Source of the DNA: an uncultured Bacteroidota bacterium
GTDB lineage: Bacteria > Bacteroidota > Bacteroidia > Flavobacteriales > Flavobacteriaceae
Direction: 5' to 3'
Assembly: GCA_902586905.1 (NCBI GenBank)
Contig: CACIJH010000005.1
Span: 19,370 to 83,369, forward strand
Length of the DNA: 64,000 nucleotides
Made by a program: the position numbers and the translations under genes. The notes beneath the pieces are model-generated. The model had not been told where the DNA came from, ran no database searches, and saw nothing but the letters and a program-made list of their open reading frames with translations. Below, one piece after another: positions 1 to 64,000 of the stretch (its first letter is position 1; each line of letters begins with the position of its first letter).

Positions 1-3000
1 GCAGAGTATATTCCCAGCACACTTGACTTTTCTAAAGGAACAGTAACCCTTACCCTCACTGGATACAATGATGGAGTTTGCAGTTCGACTTCAGATACCA
101 TGACCTTAACGCTGACAGAAGATGTTGTAATCATTACGTCACAAGATTACTTTACCTTCTGTGATAGTGAGACTGTGATTCCGATCACTGGCATCAGTCT
201 TTTAAATGTAGACACCACAGGAGGCTCACCCGATGTAGAATGGTCAATCATTACTGGTCAAGGAACATGGCAAAATTCGAATACTGAGGTCAATCCTACG
301 TATATACCAGCAGGGAATGACTACACAACAGGTGTTACGCTATTGTTGACTGCTTTTGGCGAAGGTGACTGCAATTTTATCGATACCCAAGAGATTAATA
401 TCGAATTTGACCCAGAGATCATTGTCAATGCAGGTACAGGCGGAACGATATGTGAGGGACAAGACTTTCAGGTGTTTGGTGCGCAAGTATTTGGAACGAC
501 TGCATACAGTTGGACAACTTCAGGTGATGGATTCTTCAACAATGCAACCCTTGAAAACCCAATATATACTCCAGGCCCACTAGATGAGCAAAACGGATTT
601 ATAACACCAGTTACCTTGACACTAACAGCAACAGGAAATGGGAGCTGCCCTGGTCAGTCAGAATCAATTCAACTTCTTGTTGAGCCAAGCATAAGTGTAT
701 ATGCAGGGGCAGATGCCACAGTTTGTACCGACAATACGTTCTATACAATTGCTGACGCAACGACCAACAAAGCCAACCCTGTTGTCACATGGACTACACT
801 TGATGGAAGTCAAGCTGGGTTTGTTGACCCAACCACTGTGAACACATCATACCAACCACTACAAGAAGACTATGATCGTGGGTATGTGACGCTCGTTCTC
901 AGAGGTGCTGGTTCTGGAAACTGTACAAACAGTATTGAAGACACAATGACAATTTTCTTCTCCGAGGCCATAGATGCAACTGCTGGAGAGGTTGATAGTG
1001 TGTGTTATCCAGACAGTTATATCGTACAAGACGCTGTTATCAATAGCAGTCCAGACAGCTATTCATCATACCAATGGACGATTTTAGATGGAGATGGACA
1101 GCTTCTCAATCCAAATTCCCTTACCCCTGAGTATGTGCCTAGCGCTCTGGATAAATCGAACCCGAATGGTGTTCGTTTAGGTCTAAATATCGTTCCATCC
1201 AACACTGGTAGCTTTAGCTGTACCCCACCACCTCCATTTGTAAAAGTTATTTATATTTCAGAAGATCTTCAGGGTACAGGAACAATTGCAGGAAATTCAG
1301 TTGTTTGTGAAAACACTTCTGGAAGCTACTCAGTGACAGGGCTAACAGGTGCTGTGGATTATGAGTGGACAGTTCCAGATGGAGTCTCTATCGTTTCTGG
1401 AGATGGTACATCATCAATTCTTGTTTCATTCGATAGTTTCAGTCAAGACGAAACGGCTGAAATATCTGTACTGGCATCAAACAATTGTCCAGGTCAGATT
1501 CAGTTTATGACACTACCGATTGAGATTCAGGCAGAGCCAGAGCTGATCCTTACCTCTTCAAACAACAGTGATCAAGTGCTTTGTTTCAACGATCCTTTAG
1601 AGCCTATTGAATATGCATTTGCAGGTGGAACAGACGATAGTGAAATTTCAATACAATGGTCTGTTGGAGGTTCCAATGTTGCTTCGCCACAAGGAATTAC
1701 AACTTCAATTACAATAGATTCTTTCACAATAGCTGGTGTTGCCAACGAAACACTTACCTCTGATACAGTTTATTCTTATGAATTGACAGCGTCAGTCAGT
1801 GGTTGTACAACTCTCACTGTTGTTGAAACAGGGTCAATTACATTGTCTGCTAGTCCATCCTTGACCCTTCAAGCTTCTGGATCCGATTCGCAAACGTTCT
1901 GTGAGGGCAATTCCATTGCACCGATCGAATATCAATTGGAAAATGGAGCTGACAATGTTCAGTTTCAGTGGACAAGCTTAACGATACCCAACGGCCTTAC
2001 GCAAAGTCTTTCGGGGAGTGTATATCGTATTACTGGTACACCAAACGCTCAGGCTGCAACGAGTGAATACACCTACCAGATCATCCCTGTTAATTCGATT
2101 ACAGGTTGTGCAGGGGTTCCTTATACAGGTTCAATCACAGTAAACGCATTATCGAGTCTAGTTCCTATAAACCCAGGAGCTGATAACCAATCAGTTTGTG
2201 AAGGAAATCCGATTATTCCAATTGAGTATAGCGTTGGAAATGGGGTTTCTGGAATTAACCTGACTTGGACGAAAGATGGAAGCGCTATTACTGGAAACCC
2301 ACCTGGAATTGGCTATAGCTTAAATAATGGGCAGCTTGTCATTGGAGGTAATTTTTCAGAGAACATATCAGCAACGACCACCTATGCCTTTAACATCTCC
2401 ACAAATGGAGGCTTGTGTGGTGCAGGAAATGTAAACGGAACTTTAGTCGTGAACCCTGGTCCTAGAATTGAATTATTTGGATCAACAGTTGGATCGATAA
2501 GCCAAATCAAATGCGAAGGTGATAGCATCGATGATATTGTGTTTAATTTGGTTGATGGCGCAATCAACCCAAGTGTAATAGGCTTGCCAACTGGCGTGAA
2601 TTATTTTTATGATTCAGCAAACAATACATTAACCATATCGGGAACACTAGATTCAAGTAATCCAAATGACAATTACAATTATACTGTTACTGCTTCTGGC
2701 AGTTCTGGAGGATGCTCTACATCGGTTAATGGGGTGTTAACAATTAGCCGAGATGACGTCCTGACGCCAGTTTCTGATATCTCACAAACTGTTTGTGAGG
2801 GTGAGCAGATAAATACAATACGCTACGATTACGCTGGAGGGGCAATTGGAGTCACAGTTGAATGGAGCATTGATGGATCACTACCATCTGCAACAACTCC
2901 CTCGGGGCTTATCATGAGCAACAACGATGGAATGTTAACGATTTCAGGAACACCAGCAGACAACATTACATCTTCGACCGAACTGGAATATACTGTTACC

Positions 3001-6000
3001 ACCATCAATAGTGGCTGTACCCCTGCGACGAGCTACACTGGTATGATTACCATTATACCGAAACCTCAATTAATTTTAAATAATGGTCCAAGCAATCAAA
3101 ACAAATGTGAAGGAGAACCCATCACTGATGTGGTGATTGATGTTACGCAAGGAGCCAACAATGCAATCATTACATGGGATTTGCAGCCCCCTGGAATCAA
3201 TGCACAATATGATTCAACAACAAAACAATTCACAATTTCAGGTACACCATCTGGAATTGATCAAGACACGACTTTCAATTTTAGTATTAAGGCTGTGAAC
3301 TCTACAGCTGGATGTGAATCAGATGCATTTACTGGTAGTATATCAGTGTTGAATGGACATAATTTACAGCTTCTTTCAGGGTCATCTTCTGTAGACCAGA
3401 CCTTGTGTGAGGGTGAGGTTCTTGAATTCCCAATTTCATATGAATTTGGTGGTGGAGCATTGTCAGCTCGTGTGCTTGGACTTCCGCCGGGGGTCAACTG
3501 GTCAATTGTTGACAATAGAATCACAATCTCTGGTACACCTAATGTGAATGTGACTTCCACAACCTCCAATATATTTACATACACTGTCGAAACAATTGGA
3601 AGCTCTTGTTCCTCAGCAACTGAAACAGGAACAATTACTTTGATTCCCAACCCAATGATTCAGCTTATTGGGGGCTTGAATACACAAACTGTGTGTGAAG
3701 ACGAATCAATCGTCGACATAGTGTACAGTACAATAGATGGAGCTGAAAATGTGGAACTCACATGGGATGCTCAACCGAGTGGTATTTTTGGCCAGTTTGA
3801 TGTGTCTACCCAACAGTTTGTGATATCTGGAACACCATCAGGTTTGACAGAAGACAAAACATACAATTATACCCTACGAGCAGTGAACCTTTCTGATGGT
3901 TGTGTTTCTGAAGAGTTGACAGGGTCAATTTCGGTGCAGAATGGCCATGACCTAAAACTGCTCTCTGGCTCAACATCTACAAGCCAAAACATATGTGAAG
4001 GGGCAGCACTTCCATTGGACGTCGTTTATGAATTTGGTGGAGGAGCAAACTCAGCTAGAGTTCTTGGATTGCCACCTGGAATTGGGTGGATTATCACTGG
4101 GAATGTGATCACCATAAGTGGTACTTCGTCTGAAAATATTTCAGCAACAACAAGCTATCCATTCACTGTCGAAACACTTGGAAACAATTGTACACAAAAA
4201 ACACAAAATGGTCAGATTACTATTAATCCAGACGCAGAAATTACTTTATCAACCCCATCATCCACATCAAATCAATTCATCTGTGAAGGAGAATCCATAG
4301 ACCCTATTACATACACTTTTGGCGGCGGAACTGTAGATGCTGTCCCCTCTGGACTACCAGCAGGAATTACGGGAACATACAACCCTTCTACGCGTATCAT
4401 GACAATTTCGGGTACCCCAACTCAAAATGTTGAGATCGATACCTCCTATAACTTCACGGTTCGTGCACTCAATGATCAAGGTTGTGAAAGCCCTGAACTC
4501 AGTGGAGAAATTACTGTTAAAGCAAATGCTGAACTCACTCTCCTGAGTTCAACAAATACAATTGACCAAACGGTTTGTGTCAACTCAAATATCTCTGATA
4601 TTAGAATCCGTTTCAAAAATAGTAGTGTTCCGACAGCGAATAACTTACCAAGTGGTCTTAGCTCAGAAGTTGTCGGTAGTACGGATATTCTTCGAATTTA
4701 CGGAAGTGTCCCTGTTGGAGGGCCATACAACTTTGATGTAATTGGCACGAATACAAATGGTTGTAGTTCAACAGCGGTTACGGTACAACTCACGGTTGTT
4801 CCTGATTATTCAATTAACCCGACAAGAGTAGTTCTTGATATGAACGATCCATCCAACGGTACGGATGAGTCTCTTGTTAAAAACATATCTTGTTTCGGCA
4901 ATAGTGATGGTGAAATCAAAGTGAACTTGTCGAATAATTCTTCTGCACTGAGTTATATCTATTCTTGGAGTGGGCCAAACAATTATGCAAATACAACACA
5001 ATCAAACCATATCAAGAATTTAAAACCCGGTAATTATACGGTAAGTGTATTCCCGCAAGGAAATTCGGATTGCCCTGTCACCGCATCGTTTACAGTGGTA
5101 CAGCCCAATCCAACGGGTATCTCTATCAATAACATATCTCCTGTGTCCTGTACAGGTGCCGACGATGGATTGATATCAGTATCTATTACAGGTGGAAACT
5201 CCTTTTATTATAAAAATTATATCTGGGAAGTACTTGAGGAGGATGAGAATTGCGTGACCTACACCATCAAACTTCGAGACACAGATAACGATGGTATTTT
5301 TGATATTGCAGATGCTGATATTGATAACGACGGAGTGGTTGATCCCAACAAGTCGGATATCAATGGGGATGGAATTATTGATGAAGCGACTGGCGGAAAC
5401 TTCTCTTACAGTATTGTTTCTTATCAAAGTTGTGATGGGACATTTATCACGGATAATAAACAATCGCTTTCTGATTTTTCATCCAGCGGCGTCTACCAGA
5501 TTTGTGCGGTTCCAAATTCAGTTTCTTCAGATGCAAACCTAGATCATGATTTAGATGCGAATACCGCAAACATTTCATCTGTAGTCCTCAGTGGTGGAAC
5601 AGCTTCCTGCTCTTCTGGTTCGTGGCAAAAAATTGATCGATTAAAAGGAACAACCTATGCCGATAACCTCTCTGCTGGTCTCTATCGTCTGACTGTTGTT
5701 GAGGGACCAGATTTAGCGGATATAGAATCGTTAGACATCGATGATCTGCGCAATGACCCAGATGTATGTATCACAGATCAGATTTTTGAATTACCGAAAG
5801 ATCAAATCTTGTATGGATCTGTTCGGGTTGATGAAGCTTATTGCTCCTTGACAGGAGGCTATATCGACATCGATGTAAACCAAAGTGCTGGTGAAGTCTA
5901 TTTCTATTACGATGGTGTTCGAATTCCAAGCGCTGATATATCAATTATTGCTGCTGAGTTTGGAATCAATACACACCGTGTTCTGATTACTGCACCAGTA

Positions 6001-6642
6001 AGTGAGGCTTCATTTGAAATTAGAAATGCAAATGGTTGTGGTGTTGTTGTTGCGCAAGATCTTTTAGACACTTCTGTTTTGACACCAATTATCAATTACA
6101 CAAGTCCTGAACTTGAGAAATACGGTACAATCAGTGAAAGAAGTAATGTTCTCTTTACACTTGCAAATAATACCAGCTACTATAATGTAGAGTGGGACTT
6201 TGGGGATGCTTCTCCAGTGGTCACGGGGGAAAGAGTTTCACATCAATATTTTGCGGATGGCACCTACACAGTAACCGTTTATGTGTACAATGCTTCGGGT
6301 TGCTTTACAACGGCCACACAGGAAATTGTAGTGGGTAAGGGGTACACCATTTTAATGCCAAATGCATTTAGCCCCAATGGTGACAACATCAATGAAATTA
6401 TTGGTCCGGTATTTACTGGACTCAAAGCAGTTGATTTCTTTGTCTACAACAAACAAGGAATCATGGTCTATGAAGAGTCTGTTTCAGAAACCAATTTATC
6501 TGCTGACGGGACCATTGAAATTAGGGGATGGGATGGAACCAACTCCGATCCAGCATCTAATTTTTATGTCTATAAAATTATAGGGGTTCGCATTAATGAT
6601 GAAGTTGTTTCAAAAACAGGAACCATATTTTTAATTGAATGA
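1..6642 (+). CDS. Large modular secreted adhesin-like protein (5' end outside window); ~95-aa Ig/PKD-like modules, Ca-binding-like Asp repeats, PKD domain, gliding-motility-associated C-terminal (T9SS type B) sorting region
   Basis: Frame is open from base 1 through the ATG at 100; repeated 'CEGxxI...GTP..' modules; 'DTDNDGIFDIADADIDNDGVVD'; PKD-like 'YNVEWDFGDASPVVTGERVSHQYFADGTYTVTV'; C-term 'MPNAFSPNGDNINEIIGP...FFVYNKQGIMVYE...GWDGTN...FYVYKI...KTGTIFLIE'. Confidence 0.9.
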   Translation, partial: AEYIPSTLDFSKGTVTLTLTGYNDGVCSSTSDTMTLTLTEDVVIITSQDYFTFCDSETVIPITGISLLNVDTTGGSPDVEWSIITGQGTWQNSNTEVNPTYIPAGNDYTTGVTLLLTAFGEGDCNFIDTQEINIEFDPEIIVNAGTGGTICEGQDFQVFGAQVFGTTAYSWTTSGDGFFNNATLENPIYTPGPLDEQNGFITPVTLTLTATGNGSCPGQSESIQLLVEPSISVYAGADATVCTDNTFYTIADATTNKANPVVTWTTLDGSQAGFVDPTTVNTSYQPLQEDYDRGYVTLVLRGAGSGNCTNSIEDTMTIFFSEAIDATAGEVDSVCYPDSYIVQDAVINSSPDSYSSYQWTILDGDGQLLNPNSLTPEYVPSALDKSNPNGVRLGLNIVPSNTGSFSCTPPPPFVKVIYISEDLQGTGTIAGNSVVCENTSGSYSVTGLTGAVDYEWTVPDGVSIVSGDGTSSILVSFDSFSQDETAEISVLASNNCPGQIQFMTLPIEIQAEPELILTSSNNSDQVLCFNDPLEPIEYAFAGGTDDSEISIQWSVGGSNVASPQGITTSITIDSFTIAGVANETLTSDTVYSYELTASVSGCTTLTVVETGSITLSASPSLTLQASGSDSQTFCEGNSIAPIEYQLENGADNVQFQWTSLTIPNGLTQSLSGSVYRITGTPNAQAATSEYTYQIIPVNSITGCAGVPYTGSITVNALSSLVPINPGADNQSVCEGNPIIPIEYSVGNGVSGINLTWTKDGSAITGNPPGIGYSLNNGQLVIGGNFSENISATTTYAFNISTNGGLCGAGNVNGTLVVNPGPRIELFGSTVGSISQIKCEGDSIDDIVFNLVDGAINPSVIGLPTGVNYFYDSANNTLTISGTLDSSNPNDNYNYTVTASGSSGGCSTSVNGVLTISRDDVLTPVSDISQTVCEGEQINTIRYDYAGGAIGVTVEWSIDGSLPSATTPSGLIMSNNDGMLTISGTPADNITSSTELEYTVTTINSGCTPATSYTGMITIIPKPQLILNNGPSNQNKCEGEPITDVVIDVTQGANNAIITWDLQPPGINAQYDSTTKQFTISGTPSGIDQDTTFNFSIKAVNSTAGCESDAFTGSISVLNGHNLQLLSGSSSVDQTLCEGEVLEFPISYEFGGGALSARVLGLPPGVNWSIVDNRITISGTPNVNVTSTTSNIFTYTVETIGSSCSSATETGTITLIPNPMIQLIGGLNTQTVCEDESIVDIVYSTIDGAENVELTWDAQPSGIFGQFDVSTQQFVISGTPSGLTEDKTYNYTLRAVNLSDGCVSEELTGSISVQNGHDLKLLSGSTSTSQNICEGAALPLDVVYEFGGGANSARVLGLPPGIGWIITGNVITISGTSSENISATTSYPFTVETLGNNCTQKTQNGQITINPDAEITLSTPSSTSNQFICEGESIDPITYTFGGGTVDAVPSGLPAGITGTYNPSTRIMTISGTPTQNVEIDTSYNFTVRALNDQGCESPELSGEITVKANAELTLLSSTNTIDQTVCVNSNISDIRIRFKNSSVPTANNLPSGLSSEVVGSTDILRIYGSVPVGGPYNFDVIGTNTNGCSSTAVTVQLTVVPDYSINPTRVVLDMNDPSNGTDESLVKNISCFGNSDGEIKVNLSNNSSALSYIYSWSGPNNYANTTQSNHIKNLKPGNYTVSVFPQGNSDCPVTASFTVVQPNPTGISINNISPVSCTGADDGLISVSITGGNSFYYKNYIWEVLEEDENCVTYTIKLRDTDNDGIFDIADADIDNDGVVDPNKSDINGDGIIDEATGGNFSYSIVSYQSCDGTFITDNKQSLSDFSSSGVYQICAVPNSVSSDANLDHDLDANTANISSVVLSGGTASCSSGSWQKIDRLKGTTYADNLSAGLYRLTVVEGPDLADIESLDIDDLRNDPDVCITDQIFELPKDQILYGSVRVDEAYCSLTGGYIDIDVNQSAGEVYFYYDGVRIPSADISIIAAEFGINTHRVLITAPVSEASFEIRNANGCGVVVAQDLLDTSVLTPIINYTSPELEKYGTISERSNVLFTLANNTSYYNVEWDFGDASPVVTGERVSHQYFADGTYTVTVYVYNASGCFTTATQEIVVGKGYTILMPNAFSPNGDNINEIIGPVFTGLKAVDFFVYNKQGIMVYEESVSETNLSADGTIEIRGWDGTNSDPASNFYVYKIIGVRINDEVVSKTGTIFLIE

Positions 6643-7646
6643 AAAGCTTTAACAAACATATCATCTCACTTGCATTGTTGGCATTTTCATTTGGACATGC
6701 ACAGGAGGGCTTTATCTCTACGTCCCGGAATATGCAGTTTATCAATCCCAGCTTTCATGGGATGAATATGGTTTCAAAAGCAGGGGCTTACTACAGTCGT
6801 TTTGATTTTGGAGATGGCACGTCATATATCGACAATAAATACCTCTATGGAAACTTTGCCTTTGATGACATGAATTTTAGTCTCGGCCTTGATGTAAACT
6901 CTTTCAGTTTAACAAACCTTGGTCTGACTGAAAATCAAATTGATTTAAGCTATATATATAAGATCCCTGTCAATTTTGACACCTATATTCTCGGTGCGTT
7001 GACCTTGGGAATAGGATCGCAAGATATTGATCGAAGCTCATTAATCTTTCAAGACCAAATTGACTTGACGCTTGGAACCATATCGGGTGTTTCTAGAGAT
7101 CCACTGGCTGATTTTTCTCCCTCAACCAACTATTTTGATGTCGGTGCCTCGGCTCTTATTTATAATGAAAGGTTTTTGATTGGGTTAAGCCTTGACCATA
7201 TCAACACACCCAACGTTTCGTTTAACAACGAATCACAAATTGAAAAAGATATTGCATTTTCTCTTCAAGCTGCACTGGAATTTAACGTGAATCAATACGG
7301 AAGAAGTTTTCTCCCTGAAAACTCGTTTATGATGACATATTTATATGCACTACAAGCAGGGGAAACCTTGAGAATATATTCCTCACAAGAACTTCAAATG
7401 GATGGATTTTCATTGGGAATTTTACAGTCTCTAGCAAAATATAAAGACAACAATTCTCTTGAGTTTGGATTGATCTCTGGTTTTTCATCTGACAACTACC
7501 GCGTTGATTTGACCTACACCTTTCCAAGTTCACAAAATGCGTTTAATCCGCCATCCATTGTACAGATTGGTGTAACAATGGATTTCAACCGATTCTCTAG
7601 AAACCGAAGAGGAAATTACAAACGTCTCTCTACGGATAATATGTAA
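6639..7646 (+). CDS. PorP/SprF family type IX secretion system membrane protein
   Basis: Signal peptide, 'QEGFISTSRNMQFINPSFHGMN' N-terminus typical of the family, immediately downstream of (4-bp overlap with) the type B adhesin. Confidence 0.9.
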   Translation: MKSFNKHIISLALLAFSFGHAQEGFISTSRNMQFINPSFHGMNMVSKAGAYYSRFDFGDGTSYIDNKYLYGNFAFDDMNFSLGLDVNSFSLTNLGLTENQIDLSYIYKIPVNFDTYILGALTLGIGSQDIDRSSLIFQDQIDLTLGTISGVSRDPLADFSPSTNYFDVGASALIYNERFLIGLSLDHINTPNVSFNNESQIEKDIAFSLQAALEFNVNQYGRSFLPENSFMMTYLYALQAGETLRIYSSQELQMDGFSLGILQSLAKYKDNNSLEFGLISGFSSDNYRVDLTYTFPSSQNAFNPPSIVQIGVTMDFNRFSRNRRGNYKRLSTDNM

Positions 7647-7716
7647 GGATTATAGTATCTATTTGCTGATGTAAAAGCATTTGTTAAACCCAAAATCTTT
7701 CCAAAAAGAGGAGGCC

Positions 7717-8958
7717 TTAGTTTTGATTGACTCCGCTGATCTCAAAACTTTCCAAGTTGAAATAATGAAGGGCAGCCAGCAAATGGTCAAAAATATCTGC
7801 AGTTAAATGCTCAAACTTAACCCACTCTTTATCTATGCTAAAGGCATAGATTTCCAATGGAGTTCCACCAAATTGAGTTGGTGGAAGTTGTCGGCACATG
7901 ACTGTCAGCTGATTGCTGATTTTTGGATGGGATTGTAAATAATTTTCCACATACTGTCTGTAGAGTCCTAAATTGGTTAGGTTGCGCCCGTTGATTGCAA
8001 GTGATTTATCACTGTTTGCGGCTTGGTTGTCTTTTTCGATTGCAGCACTTCTCTCGGAAACAAAAGCAGAAATTCGTTCGATTTGATATAACTTTTCTAA
8101 AGCCCTATTGTCCAAAAACCGAACACTTGAGGTACGGATTATTATTGATCGTTTGATCCGTCTCCCTGCCGACTCTGCCATTCCACGCCAATTTTTAAAG
8201 GAATCAGAAATCAGGTTATAGGTGGGAATGGTGGTGATGGTCTTGTCAAAATTTTGAATTTTAACCGTAGATAAGTTAATCTCAATTACATCCCCATCAG
8301 CTCCGTATTTTTCCATCGTAACCCAATCGCCAATGCGGACCAAATCATTGGCTGCAATTTGAATACTGGCTACAAACCCTAAAATGGTGTCTTTGAATAT
8401 CAATAGCAGCACTGCCGATAGTGCCCCCATTGCTGTGAGGAAATATCCAACTTCTTTTCCCGTAAGGATAGAAAAAATCACGATGATACCGATGATCCAA
8501 ATGAGCAACATAAAAACCTGAACGTAGCTGTCTATAGGCTTGTCTTTAAATGAATCGAGTGTGAGCAAAAAAGAACGCAATGTTTGGAGAATACTTCTAA
8601 AAATCCAAATCGAAACGATTACCCCATATACATTGAGCAGCAGCGTTACATTTGAGGTTGTAGTAGGACTATCAACAATCCAAAACGGTACAATAGAAAA
8701 CAGAAAAACATAAGGAATTACCCTAGAGATATATTTTGGAAAACCAGACGATAAAAGGTAGTCATCCAAATGTGTTTTTGTCTGTTTAGAAAGTTTAATT
8801 AAAATATTTTTACTAACCGTTCTTGAAACAGCTGCTAACAGATAAGATATGAGTAAAAGTAGGGATGATGTAGCAATAAAATCAATCCACCAAGCAAGAC
8901 CAATATCAATGTTTTGTTTGTTTAGAAATTCTATAAAGGAGTAACGATTTAAATCCAT
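7717..8958 (-). CDS. Mechanosensitive ion channel family protein (MscS/YbdG-like)
   Basis: Multi-TM N-term then 'ALSAVLLLIFKDTILGFVASIQIAANDLVRIGDWVTMEKYGADGDVIEINLSTVKIQNFDKTITTIPTYNLI'. Confidence 0.9.
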   Translation of the reverse strand: MDLNRYSFIEFLNKQNIDIGLAWWIDFIATSSLLLLISYLLAAVSRTVSKNILIKLSKQTKTHLDDYLLSSGFPKYISRVIPYVFLFSIVPFWIVDSPTTTSNVTLLLNVYGVIVSIWIFRSILQTLRSFLLTLDSFKDKPIDSYVQVFMLLIWIIGIIVIFSILTGKEVGYFLTAMGALSAVLLLIFKDTILGFVASIQIAANDLVRIGDWVTMEKYGADGDVIEINLSTVKIQNFDKTITTIPTYNLISDSFKNWRGMAESAGRRIKRSIIIRTSSVRFLDNRALEKLYQIERISAFVSERSAAIEKDNQAANSDKSLAINGRNLTNLGLYRQYVENYLQSHPKISNQLTVMCRQLPPTQFGGTPLEIYAFSIDKEWVKFEHLTADIFDHLLAALHYFNLESFEISGVNQN

Positions 8959-9017
8959 AAAAAAGTGAAAGTATTATTTTTATATCATTTATAAAGATAG
9001 CTAAAGATTATAAAAAA

Positions 9018-9048
9018 CGCCTGCACCAAGGGATAAGCAGTGCAGGCG
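9018..9048 (-). terminator. Rho-independent terminator-like hairpin on minus strand
   Basis: Perfect 9-bp stem CGCCTGCAC/GTGCAGGCG followed on the minus strand by TTTTTTATAAT. Confidence 0.7.
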
Positions 9049-9121
9049 TAAAAAACAATAACTAACAAAAAATTATTAGAACGTTAAATTTAATACATTT
9101 ATCGTGCCAAATTTTTAAAAA

Positions 9122-10311
9122 ATGAAATTACATTAGGGTTTAAGCTATATTTTTTTATTTTTCATAGGGTCATTATTTATTGTCAAAGCGCAAAGTTTTT
9201 CGGTTCTTTCAGATCGCATTGAATTTATCTGCCCTGACACTCACGAACTCATTACAATAACAGAGGATCTTGAGAGTGTTAAATCGATACATCTCTCTAG
9301 AGTCGATAATTATTTTGCCATTCATTTTCCAGAAAAAGACTTTGTTACAGGACAGACCCTCGACTATTTTTTAAACTCTACACTTCTAAAGTTCCAGATG
9401 AGTGGCTCAGTTTTGAGAAGGAGTTGCGCTTGGTTGGACTCTATGATGGAGACTACACTTTGATGATTATGGCAAGAAATGACCTTGGTCAACAATCACA
9501 AAACATTATTGAGTTGGAAATGGATGTACCACCACCCTATTGGCGTACTTGGTGGTTTCTCCTTTGTATGGTTTTGCTGGTTCTGGGCATAGTTTCTTTG
9601 TGGAGATCATATGAGTATCGCATCTTAAAAATCAAAAAAGATCGAGATTTGAAAATTTCAAATCTCGAAGCACACGCCTATCGTGCCCAAATGAATCCAC
9701 ATTTTATCTTCAATGCCCTCAATGGTATGCAAGCAGCTGTGGTTCTTCATGGAGAAGAGAAGTTCAACAAATACATATCCTCATTTTCTAAACTGATACG
9801 CAACACTTTTGAGATGAGTAACCTTGACAAAATATCGCTTGACGATGAGTTGGACTACATTGAAAATTATATTGATTTACAAGCACTTCGACTCGAAAAA
9901 GCAATTCAAACAACAATTCATATTGATGATGAAATTGAACCTGAGACAAGCTATTTGCCCTGCATGATGTTACAACCCATTGTAGAGAATGCAATTGTTC
10001 ATGGAGTTGTAAAAAAAGATGGCGAAAACAAGATTGATATCCATTTTACAAAACTCCCTTATTTTTTAAGATGCAGGATTTCTGATAATGGAATTGGGCG
10101 TACAGCATCTGCAGAGGAAAGTGAAAAGTATAACAAAACGCACAAGTCATTTGCCACACAAATTATGAAACAGCGTATTGACATCTTCAATTATTATAAC
10201 AACTATGAATTGAGTTTCAATATAGAGGATTTATATGATGACAAAGGAAAGCCAAGTGGAACAGCAGTGACTTTGATGATCCCTGTTGATTTTAAATCGC
10301 GGGAGAAATAA
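9122..10311 (+). pseudogene. LytS/YehU-type sensor histidine kinase, disrupted (in-frame TAG near start, T-tract frameshift); kinase part intact from 9424
   Basis: 'AHAYRAQMNPHFIFNALNGMQ' H-box and 'MMLQPIVENAIVHG' N-box in ORF 9424-10311; N-terminal portion readable in frame 2 upstream (signal-peptide-like 'LSYIFLFFIGSLFIVKAQS...'). Confidence 0.75.
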
Positions 10312-11206
10312 GTTCAGCATACGGAAAACACACTGTAAACCCTTTTGCCGCAAAATATTCCTTGCTATTTGTAGGGCCACAAGCAAGAACAAAATCTCCT
10401 CCCCAAGCACCCAGGCTTTTGACTACCCCTTCGTAGTCTGAAAATTCAGCCTCCTGTACTGGCTCAATGCCGATTAGTTTAGAGATAATGCTTTCATGTG
10501 CAAGCATGAGCATCTGGAAATCACTCACCGTATTGGCGTCAATGCACCTTTTTGTGAGTGTGTTCAGTGCATCAATTAACTGATCTGTCACCCCCTTGTA
10601 GTGATGACGAATAGAAGCTCGACTGTTTTGCTTTTTGTTCATATAAACGAAAAACAAATGCTGATGAAATGGAGGGTGAAAGCTCACATCTGTTATAATG
10701 GGATTTTGTTTGATCAGCTGATAAGTGATGGGGTTAGACTTTTGGGCACTTGCAATATCATATCCACTTCCTCCAAAAACTTTTTGTTGCAAATCAAATG
10801 GATTTACATTCGCCCATTGCGCTATATTGTTGATCAATGTCGATGAACTTCCAAGACCCCAGTTTCTGGAAAAATCCAGTTGGGTTTCAACAACCGCTCC
10901 TTTTGATTCTGCCAAAAAATCTTGGTTTTGCTCACGCACATGAATAAAGATTTGTTGGAGTCGCTTCGACACATTGTCCTTTTGATGAATGGGGTTAAAA
11001 TCAATCGTGTCAAAATCATTTTCAAACCAAATTTTTCCATCCATGTCCCTTGCTATCCAATGCAAGCGATATTTTTCTGCATCAACAACAGTCATACGTT
11101 GCCCCAATTTGGTTGGTAAAGCAAGGGCACAAGCCCCATCAATTACTGCATATTCACTCGTGATGAGCAACTTCCCAGCGCTATAATATGTCAGTTTTTT
11201 CGCCAT
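10292..11206 (-). CDS. GYDIA family GHMP kinase (mevalonate-pathway-associated)
   Basis: 'WGLGSSSTLINNIAQW' GHMP ATP-binding motif and 'GGSGYDIASAQ'; start overlaps end of HMG-CoA reductase gene. Confidence 0.9.
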   Translation of the reverse strand: MAKKLTYYSAGKLLITSEYAVIDGACALALPTKLGQRMTVVDAEKYRLHWIARDMDGKIWFENDFDTIDFNPIHQKDNVSKRLQQIFIHVREQNQDFLAESKGAVVETQLDFSRNWGLGSSSTLINNIAQWANVNPFDLQQKVFGGSGYDIASAQKSNPITYQLIKQNPIITDVSFHPPFHQHLFFVYMNKKQNSRASIRHHYKGVTDQLIDALNTLTKRCIDANTVSDFQMLMLAHESIISKLIGIEPVQEAEFSDYEGVVKSLGAWGGDFVLACGPTNSKEYFAAKGFTVCFPYAELISPAI

Positions 11207-12516
11207 GCTGCTAGTGCTTGTTCAACGGCATTAAAGCTAACAACATTGGTTGTAAAGTGCTTGATCATTGCCTCTTTTTCGGGTTGGGTAGCACCCATTT
11301 GGTTGAGAATGTTTAGCAAATGCATTTTCATATGTCCTTTCTGGATACCAGTGGTGACCAATGAACGCAAGGCAGCAAAGTTTTGCGCTAATCCACTTAC
11401 TGCCATGATTTGCATTAGCTCTTTTGCATTTGGATTTTGTAGCAATTGATGCGACCATTGCACCATGGGGTGAAGCTTTGTTAACCCACCAACTGTTCCC
11501 ACTGATAGTGGCAATTCTAGCTCAAACCAAAACACATCTTTCTTTATTCTTGCTTTTGATAGCCCTCTGTAGTTTCCATCTTTTGCAGCATAGGCATGTA
11601 TGCCAGCCTCTACTGCCCTAAAATCATTTCCTGTAGCAATGGCTAACGTATCAACCCCATTCATAATGCCTTTGTTATGCGTGACTGCTCTGTAGGCGTT
11701 GTGATGTGCAATTTCAACTGCTTGTACAAACTTTTTGGCGAGGACATCACCATCATCTCCCAACTCTGCAATAGGACAGCTTACCCAGGCTTTTACACGA
11801 CTCCCTGGCACATAGTTCGATAAGATACTCATCACCACTTCGATTTGTTTTTCAGTTTTAGAAAAATGAGGATAGTTAGCAGCTTCATTTTGGAGTGTTT
11901 GGGCAAGTTGCTCGAGGCACGAATTGATAAAATTAGCACCCATCGCATCTGCAGTTTCAAAGCGAACGTGCAACTGGTAATAGTTTGCCATATTTTTGGT
12001 GCTGTCGAGTAGTTCAATAGCAAGGATTCCGCCCCCTCGTTGACGCATGTTTTTGGTAATGGCTTCTGTTTCCTTTAGTAGTGTGGGTTTGACAGCGTTG
12101 AAAAAGCTCGTCAGGCTTTGATGAGATCCTGTAAATAAAAAGTGAACTTGACCTGTTTTTTCTGTGCCCACTATTTCGGCATGAAACCCCCCTCGAGTAG
12201 CCCAAAATTTAGCAGCATTGGCCGAGGCAGCAACCACCGAGCTTTCTTCTGTAACCATCGGAAGAACATAGCTCTTCCCATTGATGACGAAGTTGGGCGC
12301 AACTGCTAGGGGTAAATAAAAATTACTGATTGCATTCTCAATAAACTCATCGTGTAAGTTCTGCAACTGTTCGTCTGAGTTCCAATAGGTTTGAAGCACC
12401 TCTTTAGCTTGTGTAGGATTGGAAAAGCATTTATTGGCAATCCATTCGATTTTCTCTTGTTTTGATTTTTTGGAAAAGCCCGAAACCAATTCGTTTTGAA
12501 CACCCTCATTTGCCAT
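11191..12516 (-). CDS. Hydroxymethylglutaryl-CoA reductase, degradative-type (class II)
   Basis: 'AKFWATRGGFHAEIVG', 'NKGIMNGVDTLAIATGNDFRAVEAGIHAYAA', 'LPLSVGTVGGLTKLHPM'. Confidence 0.92.
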   Translation of the reverse strand: MANEGVQNELVSGFSKKSKQEKIEWIANKCFSNPTQAKEVLQTYWNSDEQLQNLHDEFIENAISNFYLPLAVAPNFVINGKSYVLPMVTEESSVVAASANAAKFWATRGGFHAEIVGTEKTGQVHFLFTGSHQSLTSFFNAVKPTLLKETEAITKNMRQRGGGILAIELLDSTKNMANYYQLHVRFETADAMGANFINSCLEQLAQTLQNEAANYPHFSKTEKQIEVVMSILSNYVPGSRVKAWVSCPIAELGDDGDVLAKKFVQAVEIAHHNAYRAVTHNKGIMNGVDTLAIATGNDFRAVEAGIHAYAAKDGNYRGLSKARIKKDVFWFELELPLSVGTVGGLTKLHPMVQWSHQLLQNPNAKELMQIMAVSGLAQNFAALRSLVTTGIQKGHMKMHLLNILNQMGATQPEKEAMIKHFTTNVVSFNAVEQALAAWRKN

Positions 12517-12608
12517 GGTGTAAAGATAAGATATCTTGTATATTAAACGAATCAGCGAATAACTGAAAAGTCATATATTAGCAAATCTCAACTAAAAACT
12601 TAGGTATC

Positions 12609-14162
12609 ATGTCAAACCAATTTGGAGGATCTGCCCTCAATCAAAGAACCATTGCTGGACATCCTGTCGGTCTATTTGTATTGTTTTTTACAGAGATGTG
12701 GGAGCGATTCAGCTACTACGGTATGCGTGCAATTTTAGTGTTATTTCTCACCTCATCCATCCTCGATGAAGGTTGGGCTTGGGAGAGAGAAGATGCATTG
12801 ACTTTATATGGTTGGTACACTGGGTTGGTGTATTTAACGCCCATAGTTGGAGGCTTTTTTGCTGATAAGTTTTTAGGGTACAGAAATGCAACCGTTTTAG
12901 GTGCTTTCATCATGACTCTTGGTCACGCCTCCATGGCATTGGAAACTTTTTCCACAACATTCTTTTTCATTGGTCTGAGTTGTTTGGTCATTGGGAATGG
13001 ATTTTTTAAACCCAATATCTCTTCAATTGTTGGACAGCTATATAAAGATGGTGATATTCGTAAAGATGGGGGATATACCATTTTTTATATGGGTATCAAC
13101 GCAGGTGCTTTCCTAGGAATTTTACTCTGTGGATATATAGGCGAAAAGGTTGGATGGCATTTAGGCTTTGGTCTGGCTGGGATTTTTATGTTTTTTGGAA
13201 TGCTTCAATTTTGGTTTGCCCAGAAAATATTTGGAAATATAGGTTTATCTCCAAAAGCCCTAGCGCAAACCAATAATGAGACGGAAGAAGTAACCGAAGA
13301 GGTACCTAAAAAAACTGAAAATGATCGACTTTTTGTAGTGGTTGTTTTCTCTCTATTCACCATTTTCTTCTGGTGGGCTTTTGAACAAGCAGGTGGCTCG
13401 ATGACCATATTTGCAAATGACTATACGGACAGAAATTTGGTCGGTACTGCATCAAAAACATTCAATATTGTAAACTCCATCATCACCCTGGTTCCAATGG
13501 TGATTTTGACTTATGTCCTATACGAATTGTTTCGTAATATGTTGGGGAAATATATACTATCTAATTTCTTTTTAGGATTGAGTTTTGCCATCATTTGGGG
13601 CATAGTGATATGGATGCTCAATAGAGAGTTTGCCTCTGATGTTGCTGAAATTCCAGCGTCTTGGTTTTCTGTTCTCAACTCACTTTTCATCGTTATTTTT
13701 GCACCAATTTTTTCCAAAATTTGGGCTTCTTCACTCAATCCGAGTGGACCTGTTAAGTTCGCCATAGGATTGATGTTACTCGGATTTGGTTTTGCATTTT
13801 TGTCCTATGGGGCATCTGGCATTCCACTGGGTGCAAGCACAGCAAGTGTGAGTATTGCCTGGCTGATTTTGGCATACTTATTTCACACCTTGGGGGAGCT
13901 TTGTATCTCTCCTGTGGGCTTGTCTTATGTAAGCAAGCTAGCTCCCAAACGATTGGTTGGTTTGATGTTTGGATTTTGGTTTGTGTGTAGCGCAATAGCC
14001 AATTTCCTAGGGGGTTGGACAGGTAGTTTTATTGACTCAATTTCAGAGTCATATGGCTTATCTAACTTCTTCCTTATTTTTACAGCGATCCCTGTACTTG
14101 CAGGGGTACTGATGCTTATCCTTAATAAAATCATGATTCGAAAAATGCATGGGATTACGTAG
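12609..14162 (+). CDS. Peptide MFS transporter (POT/PTR2 family)
   Basis: 'GHPVGLFVLFFTEMWERFSYYGMRAILVLFL', 'GNGFFKPNISSIVGQLY', 'HTLGELCISPVGLSYVSKLAP'. Confidence 0.95.
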   Translation: MSNQFGGSALNQRTIAGHPVGLFVLFFTEMWERFSYYGMRAILVLFLTSSILDEGWAWEREDALTLYGWYTGLVYLTPIVGGFFADKFLGYRNATVLGAFIMTLGHASMALETFSTTFFFIGLSCLVIGNGFFKPNISSIVGQLYKDGDIRKDGGYTIFYMGINAGAFLGILLCGYIGEKVGWHLGFGLAGIFMFFGMLQFWFAQKIFGNIGLSPKALAQTNNETEEVTEEVPKKTENDRLFVVVVFSLFTIFFWWAFEQAGGSMTIFANDYTDRNLVGTASKTFNIVNSIITLVPMVILTYVLYELFRNMLGKYILSNFFLGLSFAIIWGIVIWMLNREFASDVAEIPASWFSVLNSLFIVIFAPIFSKIWASSLNPSGPVKFAIGLMLLGFGFAFLSYGASGIPLGASTASVSIAWLILAYLFHTLGELCISPVGLSYVSKLAPKRLVGLMFGFWFVCSAIANFLGGWTGSFIDSISESYGLSNFFLIFTAIPVLAGVLMLILNKIMIRKMHGIT

Positions 14163-14685
14163 TCTGATTCTATTTTTTATTAGTTGCACCTTTTCATCTG
14201 CCCAAGTCAACTGGATGACGATGGATGAGGCTTTGGCTGCTCAAAAATCAAACCCCAAAAAAATCATTGTTGACGTATATACTAGCTGGTGTGGACCCTG
14301 TAAACTCCTCGACAAAAACACCTTTGGGAATGCTGAAGTAAGTGCCTTTATCAATCAAAATTATTATCCTGTAAAATTTAATGCTGAAGGTAAAGAGGAG
14401 GTCAATTACAATGGAAATCGGTTTGAAAACCCTAGATATGACCCAAATCGAAAGGGAAGAAATGCTCGGCATCAGTTCACTGCCTATCTCGGGATTACTG
14501 GCTATCCAACAGTGGCTTTCTTTGATGAGAATTCCAATTATCTTGCTCCTATTGTTGGCTATCACAATGTGCAGCAAATGGAATTTTACTTGAAGTTATT
14601 TTCATCCAATGATTATAAACAATTAAAGTCACAGGAAGATTTTACCAATTACTACAAGAATTTCACTGCACAATTCAAAGGTTGA
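14149..14685 (+). CDS. Thioredoxin family protein (secreted)
   Basis: 'KIIVDVYTSWCGPCKLLDKNTF'; 14-bp overlap with POT gene. Confidence 0.9.
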   Translation: MGLRSLILFFISCTFSSAQVNWMTMDEALAAQKSNPKKIIVDVYTSWCGPCKLLDKNTFGNAEVSAFINQNYYPVKFNAEGKEEVNYNGNRFENPRYDPNRKGRNARHQFTAYLGITGYPTVAFFDENSNYLAPIVGYHNVQQMEFYLKLFSSNDYKQLKSQEDFTNYYKNFTAQFKG

Positions 14686-16651
14686 GAATAAACGCTCCCT
14701 CTCTTGAGGTATCATAAAACGATATACCATTTGACTCGCAGGTTTTTTTCCATTGATCAATATAATTTTTGAAGTTGCTCCCATCTGAGACAATTGCCTT
14801 TGGTTGCAGTCGCTGAATCAAATGCCCGAGATGAACTTTTGGGCTGTTTCGAACAATAACGATGCTTCCTAATAAGGATGGGAAATCGTAGAACCGATTT
14901 TCATCCACAATCAATAGTTGGTTGTCACCCCATTGAAGCCCTAAAGGAATCGTTTGGAAATTTTGCTTGTTGATTTGTCGATGGAGCGTGTAATCGTTAA
15001 TGATTTTTTGATTCATAGTCTTTGATTCATCATATAAGAAAGTGACTTTTTCACCCTCTTTGATGCCAATCAATGTGTTTTTATAGCTGTGAAATACGAT
15101 GAATTCATCATAATGAAAGGGTGTGTGTTTCACAGAATAATGAAATCCAAACGACAGAATAACCAATAGATAAACAACAGCTAAACGAAATTTTAGAATT
15201 GTAAAAAATACTAAAACAACCATCATTGCAAGGAGAAAAGCATCTATTGCATCAAAGGGTATATTTGTAAATAAAAAAGACTCTTGCTTGGCAACATAGG
15301 CAATTAGTGTGTTCATTGCATGAAGCATCTGATCGACAATTCTCCCATAATAAGTTGCCATAAATTCCCAAGGGGAAATGGCTAATCCAATAAGACATCC
15401 TCCTAAAATCAGCCCCAACGAAGGAACGATTGCAAGATTGCTAATCCAAAACAATGCTGGAAACTGATGAAAATAATACAGACTCAAAGGTAGGGTTGAC
15501 AGTTGCGCAACACACCCCAAGACCAACAAGTCCAACCCCTTTTGAATGACCACCCACTTGGATCGATTGAGGGATTGGAATTTTGGCATTACCCACAGAA
15601 TGCCAAACACTGCAGCGTAACTCAATTGAAACCCAACTTCATAGACCAATGATGGCTGAATCAACATCAAAAAAAGTAATGACAACCACAATTGCTGCAT
15701 TGGTAATCCAGGTCGATGCATGACAGTGCTAAAGCTGAGAAAGCTAAACATTGTCACTGCACGCAATACAGATGGCGATAGGCCTGTGAGAAAGGCATAG
15801 CACCAAAGGCTTGATGATACTGTTAAAAACAGCAGCCATCGCCTGTATTTGTGAAGCGGAATTAAATAACCAAATATGCTTTGCAGAATAATCATGAGTA
15901 CGCCCACATGCAAACCCGAAATTGCAAGAAGATGAACAGCACCTGCCTTGGCATACTCCTCTTGCAAATGAGCATCGATGTCTGATCGATCTCCTAGTAC
16001 CAGCGCTTTCATCACAGCTTTTGACTGGTCACGTAATTGTAAATGATCGACATAACCTAACATTTTCTCTCTCGTTTTTTGTGCAACCCCTAACAGATTT
16101 TTTTTTGAAATAAATGTCAATTGACTGCTGTTGCCATAAAGTTGTAGATGAACACCCTTTTTTTTCATGTAATTGCCAAAGTCAAAACCACCAGGATTAG
16201 GTGCCGAAGGGATGGGAAGTAATTTTCCAATGGTAATGTATTTTTCACCTATTGTAAGTGAAGATGAGACCTCTAGTTGAAGCAAAACTAGACCTGTAAA
16301 GCTTTGGCGATCGACTTGTTGAACTTCAACAATGTACTACTGACCAAAACGCGATGGCTTTCTTTTCCGTTGCACTGTGAACGTGATGATGGATTCTTTA
16401 TTGAGCTGTTGATCATGATGCGCAATATTTTTGGGGTGTTGTAAAGGGTCTTGTAGCTGTGCCCACTGTTGACCTCCAATCCAACTCAGTAGCGATAGGC
16501 AAAGGATAAAGCCATATCGCCATCTTTTTTTGTGACAAATAATGGATATACTGAACAATAGTACAGGAATCGAAAAATGAAAAGACGTGATATAGGGATA
16601 GGCTAATATACCTGCGACAAACCAAAGCGTACAGTAGGCAAGTGGGGACAT
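14675..16651 (-). pseudogene. comEC: ComEC/Rec2 family competence protein interrupted by an in-frame TAG at 16337-16339
   Basis: ORFs 16337-16651 and 14675-16285 lie in one frame separated only by TAG ('..KRKPSRFGQ*YIVEVQQVDRQSFTGLVLLQLEVSSSLTIGEKY..'); ComEC core 'AKAGAVHLLAISGLHVGVLM'. Confidence 0.85.
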
Positions 16652-16670
16652 GCCTGAAAAATAGGAAATG

Positions 16671-17132
16671 TTAACGAATCAATCTTCGTGTTTGTGCGTA
16701 GGCTTTGTTCCAATAGCCTTCGTTCATTGAAGAAATGATTACCCCCCTTGAAGATGAGGCATGAATGAATAGAGGCACATCTCTTTTACGTCCAACAACG
16801 ATACCCGCATGGGTGAGCTTTCGCTTTTTGGTGGTTCTAAAAAAGAGTATATCTCCAGCTTTTGCACGATCAATCGAAATACGTTTTCCCTCTTTTCGCA
16901 AAAGGTTAACGGTTCTTGGCACACGAATCCCTTGCTTTTTAAATGCGTTGTGAATTAGTCCAGAACAATCAATTCCGCGAGTGTTGTTACCACCCAAACG
17001 ATATGGAGTACCCATATATTCCTTTGCATACAAAACAACACCATCTGTAGGTTTTAATTTTTTTTCACCTTTAAATACCCCACAACTTGTAGCGAGAACA
17101 GCGATGGCAACAAAAGAAATGAGCTTACGCAT
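16671..17132 (-). CDS. C40 family (NlpC/P60) peptidase lipoprotein
   Basis: Lipobox-like 'VLATSCG'; 'GTPYRLGGNNTRGIDCSGLIHNAFKKQGI', 'AGDILFF..KRKLTHAGIVVG'. Confidence 0.92.
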   Translation of the reverse strand: MRKLISFVAIAVLATSCGVFKGEKKLKPTDGVVLYAKEYMGTPYRLGGNNTRGIDCSGLIHNAFKKQGIRVPRTVNLLRKEGKRISIDRAKAGDILFFRTTKKRKLTHAGIVVGRKRDVPLFIHASSSRGVIISSMNEGYWNKAYAQTRRLIR

Positions 17133-18237
17133 GCGTTCGTGTATAAATGAGTTTGGCAACCTTTTCACTTGCTCCTCTACCTCCTAGTTTTTGAATAAGA
17201 TCGTCATATCCAGACAACACCTTTTTTCTGCCAGTGGGAGATAAAATCTCTTGTAATGCATCTGTCAAGGCAAACGCATTGCAATCCTTTTGAATCAGCT
17301 CTTTCACAAGCAAGCGACCTGCAATGAGATTGACAAGTGAAACAAAGGGAAGTTTGACAATTCGCTTTGCAATGACAAAGCTCAAAGGGCTCGTTTTATA
17401 ACAAACGATCTGAGGAATTTTGAGCAGTGCTGTTTCTAAAGTAGCTGTCCCGCTGGTAACAATAGCTGCTTGAGCTATGCGTAAAACGTCATAGGTTCGA
17501 TCCATAACAACATCTACATTTGGCGCAAAACGTTGGTAGAGTGATTTATCAATGTTTGATGTGCCAGCAATAACAAAGCGATGGTTTGGAAAGGCCTCAA
17601 TGACGCTCGTCATCACGGAGAGTATTTTATTGATTTCCTGCTTTCGACTTCCTGGTAATAAAGCAATTACTTTTTGGTTGTTTGGAATGCCCAACTGTGT
17701 TCTGAATGCATCTTCCTCCAAGTCTGGAGTTGCAAAAAGCTCATCGATGAGTGGGTGTCCAACAAAGTCAATACTGAGCTTGTGTTTTTGTTCAAAAAAA
17801 TCAACTTCAAAAGGCAAGATTGCATATCGAAAGTTGGTGTGTTTCGCCAATTTTTTTACACGATTTTCTTTCCATGCCCAAGCCTGTGGTAAGATGTAAT
17901 AGTGCACTGGTATTCCCAATCTGGTGGCCCATTTTGCGATGATCATGTTAAAGCCAGGGTAGTCGATTAAGATCAAAGCATCTGGTTTGAAGTTGAGAAT
18001 ATCTTTCTTGCAAAAGGAAACGTTTGCTAAGATGGTTCTTATATTTTTGAGTACTTCCCAAAACCCCATAAAAGCAAGATGTTTGTAGTGTTTTACGATT
18101 TGCGCACCTTGTTGCTGCATTTTATTTCCACCCCAAGCACGAAGCACAGCTGAATCGTCAATTTGTTGTAATGCAGCAATTAAATTGGCACCATGCAAAT
18201 CTCCAGAGGCCTCGCCAGCAATGAGGTAGTATCTCAT
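17125..18237 (-). CDS. lpxB: Lipid-A-disaccharide synthase
   Basis: 'MRYYLIAGEASGDLHGANLI', 'VHYYILPQAWAWKENRVKKL', 'LLPGSRKQEI', 'TSGTATLETAL'. Confidence 0.96.
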   Translation of the reverse strand: MRYYLIAGEASGDLHGANLIAALQQIDDSAVLRAWGGNKMQQQGAQIVKHYKHLAFMGFWEVLKNIRTILANVSFCKKDILNFKPDALILIDYPGFNMIIAKWATRLGIPVHYYILPQAWAWKENRVKKLAKHTNFRYAILPFEVDFFEQKHKLSIDFVGHPLIDELFATPDLEEDAFRTQLGIPNNQKVIALLPGSRKQEINKILSVMTSVIEAFPNHRFVIAGTSNIDKSLYQRFAPNVDVVMDRTYDVLRIAQAAIVTSGTATLETALLKIPQIVCYKTSPLSFVIAKRIVKLPFVSLVNLIAGRLLVKELIQKDCNAFALTDALQEILSPTGRKKVLSGYDDLIQKLGGRGASEKVAKLIYTRTHA

Positions 18238-18530
18238 GTACCAAATTTTAACAATAGACTAATAAAGGCCCAAAAAATGGTTGCGCCTAGTATGGATTGG
18301 GCAGCGCGCGTGTTCTTTTTTTGAATCCACCACCAAAAGATAAATAGATTGGGAAGTACAGCCATCGTTATCCAAATGCCTAGTTCATCATATGCATAGA
18401 GTATTGGGATTGTATCCAAGGCATTGCCATCAGCCGAAAATTCGACCAAAAGTAAAAGCATACCAAATGGTATTGCCAAACCAATGAGCCATCCCAACAA
18501 GCCAGGACTGATTTTCTTTAAAAGGCCCAT
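18234..18530 (-). CDS. Conserved hypothetical membrane protein between lpxB and surE
   Basis: 98-aa multi-TM ORF, 4-bp overlap with lpxB and 13-bp with surE. Confidence 0.75.
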   Translation of the reverse strand: MGLLKKISPGLLGWLIGLAIPFGMLLLLVEFSADGNALDTIPILYAYDELGIWITMAVLPNLFIFWWWIQKKNTRAAQSILGATIFWAFISLLLKFGT

Positions 18531-19288
18531 GAGTTGAGTTTTTGAATATGATGGTGTGCAGTGAGGTCAAAATGAGTAGGAACCACTGAAATATACCCAT
18601 TTTCGAGTGCCCAGATATCTGTATCTTCCCCATTGTCATCATTGATAAAGGCGCCAGTCATCCAATAATATTCTTTTCCCATGGGGTCTTGGCGTTTGTC
18701 GAATTCTTCAATCCAATAGGCATTTGCCTGTCGACAAATCTTGATTCCTTTAATCTCACCTTTTTTTCGTTTAGGGAAATTGACATTGAGTACTGTACTT
18801 TCTGGGATTTTATTTTTTAGTGCCGATTTGGTTATTTTTTTGACAAAACTGGACAGAGAATCAAAATCGGCATCCCAAGCATAATCGAGCAAAGAAAAAC
18901 CAATTGCTGGAATCCCTTCGATACCAGCTTCAATAGCAGCACTCATCGTTCCAGAATATATGACATTGATCGCTGCGTTTGATCCATGATTAATCCCAGA
19001 AACACATAAATCTGGCTTTCGTTTTAGAATTTCATGAACACCCAGTTTTACACAATCAGCTGGCGTGCCCGAACACGAGTATTCCTCTTGAGGCCCATCA
19101 TCGAGTTTTACTTTGGTACATCGCAAGGTGCTATTGATAGTGATTGCATGTCCCATTCCAGATTGTGGGCTATCGGGAGCAACCACAACCACATCACCTA
19201 TGGTATTCATAATTTGAATAAGGGTTCGAAGCCCAGGGGCACTTATGCCATCGTCATTTGTGACAAGAATCAATGGTTTACTGCTCAT
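18518..19288 (-). CDS. surE: 5'/3'-nucleotidase SurE
   Basis: 'ILVTNDDGISAPGLRTL', 'VVVVAPDSPQSGMGHAIT', 'SGINHGSNAAINVIYSGTMSAAIEAGIEGIPAIGFS'. Confidence 0.96.
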   Translation of the reverse strand: MSSKPLILVTNDDGISAPGLRTLIQIMNTIGDVVVVAPDSPQSGMGHAITINSTLRCTKVKLDDGPQEEYSCSGTPADCVKLGVHEILKRKPDLCVSGINHGSNAAINVIYSGTMSAAIEAGIEGIPAIGFSLLDYAWDADFDSLSSFVKKITKSALKNKIPESTVLNVNFPKRKKGEIKGIKICRQANAYWIEEFDKRQDPMGKEYYWMTGAFINDDNGEDTDIWALENGYISVVPTHFDLTAHHHIQKLNSWAF

Positions 19289-19404
19289 TTCGATTGTCTG
19301 TTTTCACAAAAATACAGATTTCAATTTGCCTTTCCGACCAATAAACTTGATATTTTCATACTTTGAATATTATCTATATATTCGTAGGTCCTCAATAGAT
19401 TGAA

Positions 19405-21540
19405 ATGAAAAAGAATGCCTCTTACTTGATTTTTGCTGTTGCTGTAGTTCTGTACCTATTCACAGCAACCACCAACCCTATAGAAAAGGAGTTTGTCAGC
19501 AACGATAAAGATCGACTTCTCATCGAGCTGATTTCACATGTAATTCAGCGTGGTCATTACGATGTCAAATCCTTGAACGATGATATGTCTGAACAAATTT
19601 TTCACACCTATCTAGAAAGTCTTGATGGTCAAAAAAGATATTTTCTTCAAAGCGATTACAGAGAGTTTTCGAAATATATGTATCAGATTGATGACCAAAT
19701 TCGAAAATTAGATTTAACGTTTTTTGATTTGACTTATAAAAGACTTGTACTTCGCATGAGTGAAGTAGAAAGCATGTATAGTTCAATCTTGTCTCGTCCT
19801 TTTGATTTTGATAAAGAAGAAGAATTTGATACAGATTATAATGAGCAAATTTATCCACTATCTCAAAAATCAAGATCAGAAAAGTGGAGAAAACAACTAA
19901 AATTATCCACCCTAAGCGTGTTGTACGACAAAGTGCAAGAGGAAGAAAACAATGACGAAACAACGCCAGCGTACCTTTCATCTTCGTGGATGGACTTGGA
20001 GGCTGAAGCACGAACAACCACTCGTGAAAACATGGAAGATTTCTTTGATTTGATGAATGAATTGAAACGCAAAGATTGGTTTGACGTCTATATCAACTCA
20101 TTTGTCTTACAATTTGATCCTCACACAAATTATTTCAACCCCGATGACAAAGACCGATTTGACATGAGCATGTCTGGGAAGTTTGAAGGAATTGGTGCAC
20201 GACTTTCAAAACGAAACCAAGCAATCAAAGTAGTTGACATCATTGTAGGGGGGCCGCTTTGGCGCGATCAGTTGATGGAAGTAGGGGATGAAATCCAGTT
20301 GGTGCGACAGGAAGATGGAGATGCTGTTGATATTCGTGCGATGCGCCTAGATGATGCGATAAAGCTGATCAAAGGCCCTAAGGGATCGATGGTGTATTTG
20401 ACTGTTAAGAAGGTTGATGGAAATATAGAAACAATCCCTGTGAAAAGAGATTTGGTTGTTCTCGAGGAGTCTTATGCAAGATCAACAGTAATCAATCGAC
20501 AAGACCAAAAATATGGTCTTATTCACCTGCCAAAATTTTATGTTGACTTTAAAAGTTACAAAGAAAGAAATGCTGCACACGACGTTGAGCAAGAGGTGAT
20601 CAACCTAAAAGAGGCAGGCGTTGGTGGCCTTATCATTGATTTGAGAAACAATGGAGGAGGTTCACTTCAAACTGTGGTTGACATTGCAGGTCTTTTTATC
20701 GACGAAGGTCCTATTGTACAGGTCAAGTCAACTGTGAGCAAAACAGAAGTTTTACGAGATCGAGATGGGAAAACATTGTGGAACGGACCAATGGTCATTC
20801 TTGTGAATGAACTATCTGCTTCTGCCTCTGAAATATTGGCTGCAGCAATGCAGGATTATGAACGCGCAATAGTGATTGGCAGCGAGCAAACTTTTGGCAA
20901 AGGAACAGTACAGAATGTGGTTGATCTCAATCGTTTCCTTTCCAATAGCACCTATGGTAATCTTGGTGCTTTAAAAATTACGACAGATAAGTTTTATAGA
21001 ATCAATGGTGGTTCGACCCAACTTGAAGGGGTAAAAAGTGATGTGATTACGCCAGACCGATATCGATATGTCGATGTTGGCGAAAGAGATGAAGACAACC
21101 CCATGAGATGGGATCGTATAAGCCCCTTGGTGTATACAAAATGGAATGGCTATCTGAATTATGATGACGTCATAGATAAGAGTCAAGATAGAGTCAACGA
21201 CCACCCCATTTTCAACCTTGTTGACCAAGATGCAAAGTGGATTGAGCAGCGTCAAAACGACAATACAATTGCTTTGAATTATCAAGAGTACGTTTCAAAA
21301 ATTGAGTCTGATCGAGCTTATGCAGATCAATTTGATGCAGTAGAAGAGTACGACAACAATCTGGATTTCACCATCTCGCCTGCAGATCAAAAACGTATTT
21401 CAGAGGACGATATCTTTTTAGAAAAAAGAGAACGCTGGTTTTCAAACTTATCGAAAGATTTTTATGTAGAGGAAGCAGTGAATATCCTACAGGATCTCAA
21501 AGTAGGTATTTATCAGCAAGAGCCACTCGCGAGAAAATAA
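19405..21540 (+). CDS. Carboxy-terminal processing protease (Prc/S41 tail-specific)
   Basis: PDZ plus 'GGLIIDLRNNGGGSLQTVVDIAGLFID', 'LVNELSASASEILAAAMQDYERAIVIGSEQTFGKGTVQ'. Confidence 0.95.
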   Translation: MKKNASYLIFAVAVVLYLFTATTNPIEKEFVSNDKDRLLIELISHVIQRGHYDVKSLNDDMSEQIFHTYLESLDGQKRYFLQSDYREFSKYMYQIDDQIRKLDLTFFDLTYKRLVLRMSEVESMYSSILSRPFDFDKEEEFDTDYNEQIYPLSQKSRSEKWRKQLKLSTLSVLYDKVQEEENNDETTPAYLSSSWMDLEAEARTTTRENMEDFFDLMNELKRKDWFDVYINSFVLQFDPHTNYFNPDDKDRFDMSMSGKFEGIGARLSKRNQAIKVVDIIVGGPLWRDQLMEVGDEIQLVRQEDGDAVDIRAMRLDDAIKLIKGPKGSMVYLTVKKVDGNIETIPVKRDLVVLEESYARSTVINRQDQKYGLIHLPKFYVDFKSYKERNAAHDVEQEVINLKEAGVGGLIIDLRNNGGGSLQTVVDIAGLFIDEGPIVQVKSTVSKTEVLRDRDGKTLWNGPMVILVNELSASASEILAAAMQDYERAIVIGSEQTFGKGTVQNVVDLNRFLSNSTYGNLGALKITTDKFYRINGGSTQLEGVKSDVITPDRYRYVDVGERDEDNPMRWDRISPLVYTKWNGYLNYDDVIDKSQDRVNDHPIFNLVDQDAKWIEQRQNDNTIALNYQEYVSKIESDRAYADQFDAVEEYDNNLDFTISPADQKRISEDDIFLEKRERWFSNLSKDFYVEEAVNILQDLKVGIYQQEPLARK

Positions 21541-21552
21541 ACCAAAAAACGA

Positions 21553-22641
21553 TTGCAAAACACAACCAACAGAGCGTTTTTATATGATCTGGGAGGCTAT
21601 CTTGCTGTTGGGGTTATCATCATCTGCGCCATCATCTCTGTTTTTGCCTATGTCATCGTGCCTGACAATTCGGTCAATGCAAATCAAATGCATCTCTCTA
21701 TTCATTCGCAATACCCTGGGTTTGAGGTCAAAATGCTAAGTATTCCTTCTACGAAAAACAAAGAGATCAGCAGCTTTTATACCTTATTACTTGGAAATCC
21801 TGACCCTGCTATTCAGTATCCAATATCTTCTTATCAAATAGGGGAAGATGGTATATGGATAGAACACTACAATTTTGATTCTCCAGGACAAAGAGAATGG
21901 TTTTCTACATCCTCTTTTGGTGCATTGACATCAGCTTCAGAAATCGTCGCTCTGCACATTTCAAATCATAAATTCTTATTGGGAACCGATTTGTTTGGAC
22001 GAGATGTATTGAGTCGATTGTTGGTTGGCACGCGAATTTCCCTATCTATTGGTTTAATTTCAGTATTTATTTCTTTGATTATTGGTATCATCATTGGTAG
22101 TTTGGGGGGTTTTTATGGTGGCAATATCGACAAAGCAGTCATGTGGGTCATTAATGTTACATGGTCAATTCCTACTTTATTACTTGTCATTGCAATATCT
22201 GTTGCATTGGGGAAAGGATTTTGGCAAGTCTTTATCGCTGTTGGGTTGACAATGTGGGTTGAGGTAGCTCGTATTGTCAGGGGTCAAGTGATGAGCATCA
22301 AGAATCGTCAATACGTCATTGCTACACAAGTGCTTGGATTTTCATCATTTCGTACTCTTTTTGGTCACATCCTCCCCAATGCTTTTGGACCGTTGGCAGT
22401 GATTACTGCGTCCAATTTTGCAGCTGCGATACTCATCGAAAGTGGGTTGAGTTTTTTGGGGATAGGTGTTCAACCACCCATACCGAGCTGGGGCACAATG
22501 ATTAAGGATCATTATCAATTTCTGGTCATGGGGAAACCTTATTTGGCATTGATTCCAGGCCTAGCAATCATGATTTTAGTGAGTTCTTTTATGATTATTG
22601 GCAACAATTTGAGAGATCGTTACGACCCTCAAAAAAGCTGA
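21553..22641 (+). CDS. ABC transporter permease (DppC/OppC-like)
   Basis: 'LLGTDLFGRDVLSRLLVGTRISLSIGLI', 'EVARIVRGQVMSIKNRQYV..A', 'AILIESGLSFLGIGVQPPIPSWGTMI'; TTG start. Confidence 0.93.
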   Translation: MQNTTNRAFLYDLGGYLAVGVIIICAIISVFAYVIVPDNSVNANQMHLSIHSQYPGFEVKMLSIPSTKNKEISSFYTLLLGNPDPAIQYPISSYQIGEDGIWIEHYNFDSPGQREWFSTSSFGALTSASEIVALHISNHKFLLGTDLFGRDVLSRLLVGTRISLSIGLISVFISLIIGIIIGSLGGFYGGNIDKAVMWVINVTWSIPTLLLVIAISVALGKGFWQVFIAVGLTMWVEVARIVRGQVMSIKNRQYVIATQVLGFSSFRTLFGHILPNAFGPLAVITASNFAAAILIESGLSFLGIGVQPPIPSWGTMIKDHYQFLVMGKPYLALIPGLAIMILVSSFMIIGNNLRDRYDPQKS

Positions 22642-23907
22642 TTACCACTCATTGACCCGATTGGCATCGAACTTCAAATAGATTCCTAATAACAGACTAA
22701 ATGCAAGAAGATTTGACCCTCCATAACTCAAGTATGGCAGTGGGATTCCAATGGTAGGCAAGAGACCTAAAACCATACCGAGGTTAATGCTAAAATGGGC
22801 AAACAAAAGACACACGACAGAGTAACAGTAGATTCTACTAAAACTATTTTTTTGCCGCCTAGATGTTATGAGTATGCGAAGCATTAAAGTCACATATAGA
22901 ACCACAACTAAAACTGATCCGACAAAGCCCCATTCTTCACCAACAGTGGTAAAAATATAATCTGTTTGTTGTTCTGGGATAAAATTTCCTTTGGTTTGCG
23001 TACCCTCAAGAAACCCTTTTCCAAGAATCCCTCCAGACCCAATAGCAATTTGAGATTGGTTGATGTTATATCCAATTCCTTGTGTATCCACCTCGCGTCC
23101 CAAAACAATATTGAAGCGATCACGGTGGCGTTGATCGAACACATTTTCAAATACAAAGTCAACAGACTGAATAAAGGCAGAGGCCATGGCAAGGGTTAGA
23201 ATGATAGAAAGCAGTCGTTTTCTACGCTTCTTTCGATCCAAACCAAAAATATAGACAAGCCCCATCACCAAAACAATAGCTGTCGCAATTGTTTTATCTA
23301 GCAGCAAAGTAATGATGAACAAAACAATAAGCCCAACAAAAGAAAGTAAAAATTGAGAGGGTAGTTTTTCAGTGTGTAAAACCAAAAGAAAGCTCAGAAA
23401 CACAACTGTACTACCTGGGTCTGGTTGGGGAAGGATGATTAGTGCAGGAAGAAAGATGAGAAGAAAGGAGGTGAGTTGATCTGAAATTTTTGTTAAGTCT
23501 GTATTGATTTCACTCAGATGCTTTGTCAGTGCCAAAGCAGTGACAACTTTTGCAAACTCTGCTGGTTGAAAACTAAAACCCCCAAATGAATACCAAGATT
23601 GAGCGCCAGAGACTTCTTTTCCAAAAACAAAAAGACCCAGTAGAAGCGCAAGAATAATCAGATAAAAGATACTTGAGTAACGCTCATAAATCTTCACTTT
23701 TGGAAACTGTATGAAGAAAATCAAACCGATGCTCAAAAGAGCAAAAAACAACTGCTTTCCAAAGGTATGATTTAAAGAAAGCATGTTTTCTTCCAGTGTA
23801 TGTCCAGTTGAGTAAACGTTGACAAGACCAATGGAAACAAGGGCGAAATACACCAAAAAGGTGTACCAATCAAACTTTAAAAGGTATTTATTATTCATTG
23901 ATTTCAA
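22642..23907 (-). CDS. rodA: Rod shape-determining protein RodA (SEDS)
   Basis: 'SWYSFGGFSFQPAEFAKVVTALALT', 'PQPDPGSTVVFLSFLLVL', 'PTIGIPLPYLSYGGSNLL'. Confidence 0.95.
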   Translation of the reverse strand: MKSMNNKYLLKFDWYTFLVYFALVSIGLVNVYSTGHTLEENMLSLNHTFGKQLFFALLSIGLIFFIQFPKVKIYERYSSIFYLIILALLLGLFVFGKEVSGAQSWYSFGGFSFQPAEFAKVVTALALTKHLSEINTDLTKISDQLTSFLLIFLPALIILPQPDPGSTVVFLSFLLVLHTEKLPSQFLLSFVGLIVLFIITLLLDKTIATAIVLVMGLVYIFGLDRKKRRKRLLSIILTLAMASAFIQSVDFVFENVFDQRHRDRFNIVLGREVDTQGIGYNINQSQIAIGSGGILGKGFLEGTQTKGNFIPEQQTDYIFTTVGEEWGFVGSVLVVVLYVTLMLRILITSRRQKNSFSRIYCYSVVCLLFAHFSINLGMVLGLLPTIGIPLPYLSYGGSNLLAFSLLLGIYLKFDANRVNEW

Positions 23908-25753
23908 AAGGTTTTCCGCTCAGCGGTTTTTGATACTCATCTAATAAACTTCCGTTTAGCATACGATTTTCCAACCAGGTTCTTCTCACATTTCCAGTGA
24001 GATACTTTTCTATCACTAGGCTTGCGATTGGTGCAGCCCATCGGCCACCCCAGTACCCATTTTCAACAAAAACAGCAACTGCAATTTTTGGATTCTCTCG
24101 GGGTGCAAAAGCCACAAACATCGAGTGATCTGTTAACTGTACTTTTTCTCCATCTATTTTAGTGAAATTCTCAACTGTTCCTGTTTTTCCACACACTTCA
24201 ACCCCTGGTACACGTGCAACGCGAGCAGTACCCCACTTCACAACATTAGACATCCCTTCGATAACTGGTTCAAAATGAATAGAGTCTATGGAGGTGTAAT
24301 TTGGTGTTCTATATATTTCGGCCAACGAGTCTTTTTGAATTTTTTTCACAAAATGAGGTTTGTAAAAATATCCTCTGTTGGCAATGGTTGCAACCATATT
24401 TGCCAATTGAATGGGAGTGGTTAACACCTCTCCTTGTCCAATCGAGTTGGAAAGTGAGGTTGTTGCACCCCATCGTTGGTTTGGATACCAATAATCATAA
24501 TAATCAGAATTTGGAATAAACCCTTTTTGACCAGTTGGATGATCGTATCCTAAATAATTGCCCATGCCGAAACTTTTGATGTGATTACTCCAGATGTTCA
24601 TCCCTTTTTTTAGATCGTCAAAATGATCTATGGTTCGGCGATAGATTGTAGCAAAGTAAGTGTTGCAAGAGTTGTAAATACCACTGTTTAGTCGGTTTTT
24701 TGTCCCATAATTACAATGACATTTCATAAAATCAGTTCTGCCATAATAATGCCCCTCGTTGCAGAGCACGCGAAAACGAGGAGTAATTGCTTCTTCTTGA
24801 AGTGCAACCAGTGCATTGACGAGCTTGAAAGGTGATCCTGGGGGATACTGTCCTTGTAGGCCTCGATCAAAAAGGGGACGGTTGATGGTGTCGTTTTTCA
24901 ATACGTTGAAATTCTCAGATCGACTTCGACCAACCAATAGGTCTGGCGCATATGTTGGGGTACTCACATTGACTAGAATTTCCCCTGTTTCAGGTTCTAT
25001 AGCAACGATACCACCTCTTTTATTTTGCAGAAGTTTTTGACCATACTCCTGAAGCGCAATATCAATCGTCAAGTAGAGATCTTGAGCCTTTGTTGGAAGG
25101 GTATCGAGCTCGCCTTTTTGATAAGGTCCAATTACTCGATTGAATTTGTCTCTTTGAAGATAGCGAACCCCTTTTACGCCTCGCAATGTTTTTTCATAGG
25201 TTTTCTCGATTCCTTGCCGCCCAATCAGTTCGCCAGATTGATAGTAGGGGTCTTTTCTGATATCAAATCGATTGACCTCACTGATGTAGCCCAAGATGTT
25301 CGAGGCCGATGCTGTGTTGTATTTTCGAACAGCTCTTTTTTGAACATAAAATCCTCGATACTTCCAGAGTTTTTCTTGCAGTACGGCATAGTCACTTTTG
25401 GATAATTGCGCCAAAAAAACAGATGGTTTTCTAGTGGAATAAGAGCGAGCTTTTTGGATTTTTTCGACGAGATTATTTTTGTCGATCTTCAATAGTTTAC
25501 AGAACTCAAGCGTATCGAATTGTTGCAACTGCCTTGGAATAATCATCAGATCATAGGTTGCTTGATTTTCGACGATCAATGTTCCATTTCGATCATAAAT
25601 AAATCCTCGCTCAGGGTATATATATTCTCGTAAAACAGAGTTTTGTAAGGACTGATCATCATAATCTGAGCTTAAGACTTGGAGGCTTAGAAGACGGACC
25701 AAAAAAATAATTCCACTTCCTATAATAAGAATGTATAACAGATTTTTTCTCAT
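23891..25753 (-). CDS. mrdA: Penicillin-binding protein 2
   Basis: 'YPPGSPFKLVNALVAL' (active-site-like SPFK), 'CNTYFATIYRR', 'VEVCGKTGTVENF'; adjacent to rodA and mreD. Confidence 0.94.
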   Translation of the reverse strand: MRKNLLYILIIGSGIIFLVRLLSLQVLSSDYDDQSLQNSVLREYIYPERGFIYDRNGTLIVENQATYDLMIIPRQLQQFDTLEFCKLLKIDKNNLVEKIQKARSYSTRKPSVFLAQLSKSDYAVLQEKLWKYRGFYVQKRAVRKYNTASASNILGYISEVNRFDIRKDPYYQSGELIGRQGIEKTYEKTLRGVKGVRYLQRDKFNRVIGPYQKGELDTLPTKAQDLYLTIDIALQEYGQKLLQNKRGGIVAIEPETGEILVNVSTPTYAPDLLVGRSRSENFNVLKNDTINRPLFDRGLQGQYPPGSPFKLVNALVALQEEAITPRFRVLCNEGHYYGRTDFMKCHCNYGTKNRLNSGIYNSCNTYFATIYRRTIDHFDDLKKGMNIWSNHIKSFGMGNYLGYDHPTGQKGFIPNSDYYDYWYPNQRWGATTSLSNSIGQGEVLTTPIQLANMVATIANRGYFYKPHFVKKIQKDSLAEIYRTPNYTSIDSIHFEPVIEGMSNVVKWGTARVARVPGVEVCGKTGTVENFTKIDGEKVQLTDHSMFVAFAPRENPKIAVAVFVENGYWGGRWAAPIASLVIEKYLTGNVRRTWLENRMLNGSLLDEYQKPLSGKPFEINE

Positions 25754-26256
25754 TGCTTATTCTTTCGTAATACAAACATAATTGCAATTAAAAATAACAA
25801 TGTATATAGACTTCCAAAAATAAATTGTTGAATTCCCCATAGTGTTTTGGGCCAACTGGCTAAACCTAGGAGATAGTACACCAAGTGGTGAATGAGAACC
25901 ATATTTAAGCTGTAGGCAGACAAGGCAATGAATGGTGTTTGTTGCAAGCGGATGTTGACATAGCCATGATTTTTACCAAAAACAGAAGTGACAATTGTTG
26001 GTCGAAGAAAAGCTGCGGTTACACATGCTGCAGCTTGAATACCCATAGTCGAGTGTAGTAGATCTGAATAAAGACCATATAAAAATGCAATGACAAGAAA
26101 GATGGTTTGTTCAGCGTCAGTTGGGTAAAAAATTAAGAAAAGGAGTGTGATTTGAGGAACCAGTTGAAGCCCCAAATTGAACTGATCAAACACCATCACC
26201 TGTAAGATGGGTAACAAAAGAAAATAGACGACAAAAGGGTATGATCTACTGTTCAT
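25750..26256 (-). CDS. mreD: Rod shape-determining protein MreD
   Basis: Small multi-TM protein between mreC and mrdA. Confidence 0.88.
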   Translation of the reverse strand: MNSRSYPFVVYFLLLPILQVMVFDQFNLGLQLVPQITLLFLIFYPTDAEQTIFLVIAFLYGLYSDLLHSTMGIQAAACVTAAFLRPTIVTSVFGKNHGYVNIRLQQTPFIALSAYSLNMVLIHHLVYYLLGLASWPKTLWGIQQFIFGSLYTLLFLIAIMFVLRKNKQ

Positions 26257-27046
26257 TTATTGATTGTTGAATGCTTTTCACTTCTTCTTTTGTGGGGTGG
26301 TCAATGGCAAAAACAGATCCCAAATTAGTCATGTCTTGAAAAAGAGAGACTTCGATATCGTAAAAACTTAAAGATGGATCGTCGATAAAATCTGAAATCA
26401 TACCTATTGGAATCCCAGGGGGAAAAATGGTTGACATACCACCTGTTTGAATGGTATCGCCGACCTTGACAATGGCAGTTTTTGACACATCAATCAAGTT
26501 CATTTTTGTAGGGTCATCTCCTGACCAGATTAAGCTTCCAAAGTGATTGCTGTTTTTGAGCTTTGCATTGATTTGTAGGTCTTTGTTTAAGATGGAGATC
26601 GCTTGTGAATATCGATTTTCGACAAACTGTACAACACCAACAATCCCTTTTGAAGTTACCAACCCCATTTCTTTCTCAACACCAATATTCTTACCCCCTC
26701 TTAAGCTGATATAGTTATAGCTATTGATAAAAGAATTTCGAATCACTTGTAGCCTCACAGTACTATAGCTTAAAGTATCGGATGGCAGTTTTTTTTCAGA
26801 AAGGAGTTGATCCAAAAGAATTTGGTTTTCTTCGATGAGAAGTTCGTTGGTTTTTCTTAAGCTAACATATGATGAAAGGGAATAAACAATAGAGTTTAGT
26901 TGCGTCCCAAAATAAAGGCCAGCATTTGCAATCAAACTTCGGTGGTAAGAACTTGATTGTTGTAATAGGAAAATACTCAATGAAATAAGTAGTAGATAAA
27001 CCAAGCCGTTACGGAATCTAATAATGGCATTGACAAGCTGCTGCAT
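26246..27046 (-). CDS. mreC: Rod shape-determining protein MreC
   Basis: 'GLVTSKGIVGVVQFVENRYSQAISILNKDLQINAKLKNSNHFGSLIW'; downstream of mreB. Confidence 0.94.
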   Translation of the reverse strand: MQQLVNAIIRFRNGLVYLLLISLSIFLLQQSSSYHRSLIANAGLYFGTQLNSIVYSLSSYVSLRKTNELLIEENQILLDQLLSEKKLPSDTLSYSTVRLQVIRNSFINSYNYISLRGGKNIGVEKEMGLVTSKGIVGVVQFVENRYSQAISILNKDLQINAKLKNSNHFGSLIWSGDDPTKMNLIDVSKTAIVKVGDTIQTGGMSTIFPPGIPIGMISDFIDDPSLSFYDIEVSLFQDMTNLGSVFAIDHPTKEEVKSIQQSINEQ

Positions 27047-27053
27047 TGTTCAG

Positions 27054-28082
27054 CTATTTAACTAAGATTGTTTTGTATTGGTCAATATTTTTTAGCGCAA
27101 TTCCAGTTCCTCTTACAACTGCTCGCAATGGATCTTCGGCGATAAATATAGGAAGATCTGTTTTTTGCGACAATCGCTTGTCTAGCCCACGTAGCATCGA
27201 CCCCCCTCCAGCAAGATAAACACCAGTGTTGTAGATGTCTGCCGCAAGTTCTGGGGGTGTTTGAGATAGGGTTTCCATAACAGAGTCTTCAATTCGTATG
27301 ATTGATTTATCGAGGGCTTTTGCAATTTCTCGATAAGAAATCACTGTTTCTTTTGGTTTTCCTGTCAGCAAGTCCCTTCCTTGAACAGTCATGTCTTCTG
27401 GTGGGTTTTCCAACTCCTCAAGGGCAGATCCGATCAAAATTTTCACGCGCTCTGCTGTTCGTTCTCCTACATAGAGGTTGTGTTGTGTTCGCATATAATA
27501 AATGATATCGTTTGTAAACACATCACCCGCCACTTTTACAGACTTATCGCATACAATACCTGAGAGGGCAATGACAGCAATTTCTGTTGTTCCTCCACCA
27601 ATATCGATAATCATATTTCCTTTGGGTTGCATGATATTCACACCAATACCTATGGCTGCTGCCATGGGTTCATGGATAAGATATACCTCTTTTCCATTGA
27701 CACGCTCTGCTGACTCACGCACAGCACGCATTTCAACTTCAGTGATTCCAGATGGAATACAGATGACCATGCGAAGGGCAGGAGTAAAAAATCGTTTTTT
27801 TAGAGCAGGAATATTTTTGATAAACATGCTAATCATCTGCTCTGAGGCGTCAAAATCAGCAATAACACCATCTTTTAATGGGCGTATTGTTTTGATATTT
27901 TCGTGGGTTTTTCCCTGCATTAGGGCTGCTTCATGTCCAACAGCGATGATTTTGTTTGTCACACGATCACGTGCAACAATAGATGGGCTGTCGACCACTA
28001 CATTTTCATTATGAATAATGAGTGTGTTTGCAGTACCCAAGTCAATTGCAATGTTTTCTGTTAAAAAATCGAAAAAACCCAT
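27054..28082 (-). CDS. mreB: Rod shape-determining protein MreB
   Basis: 'IAIDLGTANTLIIHNENVVVDSPSIVA', 'MIIDIGGGTTEIAVIALSGIV'. Confidence 0.97.
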   Translation of the reverse strand: MGFFDFLTENIAIDLGTANTLIIHNENVVVDSPSIVARDRVTNKIIAVGHEAALMQGKTHENIKTIRPLKDGVIADFDASEQMISMFIKNIPALKKRFFTPALRMVICIPSGITEVEMRAVRESAERVNGKEVYLIHEPMAAAIGIGVNIMQPKGNMIIDIGGGTTEIAVIALSGIVCDKSVKVAGDVFTNDIIYYMRTQHNLYVGERTAERVKILIGSALEELENPPEDMTVQGRDLLTGKPKETVISYREIAKALDKSIIRIEDSVMETLSQTPPELAADIYNTGVYLAGGGSMLRGLDKRLSQKTDLPIFIAEDPLRAVVRGTGIALKNIDQYKTILVK

Positions 28083-28110
28083 AGTTCAATTATATTGTAA
28101 TTATACGAAA

Positions 28111-29637
28111 TTAATGTTTAAAGTGACGCACACCTGTCATCACCATCGCCATCTGATGAGCATTACAAAAATCGATACTCTGCTGATCTTTGATCGATCC
28201 TCCTGGTTGAATCACTGCTGTAATTCCTGCCTTATGAGCGATTTCAACACAATCAGGAAAAGGGAAAAATGCATCACTTGCCATGACAGACCCTGTCAGA
28301 TCAAACCCAAATGTTTCTGCTTTTTTAATCGCTTGTGATAGCGCATCAACTCTCGATGTTTGGCCTGTTCCGGAGGCAAGCAATTGTAAACCTTTGGCCA
28401 ACACAATGGTATTGGATTTAGTGTTTTTACAAATATTCGAGGCAAACAACATGTCCTCAATCTGCGCTGCAGTTGGCTTTGTAGTGGTAGCTGTCTGTAA
28501 CATTTTCTCATGATCAATAATTTGATCCTTGTCTTGGACGATATATCCGTTGAGACAGCTGCGAACCAATTTTACTGTGTGAGTGTTTGTTTTTTGAGCA
28601 AGTAAAATTCTGTTTTTCTTGTTCTTGAGAAGAGTAAGTGATTTTTTGTCAAAAGATGGCGCAATGACGACCTCACAAAACAATTCGTGAATTTGACGTG
28701 CTGTTTCAATATCAATTGGGCGATTTGCAATTAAAATACCACCAAATGCAGAAATTGGATCGCCTGCAAGTGCTGCTGTATAGGCTTCACTTAGTGTTTT
28801 TCTGGTGGCAATACCACAAGCGTTGTTGTGTTTGAGAATTGCAAAGGTAGGATCAGTGGACTCGTGGGCTTCCATCAAGCTCAAAGCAGAATCAATATCT
28901 AGAAGATTATTATATGATAATTCTTTGCCATTTAGCTTATCGAATAATTTCTCTAAATCGCCAAAAAAATAGCCTTCCTGATGGGGGTTTTCACCATAGC
29001 GAAGTTGATGACCTTTCTGAACACTCAACTTTAATGCAGAAGATCCATCATCAAAATAATTAAAAATGGCACTGTCATAATGAGATGACACATTGAACGA
29101 ATGCTTGGCAAAATACTTTCTTTGTTCTAAGGTAAACGCCCCATTTTCATCCATCAGAATGGAGAGCAGGTGTTGGTACTCAGATTTTGAAGCAATACAA
29201 ACAACATGAGCTTGGTTTTTTGCAGCTGCACGAATCAAGGCAATACCACCGATATCAATTTTTTCAATGATTTCTTGCTCGGTTCCTCCACGTGCTACAG
29301 TTTCTTCAAATGGATATAAGTCAACAATCACCAAATCAATAGGAGGGATGTCATAGGTCGATAGTTCTTCAGCGTCTTTGCTATTGTCTCTGCGATTGAG
29401 AATTCCGCCAAATACCTTTGGGTGCAAGGTTTTAACGCGCCCACCTAGGATGGAGGGATAGTCGGTTATGGACTCGACTCGAACAACTTCGATGCCCAAA
29501 GAATCAATATAATCTGCTGTACCTCCTGTCGAATAGATTGTCACCCCAAGCTGGTTGAGTTTTTTGACAATGGGTTCTAAACCATCTTTATCAAAAACCG
29601 AAATCAGAGCGGATGAAACTCGAATTGTATCTTGCAT
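28111..29637 (-). CDS. purH: Bifunctional AICAR formyltransferase/IMP cyclohydrolase
   Basis: 'ALISVFDKDGLEPIVKKLNQLGVTIYSTGGTADYI', 'GGRVKTLHPKVFGGIL', 'KHNNACGIAT'. Confidence 0.97.
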   Translation of the reverse strand: MQDTIRVSSALISVFDKDGLEPIVKKLNQLGVTIYSTGGTADYIDSLGIEVVRVESITDYPSILGGRVKTLHPKVFGGILNRRDNSKDAEELSTYDIPPIDLVIVDLYPFEETVARGGTEQEIIEKIDIGGIALIRAAAKNQAHVVCIASKSEYQHLLSILMDENGAFTLEQRKYFAKHSFNVSSHYDSAIFNYFDDGSSALKLSVQKGHQLRYGENPHQEGYFFGDLEKLFDKLNGKELSYNNLLDIDSALSLMEAHESTDPTFAILKHNNACGIATRKTLSEAYTAALAGDPISAFGGILIANRPIDIETARQIHELFCEVVIAPSFDKKSLTLLKNKKNRILLAQKTNTHTVKLVRSCLNGYIVQDKDQIIDHEKMLQTATTTKPTAAQIEDMLFASNICKNTKSNTIVLAKGLQLLASGTGQTSRVDALSQAIKKAETFGFDLTGSVMASDAFFPFPDCVEIAHKAGITAVIQPGGSIKDQQSIDFCNAHQMAMVMTGVRHFKH

Positions 29638-29697
29638 AAGCCCAAATAGGTTGCAAAAGTAGCAATTTTCAAGCGTAATTTAATCTCTGTAACTCGA

Positions 29698-30153
29698 TTA
29701 AAACAAATGCTTAGCAGCCAGGCGATTGACTTGGGTTAAAAAAGCTGCATCTTTTTCGGTAAAAGCCTTTAACTGATGGGAGTCGATATCGATCTGACCG
29801 ATGTTTTTATCATGCACAAATAATGGAATGACAATCTCAGATTTTACATCCAAACTGCAGGCAATATAATTGTCTTGTGCGTTCACATCATCGACAATAA
29901 AGTTTTTGTTACTCAATGCAACTTGCCCACAAATCCCTTTGCCAAATGGAATATTTGTATGCTCTGTCGATTCGCCAACATAAGCGTGTAAAACCAGCTC
30001 TTTTTTTTCGGGGTGATGTAAATAATAACCCACCCAGTCGTAGCTTTCAATACGATTATGAAGAAGTTTACAGATCAATTGCAGTCCTTCTTTTTGATCG
30101 ATTCCTGAACTGATTTCCGCTTCGATTTTTGCTAATAACGAATCTGTTTTCAT
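29698..30153 (-). CDS. GAF domain protein (free methionine-R-sulfoxide reductase-like)
   Basis: 'RIESYDWVGYYLH', 'IPFGKGICGQVALSNKNFIVDDVNAQDNYIACSLDVKSEIVIPLF'; start re-assigned to ATG at 30151-30153. Confidence 0.9.
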   Translation of the reverse strand: MKTDSLLAKIEAEISSGIDQKEGLQLICKLLHNRIESYDWVGYYLHHPEKKELVLHAYVGESTEHTNIPFGKGICGQVALSNKNFIVDDVNAQDNYIACSLDVKSEIVIPLFVHDKNIGQIDIDSHQLKAFTEKDAAFLTQVNRLAAKHLF

Positions 30154-30182
30154 AAAAAAAAACTGCCCCAAGAGGGGCAGTA
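30154..30182 (-). terminator. Rho-independent terminator after groEL
   Basis: CTGCCCC-TCTT-GGGGCAG hairpin followed by T-run on minus strand. Confidence 0.9.
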
Positions 30183-30191
30183 GTAATCGAT

Positions 30192-31832
<1,641 letters not shown>

Positions 31833-31837
31833 TTATT

Positions 31838-32116
31838 TTATACAATTGCTATAACATCGCTTTCGCGCATAATTAAATAATCCGTTCCGTCTAGTTTCAA
31901 ATCTGTACCAGCATACTTTCCATAAAGAACTGTATCACCAACTTTGAGGGTCATCGACTCGTCTTTGGTACCTGGTCCCACAGCTGCTACTGTTCCTTTT
32001 TGAGGTTTTTCTTTTGCTGTGTCTGGAATGATAATTCCCGAAGCAGTTTTGGTCTCAGCTTCAAGTGGGATAATCACCACTCGATCAGCTAGAGGTTTTA
32101 TATTTAATTTACTCAT
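31838..32116 (-). CDS. groES: Co-chaperonin GroES
   Basis: '[43 protein letters not shown]'. Confidence 0.98.
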
Positions 32117-32141
32117 AATCTCGTGTTATTTTTTTATTTTA

Positions 32142-32160
32142 TTGGCATGAACCATGCCAA
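32142..32160 (-). promoter_or_regulatory. Palindrome TTGGCATG-GTT-CATGCCAA upstream of groES; matches GG-N10-GC (sigma-54-like)
   Basis: 8-bp perfect arms with 3-nt centre, 26 bp upstream of groES start codon; second palindrome TGTCA-N5-TGACA at 32183-32197. Confidence 0.5.
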
Positions 32161-32225
32161 CTTACTAAGGATTGATTCCATCTGTCATTTTGTGACATTA
32201 TGGCATCTTGATATTATAGTATGGA

Positions 32226-32573
32226 TTATTGTTCGGGGATATCTTCAGGTAATACTTCTGGCAACTCTTCAGGTATCTCTTCAGGGATAACCTCTTCAAT
32301 TGCCTCCTCACTCAACAAACTAGAATCTTCGACACTGCCTGGTTGTGATATCATCGAGTTTGACAACAAGATCAAAACCAAAAGTAAAGTAGCCAACACC
32401 CAAGTGCTTCGATCCAAAAAGTTTGTTGTGTTTTGTACACCACCAATTTGTTGTCCACCACCACCAAAAGATGAAGAAAGCCCACCTCCTTTAGGATTTT
32501 GAACCATGATGACCAGTACCAAAAGAAATGATACAATAATAATGAGAGTGATAAAGATGGAAAATGTACTCAT
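32226..32573 (-). CDS. secG: Preprotein translocase subunit SecG
   Basis: 'LVLVIMVQNPKGGGLSSSFGGGGQQIGGVQNTTNFLDRSTWVLA'. Confidence 0.95.
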   Translation of the reverse strand: MSTFSIFITLIIIVSFLLVLVIMVQNPKGGGLSSSFGGGGQQIGGVQNTTNFLDRSTWVLATLLLVLILLSNSMISQPGSVEDSSLLSEEAIEEVIPEEIPEELPEVLPEDIPEQ

Positions 32574-32580
32574 AAAAATG

Positions 32581-33198
32581 TTATTTCGACTCCTCTGATT
32601 TTATTTTTTTAATATGGGTTGCAAATAAACTACTTTTTTCTGGATATTTCAAAGAGAGGATTTTGAAGGCTTTTTTTGCTTCATCATACTTTTTTTGTTT
32701 CCAGTACAAATGAGCAAGTGTTTCTGTCATAATTTTATTTTTTGACAGTGGCTTCTCTTTCGATAAGTCTTTTTTCGGACCAGTCTTTTTCACAACACCA
32801 ATCTTTGGATTGCTGCTGACAAACTTGTCAATCCAGTCAAATTTTGAGGGTGTTTTGTTTTCGTTTTTTGTGTCCACGACCTCTAGCCATTCCATAAAGG
32901 AGTGCATATTACTTTCACTAAGCATTGTCACTTGTTCCTTACCACCTTCTATTCCTTGAGCCAAATGCTCTAAGTGTTGATACAAAACATTCCTTTGGGT
33001 CGTTTGAAGTGCACAAGAACGAAGAGCACTTTTATAGCCTTTTGCATTTGAAGATTTAAGAACCTCCAACTCCAGCACTCTTAAAGCGTTGAAATAGGGA
33101 TATTTCTTAATCATTTTTTTGATAGAAATAAGTGCTTCTTCAGCATTGGTTTTGGCCAGATTGCTGAGCTCTTCAATGGTCTGTTCTTGGTTTACCAT
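32581..33198 (-). CDS. TPR-like conserved hypothetical protein
   Basis: 'ETLAHLYWKQKKYDEAKKAFKILSLKYPEKSSLFATHIKKIK', located between secG and lptE. Confidence 0.8.
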   Translation of the reverse strand: MVNQEQTIEELSNLAKTNAEEALISIKKMIKKYPYFNALRVLELEVLKSSNAKGYKSALRSCALQTTQRNVLYQHLEHLAQGIEGGKEQVTMLSESNMHSFMEWLEVVDTKNENKTPSKFDWIDKFVSSNPKIGVVKKTGPKKDLSKEKPLSKNKIMTETLAHLYWKQKKYDEAKKAFKILSLKYPEKSSLFATHIKKIKSEESK

Positions 33199-33701
33199 TT
33201 TGCGAGAGATTGGTTAAACACATCTTGTGTTATTCGCTCAAATATCTCATCATGCGCATTTGATTTCACACTTTGAAGTTGCGCTGTGTCAGGGAAATCA
33301 TAGAAGTGAGAAAACCTTTTTTCAAAATTATCCTCTTCGTTATTGGTGTTGATATAACGAACATTGATCGTTACTGTGAGTCTATTTTGTGCAGCTGTTT
33401 GCTGAGCAGTAGCAGTTGTCGGCGTCACGCGATATTCTGTGATTTCTCCCTCATATATCAAATCTCCATTTGCCCCTGTCAGTTCTAAATTCGTTTGATT
33501 GATCAACACCTCTTGCATGGCATTTGTAAAATCTCTATCAAGCCCTGGTTCAAAGGTAGAACCAATGGAGTTTGCTGCATCATTTACAAAAAGGTTGACT
33601 TGAACAGTCTCAGCATTTTCAGGGATAGAGGCTCCAGTGAAGGAATAAAATTTACATCCAAAAACAAGAAAAACCAGACTGAATAAAAAAATCTTTTTCA
33701 T
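33192..33701 (-). CDS. lptE: LPS assembly lipoprotein LptE-like
   Basis: Lipobox 'LVFLVFGCKFYSFTGASIPENAETVQVNLFVNDA'; conserved order miaB-sigma54 regulator-lptE-secG. Confidence 0.88.
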   Translation of the reverse strand: MKKIFLFSLVFLVFGCKFYSFTGASIPENAETVQVNLFVNDAANSIGSTFEPGLDRDFTNAMQEVLINQTNLELTGANGDLIYEGEITEYRVTPTTATAQQTAAQNRLTVTINVRYINTNNEEDNFEKRFSHFYDFPDTAQLQSVKSNAHDEIFERITQDVFNQSLAKW

Positions 33702-34945
33702 TATAAATCGAGATCAAACTGTTTTATTTTTCGATACAGCGTGCGTTCTGAAATTCCAAGTTCATTGGCTGCAGCCTTTCGCTTTCCATGATTGCGTTCA
33801 AGTGCTTTTTTGATCATTTCGAGCTCTTTTTCAATCAAACTCAACGTTTCTTCCTCCTCAATTTCTTCAGCATATTCAAAATTGTCCTCTGTCTTTGGCG
33901 TGTAGGGCTTTGGTTCGTTGGCAGAAGGCAATAAGCGTTCTGTTTGGTCTTGTTCGTTGCCATAAATTTTTTGAATCAACCCTTCATTCTCAGTGCGTAC
34001 CTGGTCAGTGTTGGAGGAGTTCATCAACTCTAAGGTCAGTTGTTTTAAATCATTCAAATCAGATTTCATATCAAACAACACTTTGTATAAAATTTCACGT
34101 TCTGAGCTAAAATCACTCCCTTTATCTGACGAAGATGATACAACAGCAGGCAAACGCATATCATGATTGGGTAGGTATAAACTCAATGTATCTACCCCAA
34201 TCGCGCGATCTTGTTCCAACACAGATAATTGCTCAGCCACATTGCGAAGCTGACGAATGTTTCCGTGCCATTGTTGTCTTTCCAGAAGTTGTTGTGCTTG
34301 TTCGTCGAGTCGCACAGTGGGCATTTTGTATTTCTGTGCAAAATCTGCTGCAAACTTTCGAAAGAGTAAGTGAATATCACCATCTCTCTCTCGCAGTGGT
34401 GGAAGAACAATTTCAACTGTACTCAAGCGATAAAACAAATCTTCTCTAAATTTCCCTTGCTGGATGGCTTTGGGCATATTGAGATTGGTGGCTGCTACGA
34501 TTCGTACATTGGTTTTTTGTACTGCCGAAGAACCAACCTTTAAAAACTCACCATTTTCCAATACCCTCAACAACCTGACTTGGGTGGTTAGAGGTAATTC
34601 GCCAACTTCGTCAAGAAAAATAGTTCCACCATCAGCTTCTTCAAAATATCCACTTCTTGTTGAGGTGGCTCCTGTAAAGGCTCCTTTTTCGTGTCCAAAA
34701 AGCTCGGAGTCGATGGTGCCTTCAGGGATCGCACCACAGTTGACTGCTATAAACTTCCCATGTTTTCGAAGGGAAAGCTGATGAATTATTCGTGGAATAC
34801 TTTCTTTACCAACCCCACTTTCACCAGTCACCAATACAGATATGTCAGTAGGTGAAACACGAATTGCCTTGCCAATTGCCCTGTTGAGTTGGGGATCATT
34901 CCCAATGATTTCAAAACGTTGTTTTATGGATTGAATTTTGTCCAT
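33701..34945 (-). CDS. Sigma-54-dependent transcriptional activator (AAA+ with Fis-type HTH)
   Basis: 'VTGESGVGKESIPRIIHQLS', 'ELFGHEKGAFTGAT', 'GGTIFLDEVGELPL', C-term 'KRKAAANELGISERTLYRKIKQF'. Confidence 0.95.
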   Translation of the reverse strand: MDKIQSIKQRFEIIGNDPQLNRAIGKAIRVSPTDISVLVTGESGVGKESIPRIIHQLSLRKHGKFIAVNCGAIPEGTIDSELFGHEKGAFTGATSTRSGYFEEADGGTIFLDEVGELPLTTQVRLLRVLENGEFLKVGSSAVQKTNVRIVAATNLNMPKAIQQGKFREDLFYRLSTVEIVLPPLRERDGDIHLLFRKFAADFAQKYKMPTVRLDEQAQQLLERQQWHGNIRQLRNVAEQLSVLEQDRAIGVDTLSLYLPNHDMRLPAVVSSSSDKGSDFSSEREILYKVLFDMKSDLNDLKQLTLELMNSSNTDQVRTENEGLIQKIYGNEQDQTERLLPSANEPKPYTPKTEDNFEYAEEIEEEETLSLIEKELEMIKKALERNHGKRKAAANELGISERTLYRKIKQFDLDL

Positions 34946-34947
34946 AC

Positions 34948-36390
34948 TTAAACAGCTTTACCAATTAGAGTTGCAGACGTACAACTTTCGATTTTTACAT
35001 TAACAAAATCACCAACAGTAAAGTTTTCTTTTGGGAAAACAACCACAGTGTTTTGTTGATTGCGACCACTCCAATGCTCACTTGATTTTTTGGATTCTTT
35101 TTCGATGAGAACCTCAACTGTTTTGCCAACAAACTGCTGTGTTCGATACAAACCATGTTGCTGTTGTTTAGCGACAACTTCTTGCAAACGACGTTTTTTT
35201 ACACTCTCGGGTATGTTGTCTTCAAGTTTTTTGGCAGCAGGGGTTCCTGGGCGTTCGGAATACATAAACATAAACCCAAAATCATATTTCACATAGTCCA
35301 TCAAACTGAGTGTGTCTTGATGATCTTCCTCAGTTTCGTTTGGAAAGCCACTAATCATATCCTGAGATATACCACAGTCTGGCAGAATCGCTCGAATGTG
35401 ATCAATAAGTTCAATATATTCAGCTCTCGTATGCTGCCGATTCATTGCTTCCAATACACGATCGCTACCTGACTGCACAGGCAAATGGATGTAGTTACAG
35501 ATATTTTTATGCTTTTGCATCACATACAACACATCTGAAGTCATATCTTGGGGGTTGGATGTGGAGAATCGAAATCGCATTTTTGGTTGCTCAATAGCTA
35601 CCATATCGAGAAGCTTATCAAAGGTGATTGCTGTTTTCTTTTGCAAATCAGATGCCTTTCGAAAATCTTTTTTGGGTCCACCACCATACCACAAGTAACT
35701 GTCAACGTTTTGCCCCAGTAAAGTAACTTCTTTGTATCCCTTTTCTGCAAGATCATTGATTTCTTTTATGATGCTTTTAGGGTCACGACTGCGTTCTCTA
35801 CCACGAGTGAAAGGTACCACACAGAAAGTACACATATTGTCACAACCACGTGTGATGGATACAAAGGCAGTTACGCCATTGGATTGCAAACGAACAGGTC
35901 GTATATCACCATATGTTTCTTCTTTAGATAGGATCACATTGACAGCATCTCGACCCTCTTCAACTTCTTTGACCAAACTAGGAAGATCTTTATATGCATC
36001 AGGACCAGCAACGAGATCAACAATTTTTTCTTCTTCTAAAAATTTTGATTTCAAACGCTCAGCCATACAGCCCAATACCCCAACTTTTAGTTTTGGATTG
36101 CTTTTTTTGACACTGTTGAATTGCTCCAATCGATTTCGAACAGTTTGCTCTGCTTTTTCTCGAATCGAACAAGTATTGACTAGGACCAAATCGGCATGTT
36201 TGAGATCATTCGTTGTTGAGTATCCAGCATCTGCTAGGATAGAAGCAACAATTTCACTGTCAGAAAAATTCATTTGACACCCATAACTCTCGATGTACAT
36301 TTTTTTGCCATTTGCTTTGGGGTCATGGACATTAAGCACATCTCCATTATATAGATTCGGATCTTTCGGTTGTGTAGTTTTAGCGTGCAA
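34948..36390 (-). CDS. miaB: tRNA-2-methylthio-N6-dimethylallyladenosine synthase MiaB
   Basis: 'YIESYGCQMNFSDSEIVASIL', radical SAM 'SITRGCDNMCTFCVVPFTRGRERSR'. Confidence 0.97.
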   Translation of the reverse strand: MHAKTTQPKDPNLYNGDVLNVHDPKANGKKMYIESYGCQMNFSDSEIVASILADAGYSTTNDLKHADLVLVNTCSIREKAEQTVRNRLEQFNSVKKSNPKLKVGVLGCMAERLKSKFLEEEKIVDLVAGPDAYKDLPSLVKEVEEGRDAVNVILSKEETYGDIRPVRLQSNGVTAFVSITRGCDNMCTFCVVPFTRGRERSRDPKSIIKEINDLAEKGYKEVTLLGQNVDSYLWYGGGPKKDFRKASDLQKKTAITFDKLLDMVAIEQPKMRFRFSTSNPQDMTSDVLYVMQKHKNICNYIHLPVQSGSDRVLEAMNRQHTRAEYIELIDHIRAILPDCGISQDMISGFPNETEEDHQDTLSLMDYVKYDFGFMFMYSERPGTPAAKKLEDNIPESVKKRRLQEVVAKQQQHGLYRTQQFVGKTVEVLIEKESKKSSEHWSGRNQQNTVVVFPKENFTVGDFVNVKIESCTSATLIGKAV

Positions 36391-36478
36391 TGAAGTGATT
36401 TAAAAATAAAATGTAAGCAAAAATACAAAAATACCGACATTTTGTCAGTAATATATCAAAAAGAGGATCTTTCACTTT

Positions 36479-36717
36479 TTAGTGAGGCAGTCGTTTTTTG
36501 AGTTTGCCATAGACAAAAGTGCCTAGGGTAGCAAAAAACAATAGCACTAAAACAGGTGTAAACCCTGCGCCCAAGAGAACAAAAATTGGTCCTGGACAAG
36601 CCCCTACCAGCGCCCAACCAAGTCCGAAAACAATGCCTCCATACAAGTTACTTTTTAGCAATTTTGGCTTGTCTCCAATGAAATCGTATTGCCATAAAAT
36701 GATTTTAGTTTAAAGCG
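36479..36717 (-). pseudogene. YeeE/YedE (DUF6691-like) transporter fragment, N-terminus missing
   Basis: 'FIGDKPKLLKSNLYGGIVFGLGWALVGACPGPIFVLLGAGFTPVLVLLFFATLGTFVYG'; frame starts abruptly at TAA within SulP-derived sequence. Confidence 0.75.
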
Positions 36718-37380
36718 TTTGATGCTTTGTGTAATGATAACACCCACGACAGTGACCAGCAAAGCAGATGGAAATTTGGGCAAATATTTTTTAGACACCA
36801 AAATTAGAATCATGGCGGAAATACCCACAATCATGGTAACTACATTCGTTTGGTTGAGGTTCTGCACCAAAGAACCAAGCATTTTTTGGATTTGATACGC
36901 AGATTCAATTTGAATACCCAATAAGTTTTCGATCTGACTCAAACCAATGATGATCGCAGCAGCAGAAGTAAAACCACTAATGACAGGTCACGAGAGGTAG
37001 TTTGCCAACACTCCCATGCGCAACAGCCCCATCAGAATTTGTAAAACTCCAACCATTGCTGCTAAAAAAATTGCAGCAGTTATGACATCATCCACTTTGG
37101 TTATGGAAAGATTACCAAGGGCAATGGCAACGACTAGGGAGTCAAGGGCAACTGGTCCAACAGCTGGGTGCCGAGAGGTACCCATCAAGCCATAAATAAA
37201 CTGTGAGATGAGAGCAGCATAGAGCCCGTAGATAGGAGGAAGTCCTGCAATCATTGCATAAGCAAGGCCTTGTGGAATAACGATGATCGCAATGGAAAGC
37301 CCTGAAATCAGATCGCTAAACAAAGCTGATTTTTTATAGTTCAGTAGGTCGTTGTAAATCGGAAAAAGTCTTGCAATCAC
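36655..37380 (-). pseudogene. SulP family inorganic anion transporter, in-frame TGA at 36988-36990 and C-terminus missing
   Basis: 'SDLISGLSIAIIVIPQGLAYAMIAGLPPIYGLYAALIS...VLANYLS*PVISGFTSAAAIIIGLSQIENLLGI' in one frame; STAS domain absent. Confidence 0.88.
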
Positions 37381-37510
37381 TGCGCAAAATTATACTATTT
37401 TGATGAATGAATCATGGCAAAATGCCACTAAAAATTGATCATTTTAAGAGAAAAGTTTTGCATGTTCAAAAATAATTCTACTACTTTTGTTCCCATTTTC
37501 ACACCGACAT

Positions 37511-39976
37511 ATGGCAAAAAATTTAGTTATTGTAGAGTCTCCAGCCAAAGCAAAAACAATTGAAAAATACCTTGGCGCTGACTTCAAAGTTGTGTCCAGT
37601 TATGGTCATATTTCAGACCTTCCTGACAAAGAACTGGGGGTTGATGTTGAGAAAAATTTTATGCCAAAGTACACAGTGTCAAGTGATAAGAAAAAACTTG
37701 TATCAGAGTTAAAAACCCTCGCAAAAAAGTCAAATACTGTATGGCTTGCAAGTGATGAGGATCGAGAAGGAGAAGCGATTGCTTGGCATTTGTCGAATGT
37801 ACTTGAGTTGCAAAAAGAAAACACAAAACGAATTGTTTTTAATGAAATCACAAAAACTGCGATACAACACGCCATTGAACACCCCCGACAAATCGATCAA
37901 AACTTAGTCGATGCGCAACAAGCGCGAAGGGTGTTGGATCGACTTGTGGGGTATGAGCTATCTCCAATCCTTTGGCGCAAAGTACAGGGTGGATTATCTG
38001 CTGGGCGTGTGCAATCGGTAACGCTTCGCTTGGTTGTTGAGCGAGAGCGTGAAATCGAAAATTTTGTTCCTAAAGAAACATTTAAAGTTCAGGCAAATTT
38101 CACCACAGCAGAGGGCAGTGCCTTTTCAACCGAACTATCTAAAACTTTTTCGAGTGAGCAAGAAGCGTTAGATTTTTTAAATCTAAATATTGAGGCTCAG
38201 TTTCATATCGATTCTATCGAAAAAAAGCCAGCCACAAAAGCGCCAGCAGCACCTTTTACGACTTCAACATTGCAACAAGAGGCGTCGAGAAAGCTTGGGT
38301 TTTCTGTCAGTAGAACCATGCAAAATGCGCAACGATTGTATGAAGCAGGTTTGATTACTTATATGCGAACAGACAGCGTAAACCTTTCAAAACAAGCCTT
38401 GGGACAGGCTGCTTCAGTGATTGAAAGCAACTATGGGAAACAATATGTACGAACCCATCAGTATGTTACCAAAAAGAAAGGAGCACAAGAAGCGCATGAA
38501 GCCATTCGTCCAACTGACTTGACTCGAATGGAAGCGAATGTAGATTATGATCAAAAGCGACTCTATGATTTGATTTGGAAGCGCACCTTGGCCTCGCAGA
38601 TGAGTTTGGCAAAACTCGAAAGAACAGTTGCCAAAATCGTTACAGACAAGCATTCACATGCATTTGTTGCAAGAGGAGAAGTGGTTGTTTTTGATGGATT
38701 CTTAAAATTATATTTTGAAGGTGTTGATGACCCATCAGATGAAGATCAATCGCTGCTTCCAGCAATGAAAAAGGGTGAGGTTGCACACGCAAAACAAATC
38801 AATGCTACACAACGCTTCAGTCGACCTCCTTATCGATACTCAGAAGCATCACTGGTCAAAAAATTGGAAGAGCTTGGCATTGGAAGACCATCAACCTATG
38901 CACCTACCATATCAACTGTTCTCAATCGTAAATATGTTGCCAAAGGCACACACGAAGGAGATCAGCGAGCATACAAACAACTGTTGCTCAAGGATAACAA
39001 ACTGACAACTGAAAATAAATTTGAAAAAACAGGCTCCCAAAAAGGCAAACTTGTTCCGACAGATATTGGCTTTTTGGTCAATGACTTTTTGATCAACAAC
39101 TTCAAGGACATAGTTGATTATGGATTTACGGCAAGCATCGAACAGGATTTTGATCGAGTTGCAACAGGAAATTCTGAATGGGAGTCCATCATGAAGCAAT
39201 TTTACTCGAATTTTCATCCAGTTGTAGAAGATGTTAAGAAAAATGCTACACGAGAAACAGGACAGCGAATTTTGGGAACAGATCCAAAAACTGGTCGTCA
39301 ATTGAGCGTTCGCCTTGGAAAATTTGGCCCAATGGCACAGATAGGTACCGTTGACGATGAAGAAAAGCCATTGTTTGCTTCAATTCCAGATACACTTAGT
39401 TTAGGTAAAATTACTTTCGAAGAAGCTTTAGACTTGTTTAAACTGCCTGCAACGATTGGCGAATATGAGGGATTGCCTGTGCAAGCCAACAATGGTCGTT
39501 ATGGGTCATACGTGCTTCACAACAAGGTATTTGTTTCTCTGCCAAAAGGCACAGACCCACTCACAGTGACGTTGGAACAAGCCATCGAGTGCATTGAACA
39601 AAAACGAAAAGACGATGCACCAATCGCAACCTATGAAGGTCAGGGTGTCACCAAAGGCAAGGGCCGATTTGGACCCTTTATCAAGTGGAATGGGTGGTTT
39701 ATCAACGTGTCAAAGCAATATGATTTTGATGATCTTTCAGCAAAAGATATCGAAGAACTCATAGAAGCAAAGAAGAAAAAAGAAGCAGAGCGAATTGTCC
39801 AGGTTTGGGAAGAAGAGGGCATTCGAATCGAAAAAGCAAGGTGGGGGAGGCATAACCTCATCAAAGGAAAAACGAAGGTTGAGCTCAACAAAACAATAGA
39901 CGCAGCCAATATGACCCTTGATGAAGCCGAAGCGATGTTGAGCAAAAAGAAGCCCGCAAAAAAGAAAAAAAAATAA
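37511..39976 (+). CDS. topA: DNA topoisomerase I
   Basis: 'MAKNLVIVESPAKAKTIEKYLG', 'GLITYMRTDSVNLSKQAL', 'LGKFGPMAQIG'. Confidence 0.97.
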   Translation: MAKNLVIVESPAKAKTIEKYLGADFKVVSSYGHISDLPDKELGVDVEKNFMPKYTVSSDKKKLVSELKTLAKKSNTVWLASDEDREGEAIAWHLSNVLELQKENTKRIVFNEITKTAIQHAIEHPRQIDQNLVDAQQARRVLDRLVGYELSPILWRKVQGGLSAGRVQSVTLRLVVEREREIENFVPKETFKVQANFTTAEGSAFSTELSKTFSSEQEALDFLNLNIEAQFHIDSIEKKPATKAPAAPFTTSTLQQEASRKLGFSVSRTMQNAQRLYEAGLITYMRTDSVNLSKQALGQAASVIESNYGKQYVRTHQYVTKKKGAQEAHEAIRPTDLTRMEANVDYDQKRLYDLIWKRTLASQMSLAKLERTVAKIVTDKHSHAFVARGEVVVFDGFLKLYFEGVDDPSDEDQSLLPAMKKGEVAHAKQINATQRFSRPPYRYSEASLVKKLEELGIGRPSTYAPTISTVLNRKYVAKGTHEGDQRAYKQLLLKDNKLTTENKFEKTGSQKGKLVPTDIGFLVNDFLINNFKDIVDYGFTASIEQDFDRVATGNSEWESIMKQFYSNFHPVVEDVKKNATRETGQRILGTDPKTGRQLSVRLGKFGPMAQIGTVDDEEKPLFASIPDTLSLGKITFEEALDLFKLPATIGEYEGLPVQANNGRYGSYVLHNKVFVSLPKGTDPLTVTLEQAIECIEQKRKDDAPIATYEGQGVTKGKGRFGPFIKWNGWFINVSKQYDFDDLSAKDIEELIEAKKKKEAERIVQVWEEEGIRIEKARWGRHNLIKGKTKVELNKTIDAANMTLDEAEAMLSKKKPAKKKKK

Positions 39977-39979
39977 CAA

Positions 39980-41125
39980 ATGGCGATTGAGTTTCTTATT
40001 CCTGTTTCTGAAGAAGTTTTATCACTTCGAACCACTTCAGAGCCACAGACATTGGGGAATAAAATTAAAATTCACACTGAAACAGGAGGGATTCCGAGCT
40101 TCAAAAACAACAGAATCGCTATTGTAGGCGTTCATGAAACAAGATCCATAGGTCAGCCCCATCAGCGCAAACAAAACCTAACAGGCATTCGTAAAGCCCT
40201 CTACAGCTTATATATTGGAAACTGGAGCTACAGTATCATCGATCTTGGAGATGTCCCCATTGGTGATAAGGAAAGTGACTCAATGAAGGTGCTGCACGAT
40301 ATCGCAAAAGAAATGTATCAGCGCAACATACTGCTGATCGCTTTTGGTGGCAGCCAGAAAAATACCCTTGGCCTTTGTAGTGTGTATAACGAACTGGAGG
40401 TTTATTACAATTTAACATCGATAGATTATAAATTTGACTTTGGTGGCGATGGCAATCTCATTTCGCCAGATTCCTATATGTCAAAGCTCATTGCAAACCG
40501 ACCCAATTATATGTCGAATTTCTGTAATCTGGGGTATCAGAGTTATATGGTAGCTCAAGATGAAATTGACCTAATGGATCGTTTGTATTTTGAGTCCTTT
40601 CGCCTAGGTGCATTGACGCCCGACCTCAGAGTTGTAGAACCTCTGATGCGTGACTCTGATATCGTTTCAATGGACATGACATCAGTCAAATCCAACGAGC
40701 TTCAAGGTGGATTGACACAAGTTAATGGATTTACAGCACAACAATTTTGTGCATTGGGGCGTTATGTTGGTATCAGCGATAGGGTTCGATTTGTAGGGAT
40801 ACAGAATATTCCAGACACCAGTGCCGCTGCGAATTTGACAGCTCAAACAATGTGGTATATCATCGAGGGTATGCATTTTAGAGTGAATGAATATCCTTTT
40901 TCAACAAAGGAAAATTGTGTAAAGTATGTCGTTTCGTGTGATAACCAAGAGTTGGTTTTTTATCAAAGTTCGGTGAGTAAACGCTGGTGGTTGGAAGTAC
41001 AAGCAGAACAGGACTCTAATCAGGAAATCAGGTTGATTTCATGCGCTAAAAATGATTTTTATACAGCAGAAAAAGGGGTAATTCCTGAGCGTTGGTGGAA
41101 GGCCATTCGACGTAGTATAATTTAA
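39980..41125 (+). CDS. Formimidoylglutamase/arginase family protein
   Basis: 'FDFGGDGNLISPDSYMSKLI', 'DSDIVSMDMTSVKSNE', arginase-family fold; located between topA and gldK. Confidence 0.85.
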   Translation: MAIEFLIPVSEEVLSLRTTSEPQTLGNKIKIHTETGGIPSFKNNRIAIVGVHETRSIGQPHQRKQNLTGIRKALYSLYIGNWSYSIIDLGDVPIGDKESDSMKVLHDIAKEMYQRNILLIAFGGSQKNTLGLCSVYNELEVYYNLTSIDYKFDFGGDGNLISPDSYMSKLIANRPNYMSNFCNLGYQSYMVAQDEIDLMDRLYFESFRLGALTPDLRVVEPLMRDSDIVSMDMTSVKSNELQGGLTQVNGFTAQQFCALGRYVGISDRVRFVGIQNIPDTSAAANLTAQTMWYIIEGMHFRVNEYPFSTKENCVKYVVSCDNQELVFYQSSVSKRWWLEVQAEQDSNQEIRLISCAKNDFYTAEKGVIPERWWKAIRRSII

Positions 41126-41180
41126 AATGTATATTTTTGTCAACAGTATTGTTAATAAATATCTTAATTTCGCATACGTA

Positions 41181-42809
41181 ATGAGAAGTATAACCGCATT
41201 ACTTGCTTTATTAATTTTGGCCTTGAGTTGTGGAAAACGCGATCAGGGCGAGTTAATTGGAGTTAAGACAAAAAAGTTTATCAAGGTAAACCCACATGGG
41301 ATGGTTGAAATCCCTGGTGGGTCTTTTATTATGGGTTCTTCCGACGAGGATATCATTGATGCGCAAAACGATATCACTCGAACCATGACTGTCCGAACCT
41401 TCTACATGGACGAAACCGAAATTACCAATCGAGAGTATATGCAGTTTATCGAATGGGTGAAAGACTCAATCGTGAGAACCAAACTCGCAGAAAAAGCAGT
41501 TTATGTAGCACTAGGAGTTACGCAAGACAACACTAAGGATTTTAAAGATGTAGAGCAAGACTGGTCAGATTTTAATGATCTAGCAGAATCTTTGGTCGAT
41601 GAAAACTCGGATGGTGTAGGTGAAATTAAAATGCCCAACCTTGATGACCTTTCAGATGAAAACGAAAACTTTAGCAGTCCAGAAGATTTCTATACTGCCG
41701 AAAAAGGAGAAATACTCACATATTTTCCTGCCATAGCCGACTATGTTGGTGTTGAAGAATCTGATGGTGACGCTGGCGAAGAGTTTAGTGGACTCAACGG
41801 ATATCAATTACTTATTCGATACAGAGCCGAAAACCCTATCGTTTTGTGGTTAAGAGATAGAAATAAGCCTGACGACGAATTTCATAACTATCTCCCCTTA
41901 GATAGAGATACTGATATTTTTTGGGAGAGAGAAGATTACCCTGATGTCCACTATGCAGAAGTGATGGAAGATGAGGTATATCTTCCCGAAGAAGAATGGT
42001 ATAATGGCGTTCGATCTATTGACACCAAAATATTGGTTTATCGCTATTCAGAATTAAAGACGGATAGTTTGGTCAATGACATGAAGAATCCAAACTTAGT
42101 AGATAACATAAATCGTTCTGATTACCTCGTTCACGACGCTGTTCGCATTTATCCTGATACAACAGTTTGGATCAAAGACTTTAAGTACAGTTACAACGAA
42201 CCAATGTTTAACGAATATTTTTGGCATCCCGCTTATGCTGATTATCCAGTAGTGGGTATCAGTTGGAAGCAGGCAAAAGCATTTGCGAATTGGAGAACAA
42301 AATACAGGAATGATTATTTAAGAGGAGAAAAAAATAAAACAACAGTAGGCCAGTTTCGACTGCCAACGGAAGGAGAATGGGAATATGCTGCTCGTGGTGG
42401 TAAGCAATCTGCAATTTACCCATGGGGTGGGCCTTATTTGGTCGACAACCGTGGGGATTTTCTTGCAAACTTTAAACCCAAACGAGGCGATTACTCAGCT
42501 GATAACATCGTTTACACTGCTGAGGTAGATTCCTATGAACCAAATGATTTTGGACTGTACAATATGTCTGGAAATGTAGCTGAATGGACCTCATCACCTT
42601 ATTACAACGAGAGTTATGAGTTCAACACAACTTTTAACCCCGACGTATATATGCCAGGGAATGAAAGAAAAGTAGTGCGAGGAGGCTCATGGAAAGATGT
42701 AGCCTACTTCTTAAAAGTTGGAAGTAGAGATTACGAATACGCCGACAGTGCAAAGAGTTATATTGGGTTGCGTTTAGTACGTGACTATTTAGGGTCAAAT
42801 AGTAGATAA
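41181..42809 (+). CDS. gldK: Gliding motility/T9SS lipoprotein GldK (PorK)
   Basis: 'LVEIPGGSFIMGSSDEDI'-type FGE-sulfatase fold, 'VRTFYMDETEITNREYMQFIEWVKDS', 'AYFLKVGSRDYEYADSAKSYIGLRLVRDYLG'; followed by gldLMN. Confidence 0.95.
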   Translation: MRSITALLALLILALSCGKRDQGELIGVKTKKFIKVNPHGMVEIPGGSFIMGSSDEDIIDAQNDITRTMTVRTFYMDETEITNREYMQFIEWVKDSIVRTKLAEKAVYVALGVTQDNTKDFKDVEQDWSDFNDLAESLVDENSDGVGEIKMPNLDDLSDENENFSSPEDFYTAEKGEILTYFPAIADYVGVEESDGDAGEEFSGLNGYQLLIRYRAENPIVLWLRDRNKPDDEFHNYLPLDRDTDIFWEREDYPDVHYAEVMEDEVYLPEEEWYNGVRSIDTKILVYRYSELKTDSLVNDMKNPNLVDNINRSDYLVHDAVRIYPDTTVWIKDFKYSYNEPMFNEYFWHPAYADYPVVGISWKQAKAFANWRTKYRNDYLRGEKNKTTVGQFRLPTEGEWEYAARGGKQSAIYPWGGPYLVDNRGDFLANFKPKRGDYSADNIVYTAEVDSYEPNDFGLYNMSGNVAEWTSSPYYNESYEFNTTFNPDVYMPGNERKVVRGGSWKDVAYFLKVGSRDYEYADSAKSYIGLRLVRDYLGSNSR

Positions 42810-42820
42810 TTTAAAGAGGA

Positions 42821-43426
42821 ATGAAGAAAAAGTTTTTTATACCGGAAAAATACTTAGAATTAATTTTTGGATTAGGAGCATCAGTCGTTATTATTGGAGC
42901 ACTTTTGAAAATTACACACAAGGATTTCATATTTAGTGGAAACACATGGCTATCAGCTGGACTCATAACTGAGGCAGTGATTTTTATGATTGCAGGTTTT
43001 AGAGGCTATGTTGTCACAACCGAGGATGATGATCCTGATGAAGTAAGTCCAGAGGCTGCAATCTCTGACGTTTCTAAAGAAGTAGATGCGCTTAAAGAAG
43101 CCTTTGCGTCTGCCACCAACCAAATACAAAATTTGACAGGAAGTTTAAAAGCTGCTACAATTGCGGCAGCAACAATTAAGATTCCCGAAAATTTTCAAGT
43201 CAATGTTGATGAGCTAAACAATCGCCTTGCTTCGGCTAGTGTTTCTGTTTCGCAAGTACAGGACGTGTATAGTAACATTGAAAAAAGCTTGGATGGACAG
43301 CCTGAAGCACACAGAGACGTTGTTTCTGCAAGTGATAAGCTTGTTGTGCAACTAGAAGAAATGAACTCTCTTGTGAAGAAGCTAAACGAAAAGTACTCTG
43401 CGATTTCAAAAGCAATGGGTAATTAA
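42821..43426 (+). CDS. gldL: Gliding motility/T9SS protein GldL (PorL)
   Basis: Two N-terminal TM helices then coiled region; position between gldK and gldM. Confidence 0.95.
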   Translation: MKKKFFIPEKYLELIFGLGASVVIIGALLKITHKDFIFSGNTWLSAGLITEAVIFMIAGFRGYVVTTEDDDPDEVSPEAAISDVSKEVDALKEAFASATNQIQNLTGSLKAATIAAATIKIPENFQVNVDELNNRLASASVSVSQVQDVYSNIEKSLDGQPEAHRDVVSASDKLVVQLEEMNSLVKKLNEKYSAISKAMGN

Positions 43427-43445
43427 ATAATATCAACGACAATTA

Positions 43446-45140
43446 ATGGCAGCAGGAAAACAAGATTCTAGGCAGAAAATGATAAACATGATGTATCTCG
43501 TGTTTATCGCCATGTTGGCTTTGAATATTAGTAAGGAGGTGCTCGCCACTTTGGGTATTTTGAATGATGAGATAGAAAATTCGATCCGATCCAAAAGTGA
43601 AAAAAGTGAAGTACTTTATGGCTTGTTCAAGCAAAACGCAGAGAACCCAAGCTATTCATTTACGAAAGAGTGGGCTCCTATCATACAAGATGCCACCAAC
43701 GAATACTATTCATTTATCCAGGGAATAAAAGATACGTTATTACTAGACAAAGACGGGAAAAATAAATATAAAAAATATGTCGTAATCAAAGACGGCCCGA
43801 ACAAATCAGATACCTTACGCATTACAAATTATCAGACGATGGACAAGTCACTCGATCTTGATGATATGTTTTTTGAAGGTAACAACTACGATAGCTTGGG
43901 TGTTGTGTTCGTTGACAAATTCAAATCATATTCTTCTTTGATGAGTTCTATTATCGATTCTATTGCCTTGCAAGAAAGTCGATTGACTGTAAAAAGAACG
44001 CCACACGATTTTTCAATCAGTAAAGATCTATTGAGCAGAAGTTTTACTTTTCAGGATTCTGTTGTGAACTCAGAAGGTACGATCCAACCTTATCTTGATT
44101 ACAACTACAAAGGCTTTCCTAAAATCGCTTCTCTCTCTAAACTCACAAAATTACAATCTGATGTTCGTGAATTAGAACTTCAAATGGTGGATGCGTTTAA
44201 CACGAAAATTTTAAGTGATGGTAGTGCTGTAAACATCAACACCTCGAAGTCGCTATTGAATGCAAAATCAACTTATTTCGTTGGGGAGCGCATCAATGAT
44301 GCCAAGATACTCATTGGTCGAATTGCAAGTGATTTCCAGCCCGACTCGGTTTCGATTAAAATCGATAATCGCCAATTGCGACAGGGGAGAGACTTTACGA
44401 TCGAAGATGGTGCTATCAACCTAAACCTAGTCTTCAGTTCTGGTGGGGAAAAGAAAATCACAGGTGATTTATTTTTCTCTGATGCTGATGGAAATCTTGA
44501 GCCAATCCCTGTTGAACAAACCTTAGTGGTGAACAATCGTACTGACTTTTTCATCGAGATTCCACGAATGAATGTGTTGTATCGTGGATTGCCAAACGAA
44601 ATTCGTGTTATTGATCCTGAAATTCAGCAGAGTAATATGACACTAAGATCTGGCTCTGCAGACATTATTCGTGGGTCTAGCAGCACTTTTGAAATCATAC
44701 CCAAAAGCAATGTGAAAAGTGTAAAAGTCACTGTTGGGGATCGATCGAATGCAAGATTGAAAAAGGAAAAAACATTTAGAGTAAAAGACTTACCTGAAAT
44801 GGAAAGTTCTTTGCTGTACAGTAATAATTTCTTTACAAGTTCTACAGGAATTAGTAAAAGAGGTCTTCAAAGAGGAAGATTGACAGCCAAAATCCCTGAT
44901 GATTTTGATTATGAGCTTACGATTGAAGTGGTTAGCTTTACATTCCAAATTGGAAATTCAGCTCCAAGGGAAATCAAAGGCGATAAACTTAACGAATTGT
45001 TTGCAGTCATCGAAGCACAGCCAAAGGGAGCACGAGCTTTCTTTGATAATGTGATATCCCGAGCGTACTTTAATTCTGGAGGGAAAAGACGCTATGTAGA
45101 AAATGTTAAGGTTAAAGATTTCAACATTAAACTCAGATAA
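43446..45140 (+). CDS. gldM: Gliding motility/T9SS protein GldM (PorM)
   Basis: 'AAGKQDSRQKMINMMYLVFIAMLALNISKEVLATLGILN' N-terminus. Confidence 0.96.
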   Translation: MAAGKQDSRQKMINMMYLVFIAMLALNISKEVLATLGILNDEIENSIRSKSEKSEVLYGLFKQNAENPSYSFTKEWAPIIQDATNEYYSFIQGIKDTLLLDKDGKNKYKKYVVIKDGPNKSDTLRITNYQTMDKSLDLDDMFFEGNNYDSLGVVFVDKFKSYSSLMSSIIDSIALQESRLTVKRTPHDFSISKDLLSRSFTFQDSVVNSEGTIQPYLDYNYKGFPKIASLSKLTKLQSDVRELELQMVDAFNTKILSDGSAVNINTSKSLLNAKSTYFVGERINDAKILIGRIASDFQPDSVSIKIDNRQLRQGRDFTIEDGAINLNLVFSSGGEKKITGDLFFSDADGNLEPIPVEQTLVVNNRTDFFIEIPRMNVLYRGLPNEIRVIDPEIQQSNMTLRSGSADIIRGSSSTFEIIPKSNVKSVKVTVGDRSNARLKKEKTFRVKDLPEMESSLLYSNNFFTSSTGISKRGLQRGRLTAKIPDDFDYELTIEVVSFTFQIGNSAPREIKGDKLNELFAVIEAQPKGARAFFDNVISRAYFNSGGKRRYVENVKVKDFNIKLR

Positions 45141-45144
45141 CGCC

Positions 45145-46089
45145 ATGCATAAGTTCATTTACATTCTTGCTTGCTTGCTAGTTTCTGCTTCCTATGGGCA
45201 GTTTAACCTGTTGAATGCTTCATCTCCTGATGAAGTAGGTAAAAAGACTGAAAAGCAACAAGAACTGGACTACAATGAACCGTTAGTTTATCCTTACGTG
45301 GATGACAAAGACATCCTTTGGAGCAAAGTTGTTTACGAATATATTGATGGCTTTGAGCAGTTTAATTACCCACTGTTTTTCCCAACGCAGGATTCGCAGT
45401 TCTCTGAAGATCGTAAATCTCTTTGGCGAATTCTTAGAGAGTATTTATACGAAAGTCAAGATTCAATTACGATTTACGACCCTAACTTTAGAAACTTTAA
45501 TGTTAAATTCACTTACAACATAAGAGAGCCGAAACCTGCAGATGTTATCGGTGATCAATTCTACTTGGTAAACACAAAATTCCCAGATGACGAAACAGAC
45601 TACAACCTCGATGGCGTTGTGGATGAAAACGATGTTGAATATTTACCATCCGAAAATATTGTTGGGTATAACCTGAAAGGGGTATGGTATTTTGACAAAA
45701 AGTATGGAGAGCTTCGCTATCGATTGATTGGTATTCAACCTGTTGGGTACACCGCTTTTGACCTTGGTGCTGCTCAAATCGCTGCCGAGTCTGATGGGAA
45801 CGCCCTTAAACCTGTTGCTTTTTTCTGGCTTTGGTATAAAGACATTCGTGAGGTGCTACACAAGCACTATGTTTTTAGTGACAGAAACAACTCCAAGCGA
45901 ATCACTTTCGATCAACTCCTTCTCTCGCGAAAGTTTCACACATATTTATACCGAATTGATAATGTGATGAATGATCGTGATTTATTGAATACGCCTTATA
46001 TCAATGATGATCCTTATCTGAGAATCACAGAATCACAAAGACTCAAAGAAATCATTCGAAACTTTGAACATGATATGTGGAGCAACTAG
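45145..46089 (+). CDS. gldN: Gliding motility/T9SS protein GldN (PorN)
   Basis: 'DKDILWSKVVYEYIDGFEQFNYPLFFPTQ', 'SLWRILREYLYE'; downstream of gldM. Confidence 0.95.
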   Translation: MHKFIYILACLLVSASYGQFNLLNASSPDEVGKKTEKQQELDYNEPLVYPYVDDKDILWSKVVYEYIDGFEQFNYPLFFPTQDSQFSEDRKSLWRILREYLYESQDSITIYDPNFRNFNVKFTYNIREPKPADVIGDQFYLVNTKFPDDETDYNLDGVVDENDVEYLPSENIVGYNLKGVWYFDKKYGELRYRLIGIQPVGYTAFDLGAAQIAAESDGNALKPVAFFWLWYKDIREVLHKHYVFSDRNNSKRITFDQLLLSRKFHTYLYRIDNVMNDRDLLNTPYINDDPYLRITESQRLKEIIRNFEHDMWSN

Positions 46090-46137
46090 TTGCCAACAAT
46101 CATCTCTCTTTCTTTCTCATGCATCTAATTTTATAAA

Positions 46138-47181
46138 GTGATCGACTATATTGTTGTTGGAATTGGATTATCAGGAATTTCCTTTTGCCATCAACTTCAA
46201 AAACAGCAGCATTCATTTGTCGTCATTGACAACGGAAAACAATCTGCTAGTCGTGTTGGATCGGGCTTATTCAATCCCATTGCCCTCAAGCGCACCAAAC
46301 CGGCATGGATGGGTCATCAACTGATGTTAACCTCGATGCCGACCTACAAGGCATTAGAAATGGAGCTTGGCGTTCGCCTTATTCATCATGCCTCGATCTT
46401 GAAAATCATGCATCAAAAGGTGGATATCAATGACTGGCACCAAGCAAGTGTGCGAGACGATTGCAAACCTTACATGAATCCAAACATACAGCAAAATAGA
46501 AACCCTGGCATTCGTGCAGCATTTGGTTTTGGAGAGGTGACGAATACAGGTTGGGTTAATACCGCATTGCTTGTTGATGAGTTCACAACCTATTTGAAAA
46601 GCAAGGAAAAGTTGATGCAAGAAACTTTTGAAGCAAATGACTTACAAATGGATGACAACTGTGTTCGCTATAGAGATATCAAAGCCAAACACATCGTTTT
46701 CACCCAGGGTGTTGGAGGACTGACACACAACCCATGGTTCTCACAAGTTCCACTGCAGCAAACAAAGGGAGAGTTGATGATTATTGAGAGTAAAGATTTA
46801 CAAGAAAAAAGCATCATTAAAGGAGGTGTATTTATGATACCCCTTGGAAATCATAGATATCGAGTTGGTTCGACCTACAACTGGAAAGATCAAAACGAAG
46901 GACCAACACAGAAAGCGCAACTAAGGCTACAACAACAGTTGGATAAAATGATTCAAGTTCCCTATCATATTGTGAGTCAATCTGCAGGCTTTCGCCCCAC
47001 CTTACCAGACAGAAAACCTGTTACAGGGGTTCATCCACAATTTTCACATCTCGCCATCTGCAATGGTATGGGTTCTCGAGGGGTATTACAAGCCCCTTTT
47101 TGCGCTAGATCTCTCTATGATTACATCGAAAAAGGGAGTCCCATACCTTCAGAAATCAGTTTATATAGGTTTAAAAAATAG
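46138..47181 (+). CDS. FAD-dependent oxidoreductase (DAO family)
   Basis: 'DYIVVGIGLSGISFCHQLQKQQHSFVVIDNG', C-term 'AGFRPTLPDRKPVTGVHPQFSHLAICNGMGSRGVLQAPFCA'; GTG start. Confidence 0.88.
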   Translation: MIDYIVVGIGLSGISFCHQLQKQQHSFVVIDNGKQSASRVGSGLFNPIALKRTKPAWMGHQLMLTSMPTYKALEMELGVRLIHHASILKIMHQKVDINDWHQASVRDDCKPYMNPNIQQNRNPGIRAAFGFGEVTNTGWVNTALLVDEFTTYLKSKEKLMQETFEANDLQMDDNCVRYRDIKAKHIVFTQGVGGLTHNPWFSQVPLQQTKGELMIIESKDLQEKSIIKGGVFMIPLGNHRYRVGSTYNWKDQNEGPTQKAQLRLQQQLDKMIQVPYHIVSQSAGFRPTLPDRKPVTGVHPQFSHLAICNGMGSRGVLQAPFCARSLYDYIEKGSPIPSEISLYRFKK

Positions 47182-47485
47182 AATTTTAGCCCAAAATCGA
47201 GAAATTAACATTGTTGAGATACATTTTTTTCGATTTTTTCTGAATAAAAAAGAAAAACTCTTTTTCGATGGAATTGAAGATTGAATTTTAAACTAAATTA
47301 ACGATAAGTTACTCATAATCAAGTAGATACATATATTTTTTTATCATTTTAATGATTTTGGTCGATCTGATGGCAATCAATTAAAAAATATCAACCTTAT
47401 AAAAAAAGGGGTTTTCTTTCGATAATTTGTTAACAAAAGGGGTAGTATGAGAAAATTTACGTATTTTAGAAACAAATTATTAATC

Positions 47486-47680
47486 ATGGCTTATTCATTT
47501 GAAAATAGTAAAGGAAAAACGTATTACTTACACACCAAAGATGTAACTCTTAAGGGTGGTAGAAACCAAACAATTTATTACTTTGCAAAAGATCAACGCA
47601 GCAATGCATGTGATTTACCAGCTGGTAAGAAAGTTGTTGAAAACGAAAGAACAGGACTTCCTTTTGTAAAGTCTGTTTAA
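47486..47680 (+). CDS. Conserved small protein of unknown function (64 aa)
   Basis: 'MAYSFENSKGKTYYLHTKDVTLKGGRNQTIYYFAKDQRSNACDLPAGKKVVENERTGLPFVKSV'; followed by a terminator. Confidence 0.8.
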   Translation: MAYSFENSKGKTYYLHTKDVTLKGGRNQTIYYFAKDQRSNACDLPAGKKVVENERTGLPFVKSV

Positions 47681-47700
47681 AGAATACGTTTTGACAAAAT

Positions 47701-47727
47701 AAAACCCCGAGTAATCGGGGTTTTTTT
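47701..47727 (+). terminator. Rho-independent terminator
   Basis: AAAACCCCGA-GTAA-TCGGGG followed by TTTTTTT. Confidence 0.92.
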
Positions 47728-47746
47728 ATACATGGTTTTTTGATTG

Positions 47747-48154
47747 CTATCGCTTGTACACGATACTTGCCACGATTCCAGTAATAGCGTAAGTTATTAC
47801 CCAAAAAATGCCATCAATCAAGTGCCCTATTGCAGTGATTCGCAATTCTGTTCCATACATGACAAGTCCAACTCCAGCACCAAAAAAGAGCCCAATCAAT
47901 ACGCCGAATTGAATGCCACTAGGAATGCTGTAGGAATCCTTATCCCATCCTTCATAAATGGATGAAAATATGTAGGCCATAATGAGACAGCCTAAGGTAA
48001 GAGGGAGAAGCAGCATATCTTCCCCTCTCGAAACGTCGTTCAACATTTGACTTTCGAAAAAGTCTGCAGCGAGATAAGAATAAAAAATCCAAGGGAAAAA
48101 GTAAATCGGTACAAAAGTTGCGAAAGTAGAGATGATTCTATTTTTACTAAACAT
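47747..48154 (-). CDS. Hypothetical multi-TM membrane protein
   Basis: 135-aa ORF with several hydrophobic segments. Confidence 0.7.
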   Translation of the reverse strand: MFSKNRIISTFATFVPIYFFPWIFYSYLAADFFESQMLNDVSRGEDMLLLPLTLGCLIMAYIFSSIYEGWDKDSYSIPSGIQFGVLIGLFFGAGVGLVMYGTELRITAIGHLIDGIFWVITYAITGIVASIVYKR

Positions 48155-48289
48155 GATATTAAGAATTTGGTTAAACAGTACTAATATAATAAATCTATTG
48201 ACCTATGAAATAGGCCATAATGAAATATGGGTGCTATCTTTGTATCAACTATGATGATTCGTACAGAATTTGTTCCTACAGGTGGGGAG

Positions 48290-49333
48290 ATGGAAATTTC
48301 CTTATTCAAAACCACTCGGACAGCACCGAGCAACATTGCTTTGGTGAAATACTGGGGAAAAAAAGAGTTACAAATCCCTTGCAATCCCTCTGTTAGTTTT
48401 ACGCTCGATCAATGTCGCACAACAACCACTGTTCGATTTGAAAAACAACTTGATGCAAAAGATGATGTTGTATTTACAATTCAATATGATGGAAAACCTG
48501 CGCCTTCATTTGAACCCAAAATCAAAACCTTTATCGATAGGATACTAGCATATGCTCCTTATCTAAAGCAGTATAGCCTTGCAATCGATACATCAAATTC
48601 TTTTCCCCACAGTAGTGGAATTGCTTCGTCTGCATCTGCTATGGCTGCGCTAGCTGCCGCGATCATGGATTTTGAAAAGCAACTTTATCCTTCAATGACA
48701 AATGATCATCAAACGAAAAAATGCTCCTTTCTAGCTCGATTGGGGTCGGGTAGTGCAGCGCGAAGCGTCGAAGGGCCAGTTGTGCTTTGGGGAGAACACG
48801 CCAATACTCCTGAAAGCAGCAATTTATTTGGCGTTCGATGGACCAAAGGGGCAGAGGTGTTTAATACCTTTAGAGACACTATCCTTTTGGTGGATAAGGA
48901 CGAGAAAGAAGTGAGCAGCACAGTGGGGCATAATCTTATGCACAATCATCCCTTTGCTGAAAGTCGTTTTTTGCTAGCAGAAAAAAACTACCAAGCACTG
49001 CTTGATGTTTTACAAAATGGAGACATGAGTGGCTTTACCAACATTGTAGAGCAAGAAGCATTGAGCTTACACGCCATGATGTTGACCTCTTCTCCATCAT
49101 ATATTTTGATGCATCCCAACACATTGGAAATCATTCAAAGGGTGCGAAATTTTCGAAACAAAACTGATTTTAACCTCACTTTCACTCTCGATGCTGGGGC
49201 TAATGTTCATTTGCTTTATCCTGAAGATCAATCAAAACACATCGTTGAATTTATTGAATCTGACTTAGGTCAGTTTTGTCAAAACAAGGAATTGATTCAC
49301 GATCGGGTTGGAATGGGACTAAAAAAAGCTTAG
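48290..49333 (+). CDS. mvaD: Diphosphomevalonate decarboxylase
   Basis: 'APSNIALVKYWGKKELQIPCNPSVSFTL', 'SSGIASSASAMAALAAAIM', 'RLGSGSAARSVEGPVVLWG'. Confidence 0.95.
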   Translation: MEISLFKTTRTAPSNIALVKYWGKKELQIPCNPSVSFTLDQCRTTTTVRFEKQLDAKDDVVFTIQYDGKPAPSFEPKIKTFIDRILAYAPYLKQYSLAIDTSNSFPHSSGIASSASAMAALAAAIMDFEKQLYPSMTNDHQTKKCSFLARLGSGSAARSVEGPVVLWGEHANTPESSNLFGVRWTKGAEVFNTFRDTILLVDKDEKEVSSTVGHNLMHNHPFAESRFLLAEKNYQALLDVLQNGDMSGFTNIVEQEALSLHAMMLTSSPSYILMHPNTLEIIQRVRNFRNKTDFNLTFTLDAGANVHLLYPEDQSKHIVEFIESDLGQFCQNKELIHDRVGMGLKKA

Positions 49334-49342
49334 TTTTATCAC

Positions 49343-50272
49343 ATGAAAGGGCCATTGTTTTACGCCAAAATTTTACTATTTGGAGAGTACGGAATCATCA
49401 AAGATGCCAAAGGCTTATCCATTCCTTACAACTTTTACAAAGGAGCCCTTAAAATTTCCAATACAAAAACTGATTTGGCAAAAGCTTCCAATCAGAAGCT
49501 AACTGAATTTGCTGATTATCTTGAAAACTTAGACAGCAAATTGGTGTCTTTCAACTCCGAGCAATTTCGTCTGGATTTGAGCAGAGGATTATACTTTGAT
49601 AGTAGTATTCCACAAGGCTATGGTATTGGCAGTAGTGGTGCGTTGGTTGCAGCGATTTATGATCGTTATGCCAACAATAAAATCACAATTTTGGAAAACC
49701 TTACACGTGATAAGCTGTTGAAACTCAAACAGATTTTTGGATTGATGGAATCTTTTTTTCATGGGCAGTCTTCAGGTTTAGACCCACTCAATAGTTTTTT
49801 GAGTTTGCCCATTCTTATTCTTTCCAAAGATGTTTTAGAAGCTACAGGAATTCCATCGCAGTCGCAAGCTGGAAAAGGTGCTGTGTTTTTACTCGACAGT
49901 GGAACGATGGGAGAAACTGCCCCCATGGTCAATATCTTTATGCAGAATATGGAGTCAGCTTCATTTCGTAAAATGGTCAAAGAAAAGTTTATCTCCTACT
50001 CTGATAACTGCGTTGAACACTTTTTAAATGGAGATATCAAATCTTTATTTGGCGATTTGAAGAGGCTTTCTAATACTGTTCTAACTCATTTTAAACCCAT
50101 GATTCCAAAGCAGTTTCACGATTTGTGGAAAACAGGTATTGATACCAATGCTTATTATCTCAAACTATGTGGATCGGGTGGAGGTGGATACATTCTTGGC
50201 TTCACTGAAGATATTTCCAAGGCGAGAGATGTATTGAAAGATCATCGTTTGGAAGTGGTATATACCTTCTAA
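49343..50272 (+). CDS. Mevalonate kinase (GHMP family)
   Basis: 'AKILLFGEYGIIKDAKGLSIPY', 'IPQGYGIGSSGALVAAIYDRY', 'KLCGSGGGGYILGFT'. Confidence 0.92.
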   Translation: MKGPLFYAKILLFGEYGIIKDAKGLSIPYNFYKGALKISNTKTDLAKASNQKLTEFADYLENLDSKLVSFNSEQFRLDLSRGLYFDSSIPQGYGIGSSGALVAAIYDRYANNKITILENLTRDKLLKLKQIFGLMESFFHGQSSGLDPLNSFLSLPILILSKDVLEATGIPSQSQAGKGAVFLLDSGTMGETAPMVNIFMQNMESASFRKMVKEKFISYSDNCVEHFLNGDIKSLFGDLKRLSNTVLTHFKPMIPKQFHDLWKTGIDTNAYYLKLCGSGGGGYILGFTEDISKARDVLKDHRLEVVYTF

Positions 50273-50282
50273 TTTTTTTGCT

Positions 50283-51164
50283 ATGCCCACTAGAAAAGGC
50301 ATAATTCTTAAATCAATAAGCTTGCTATCGTTGGTAAGAGGTCAAAATCTTATGGTTTTGGTCATTGCCCAACTCCTCTCTGCTGCTTTTATTTTTTCAT
50401 CTGCCATAAGTCCTAGAGAAACAATTTTGGACATCAATCTTTGGTTGATTGTTTGTGCAACCATGCTCTCTGTTGCAGCTGGGTATATCATCAATGCATT
50501 TTTTGATCAAGAAAAAGATTTGATTAATCGACCACAAAAAACCCTGTTGGAAACAAACATATCTATACGATCAAAAATGATTGGGTATATTTTCTTGAAT
50601 GGGACTGCTGTGTTGGTGGCGAGCAGTGTTTCGCAAAGGTCTGCTTTGTTCTTTTGCGCATATATCGCTTCAATGGCGTTTTACTCTGCATTTTTGAAGA
50701 GATATTTGTTCATTGGAAATATTGGTTCTGCACTGCTAACAGTACTTCCATTTTTTGCCATAACTGTCTATTTCAAGAACTTTTCAGTCGAAATGTTTAC
50801 TCTCGCTTCCTATCTATTGTTGCTCATCTCTATCAAAGAATTGCTTAAAGACCTCTGTAATATCAAGGGAGATTTATCAAACAATTATAAAACCATACCC
50901 ACTGTTTATGGCGAGAACAGGGCCAAACGACTCATTTCCCTTTTGGTCGTTTTTTGTTTTGGTGTTTTTCTGTTGTTGTATTTCTTTTTTTCCTTACAAA
51001 GTATGGTCTATTATTTTCTGGCTAGCTTATGTTTTCTTGTGTTCCTCACAGTACTGTTGTGGGTATCCTCAAAACCCAAACAATTGGTATTGCTGTTGTT
51101 TGGCATAAAAGCACTTATCGTACTTGGAATCATCTGCTTACCATTGTTGAAAATCCCAATATAG
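50283..51164 (+). CDS. UbiA-family prenyltransferase (geranylgeranylglycerol-phosphate geranylgeranyltransferase-like)
   Basis: 'AAGYIINAFFDQEKDLINRPQKTL', 'LLISIKELLKDLCNIKGDLSNNYKTIPTVYGENRAKR'. Confidence 0.88.
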   Translation: MPTRKGIILKSISLLSLVRGQNLMVLVIAQLLSAAFIFSSAISPRETILDINLWLIVCATMLSVAAGYIINAFFDQEKDLINRPQKTLLETNISIRSKMIGYIFLNGTAVLVASSVSQRSALFFCAYIASMAFYSAFLKRYLFIGNIGSALLTVLPFFAITVYFKNFSVEMFTLASYLLLLISIKELLKDLCNIKGDLSNNYKTIPTVYGENRAKRLISLLVVFCFGVFLLLYFFFSLQSMVYYFLASLCFLVFLTVLLWVSSKPKQLVLLLFGIKALIVLGIICLPLLKIPI

Positions 51165-51182
51165 TTATCATACCTTTGCCAA

Positions 51183-51935
51183 ATGATGAGAAGAAAAAAA
51201 CCAACTGCAAAGAAATCAACTTCCTCGAATACAACTCGACTCAATAAATATATCGCCCATGCTGGCATTTGCTCTCGTAGAGAGGCTGACATGCACATCA
51301 GTTTGGGTGTGGTGGAGGTCAATAATAAAGTTATGACTGAGCTTGGTTATCAGGTCAAGGAAGGTGATGTAGTTCATTTTGATGGTAAACGCATAACCCC
51401 AGAGAAAAAGGCCTATGTGCTTTTGAACAAACCAAAAGGATTTATCACAACAACAAAAGATGAAAAAGGTCGAAAAACTGTAATGGATTTGATTGCAAAA
51501 TCGACCCCATCGAGGGTTGTGCCAGTTGGGCGTTTAGATCGCCCTACAACAGGCTTACTCCTCTTTACCAATGATGGAGATTTGGCAAAAAAACTCACAC
51601 ACCCTTCTTCGATGGTGAAAAAGCTTTATCACGTGGTGCTTTCCAAAAGTTTAAAACCACATGATTTGGCACAGATTCGGCGGGGACTTAGTCTCGATGA
51701 TGGCCTTGTTCAAGTAGATGAGGTCAGCTATGTCAAAGGTGCAAGTAAAAGAGAAATTGGATTGGAAATTCACTCGGGGCGCAACAGGATCGTGAGGCGT
51801 ATATTTGAGCATATGGGATATGAAGTCATAGCGCTAGATCGTGTTGTTTTTGCGGGTTTAACCAAAAAAGATCTTCCAAGAGGCACTTGGCGTCACCTGT
51901 CGAAACAAGAAATAGATTATTTGAAAATGTTATAA
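51183..51935 (+). CDS. Ribosomal large-subunit pseudouridine synthase (RluB family)
   Basis: S4 'RLNKYIAHAGICSRREADMHI', 'VPVGRLDRPTTGLLLFTNDGDLAKKLTHPS', 'EIHSGRNRIVRRIFEHMGYEV'. Confidence 0.93.
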   Translation: MMRRKKPTAKKSTSSNTTRLNKYIAHAGICSRREADMHISLGVVEVNNKVMTELGYQVKEGDVVHFDGKRITPEKKAYVLLNKPKGFITTTKDEKGRKTVMDLIAKSTPSRVVPVGRLDRPTTGLLLFTNDGDLAKKLTHPSSMVKKLYHVVLSKSLKPHDLAQIRRGLSLDDGLVQVDEVSYVKGASKREIGLEIHSGRNRIVRRIFEHMGYEVIALDRVVFAGLTKKDLPRGTWRHLSKQEIDYLKML

Positions 51936-51940
51936 AAAAA

Positions 51941-51969
51941 AACTCCGAGTTTTATTAAACTCGGAGTTT
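51941..51969. terminator. Bidirectional terminator between rluB-like gene and tRNA-Phe
   Basis: AAACTCCGA...TCGGAGTTT inverted repeat with flanking A/T runs. Confidence 0.8.
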
Positions 51970-51970
51970 G

Positions 51971-52043
51971 TGGTACCTCCAGGAATCGAACCAGGGACAC
52001 AAGGATTTTCAGTCCTTTGCTCTACCAACTGAGCTAAGGTACC
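51971..52043 (-). tRNA. tRNA-Phe(GAA)
   Basis: Minus strand GGTACCTTAGCTCAGTTGGTAGAGCAAAGGACTGAAAATCCTTGTGTCCCTGGTTCGATTCCAGGAGGTACCA; cloverleaf pairing, anticodon GAA. Confidence 0.97.
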
Positions 52044-52136
52044 ATGCACTTTGGCAGATGCAAATATAAAACCCTTTATAGAATTGACAAGGGACTATTG
52101 AAAATTGAAGTACATTAGCACTAACAAAGTATCGTT

Positions 52137-52856
52137 TTGAATCTCACAATAGATATCGGAAACACAAACACCAAGCTCGGGTTTTTTGAAGGTTTGGAGT
52201 TGAAATCTACAGAGAAGTATAGAACCAACGAACCCATCGAATGGAAATCGATTGTCTCGACAAATAAAGTCTCCCATGCCATTGTTTCTCAGGTTGGAAA
52301 TCAACAGTTAGCACTTGATGACCTCTACGCCAACACCCAATGTTTGGAGGTGCATCATCAGCTTCAACTCCCATTTACATCTGCATATGAGCCTTTTACG
52401 AATTTGGGGATTGATCGAGTTGTGGGATTGGCAGCTGCAACATACTTGTTTCCCAAAACAAATGCCCTGATTATCGATGCAGGGACTTGTATCACCTATG
52501 ATTTTATCACTGCAAGTGAAAATCATCTTGGAGGTATCATCAGTCCTGGTCTCGCCATGAGATATCAAGCCATGCACAAAAACACATATCAATTGCCAAA
52601 CTTGGAGATACAGCAGCCCGCTGTATTTCCACCTACAAATACCAATGAAGCCATACATCATGGGGTTATCTCTGGTGTGACAGCTGAAATAGAGGCATTT
52701 ATCAAGAGATTTGAGACTCATACACCAAATTTTATGACAATTTTAACAGGTGGAGACGCTGGTTTCTTGTCTAAACGAGTAAAAAATAGCATCTTAGCGG
52801 ACGCAAATTTTTTAGCATTTGGATTAAATCTTTTGCTCGAAACGAATAAGTCATAG
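52137..52856 (+). CDS. coaX: Type III pantothenate kinase
   Basis: 'LTIDIGNTNTKLGFFEG', 'ALIIDAGTCITYDFI', 'GGIISPGLAMRYQAMH'; TTG start. Confidence 0.95.
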   Translation: MNLTIDIGNTNTKLGFFEGLELKSTEKYRTNEPIEWKSIVSTNKVSHAIVSQVGNQQLALDDLYANTQCLEVHHQLQLPFTSAYEPFTNLGIDRVVGLAAATYLFPKTNALIIDAGTCITYDFITASENHLGGIISPGLAMRYQAMHKNTYQLPNLEIQQPAVFPPTNTNEAIHHGVISGVTAEIEAFIKRFETHTPNFMTILTGGDAGFLSKRVKNSILADANFLAFGLNLLLETNKS

Positions 52857-54104
52857 ATGACTCGCTATTTTATTATCACATTCCTTTTCATTACACATCT
52901 TGTGTCTGCTCAAAAGGGTACATTATCCCCTTACTCTTTTTATGGTTTGGGAGAACCCTTGTTTGAAGGAACCATAGACCAAAGATCTATGGGTGGTTTG
53001 GTCGCACACGTCGATAGTATTCACTTCAACATCTCGTCGCCTGCATCGTTGGCCGATCTCAAACTTATCAATTACGCAGTAGGGGCGAATCATTCAAGCC
53101 GAAAATTTAGTTCTGAAGACAATTCGACGAACAATGTCACTGCTGGGATTGATTATATGTCAGTAGCCATTCCGACCAAATACTTTGGATTTGGTTTTGG
53201 TTTAATTCCAAAAACGGCAGTTGGTTATCGATTGAGTGTTGATGATCAAGTTGATGGGGTGAACACCAATTCGAATTATGAAGGAAGTGGAGGAATCAAC
53301 CAAGTTTTCTTTTCATTGGGTTTCTCTCCGGTAAAAAATGCAGGAATCGGACTAGCAGTACATTATAATTTTGGATCAATCTCACGATTTCATACCCGTC
53401 AAGACGAAGGTATTGATTTGCTCTCACAATTGGCCAGTGAATCAGAAATAAGAGGAGTTGAGTTGAATCTTTCATCATATTATAAGATTGATCTTTCAAA
53501 TCGTCTTCAGATGCAATTGCACTATGCATATCAACCTAGTGCAGACCTAGAATCTTTGAATTCTCGAACAATATCAACATTTACATCACTTGGTGAATCA
53601 CGTGATTTTCAAGATGTAAACCTCTCCAACGATGGTCTCGATGAAACGATCAGTAGATTACCATCTAAACAAACATTTGGGGGAGGGATTGGCGAGCCTA
53701 AAAAATGGTTTATTGGAGGGCAATGGTCCTCATCAGAAGAGTCTATCGATAATGCATTCTACTCTACAGGATCTGTTCGATATGAACCTGCTACAAAATT
53801 ATCACTCGGGGGGTATTTTATCCCTGAACATGACTCTTTTTCGTCTTATTGGAAACGCATTGTTTATCGCGCTGGTTTTGTATCATCCAAAACAGGAATG
53901 ATTTTAAATGACAAAGCAATCGTTAATACTGGCATAACTTTTGGGGTTGGACTCCCAGTTGCCGGTTTTTCAAATTTGAACATCGGAATCGAATTTGGAA
54001 AATTAGGGGCTGATGGCGAAACCCTTATTCAAGAAAATTATTTCAACACACGCATTGGGTTTTCGCTCAATGATCGTTGGTTTATCAAACGTAAATACAA
54101 TTAA
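52857..54104 (+). CDS. Outer-membrane beta-barrel protein
   Basis: Signal peptide ending 'VSAQKGTLSPYSFYGLGEPLFEG'; alternating beta pattern; conserved position between coaX and TPR/lptC genes. Confidence 0.82.
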   Translation: MTRYFIITFLFITHLVSAQKGTLSPYSFYGLGEPLFEGTIDQRSMGGLVAHVDSIHFNISSPASLADLKLINYAVGANHSSRKFSSEDNSTNNVTAGIDYMSVAIPTKYFGFGFGLIPKTAVGYRLSVDDQVDGVNTNSNYEGSGGINQVFFSLGFSPVKNAGIGLAVHYNFGSISRFHTRQDEGIDLLSQLASESEIRGVELNLSSYYKIDLSNRLQMQLHYAYQPSADLESLNSRTISTFTSLGESRDFQDVNLSNDGLDETISRLPSKQTFGGGIGEPKKWFIGGQWSSSEESIDNAFYSTGSVRYEPATKLSLGGYFIPEHDSFSSYWKRIVYRAGFVSSKTGMILNDKAIVNTGITFGVGLPVAGFSNLNIGIEFGKLGADGETLIQENYFNTRIGFSLNDRWFIKRKYN

Positions 54105-54105
54105 A

Positions 54106-55485
54106 ATGAAAAAATTTACTTTAATCATATTACTCTATTATTCATTTGGAACACTATCTGCACAATCCCCAGCAGACTGTCCAGCCAACCTCAGCATTTT
54201 TGCCGAGTTTGCAAAAGTCAAAAATTACGATTCAGCCTATGCACCTTGGCTCGAAGTAAAAACCCATTGCCCAGAGTTGAACGAAGCAACATATATTTAT
54301 GGAGAACGCATCCTCAACCACAAAATCAAAAACACTGTGGATAATGCAGAGTTCAAAACAATGTTATCGTCTCTTTACGATGATTGGCTAACATATTTCC
54401 CTACAGATAGAAGAGGTAAATCGCAACAAGGGAAAATTTTGGCTGCCAAAGCACAGTCGATGTATGAGCTTGAAACAGCTCCACTGGCAGATATTTATGC
54501 AATTTTTGACCAAGCATACTGTTCTGATGTTGAAAGTTTTAACAATCCAAAAGCACTCTACAATTACTTCAAGACTTTATACACCATGTATAAAAATGGA
54601 AAAGACAATGTGACAATGGATATTTTGTTTTCAAAGTATGAGGATGTTTCTGAAAAATTTAATATCGAAAATCAAAAACTCTCCAAAACATTTGATCGAA
54701 TCATAAAAAAGGAAGATGCTGGCGAAATCTTGACTTCGAGAGATAAACGAAGTAAACGCGTTGCTGAGATCAATTCACGCGCCAATTCGACTTATGCCAA
54801 CAATCTAGATGCCATGATTTCGCAAGAAGCGTCCTGTGAAAACCTGATTCCACTGTATCGATCAAACTTTGATAAAAACAAATCGGATGAGAAATGGCTC
54901 AAACGGGCAGCAAGTCGTATGGATGCTAAAGAGTGTTCAGACGACCCATTGTTTGTTGAGCTTGTCGAAGCTCTTCACAGTCTTAGCCCCTCTGCAGATT
55001 CTGCTTATTATTTGGGTATCTTAAAGGATAAGGCTGGAAACACTACCGAAGCAATCAGTTTCTATGAGGAGTCCCTCAAACTAGAAACAGATACTTATAG
55101 AAAAGCAGAAATAATGTACAAAATCGCTTCAAAACTCAAGAAAAGAGGTTTGAAAAGCCAAGCGAGAAAATATGCAAACCAAGCCTTGTCGAACAAACCA
55201 TCGATGGGTAAAGCATATATTTTGATAGCAGGTTTGTATGCCGACAGTGCCAATGACTGTGGGAATAATCAGTTTGAAAAACAAGCAGTTTATTGGTTGG
55301 CAGCCCAAACCGCACGTCGAGCAGCATCTGTTGATCCATCTTTAAAGAAAACATCCCAAAAACTCGAGGCGAGTTATAGTGGACGAGCACCTTCCAAAAC
55401 CGATATCTTTACACAAGGAAAGGCAGGTGAGGTGATCACGTTTGACTGTTGGATTCGATCATCTATCACTGTTCCCAACTTGTAA
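54106..55485 (+). CDS. Tetratricopeptide repeat protein
   Basis: 'SAYYLGILKDKAGNTTEAISFYEESLKLETDTYRKAEIMYKIASKLKKRGLKSQARKYANQALS'. Confidence 0.88.
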   Translation: MKKFTLIILLYYSFGTLSAQSPADCPANLSIFAEFAKVKNYDSAYAPWLEVKTHCPELNEATYIYGERILNHKIKNTVDNAEFKTMLSSLYDDWLTYFPTDRRGKSQQGKILAAKAQSMYELETAPLADIYAIFDQAYCSDVESFNNPKALYNYFKTLYTMYKNGKDNVTMDILFSKYEDVSEKFNIENQKLSKTFDRIIKKEDAGEILTSRDKRSKRVAEINSRANSTYANNLDAMISQEASCENLIPLYRSNFDKNKSDEKWLKRAASRMDAKECSDDPLFVELVEALHSLSPSADSAYYLGILKDKAGNTTEAISFYEESLKLETDTYRKAEIMYKIASKLKKRGLKSQARKYANQALSNKPSMGKAYILIAGLYADSANDCGNNQFEKQAVYWLAAQTARRAASVDPSLKKTSQKLEASYSGRAPSKTDIFTQGKAGEVITFDCWIRSSITVPNL

Positions 55486-55489
55486 GCAC

Positions 55490-56038
55490 ATGACTACCGG
55501 GAGGTATCTTGTTCTTTTGGTTGCAGTGATGTTTGCAAGTTGCACAGATCAGTTTTCAGCTGTGCAACAGATGAATAAGTTCGATGAAATCCCAGTTGGT
55601 ATTACAGAAGATCTCCACTTGATTTACTCTGACTCTGCTCGCAAGGAAGCAGAGCTCATAGCCCCTGTAAATATTGATTTTACAAATCAAAAATTTCCTT
55701 ATTCAGAGTTCCCTGAGGGGTTAGATGCAACTTTGTATGGAGATCGAGGTGAAATCACTTTTATTCGATCGGATTATGGGATCTATTATCCCAAAACTGA
55801 AATCATTGACCTGAGAGGGAATGTGGTCATTTCTGATACAACGGGAACAAAGTTGAACACAAGTCAATTGTACTGGGATGTGGGCAAAGAGTGGTTGTTC
55901 ACAGAAAAAAATTTTACTTTTACCAACAGTTCCTATGACATCAAAGCAGTTCGATTGGATGCCAATCGCTCATTTCAAAAACTGATGACAGGAATGATAA
56001 GGGGTAATATTCTAGTGAAAGACGAAAACATAGATTAA
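55490..56038 (+). CDS. lptC: LPS export periplasmic protein LptC-like
   Basis: Lipobox 'AVMFASCTDQ', 'EAELIAPVNIDFTNQKFPYSEFPEGLDATLYGDRGEITFIRSDYGIYYPKTEIIDLRGNVVI'. Confidence 0.88.
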   Translation: MTTGRYLVLLVAVMFASCTDQFSAVQQMNKFDEIPVGITEDLHLIYSDSARKEAELIAPVNIDFTNQKFPYSEFPEGLDATLYGDRGEITFIRSDYGIYYPKTEIIDLRGNVVISDTTGTKLNTSQLYWDVGKEWLFTEKNFTFTNSSYDIKAVRLDANRSFQKLMTGMIRGNILVKDENID

Positions 56039-56239
56039 ATGAATAAGTTTCATAGATTTTCAGAAAAAATGTATTTGTTTTTTGGTTTCGTATTTATCAT
56101 CGAGGCCATTGTAAACATTCAAAGTATGAATCAGCGTTTTTATATCTCCTGTATATTGGGAGCTGCTGCTTTTGGAATGTTTTTCTTCCGACGTAAGTAT
56201 CGTAAAAAATTTGAAAGTAGAAACCAAAATCAGAAATGA
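56039..56239 (+). CDS. Small conserved membrane protein
   Basis: 66-aa two-TM ORF tightly packed between lptC and CNNM-like gene. Confidence 0.72.
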   Translation: MNKFHRFSEKMYLFFGFVFIIEAIVNIQSMNQRFYISCILGAAAFGMFFFRRKYRKKFESRNQNQK

Positions 56240-57498
56240 CCTCTGAGCTGTTTGTCATTTTTGGCTGCTTGATGCTATCTGCTTTTTTTTCAGGGATGGA
56301 AATTGCTTTTGTCTCCTCTAGCAGAGTGCGCTTGGCATTGCAAATCAAACAACCTGGGCTAGTGTCCTCTGCCTTGGCAAACATCACCAAAAACCCTTCG
56401 AAATTCATTGCAACCACTTTGGTTGGAAACAATATCGCGCTAGTCATTTATGGATTGTTTATGGGAGACTTCATCATCTCTAAAATCTATCCTGATATGG
56501 TGGGGGTTGATGACTTGACGCTTTCGATTGTTTTTATACAAACTGTTATTTCTGCAGTAGTAATTTTGATTACTGCAGAATTTTTACCCAAAGTTGTGTT
56601 TCAGATTTATGCCAATGCTTTGCTGCAATTTTTTGCAATTCCAACAGTCTTCTTTTATCATATATTGAGCCCTTTGACAGATGCATTTTTGTGGTTTTCT
56701 AATGTCATTCTAAAACGCTTTTTTAAAACGAGTGAGGATCATATCCCAACAGCTTTTTCCAGAGTTGATCTCGAAGAATATGTGAGTGAACAGGTCGAAT
56801 CGACAGATGATGAAGAGCTCGACAGTGAGGTACAAATTTTCCACAATGCATTGACATTCAACGATCGAAAAGCGAGAGAAATTATGGTTCCTCGAGCTGA
56901 AGTAACTGCTGTCGATCGCTATGTGTCCAACAAGGAACTTATTAGCCTTTTTTCAAGTACTGGTTTTTCAAAAATTTTGGTCTATAAGGGAAACCTAGAC
57001 AATGTGGTTGGATATGTTCATGCATTTGACTTATTTAAAAAACCAAAAAATATTCGTTCGATTACACATCCTGTCGAATTTGTACCAGAATCGATGTTGA
57101 TTAAAGATATTTTGAATTCTCTTACCAAAAAGCGAAAAAGCATTGCCATAGTGCTTGACGAGTATGGTGGTACAGCTGGAATGATCACCTTAGAAGACAT
57201 CGTTGAGGAGTTGTTTGGAGAAATAGAAGATGAATACGATCAGGTCGATTTAATCGAGTTAAAGCTTGAATCTGGCGATTATCTGCTTTCAGCCAGACTC
57301 GAGGTCGATTATCTCAACGACAAATACAAGCTCGACTTGATCGAAGATGATCAATATGAAACTTTAGGGGGTTACATCGTTCATCACACGCAAAGTATCC
57401 CTAAAAAAGGCGAAATCGTTGAAATTGGAGAATACAAATTTGAAATCCAAAAGGTAACAGCAAGCAAAATTGAACTTATTAAAATCCTTGCCAAATAA
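56236..57498 (+). CDS. Hemolysin family (CNNM/CBS transporter-associated) protein
   Basis: 'FFSGMEIAFVSSSRVRLALQ', 'VLDEYGGTAGMITLEDIVEELFGEIEDEYD'. Confidence 0.95.
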   Translation: MTSELFVIFGCLMLSAFFSGMEIAFVSSSRVRLALQIKQPGLVSSALANITKNPSKFIATTLVGNNIALVIYGLFMGDFIISKIYPDMVGVDDLTLSIVFIQTVISAVVILITAEFLPKVVFQIYANALLQFFAIPTVFFYHILSPLTDAFLWFSNVILKRFFKTSEDHIPTAFSRVDLEEYVSEQVESTDDEELDSEVQIFHNALTFNDRKAREIMVPRAEVTAVDRYVSNKELISLFSSTGFSKILVYKGNLDNVVGYVHAFDLFKKPKNIRSITHPVEFVPESMLIKDILNSLTKKRKSIAIVLDEYGGTAGMITLEDIVEELFGEIEDEYDQVDLIELKLESGDYLLSARLEVDYLNDKYKLDLIEDDQYETLGGYIVHHTQSIPKKGEIVEIGEYKFEIQKVTASKIELIKILAK

Positions 57499-57565
57499 GA
57501 GCTTCTAAACATCTTTTTTTTCAACCAAAGAAGTTGTATTTTCGCATCTATCAAAAAAATAACTC

Positions 57566-59668
57566 ATGGCGATTTTAGGTAAAATCCGAGAAAAATCAAT
57601 CGTACTAATACTAGTTATTGGAATGGCACTATTTGCGTTTGTTATTTCAGGTGTTTTTGACGGCGCTGGAACCATCAGCCAAGAACCAGTCGCTATTGTT
57701 GGAGATGAGGAAATAACCATCGAACAGTTTAGCAGGCGCGTAGATGCTGTTGAACGAAACACAGGAATGAGCAATGTGCAAGCAGCCAATACTGTTTGGA
57801 ACCAAATTGTAACCGAATATTCGTTTAACCAATTGCAAGAGGAACTTGGTCTTGAAGTGGGTCGAAGCCATGTTGAAAATTTTATTGCCAATTCCCCTGG
57901 ATTCAGACAAGACAGCCGTTTTCAAAATGCTTTAGGAGAATTTGATATTGTTGCTTTTACTGATTTTATCAATGACAGCAAAAGAAACAATCCTGCCGTA
58001 TACAGCCAATGGCAGCTACAGGAAGAATCAATACGAAGTACCATCAGCCGACAGTTATACAACACCATGATTCAAGCTGGCATTTATCACACTTCATTTG
58101 ATGGAAAAACAGAACACAAACTCGAAAATGATAAGATTAGTATATCGTTTGTAAAAGTACCATACAGCTCTATTCCAGATAGTTTGGTAACGATTTCAGA
58201 TCGAGACATCAAAAAATACATCAATGCTAACGCAGAAGAATATGAAGTAGAAGAAAGCCGATCGATTCAGTTTGTGGTTTTTGATGAAACAGCCTCTGTC
58301 GAAGACAATTTAGAAATCGAAAACGGTCTTAAAAAATTACTCGAAGCTCAGGTCATATTCAATGAAGTTAGTCAGTCTGAAGAAACTTTGCCATCATTTT
58401 CCCAGACAGATAATGTAAAGGAGTTTATCGCCGAATATTCAGAAACTCCATATGATGAGACTTATAAAACCAGAGCCCAACTAGGGACTTATGCAAATAC
58501 ACTTTTCGACCTTAAAGAAGGTGAGGTTTTCGGACCATATAAAGATGGAAATCAGTTTAAGCTCTCTCGCATGATGGATTTCGATCGAGGAGGATCTGTG
58601 AAAGCACGTCATATATTGATTGCTTATGAAGGGTCACAGAGTGCATCTAGCGATGTGACTAGAACAAAAAACGAAGCAAGAAAAGAGGCTTATCGCGTAC
58701 TTCGTTTGGTGCGTGCCAATGGTTCTGACTTTGCCGAGCTTGCAAAAACTTACTCTGATGGGCCATCCAAAAACAGAGGTGGTGATCTTGGATTTTTTAG
58801 ACGTGGCGATATGGTTGAAGCGTTTAATGATTATGTATTTTCAAAGCCAACGGGTTCAATTGGCGTTGTTGAAACAGATTTTGGTTATCATGTGATTGAG
58901 GTACAAGAAAAAGAAGATGTAGTCTTGATTGCATCTGTTGTCAAAAAAATTGTACCATCTGAATCTACAAGCAACGAAGTTTTTCGATTGGCTACAGAAT
59001 TTGAAATAGAAAGTAAGAAAAACGGATTTTCAACTGCATCAGAGTCATTGGGATACGACTTGCGTAATGGATCCAATTTAAAGCTTATGGATGAAAGCAT
59101 TCCAGGTCTTGGTGTTCAGCGTACCATTGTGAAATGGTCTTTTGAAGAAGAAACAAGCGTGAGTGATATCAAACGATTTGACCTTCTTGGTGGTGGATAT
59201 GTTGTTGCTGAATTGATTGAAAAATCATCAGCTGGAACGTCAAGTGTAGAAGATGCAAGAAATACGGTAGAATCTAAACTAATGCAGGACAAAAAGTATG
59301 ATCTTCTCCGTTCTAGATATAGCAGTGATGTATCACTTGCAACAATCGCTGAGGATTATGGACAAAGCATTTTAACCTCATCAGCGATCAATGCAGCAGC
59401 AGGCTCAATTGCTGGTGCAGGGACAGAGCCATTTGTCGTTGGTTCAGGTTTTTCACTTGAAATGAATCAGACCTCAGCATTGATACAGGGAAAACAAGGA
59501 ATATTTATGTTAGAAGTTGATTTATTTGAAGAATCAACTGCATTGCCCTCTTACGATGGTTACTCGAGTTCGTTAAATGAAAGCGTTTTGAACCGTCTTC
59601 GACCATTGATAGACGAGGTCATTCGCGATCATTTTGAAGTGGTTGACAATAGATTCGACTATTTTTAA
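57566..59668 (+). CDS. Peptidylprolyl isomerase (PpiD/SurA-like, SurA_N + parvulin domain)
   Basis: 'MAILGKIREKSIVLILVIGMALFAFVISGVF', parvulin 'KARHILIAYEG...FAELAKTYSDGPSKNRGGDLGFFRRGDMVEAFNDYVF'. Confidence 0.95.
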   Translation: MAILGKIREKSIVLILVIGMALFAFVISGVFDGAGTISQEPVAIVGDEEITIEQFSRRVDAVERNTGMSNVQAANTVWNQIVTEYSFNQLQEELGLEVGRSHVENFIANSPGFRQDSRFQNALGEFDIVAFTDFINDSKRNNPAVYSQWQLQEESIRSTISRQLYNTMIQAGIYHTSFDGKTEHKLENDKISISFVKVPYSSIPDSLVTISDRDIKKYINANAEEYEVEESRSIQFVVFDETASVEDNLEIENGLKKLLEAQVIFNEVSQSEETLPSFSQTDNVKEFIAEYSETPYDETYKTRAQLGTYANTLFDLKEGEVFGPYKDGNQFKLSRMMDFDRGGSVKARHILIAYEGSQSASSDVTRTKNEARKEAYRVLRLVRANGSDFAELAKTYSDGPSKNRGGDLGFFRRGDMVEAFNDYVFSKPTGSIGVVETDFGYHVIEVQEKEDVVLIASVVKKIVPSESTSNEVFRLATEFEIESKKNGFSTASESLGYDLRNGSNLKLMDESIPGLGVQRTIVKWSFEEETSVSDIKRFDLLGGGYVVAELIEKSSAGTSSVEDARNTVESKLMQDKKYDLLRSRYSSDVSLATIAEDYGQSILTSSAINAAAGSIAGAGTEPFVVGSGFSLEMNQTSALIQGKQGIFMLEVDLFEESTALPSYDGYSSSLNESVLNRLRPLIDEVIRDHFEVVDNRFDYF

Positions 59669-59781
59669 GGTATTATACTACACTGAAATAAGTATTTTTT
59701 ACAGGATGTTTTTTTATAATCACTGAATTCACTTTTGTTTTTGGGTGGTGTTTTCCTCTTATTTAGCTCTTTCGGACAGCT

Positions 59782-60167
59782 GTGGATCGCATACGAAAAA
59801 AAGAACCTCTAGCCCAGCTTCCTGAAGATGGTCAGGAGGTTATTACAACCTTGCAGATTAACGACTGTTTTTTGATGGGACTTTCCGATGAAGAGTATTT
59901 TGATTTTGAAAGATTACCGAGGAGAAAAATCATGGAGCACTTGTACCGAGTGCAGAGAATTTCAACAAAGTTTTATGTGTTTAAGCAAGTATATGACGCA
60001 GATATTTACAACACTCATTCCCCAATTATATTCGAGTGTTGAATTTTGGACAGCGTAAAACAGGTTGGTTGACCTATAACCCAAAGAAAGTATATGTTGA
60101 TAACCTAGGAGGTATCAAAAAAATGAAAGAAAAATGGATACATAAACAGCCCCAAAGGCAATCATAG
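59782..60167 (+). pseudogene. cas9: Remnant of type II (II-C-like) CRISPR-associated Cas9, C-terminal fragment with one frameshift
   Basis: 'GQEVITTLQINDCFLMGLSDEEYFDFERL..KIMEHLYRVQRISTKFYVFKQVYDADIYNTHSP' in frame 1, then 'NYIRVLNFGQRKTGWLTYNPKKVYVDNLGGIKKMKEKW' one base out of frame (missing A near 60025). Confidence 0.72.
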
Positions 60168-60327
60168 ATTGATAGGAATAAGCTACCAATTTCATAAGTT
60201 TCTTGAAGTTAAAATTTATTGTGATTTGATTTTTTTAAGGTAGCAATAAACGTTTCCACGCATTAAAAAGTTCTTTTTTAAGTATAGTATTGTGATTTGA
60301 TAAGAACTTTAGATTGCCGGGGCTTTT

Positions 60328-60822
60328 TTAAAAAAACAACTCTTTGTGTTTCCAAAAAATATTGACAAATAGAACTAAATAAACCACAGCAAGGGTAAAC
60401 TTGATCATTGTCCCTGCTAAAAATCCCATCAAGGAGCCAAAGGCAGCACGAACAGCTTTTTTGAAGTCTGAATTTTGCGTTAGCTCACCAGCTAATGCTC
60501 CTATAAAAGGACCAAAAACAAGTCCAATTGGTCCAAAGAAAAATCCGATAACAAGACCAATGCCAGAACCAATGGTACCCATTCGTGTACCACCTAGTTT
60601 TTTTGTACCCCATACAGGAAGTAAAGCATCGAGTAAAAAAATGATAAGAGCGATAATGAATGTGAGTGTCAAAAAGGTTGTGTTTGATGGAACACTGTCT
60701 GTTAGATGGAGTACAAGCAAGCCCAGCCAACTGCAAACTGGCCCTGGGATGATGGGTAAAAAACTGCCTGCTACGCCCAACAATATCAGCAGACCACCAA
60801 AAATGAGTAGTGTAATGTCCAT
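60328..60822 (-). CDS. DUF456 family membrane protein
   Basis: 'LLGVAGSFLPIIPGPVCSWLGLLVL', 'GTIGSGIGLVIGFFFGPIGLVFGPFIGALAGEL'. Confidence 0.9.
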   Translation of the reverse strand: MDITLLIFGGLLILLGVAGSFLPIIPGPVCSWLGLLVLHLTDSVPSNTTFLTLTFIIALIIFLLDALLPVWGTKKLGGTRMGTIGSGIGLVIGFFFGPIGLVFGPFIGALAGELTQNSDFKKAVRAAFGSLMGFLAGTMIKFTLAVVYLVLFVNIFWKHKELFF

Positions 60823-60906
60823 GGTATAAAATAGGAGATGCTAAATTAGCGAAGTGGGAGTAGTATGCAAATGATTCCATAATTTTTTTTGTACTTTTCA
60901 TAACCA

Positions 60907-61347
60907 ATGTTGAGGGCATTATTTATTGGGATATTGATATTGGCGAATTCCTGCAACCAAACTGACGCAGAGCAAATTCGCAAGCCCAACACTGCTTGGC
61001 AATCAACAGATCAACCTCCTGTTTATCCTGGATGCGAGAGTAGAGAAACGACTGCTGATCAATGGGATTGTTTCCAGGCATCGATTTCCCGATCGATTAG
61101 CATGGCTTTTACAGAAAATCCTCTACCACTTCAAGCCAATGCACCTAAATCCGTAATCCTTTATGTAGAAGTTGATCAAAGTGGAAAAGTGATGTTCAAA
61201 GGAATTGAACCTCAAGCAGACAAGGCAATTCTGCAAGCCATGCAAACAGCCATTGATGAACTACCAATTGTAAGCCCAGCAACAAAAACCAATGTAGGGG
61301 TTACTGCCCAAGTGCAGTTTCGCATACCTATTCTACTTCAAAACTGA
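60907..61347 (+). CDS. TonB-C-like energy-transducer-family lipoprotein
   Basis: Lipobox 'LILANSCNQ', 'YPGCESRETTADQWDCFQASISRSIS', 'VILYVEVDQSGKVMFKGIEPQAD', 'VGVTAQVQFRIPILL'. Confidence 0.72.
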   Translation: MLRALFIGILILANSCNQTDAEQIRKPNTAWQSTDQPPVYPGCESRETTADQWDCFQASISRSISMAFTENPLPLQANAPKSVILYVEVDQSGKVMFKGIEPQADKAILQAMQTAIDELPIVSPATKTNVGVTAQVQFRIPILLQN

Positions 61348-61359
61348 TATGATCAAACA

Positions 61360-61927
61360 ATGAAAGAGACAATCTCTAGCTCGAAACGCATTATCCTTGG
61401 TGTTGACCCAGGAACAACGATAATGGGGTATGGTCTTATCACAGTCAATGGAAAAAAAATAGAGCTTCTTCACATGGATGAACTGGTGATGAATTCAAAA
61501 GAAAACCACTATTTGCGTTTGCAAAAGATTTTTGAAAAGACCATCGAGATCATTGATAAATTTCACCCAGATGAAATGGCTTTGGAAGCACCCTTTTTTG
61601 GAAAAAATGTTCAGTCGATGTTGAAGTTGGGTCGTGCACAAGGGGTTGCTATGGCTGCTGGATTGTCACGAGAGTTGACAATAACCGAGTATTCCCCCAG
61701 AAAAATAAAAATGGCTATCACAGGCAATGGAAACGCCTCCAAGGAGCAGGTTGCTCGAATGCTTCAACAACTGGTGGATCTCAAAACCCTACCCAAAAAA
61801 CCTTGATGCTACAGATGGGTTGGCAGCTGCTGTCTGTCACTTTTTCAATCCTGCTCAGGAATCTGGAAAAACCTATTCCGGTTGGGGCTCCTTTGTCAAA
61901 CAAGAGGCTCATCGCATTAAAAAATAG
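61360..61927 (+). pseudogene. ruvC: Holliday junction resolvase RuvC, frameshifted at an A6 run (61795-61800)
   Basis: '[17 protein letters not shown]', '[23 protein letters not shown]'-type core in frame 1; C-term '[43 protein letters not shown]' in next frame. Confidence 0.88.
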
Positions 61928-61928
61928 C

Positions 61929-63071
61929 ATGTCGGGACTATATCTACATATCCCTTTTTGTAAAAAGGCATGTCATTATTGTAACTTCCATTTTTCGACC
62001 TCGATGCGCTATGCTGACGATATGGTGGCTGCAATTCAACAAGAAATTCGACTGCGAAAACAAGGTGCTATAATCCCTGTTGAGACAATCTATTTTGGTG
62101 GGGGAACACCATCTGTGCTTAGTCCTGCACAACTCCAATTATTGATCGATGAAGTGAATCAGTGTTATGACCTTGTAAAAAATCCCGAAATCACCCTTGA
62201 AGCCAACCCCGATGATTTGTCCAAAGCGTATATGCGTGACATTGAAAAGCTAGGCATCAATCGCCTGTCGATAGGCGTGCAATCGTTTTTGGATGATGAG
62301 TTAGCACTGATGAATCGCGCGCACAATGGCAGTCAAGCCATTTCATCAGTGCAGGATGCAAAAGCAATTTTTAATAACCTGTCGATTGACCTCCTTTTTG
62401 GCAATCCGAATACGACACTAGATGACTGGAAACAAAACCTTGATTATGCCCTTCAACTAGATGTGCCACACATTTCATCATACGCACTCACCCTTGAGCC
62501 TAAAACAGCTCTTGAACGTTTTGTAGACAAGGGGGTTGTTTCTCTTTTGGACGAACAGCTTGTGGAGGCGCAGTTCAATTATTTGGTTGACACCCTAACT
62601 GCCAGGGGTTATGATCATTATGAATTATCAAGTTTTGGAAAACCGGGGTATCATTCGCGCAACAACACTGGTTATTGGCAAGGCAAAACCTACTTGGGTA
62701 TTGGTCCCTCAGCACATGGGTTTGATGGTGTTCATCGATATTGGAATGTGAGCAATAATGCAAATTATATGCAAAAGATAACACAGGGCGAGCTGCCACA
62801 AACGATAGAAAAGTTGAGTGTAATTGATCGATACAACGAATCGATTATGATTGGGTTACGCGCATCTTGGGGTGTATCGTTACAGGCAATGGAAAGCAAT
62901 TTGGGACTGCGTTATCGGCAGCATCTGGAGGAGCAAGCCCAACGATTTATAGAAGAAGGATTGTTGCATATTGAAAACAATGCTTTAAAAACCACTCGAA
63001 GTGGTGCATTTTTGGCTGACGGAATTTCTGCAGACTTGTTTCTTATTGACTTGCTTGGTGCATCGTCGTGA
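61929..63071 (+). CDS. hemW: Radical SAM family heme chaperone HemW
   Basis: 'MSGLYLHIPFCKKACHYCNFHFST', 'TIYFGGGTPSVLSPAQL', 'GVQSFLDDELALMNRAH'. Confidence 0.95.
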   Translation: MSGLYLHIPFCKKACHYCNFHFSTSMRYADDMVAAIQQEIRLRKQGAIIPVETIYFGGGTPSVLSPAQLQLLIDEVNQCYDLVKNPEITLEANPDDLSKAYMRDIEKLGINRLSIGVQSFLDDELALMNRAHNGSQAISSVQDAKAIFNNLSIDLLFGNPNTTLDDWKQNLDYALQLDVPHISSYALTLEPKTALERFVDKGVVSLLDEQLVEAQFNYLVDTLTARGYDHYELSSFGKPGYHSRNNTGYWQGKTYLGIGPSAHGFDGVHRYWNVSNNANYMQKITQGELPQTIEKLSVIDRYNESIMIGLRASWGVSLQAMESNLGLRYRQHLEEQAQRFIEEGLLHIENNALKTTRSGAFLADGISADLFLIDLLGASS

Positions 63072-63984
63072 AGTGTTTGTAAAAGTGCGGAATTGTCTCG
63101 ATCCCTTTTAAAAAGTTAAACACACCAAAATGCTCATTGGGGGAGTGAATTGCATCACTGTCGAGACCAAAGCCCATCAGTACGGTCTTGCTTTGTAGGG
63201 TTTCTTCAAACAATGCTACGATTGGAATACTCCCTCCATCGCGCACTGGGATAGGGGCTTTACCAAAGGTTTCAACGTATGCTTTTGATGCTGCTTGAAA
63301 TTCCAAGCCATCGGGATGCATGACATAGGCTTCTCCTCCGTGATGAGGCGTAACTTTTACTGTCACTCCTTTGGGAGCGATTGAAACAAAATGATCCATA
63401 AATAGTTTTGTAATCTCTTCCGACTTTTGATTTGGCACCAATCGCATCGATATTTTTGCATAGGCCTTTGATGCAATAACTGTTTTTGCACCCTCACCAA
63501 TATATCCTCCCCAAATACCATTGACGTCAAGGGTTGGGCGAATGGACTTGCGTTCTAGTGTAGAATAGCCTTTTTCTCCATAAACCGATTCAATGTCAAG
63601 TGCGTTTTGATAATTTTCTAGGGAAAATGGGATTTGTTTGAATTGCTCGCGTTCTGCAGCATTGAGTTCTTCCACTTTATCATAAAAGCCTGGAATTGTC
63701 ACTCGATTGTTTTCGTCGTGGAGCGACGCCACCATTTTGGTCAGGATGTTGATCGGATTGGCAACTGCCCCACCATAAAGACCCGAATGCAAGTCACGAT
63801 TCGGACCAGTGATTTCCACTTCCACATAGCTCATGCCACGTAGACCAGTAGTGATGGAAGGAATGTCGTTGGCAAGCATACCAGTATCGGAGATCAGTAT
63901 TACATCATTGTCGAGTTTGTCGGTATTTTCACGCACAAAGGTTTCCAGGTTGTCGCTGCCCACTTCTTCCTCGCCTTCGATCAT
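63043..63984 (-). CDS. M20 family dipeptidase/peptidase (5' end outside window)
   Basis: 'MIEGEEEVGSDNLETFVREN', 'GLRGMSYVEVEITGPNRDLHSGLYGGAVANP', 'VRDGGSIPIVALFEETL'; runs off the right edge. Confidence 0.93.
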   Translation of the reverse strand: MIEGEEEVGSDNLETFVRENTDKLDNDVILISDTGMLANDIPSITTGLRGMSYVEVEITGPNRDLHSGLYGGAVANPINILTKMVASLHDENNRVTIPGFYDKVEELNAAEREQFKQIPFSLENYQNALDIESVYGEKGYSTLERKSIRPTLDVNGIWGGYIGEGAKTVIASKAYAKISMRLVPNQKSEEITKLFMDHFVSIAPKGVTVKVTPHHGGEAYVMHPDGLEFQAASKAYVETFGKAPIPVRDGGSIPIVALFEETLQSKTVLMGFGLDSDAIHSPNEHFGVFNFLKGIETIPHFYKHFTTMHQASQ

Positions 63985-64000
63985 AAATTTGATATTACAA

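What the first reader, a model, noticed from the sequence alone, without database searches (positions are those of the whole stretch)
59782..60167. Cas9 C-terminal relic without a CRISPR locus
ORF 59782-60042 reads 'EVITTLQINDCFLMGL...LYRVQRISTKFYVFKQVYDADIYNTHSP'. The next 125 bp, one base out of frame, read 'NYIRVLNFGQRKTGWLTYNPKKVYVDNLGGIKK'. Together they resemble the C-terminal (PAM-interacting) end of Bacteroidota type II-C Cas9. Restoring one A near 60025 (CCCCAATTAT to CCCCAAATTAT) joins them. A TAG at 59764 closes the frame upstream, and no RuvC/HNH regions, cas1 or cas2 are visible in the flanks. This looks like a lineage that lost a type II system between a PPIase gene and a DUF456 gene.
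Basis: partly seen in the sequence, partly recalled or inferred. Interest (0 to 1): 0.75.

Follow-up and report, generated by a model that had tools for sequence, protein, structure and literature searches.

The report
Relic of a naturally dead Cas9
The window holds the decayed tail of a Cas9 gene whose intact relatives, at the same spot in other marine bacteria, have lost their DNA-cutting residues but keep a miniature guide-RNA set, which suggests that nature has turned Cas9 into a non-cutting, probably gene-regulating protein.

Summary
Window 59770-60167 is the frameshifted C-terminal ~130 residues of a Cas9-like protein, between a PpiD/SurA-like PPIase gene and a DUF456 gene. Profile libraries miss it; relatives identify it.

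Three genomes of the same genus carry an intact 1143-1150 aa Cas9-like ORF in this slot, and four other genera carry one beside DUF456. All match TIGR01865 along its length (E 1e-98 to 1e-124). None of these genomes has cas1. In every ORF the RuvC-I Asp, the HNH Asp/Glu and the HNH Asn are replaced, so it is a naturally nuclease-dead Cas9. The ORFs stay open at saturated synonymous divergence (pS ~0.79 versus pN 0.23-0.41). They form one group apart from active Cas9s (100/100).

A tracrRNA with a truncated anti-repeat lies upstream. Downstream lie one or two crRNA-like units with a matching truncated repeat and a conserved 9-12 nt 5' segment. The window keeps both units exactly; its tracrRNA is gone.

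So the lineage lost an exapted, non-cutting Cas9 locus, not an immune system. RNA-guided binding, probably gene regulation, is inferred; no target was found. I found no published chromosomal, doubly dead Cas9 in the open-access library searched.

The parts
57566..59668 (+). PpiD/SurA-like PPIase gene (700 aa), left border of the slot
   Evidence: syntenic in clade A
59770..60042 (+). Cas9 relic, first frame (ORF 59782-60042); corresponds to about residues 1016-1097 of the intact 1150-aa relative; homology begins at the junction 59769/59770
60014..60167 (+). Cas9 relic, second frame, to the ancestral stop codon; one-base frameshift at about 60013
60207..60230 (+). crRNA-like unit 1: conserved 5' segment AGTTAAAATTT plus truncated repeat ATTGTGATTTGAT; no mismatch to the Cas9-bearing relatives of the genus
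60280..60304 (+). crRNA-like unit 2: conserved 5' segment AAGTATAGT plus truncated repeat ATTGTGATTTGATAAG, flanked by an AAAGTTCTT/AAGAACTTT inverted repeat; no mismatch to the closest relatives
60328..60822 (-). DUF456 gene (164 aa), right border of the slot

Best explanation
The window carries the decayed tail of an exapted, nuclease-dead Cas9 locus that reduced-genome Flavobacteriaceae inherit vertically beside the DUF456 gene. SHOWN by sequence: intact relatives encode a full-length Cas9-like protein with key RuvC and HNH catalytic residues replaced; no cas1; a homologue of the canonical II-C tracrRNA in its usual place (upstream of cas9, divergent) with a shortened anti-repeat; one or two downstream crRNA-like units whose shortened repeats can pair with it; purifying selection on the ORF; repeated loss. 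INFERRED: the protein binds tracrRNA plus a crRNA-like unit and is guided by the conserved 9-12 nt 5' segment to chromosomal sites, which it occupies without cutting, so blocking or tuning transcription. This would resemble scaRNA-guided Cas9 repression, but with the cutting option removed. In the window's species the system was deleted from about residue 1015 upstream, tracrRNA included.
For: Full-length TIGR01865 matches for eight relatives. RuvC-I D to T/H/S/R, HNH D839-equivalent to V/L/I and N863-equivalent to K/A/Y in all nine aligned orphans; E762-equivalent lost in 8 of 9, H840-equivalent in 7 of 9; all kept in seven active relatives. Orphans separate from active Cas9s on one branch, 100/100. 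Open ORFs at pS 0.76-0.81 with pN 0.23-0.41; w = 0.13 for the closest pair. PF01867 cas1 absent from 22 genomes, two of them 99% complete, but found in two active controls. tracrRNA homologous to the canonical one with 4 compensatory pairs. Repeat:anti-repeat duplex of 9 bp, a UU/UU loop and mostly 2-3 bp (5 bp in clade B), against 8 bp, UU/UU and 16 bp in the canonical pair. Unit 1 segment AGTTAAAATTT identical across three genera. Units undamaged where cas9 is intact, damaged or lost in most Cas9-less members of the genus.
Against: No genomic target of the conserved 5' segments was found with exact seeds; in G207, 77% complete, the 11-nt seed occurs only at its own locus. No transcripts were examined. 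The clade B unit survives almost unchanged in three genera that have lost tracrRNA and most of cas9, so it may have a Cas9-independent role. Two orphans keep the HNH His and one keeps the RuvC-II Glu.
Confidence: 0.62

Rival explanations
1. Plain decay: the locus is the remnant of an ordinary type II-C immune system, and the intact-looking relatives are pseudogenes that have not yet acquired stops.
For: cas1 is gone; several lineages do hold truncated or stop-bearing cas9 (G000, G201, G206, G208, G278, G100).
Against: Many stops would be expected in about 1140 neutral codons long before synonymous sites saturate, yet ORFs sharing 40-64% amino-acid identity in several genera are open with pN far below pS. 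tracrRNA stems are kept by compensatory change. All relatives share the same inactivated positions.
Confidence: 0.08
2. The units are not guides. They are DNA operators or 3'-UTR hairpin elements between the convergent cas9 and DUF456 genes, and the protein acts through RNA-independent contacts, perhaps with the LuxR-type HTH partner seen in clade B.
For: Units lie in inverted repeats between convergent genes (modest support); the clade B unit persists after loss of tracrRNA and Cas9; an HTH gene precedes tracrRNA-cas9 in two genera and is fused in frame to the Cas9 tail in two more; no target found.
Against: The part that is conserved is exactly the repeat that pairs with the conserved anti-repeat, and both are shortened to match; within the window's genus the units mostly decay after Cas9 loss; tracrRNA is kept wherever cas9 is intact.
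Confidence: 0.2
3. A decoy or anti-CRISPR Cas9 of phage origin, like the phage-borne RuvC-dead II-C Cas9 that is thought to compete for host crRNAs.
For: RuvC inactivated, tracrRNA present, no array, as in the phage system described in PMC10910872 and PMC12669027; here.
Against: Fixed chromosomal slot beside DUF456 across genera; HNH site also damaged; no host CRISPR adaptation gene; no helicase partner or phage genes in the flanks.
Confidence: 0.05
4. Assembly or binning artefact.
For: Most genomes are MAGs; the window shows a homopolymer frameshift in ruvC.
Against: Independent sources agree: MAG contigs JAQWIL010000003.1 and JAQWGQ010000038.1 and contig CACAZM010000002.1 of isolate AG-349-I20, and genomes of several genera with the same gene order.
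Confidence: 0.02

Closest known systems
Type II-C Cas9 of Flavobacteriaceae (active relatives G048, G052, G062, G322)
   Same: Full-length homology, tracrRNA sequence and position, repeat start GTTGTGGTTTGAT
   Different: Orphans lack catalytic residues, cas1 and an array; repeat and anti-repeat are truncated; locus fixed beside DUF456
scaRNA/tracrRNA-guided repression by Cas9 in Francisella novicida, and tracr-L autoregulation in Streptococcus pyogenes
   Same: A diverged repeat pairing with tracrRNA plus a short guide segment; binding without cutting is proposed here
   Different: Those Cas9s are active nucleases with full CRISPR systems; here the nuclease sites are gone, and no target is known
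Phage-encoded II-C2 Cas9 with dead RuvC and intact HNH (PMC10910872, PMC12669027)
   Same: RuvC-inactivated Cas9 with tracrRNA and no array
   Different: Here HNH is damaged as well, the locus is chromosomal and vertically inherited, with its own crRNA-like units and no host cas1
TldR, Cas12m and other nuclease-dead TnpB/Cas12 proteins
   Same: Exaptation of an RNA-guided nuclease into a binder; very short guides can suffice (6 nt for TldR, PMC13418256)
   Different: Different protein branch (TnpB/Cas12, not IscB/Cas9) and different guide-RNA forms

Membership tests
Cas9 protein family (TIGR01865), intact relatives | Full-length profile match over the curated cut-off (100 bits) | tested here: met
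   331-416 bits for seven relatives and 357 for L022
Cas9 protein family, the window feature itself | Homology to Cas9 | tested here: met
   No profile match for the fragment, but alignment to the C-termini of Cas9-like ORFs at E down to 4.6e-37 and 80-82% DNA identity to sister cas9
Active Cas9 endonuclease | RuvC Asp/Glu/Asp and HNH Asp/His/Asn catalytic residues | tested here: not met
   D10-, D839- and N863-equivalents replaced in 9 of 9 orphans; kept in 7 of 7 active relatives (Asp as Glu at D839)
[quoted passage not shown]
   PF01867 absent from 22 genomes, found in 2 controls; cas2 not searched separately
[quoted passage not shown]
   Only one or two repeat-like units in the locus, no other array in the flanks examined; rest of the genomes not scanned for arrays
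[quoted passage not shown]
   Present with truncated anti-repeat in all intact relatives; absent from the window
scaRNA-type Cas9 regulation | Short guide complementary to a regulated promoter or leader | tested here: inconclusive
   Exact seed searches found no shared target
scaRNA-type Cas9 regulation | Cas9-dependent change in target transcript level | not testable with these tools
   Needs expression data
Phage II-C2 decoy Cas9 | Phage-encoded, intact HNH, helicase partner | tested here: not met
   Chromosomal synteny and HNH substitutions
TldR / nuclease-dead Cas12 | TnpB/Cas12 protein homology | tested here: not met
   Protein matches Cas9 profiles, HNH_4 included

The most novel reading that the evidence does not exclude
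A natural, vertically inherited, fully nuclease-dead Cas9 with a minimal tracrRNA and one or two fixed guides works as an RNA-guided transcription regulator in reduced-genome marine Flavobacteriaceae: a natural dCas9/CRISPRi system that arose once and is being lost repeatedly, at times leaving an HTH-Cas9 tail fusion.
Probability: 0.5. Interest if true: 0.9.

Novelty: new variant of a known kind. Interest (0 to 1): 0.78.

Why it matters
Nuclease-dead TnpB and Cas12 proteins exapted for regulation are known, but I found no report of a chromosomal Cas9 with both nuclease sites damaged, its own shortened tracrRNA and conserved fixed guides. If true, the engineered dCas9/CRISPRi idea has a natural counterpart, with an evolutionary series in hand: active Cas9, dead Cas9 with guides, frame-broken Cas9, tail relic, empty slot. 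It makes the question of whether Cas9 can be domesticated for regulation directly testable, and offers compact dual guide RNAs (9 bp plus 2-5 bp duplex) and catalytically silent Cas9 backbones.

Tried and rejected
Profile and PDB searches with the fragment: no match of value. Rfam: only tRNAs; the tracrRNA is not in any family at gathering threshold. Target searches: 15-nt clade B seed, 12- and 13-nt seeds, 11-nt AGTTAAAATTT and 9-nt AAGTATAGT; non-self hits were about as many as, or fewer than, the reversed-pattern control, and nearly all inside coding regions. One pair of orthologous hits (genus g170) lies in a coding region next to a 358-aa gene and is explained by coding conservation. Order-wide search for the unit (395 genomes): only the window matched exactly; the other hits carry two mismatches, most look like repeat starts or chance, and none was followed up. 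Stems around the units are individually weak (p 0.003-0.94), so I do not lean on them. Structure prediction was not run: only the few proteins from the search for related loci were eligible as input, too few for a useful model, and sequence homology was already decisive.

Full report
WHAT IS IN THE WINDOW. ORF 59782-60042 and its frame-shifted continuation to 60167 are real. The joined peptide gives no Pfam, NCBIfam, PADLOC or PDB match of value, but it aligns to the C-termini of roughly 1120-1160 aa open frames in other Flavobacteriaceae genomes (best E 4.6e-37) and to three syntenic loci in named records: JAQWIL010000003.1 (L022), JAQWGQ010000038.1 (L021) and CACAZM010000002.1 of isolate AG-349-I20 (L023). 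DNA identity to the sister cas9 3' ends is 80-82% from window position 59770 into DUF456, with a one-base gap at about 60013. So residues up to about 1015, and the upstream tracrRNA (absent), were deleted. No Cas9 match (TIGR01865) and no cas1 lies elsewhere in the held 70%-complete genome.

INTACT RELATIVES IN THE SAME SLOT. G206 (the L021 locus) has in-frame stops, G201 an N-terminal fragment, G208 (the L023 locus) and the window C-terminal relics, and the PPIase-DUF456 gap of G195, G202, G209 and G210 holds no cas9. Four other genera carry the ORF beside DUF456 too: G169 and G357, and G043, with the PPIase gene on the other side (clade A arrangement); G020, and G189, with an HTH gene upstream instead (clade B arrangement). 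All are full-length TIGR01865 matches.

THE NUCLEASE SITES ARE GONE. Aligned with seven canonical Flavobacteriaceae Cas9s, all nine orphans have lost the RuvC-I Asp (T, H, S or R), the HNH D839-equivalent (V, L or I) and the HNH N863-equivalent (K, A or Y). The RuvC-II Glu is lost in eight of nine and the HNH His in seven of nine. The HNH and RuvC-I changes of L022 are also visible in its alignment to a solved Cas9. Orphans and canonical Cas9s fall on the two sides of one branch with 100/100 support; one origin is therefore compatible with the tree, though the root was not fixed by an outgroup. Of residues invariant in active Cas9s, the bridge helix, HNH scaffold and C-terminal region keep most and RuvC-III least.

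IT IS NOT JUST DECAY. Between intact orphans, synonymous sites are saturated (pS 0.76-0.81) while pN is 0.23-0.34 within genera and 0.40-0.41 between genera, and 1120-1145 codons stay open. The closest pair (G207-G206, the latter with stops) has w = 0.13, against 0.06-0.11 for neighbouring genes. The protein was therefore under purifying selection without its catalytic residues.

NO IMMUNE SYSTEM. cas1 (PF01867) is absent from all 22 genomes of the orphan-bearing, relic-bearing and same-genus set, including G020 and G043 at 99% completeness, and present in both canonical controls. No repeat array lies in the flanks examined. cas2 was not searched separately.

THE GUIDE SET. Canonical relatives have a 36-nt repeat GTTGTGGTTTGATTAAAGATTAGAAAACACGATATT at a 66-nt period and a tracrRNA upstream of cas9 on the other strand. 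Every intact orphan has a homologous tracrRNA in the same place and orientation, but with the anti-repeat cut to CTTATCACAATAAGG. Its three helices are kept by four compensatory pairs over 11 sequences. In clade A, apart from G043, a TAnnTTTG motif, the -7 consensus of Bacteroidota promoters as I know it, ends a few bases before the presumed tracrRNA start (sequence).

Downstream of cas9 lie crRNA-like units. In clade A these are AGTTAAAATTT|ATTGTGATTTGAT and AAGTATAGT|ATTGTGATTTGA, the second being GAGAATAGT|ATTGTGGTTTGAT in G043 and G278. In clade B there is one unit, AATAAATATAGT|GTTGTGGTTTGATTG. The repeat part can pair with the truncated anti-repeat as a 9-bp stem, a UU/UU loop and mostly 2-3 bp (5 bp in clade B); the canonical duplex is 8 bp, the same loop and 16 bp. 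Repeat and anti-repeat have thus been shortened together. The 5' segment that would be the guide is conserved over 9-12 nt while the sequence further 5' is much less so.

COUPLING OF UNITS AND CAS9. In the window's genus both units are unchanged (0-1 mismatch) in Cas9-intact species. Among Cas9-less members, unit 1 is missing from G195, G202 and G209 and damaged in G208; unit 2 carries 1-7 mismatches in G195, G202, G209 and G210 and 10 in G208; G210 keeps unit 1 intact. The window still has both units unchanged, so its loss may be recent. Against this, clade B genera G100, G140 and G142, without tracrRNA and with at most a short Cas9 tail, keep their unit almost unchanged. This is not explained.

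PARTNER. In G020 and G189 a 130-138 aa protein with a weak LuxR/GerE-type HTH match (below Pfam's cut-off) lies directly upstream of tracrRNA-cas9. In G142 and G140 the HTH part is fused in frame to the last part of Cas9, with different junctions, so probably by separate deletions. Function unknown; a link to transcription is a natural guess.

MECHANISM. Most likely the dead Cas9, tracrRNA and a crRNA-like unit form an RNA-guided DNA-binding complex that sits on a few chromosomal sites and changes transcription. The protein, the RNA genes and their pairing potential are shown by sequence. RNA binding, DNA binding, the target and regulation are inferred. No target was found: exact seeds of 9-15 nt gave only self-hits and hits at about the level of the reversed-pattern controls. 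This is a weak negative, because the genomes are incomplete, the PAM is unknown and guides as short as 6 nt work for TldR (PMC13418256).

KNOWN RELATIVES. Gene repression through scaRNA in Francisella is done by an active Cas9 (reviewed in PMC8730458). A phage Cas9 with dead RuvC but intact HNH is described and thought to be an anti-CRISPR (PMC10910872, PMC12669027). Inactivated Cas12 and TnpB proteins are well known (PMC12669027, PMC13418256). Ten searches of an open-access library found no chromosomal Cas9 dead in both domains. Most subscription journals and all preprints were outside that library, so priority is not established. From memory, nuclease-dead Cas12f working with sigma factors in Bacteroidota has been reported; I could not retrieve it here.

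VERDICT. Observation confirmed. Interpretation partly supported: a Cas9 relic, yes; a lost immune system, no. New variant of a known kind (exapted RNA-guided effectors), with the Cas9 branch as the novelty.

Noticed in passing
window 61360-61927: The ruvC gene (188 aa in relatives) is split at an A-run in the window (148-aa ORF plus overlapping 66-aa ORF). This points to a homopolymer indel error in the assembly or a real frameshift in a core gene, and warns against over-reading single-base frameshifts here.
   Followed up: partly
L064:9367-9885 (-) and L065:8714-9292 (+): In two genera a LuxR/GerE-like HTH protein is fused in frame to the last part of Cas9 (172 and 192 aa) with different junctions, and the adjacent clade B unit is retained without tracrRNA.
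   Followed up: partly
L062:9048-9485 (+) and the same gap in L035, L037, L036, L043, L058: Between the PPIase and tracrRNA genes of the genus lies a second conserved element: a variable stem (e.g. GATACAGACTTG...CAAGTCTGTATC) enclosing a conserved TTTTTCATTTTTAGTTTT-like stretch and followed by CTTTTTTGCCC. It is kept in G210, which has no cas9.
   Followed up: no
L043:6785-6921, L115 end, L114:8717-9274: G204 holds a second, N-terminally deleted cas9 variant on another contig (probably strain variation), and G278 looks N-terminally deleted as well. Most relics keep the C-terminus and the downstream units, not the N-terminus.
   Followed up: partly
L118:5958 and 6041 (+): In a canonical relative (G213) a second tracrRNA-like copy lies just downstream of the first.
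   Followed up: no
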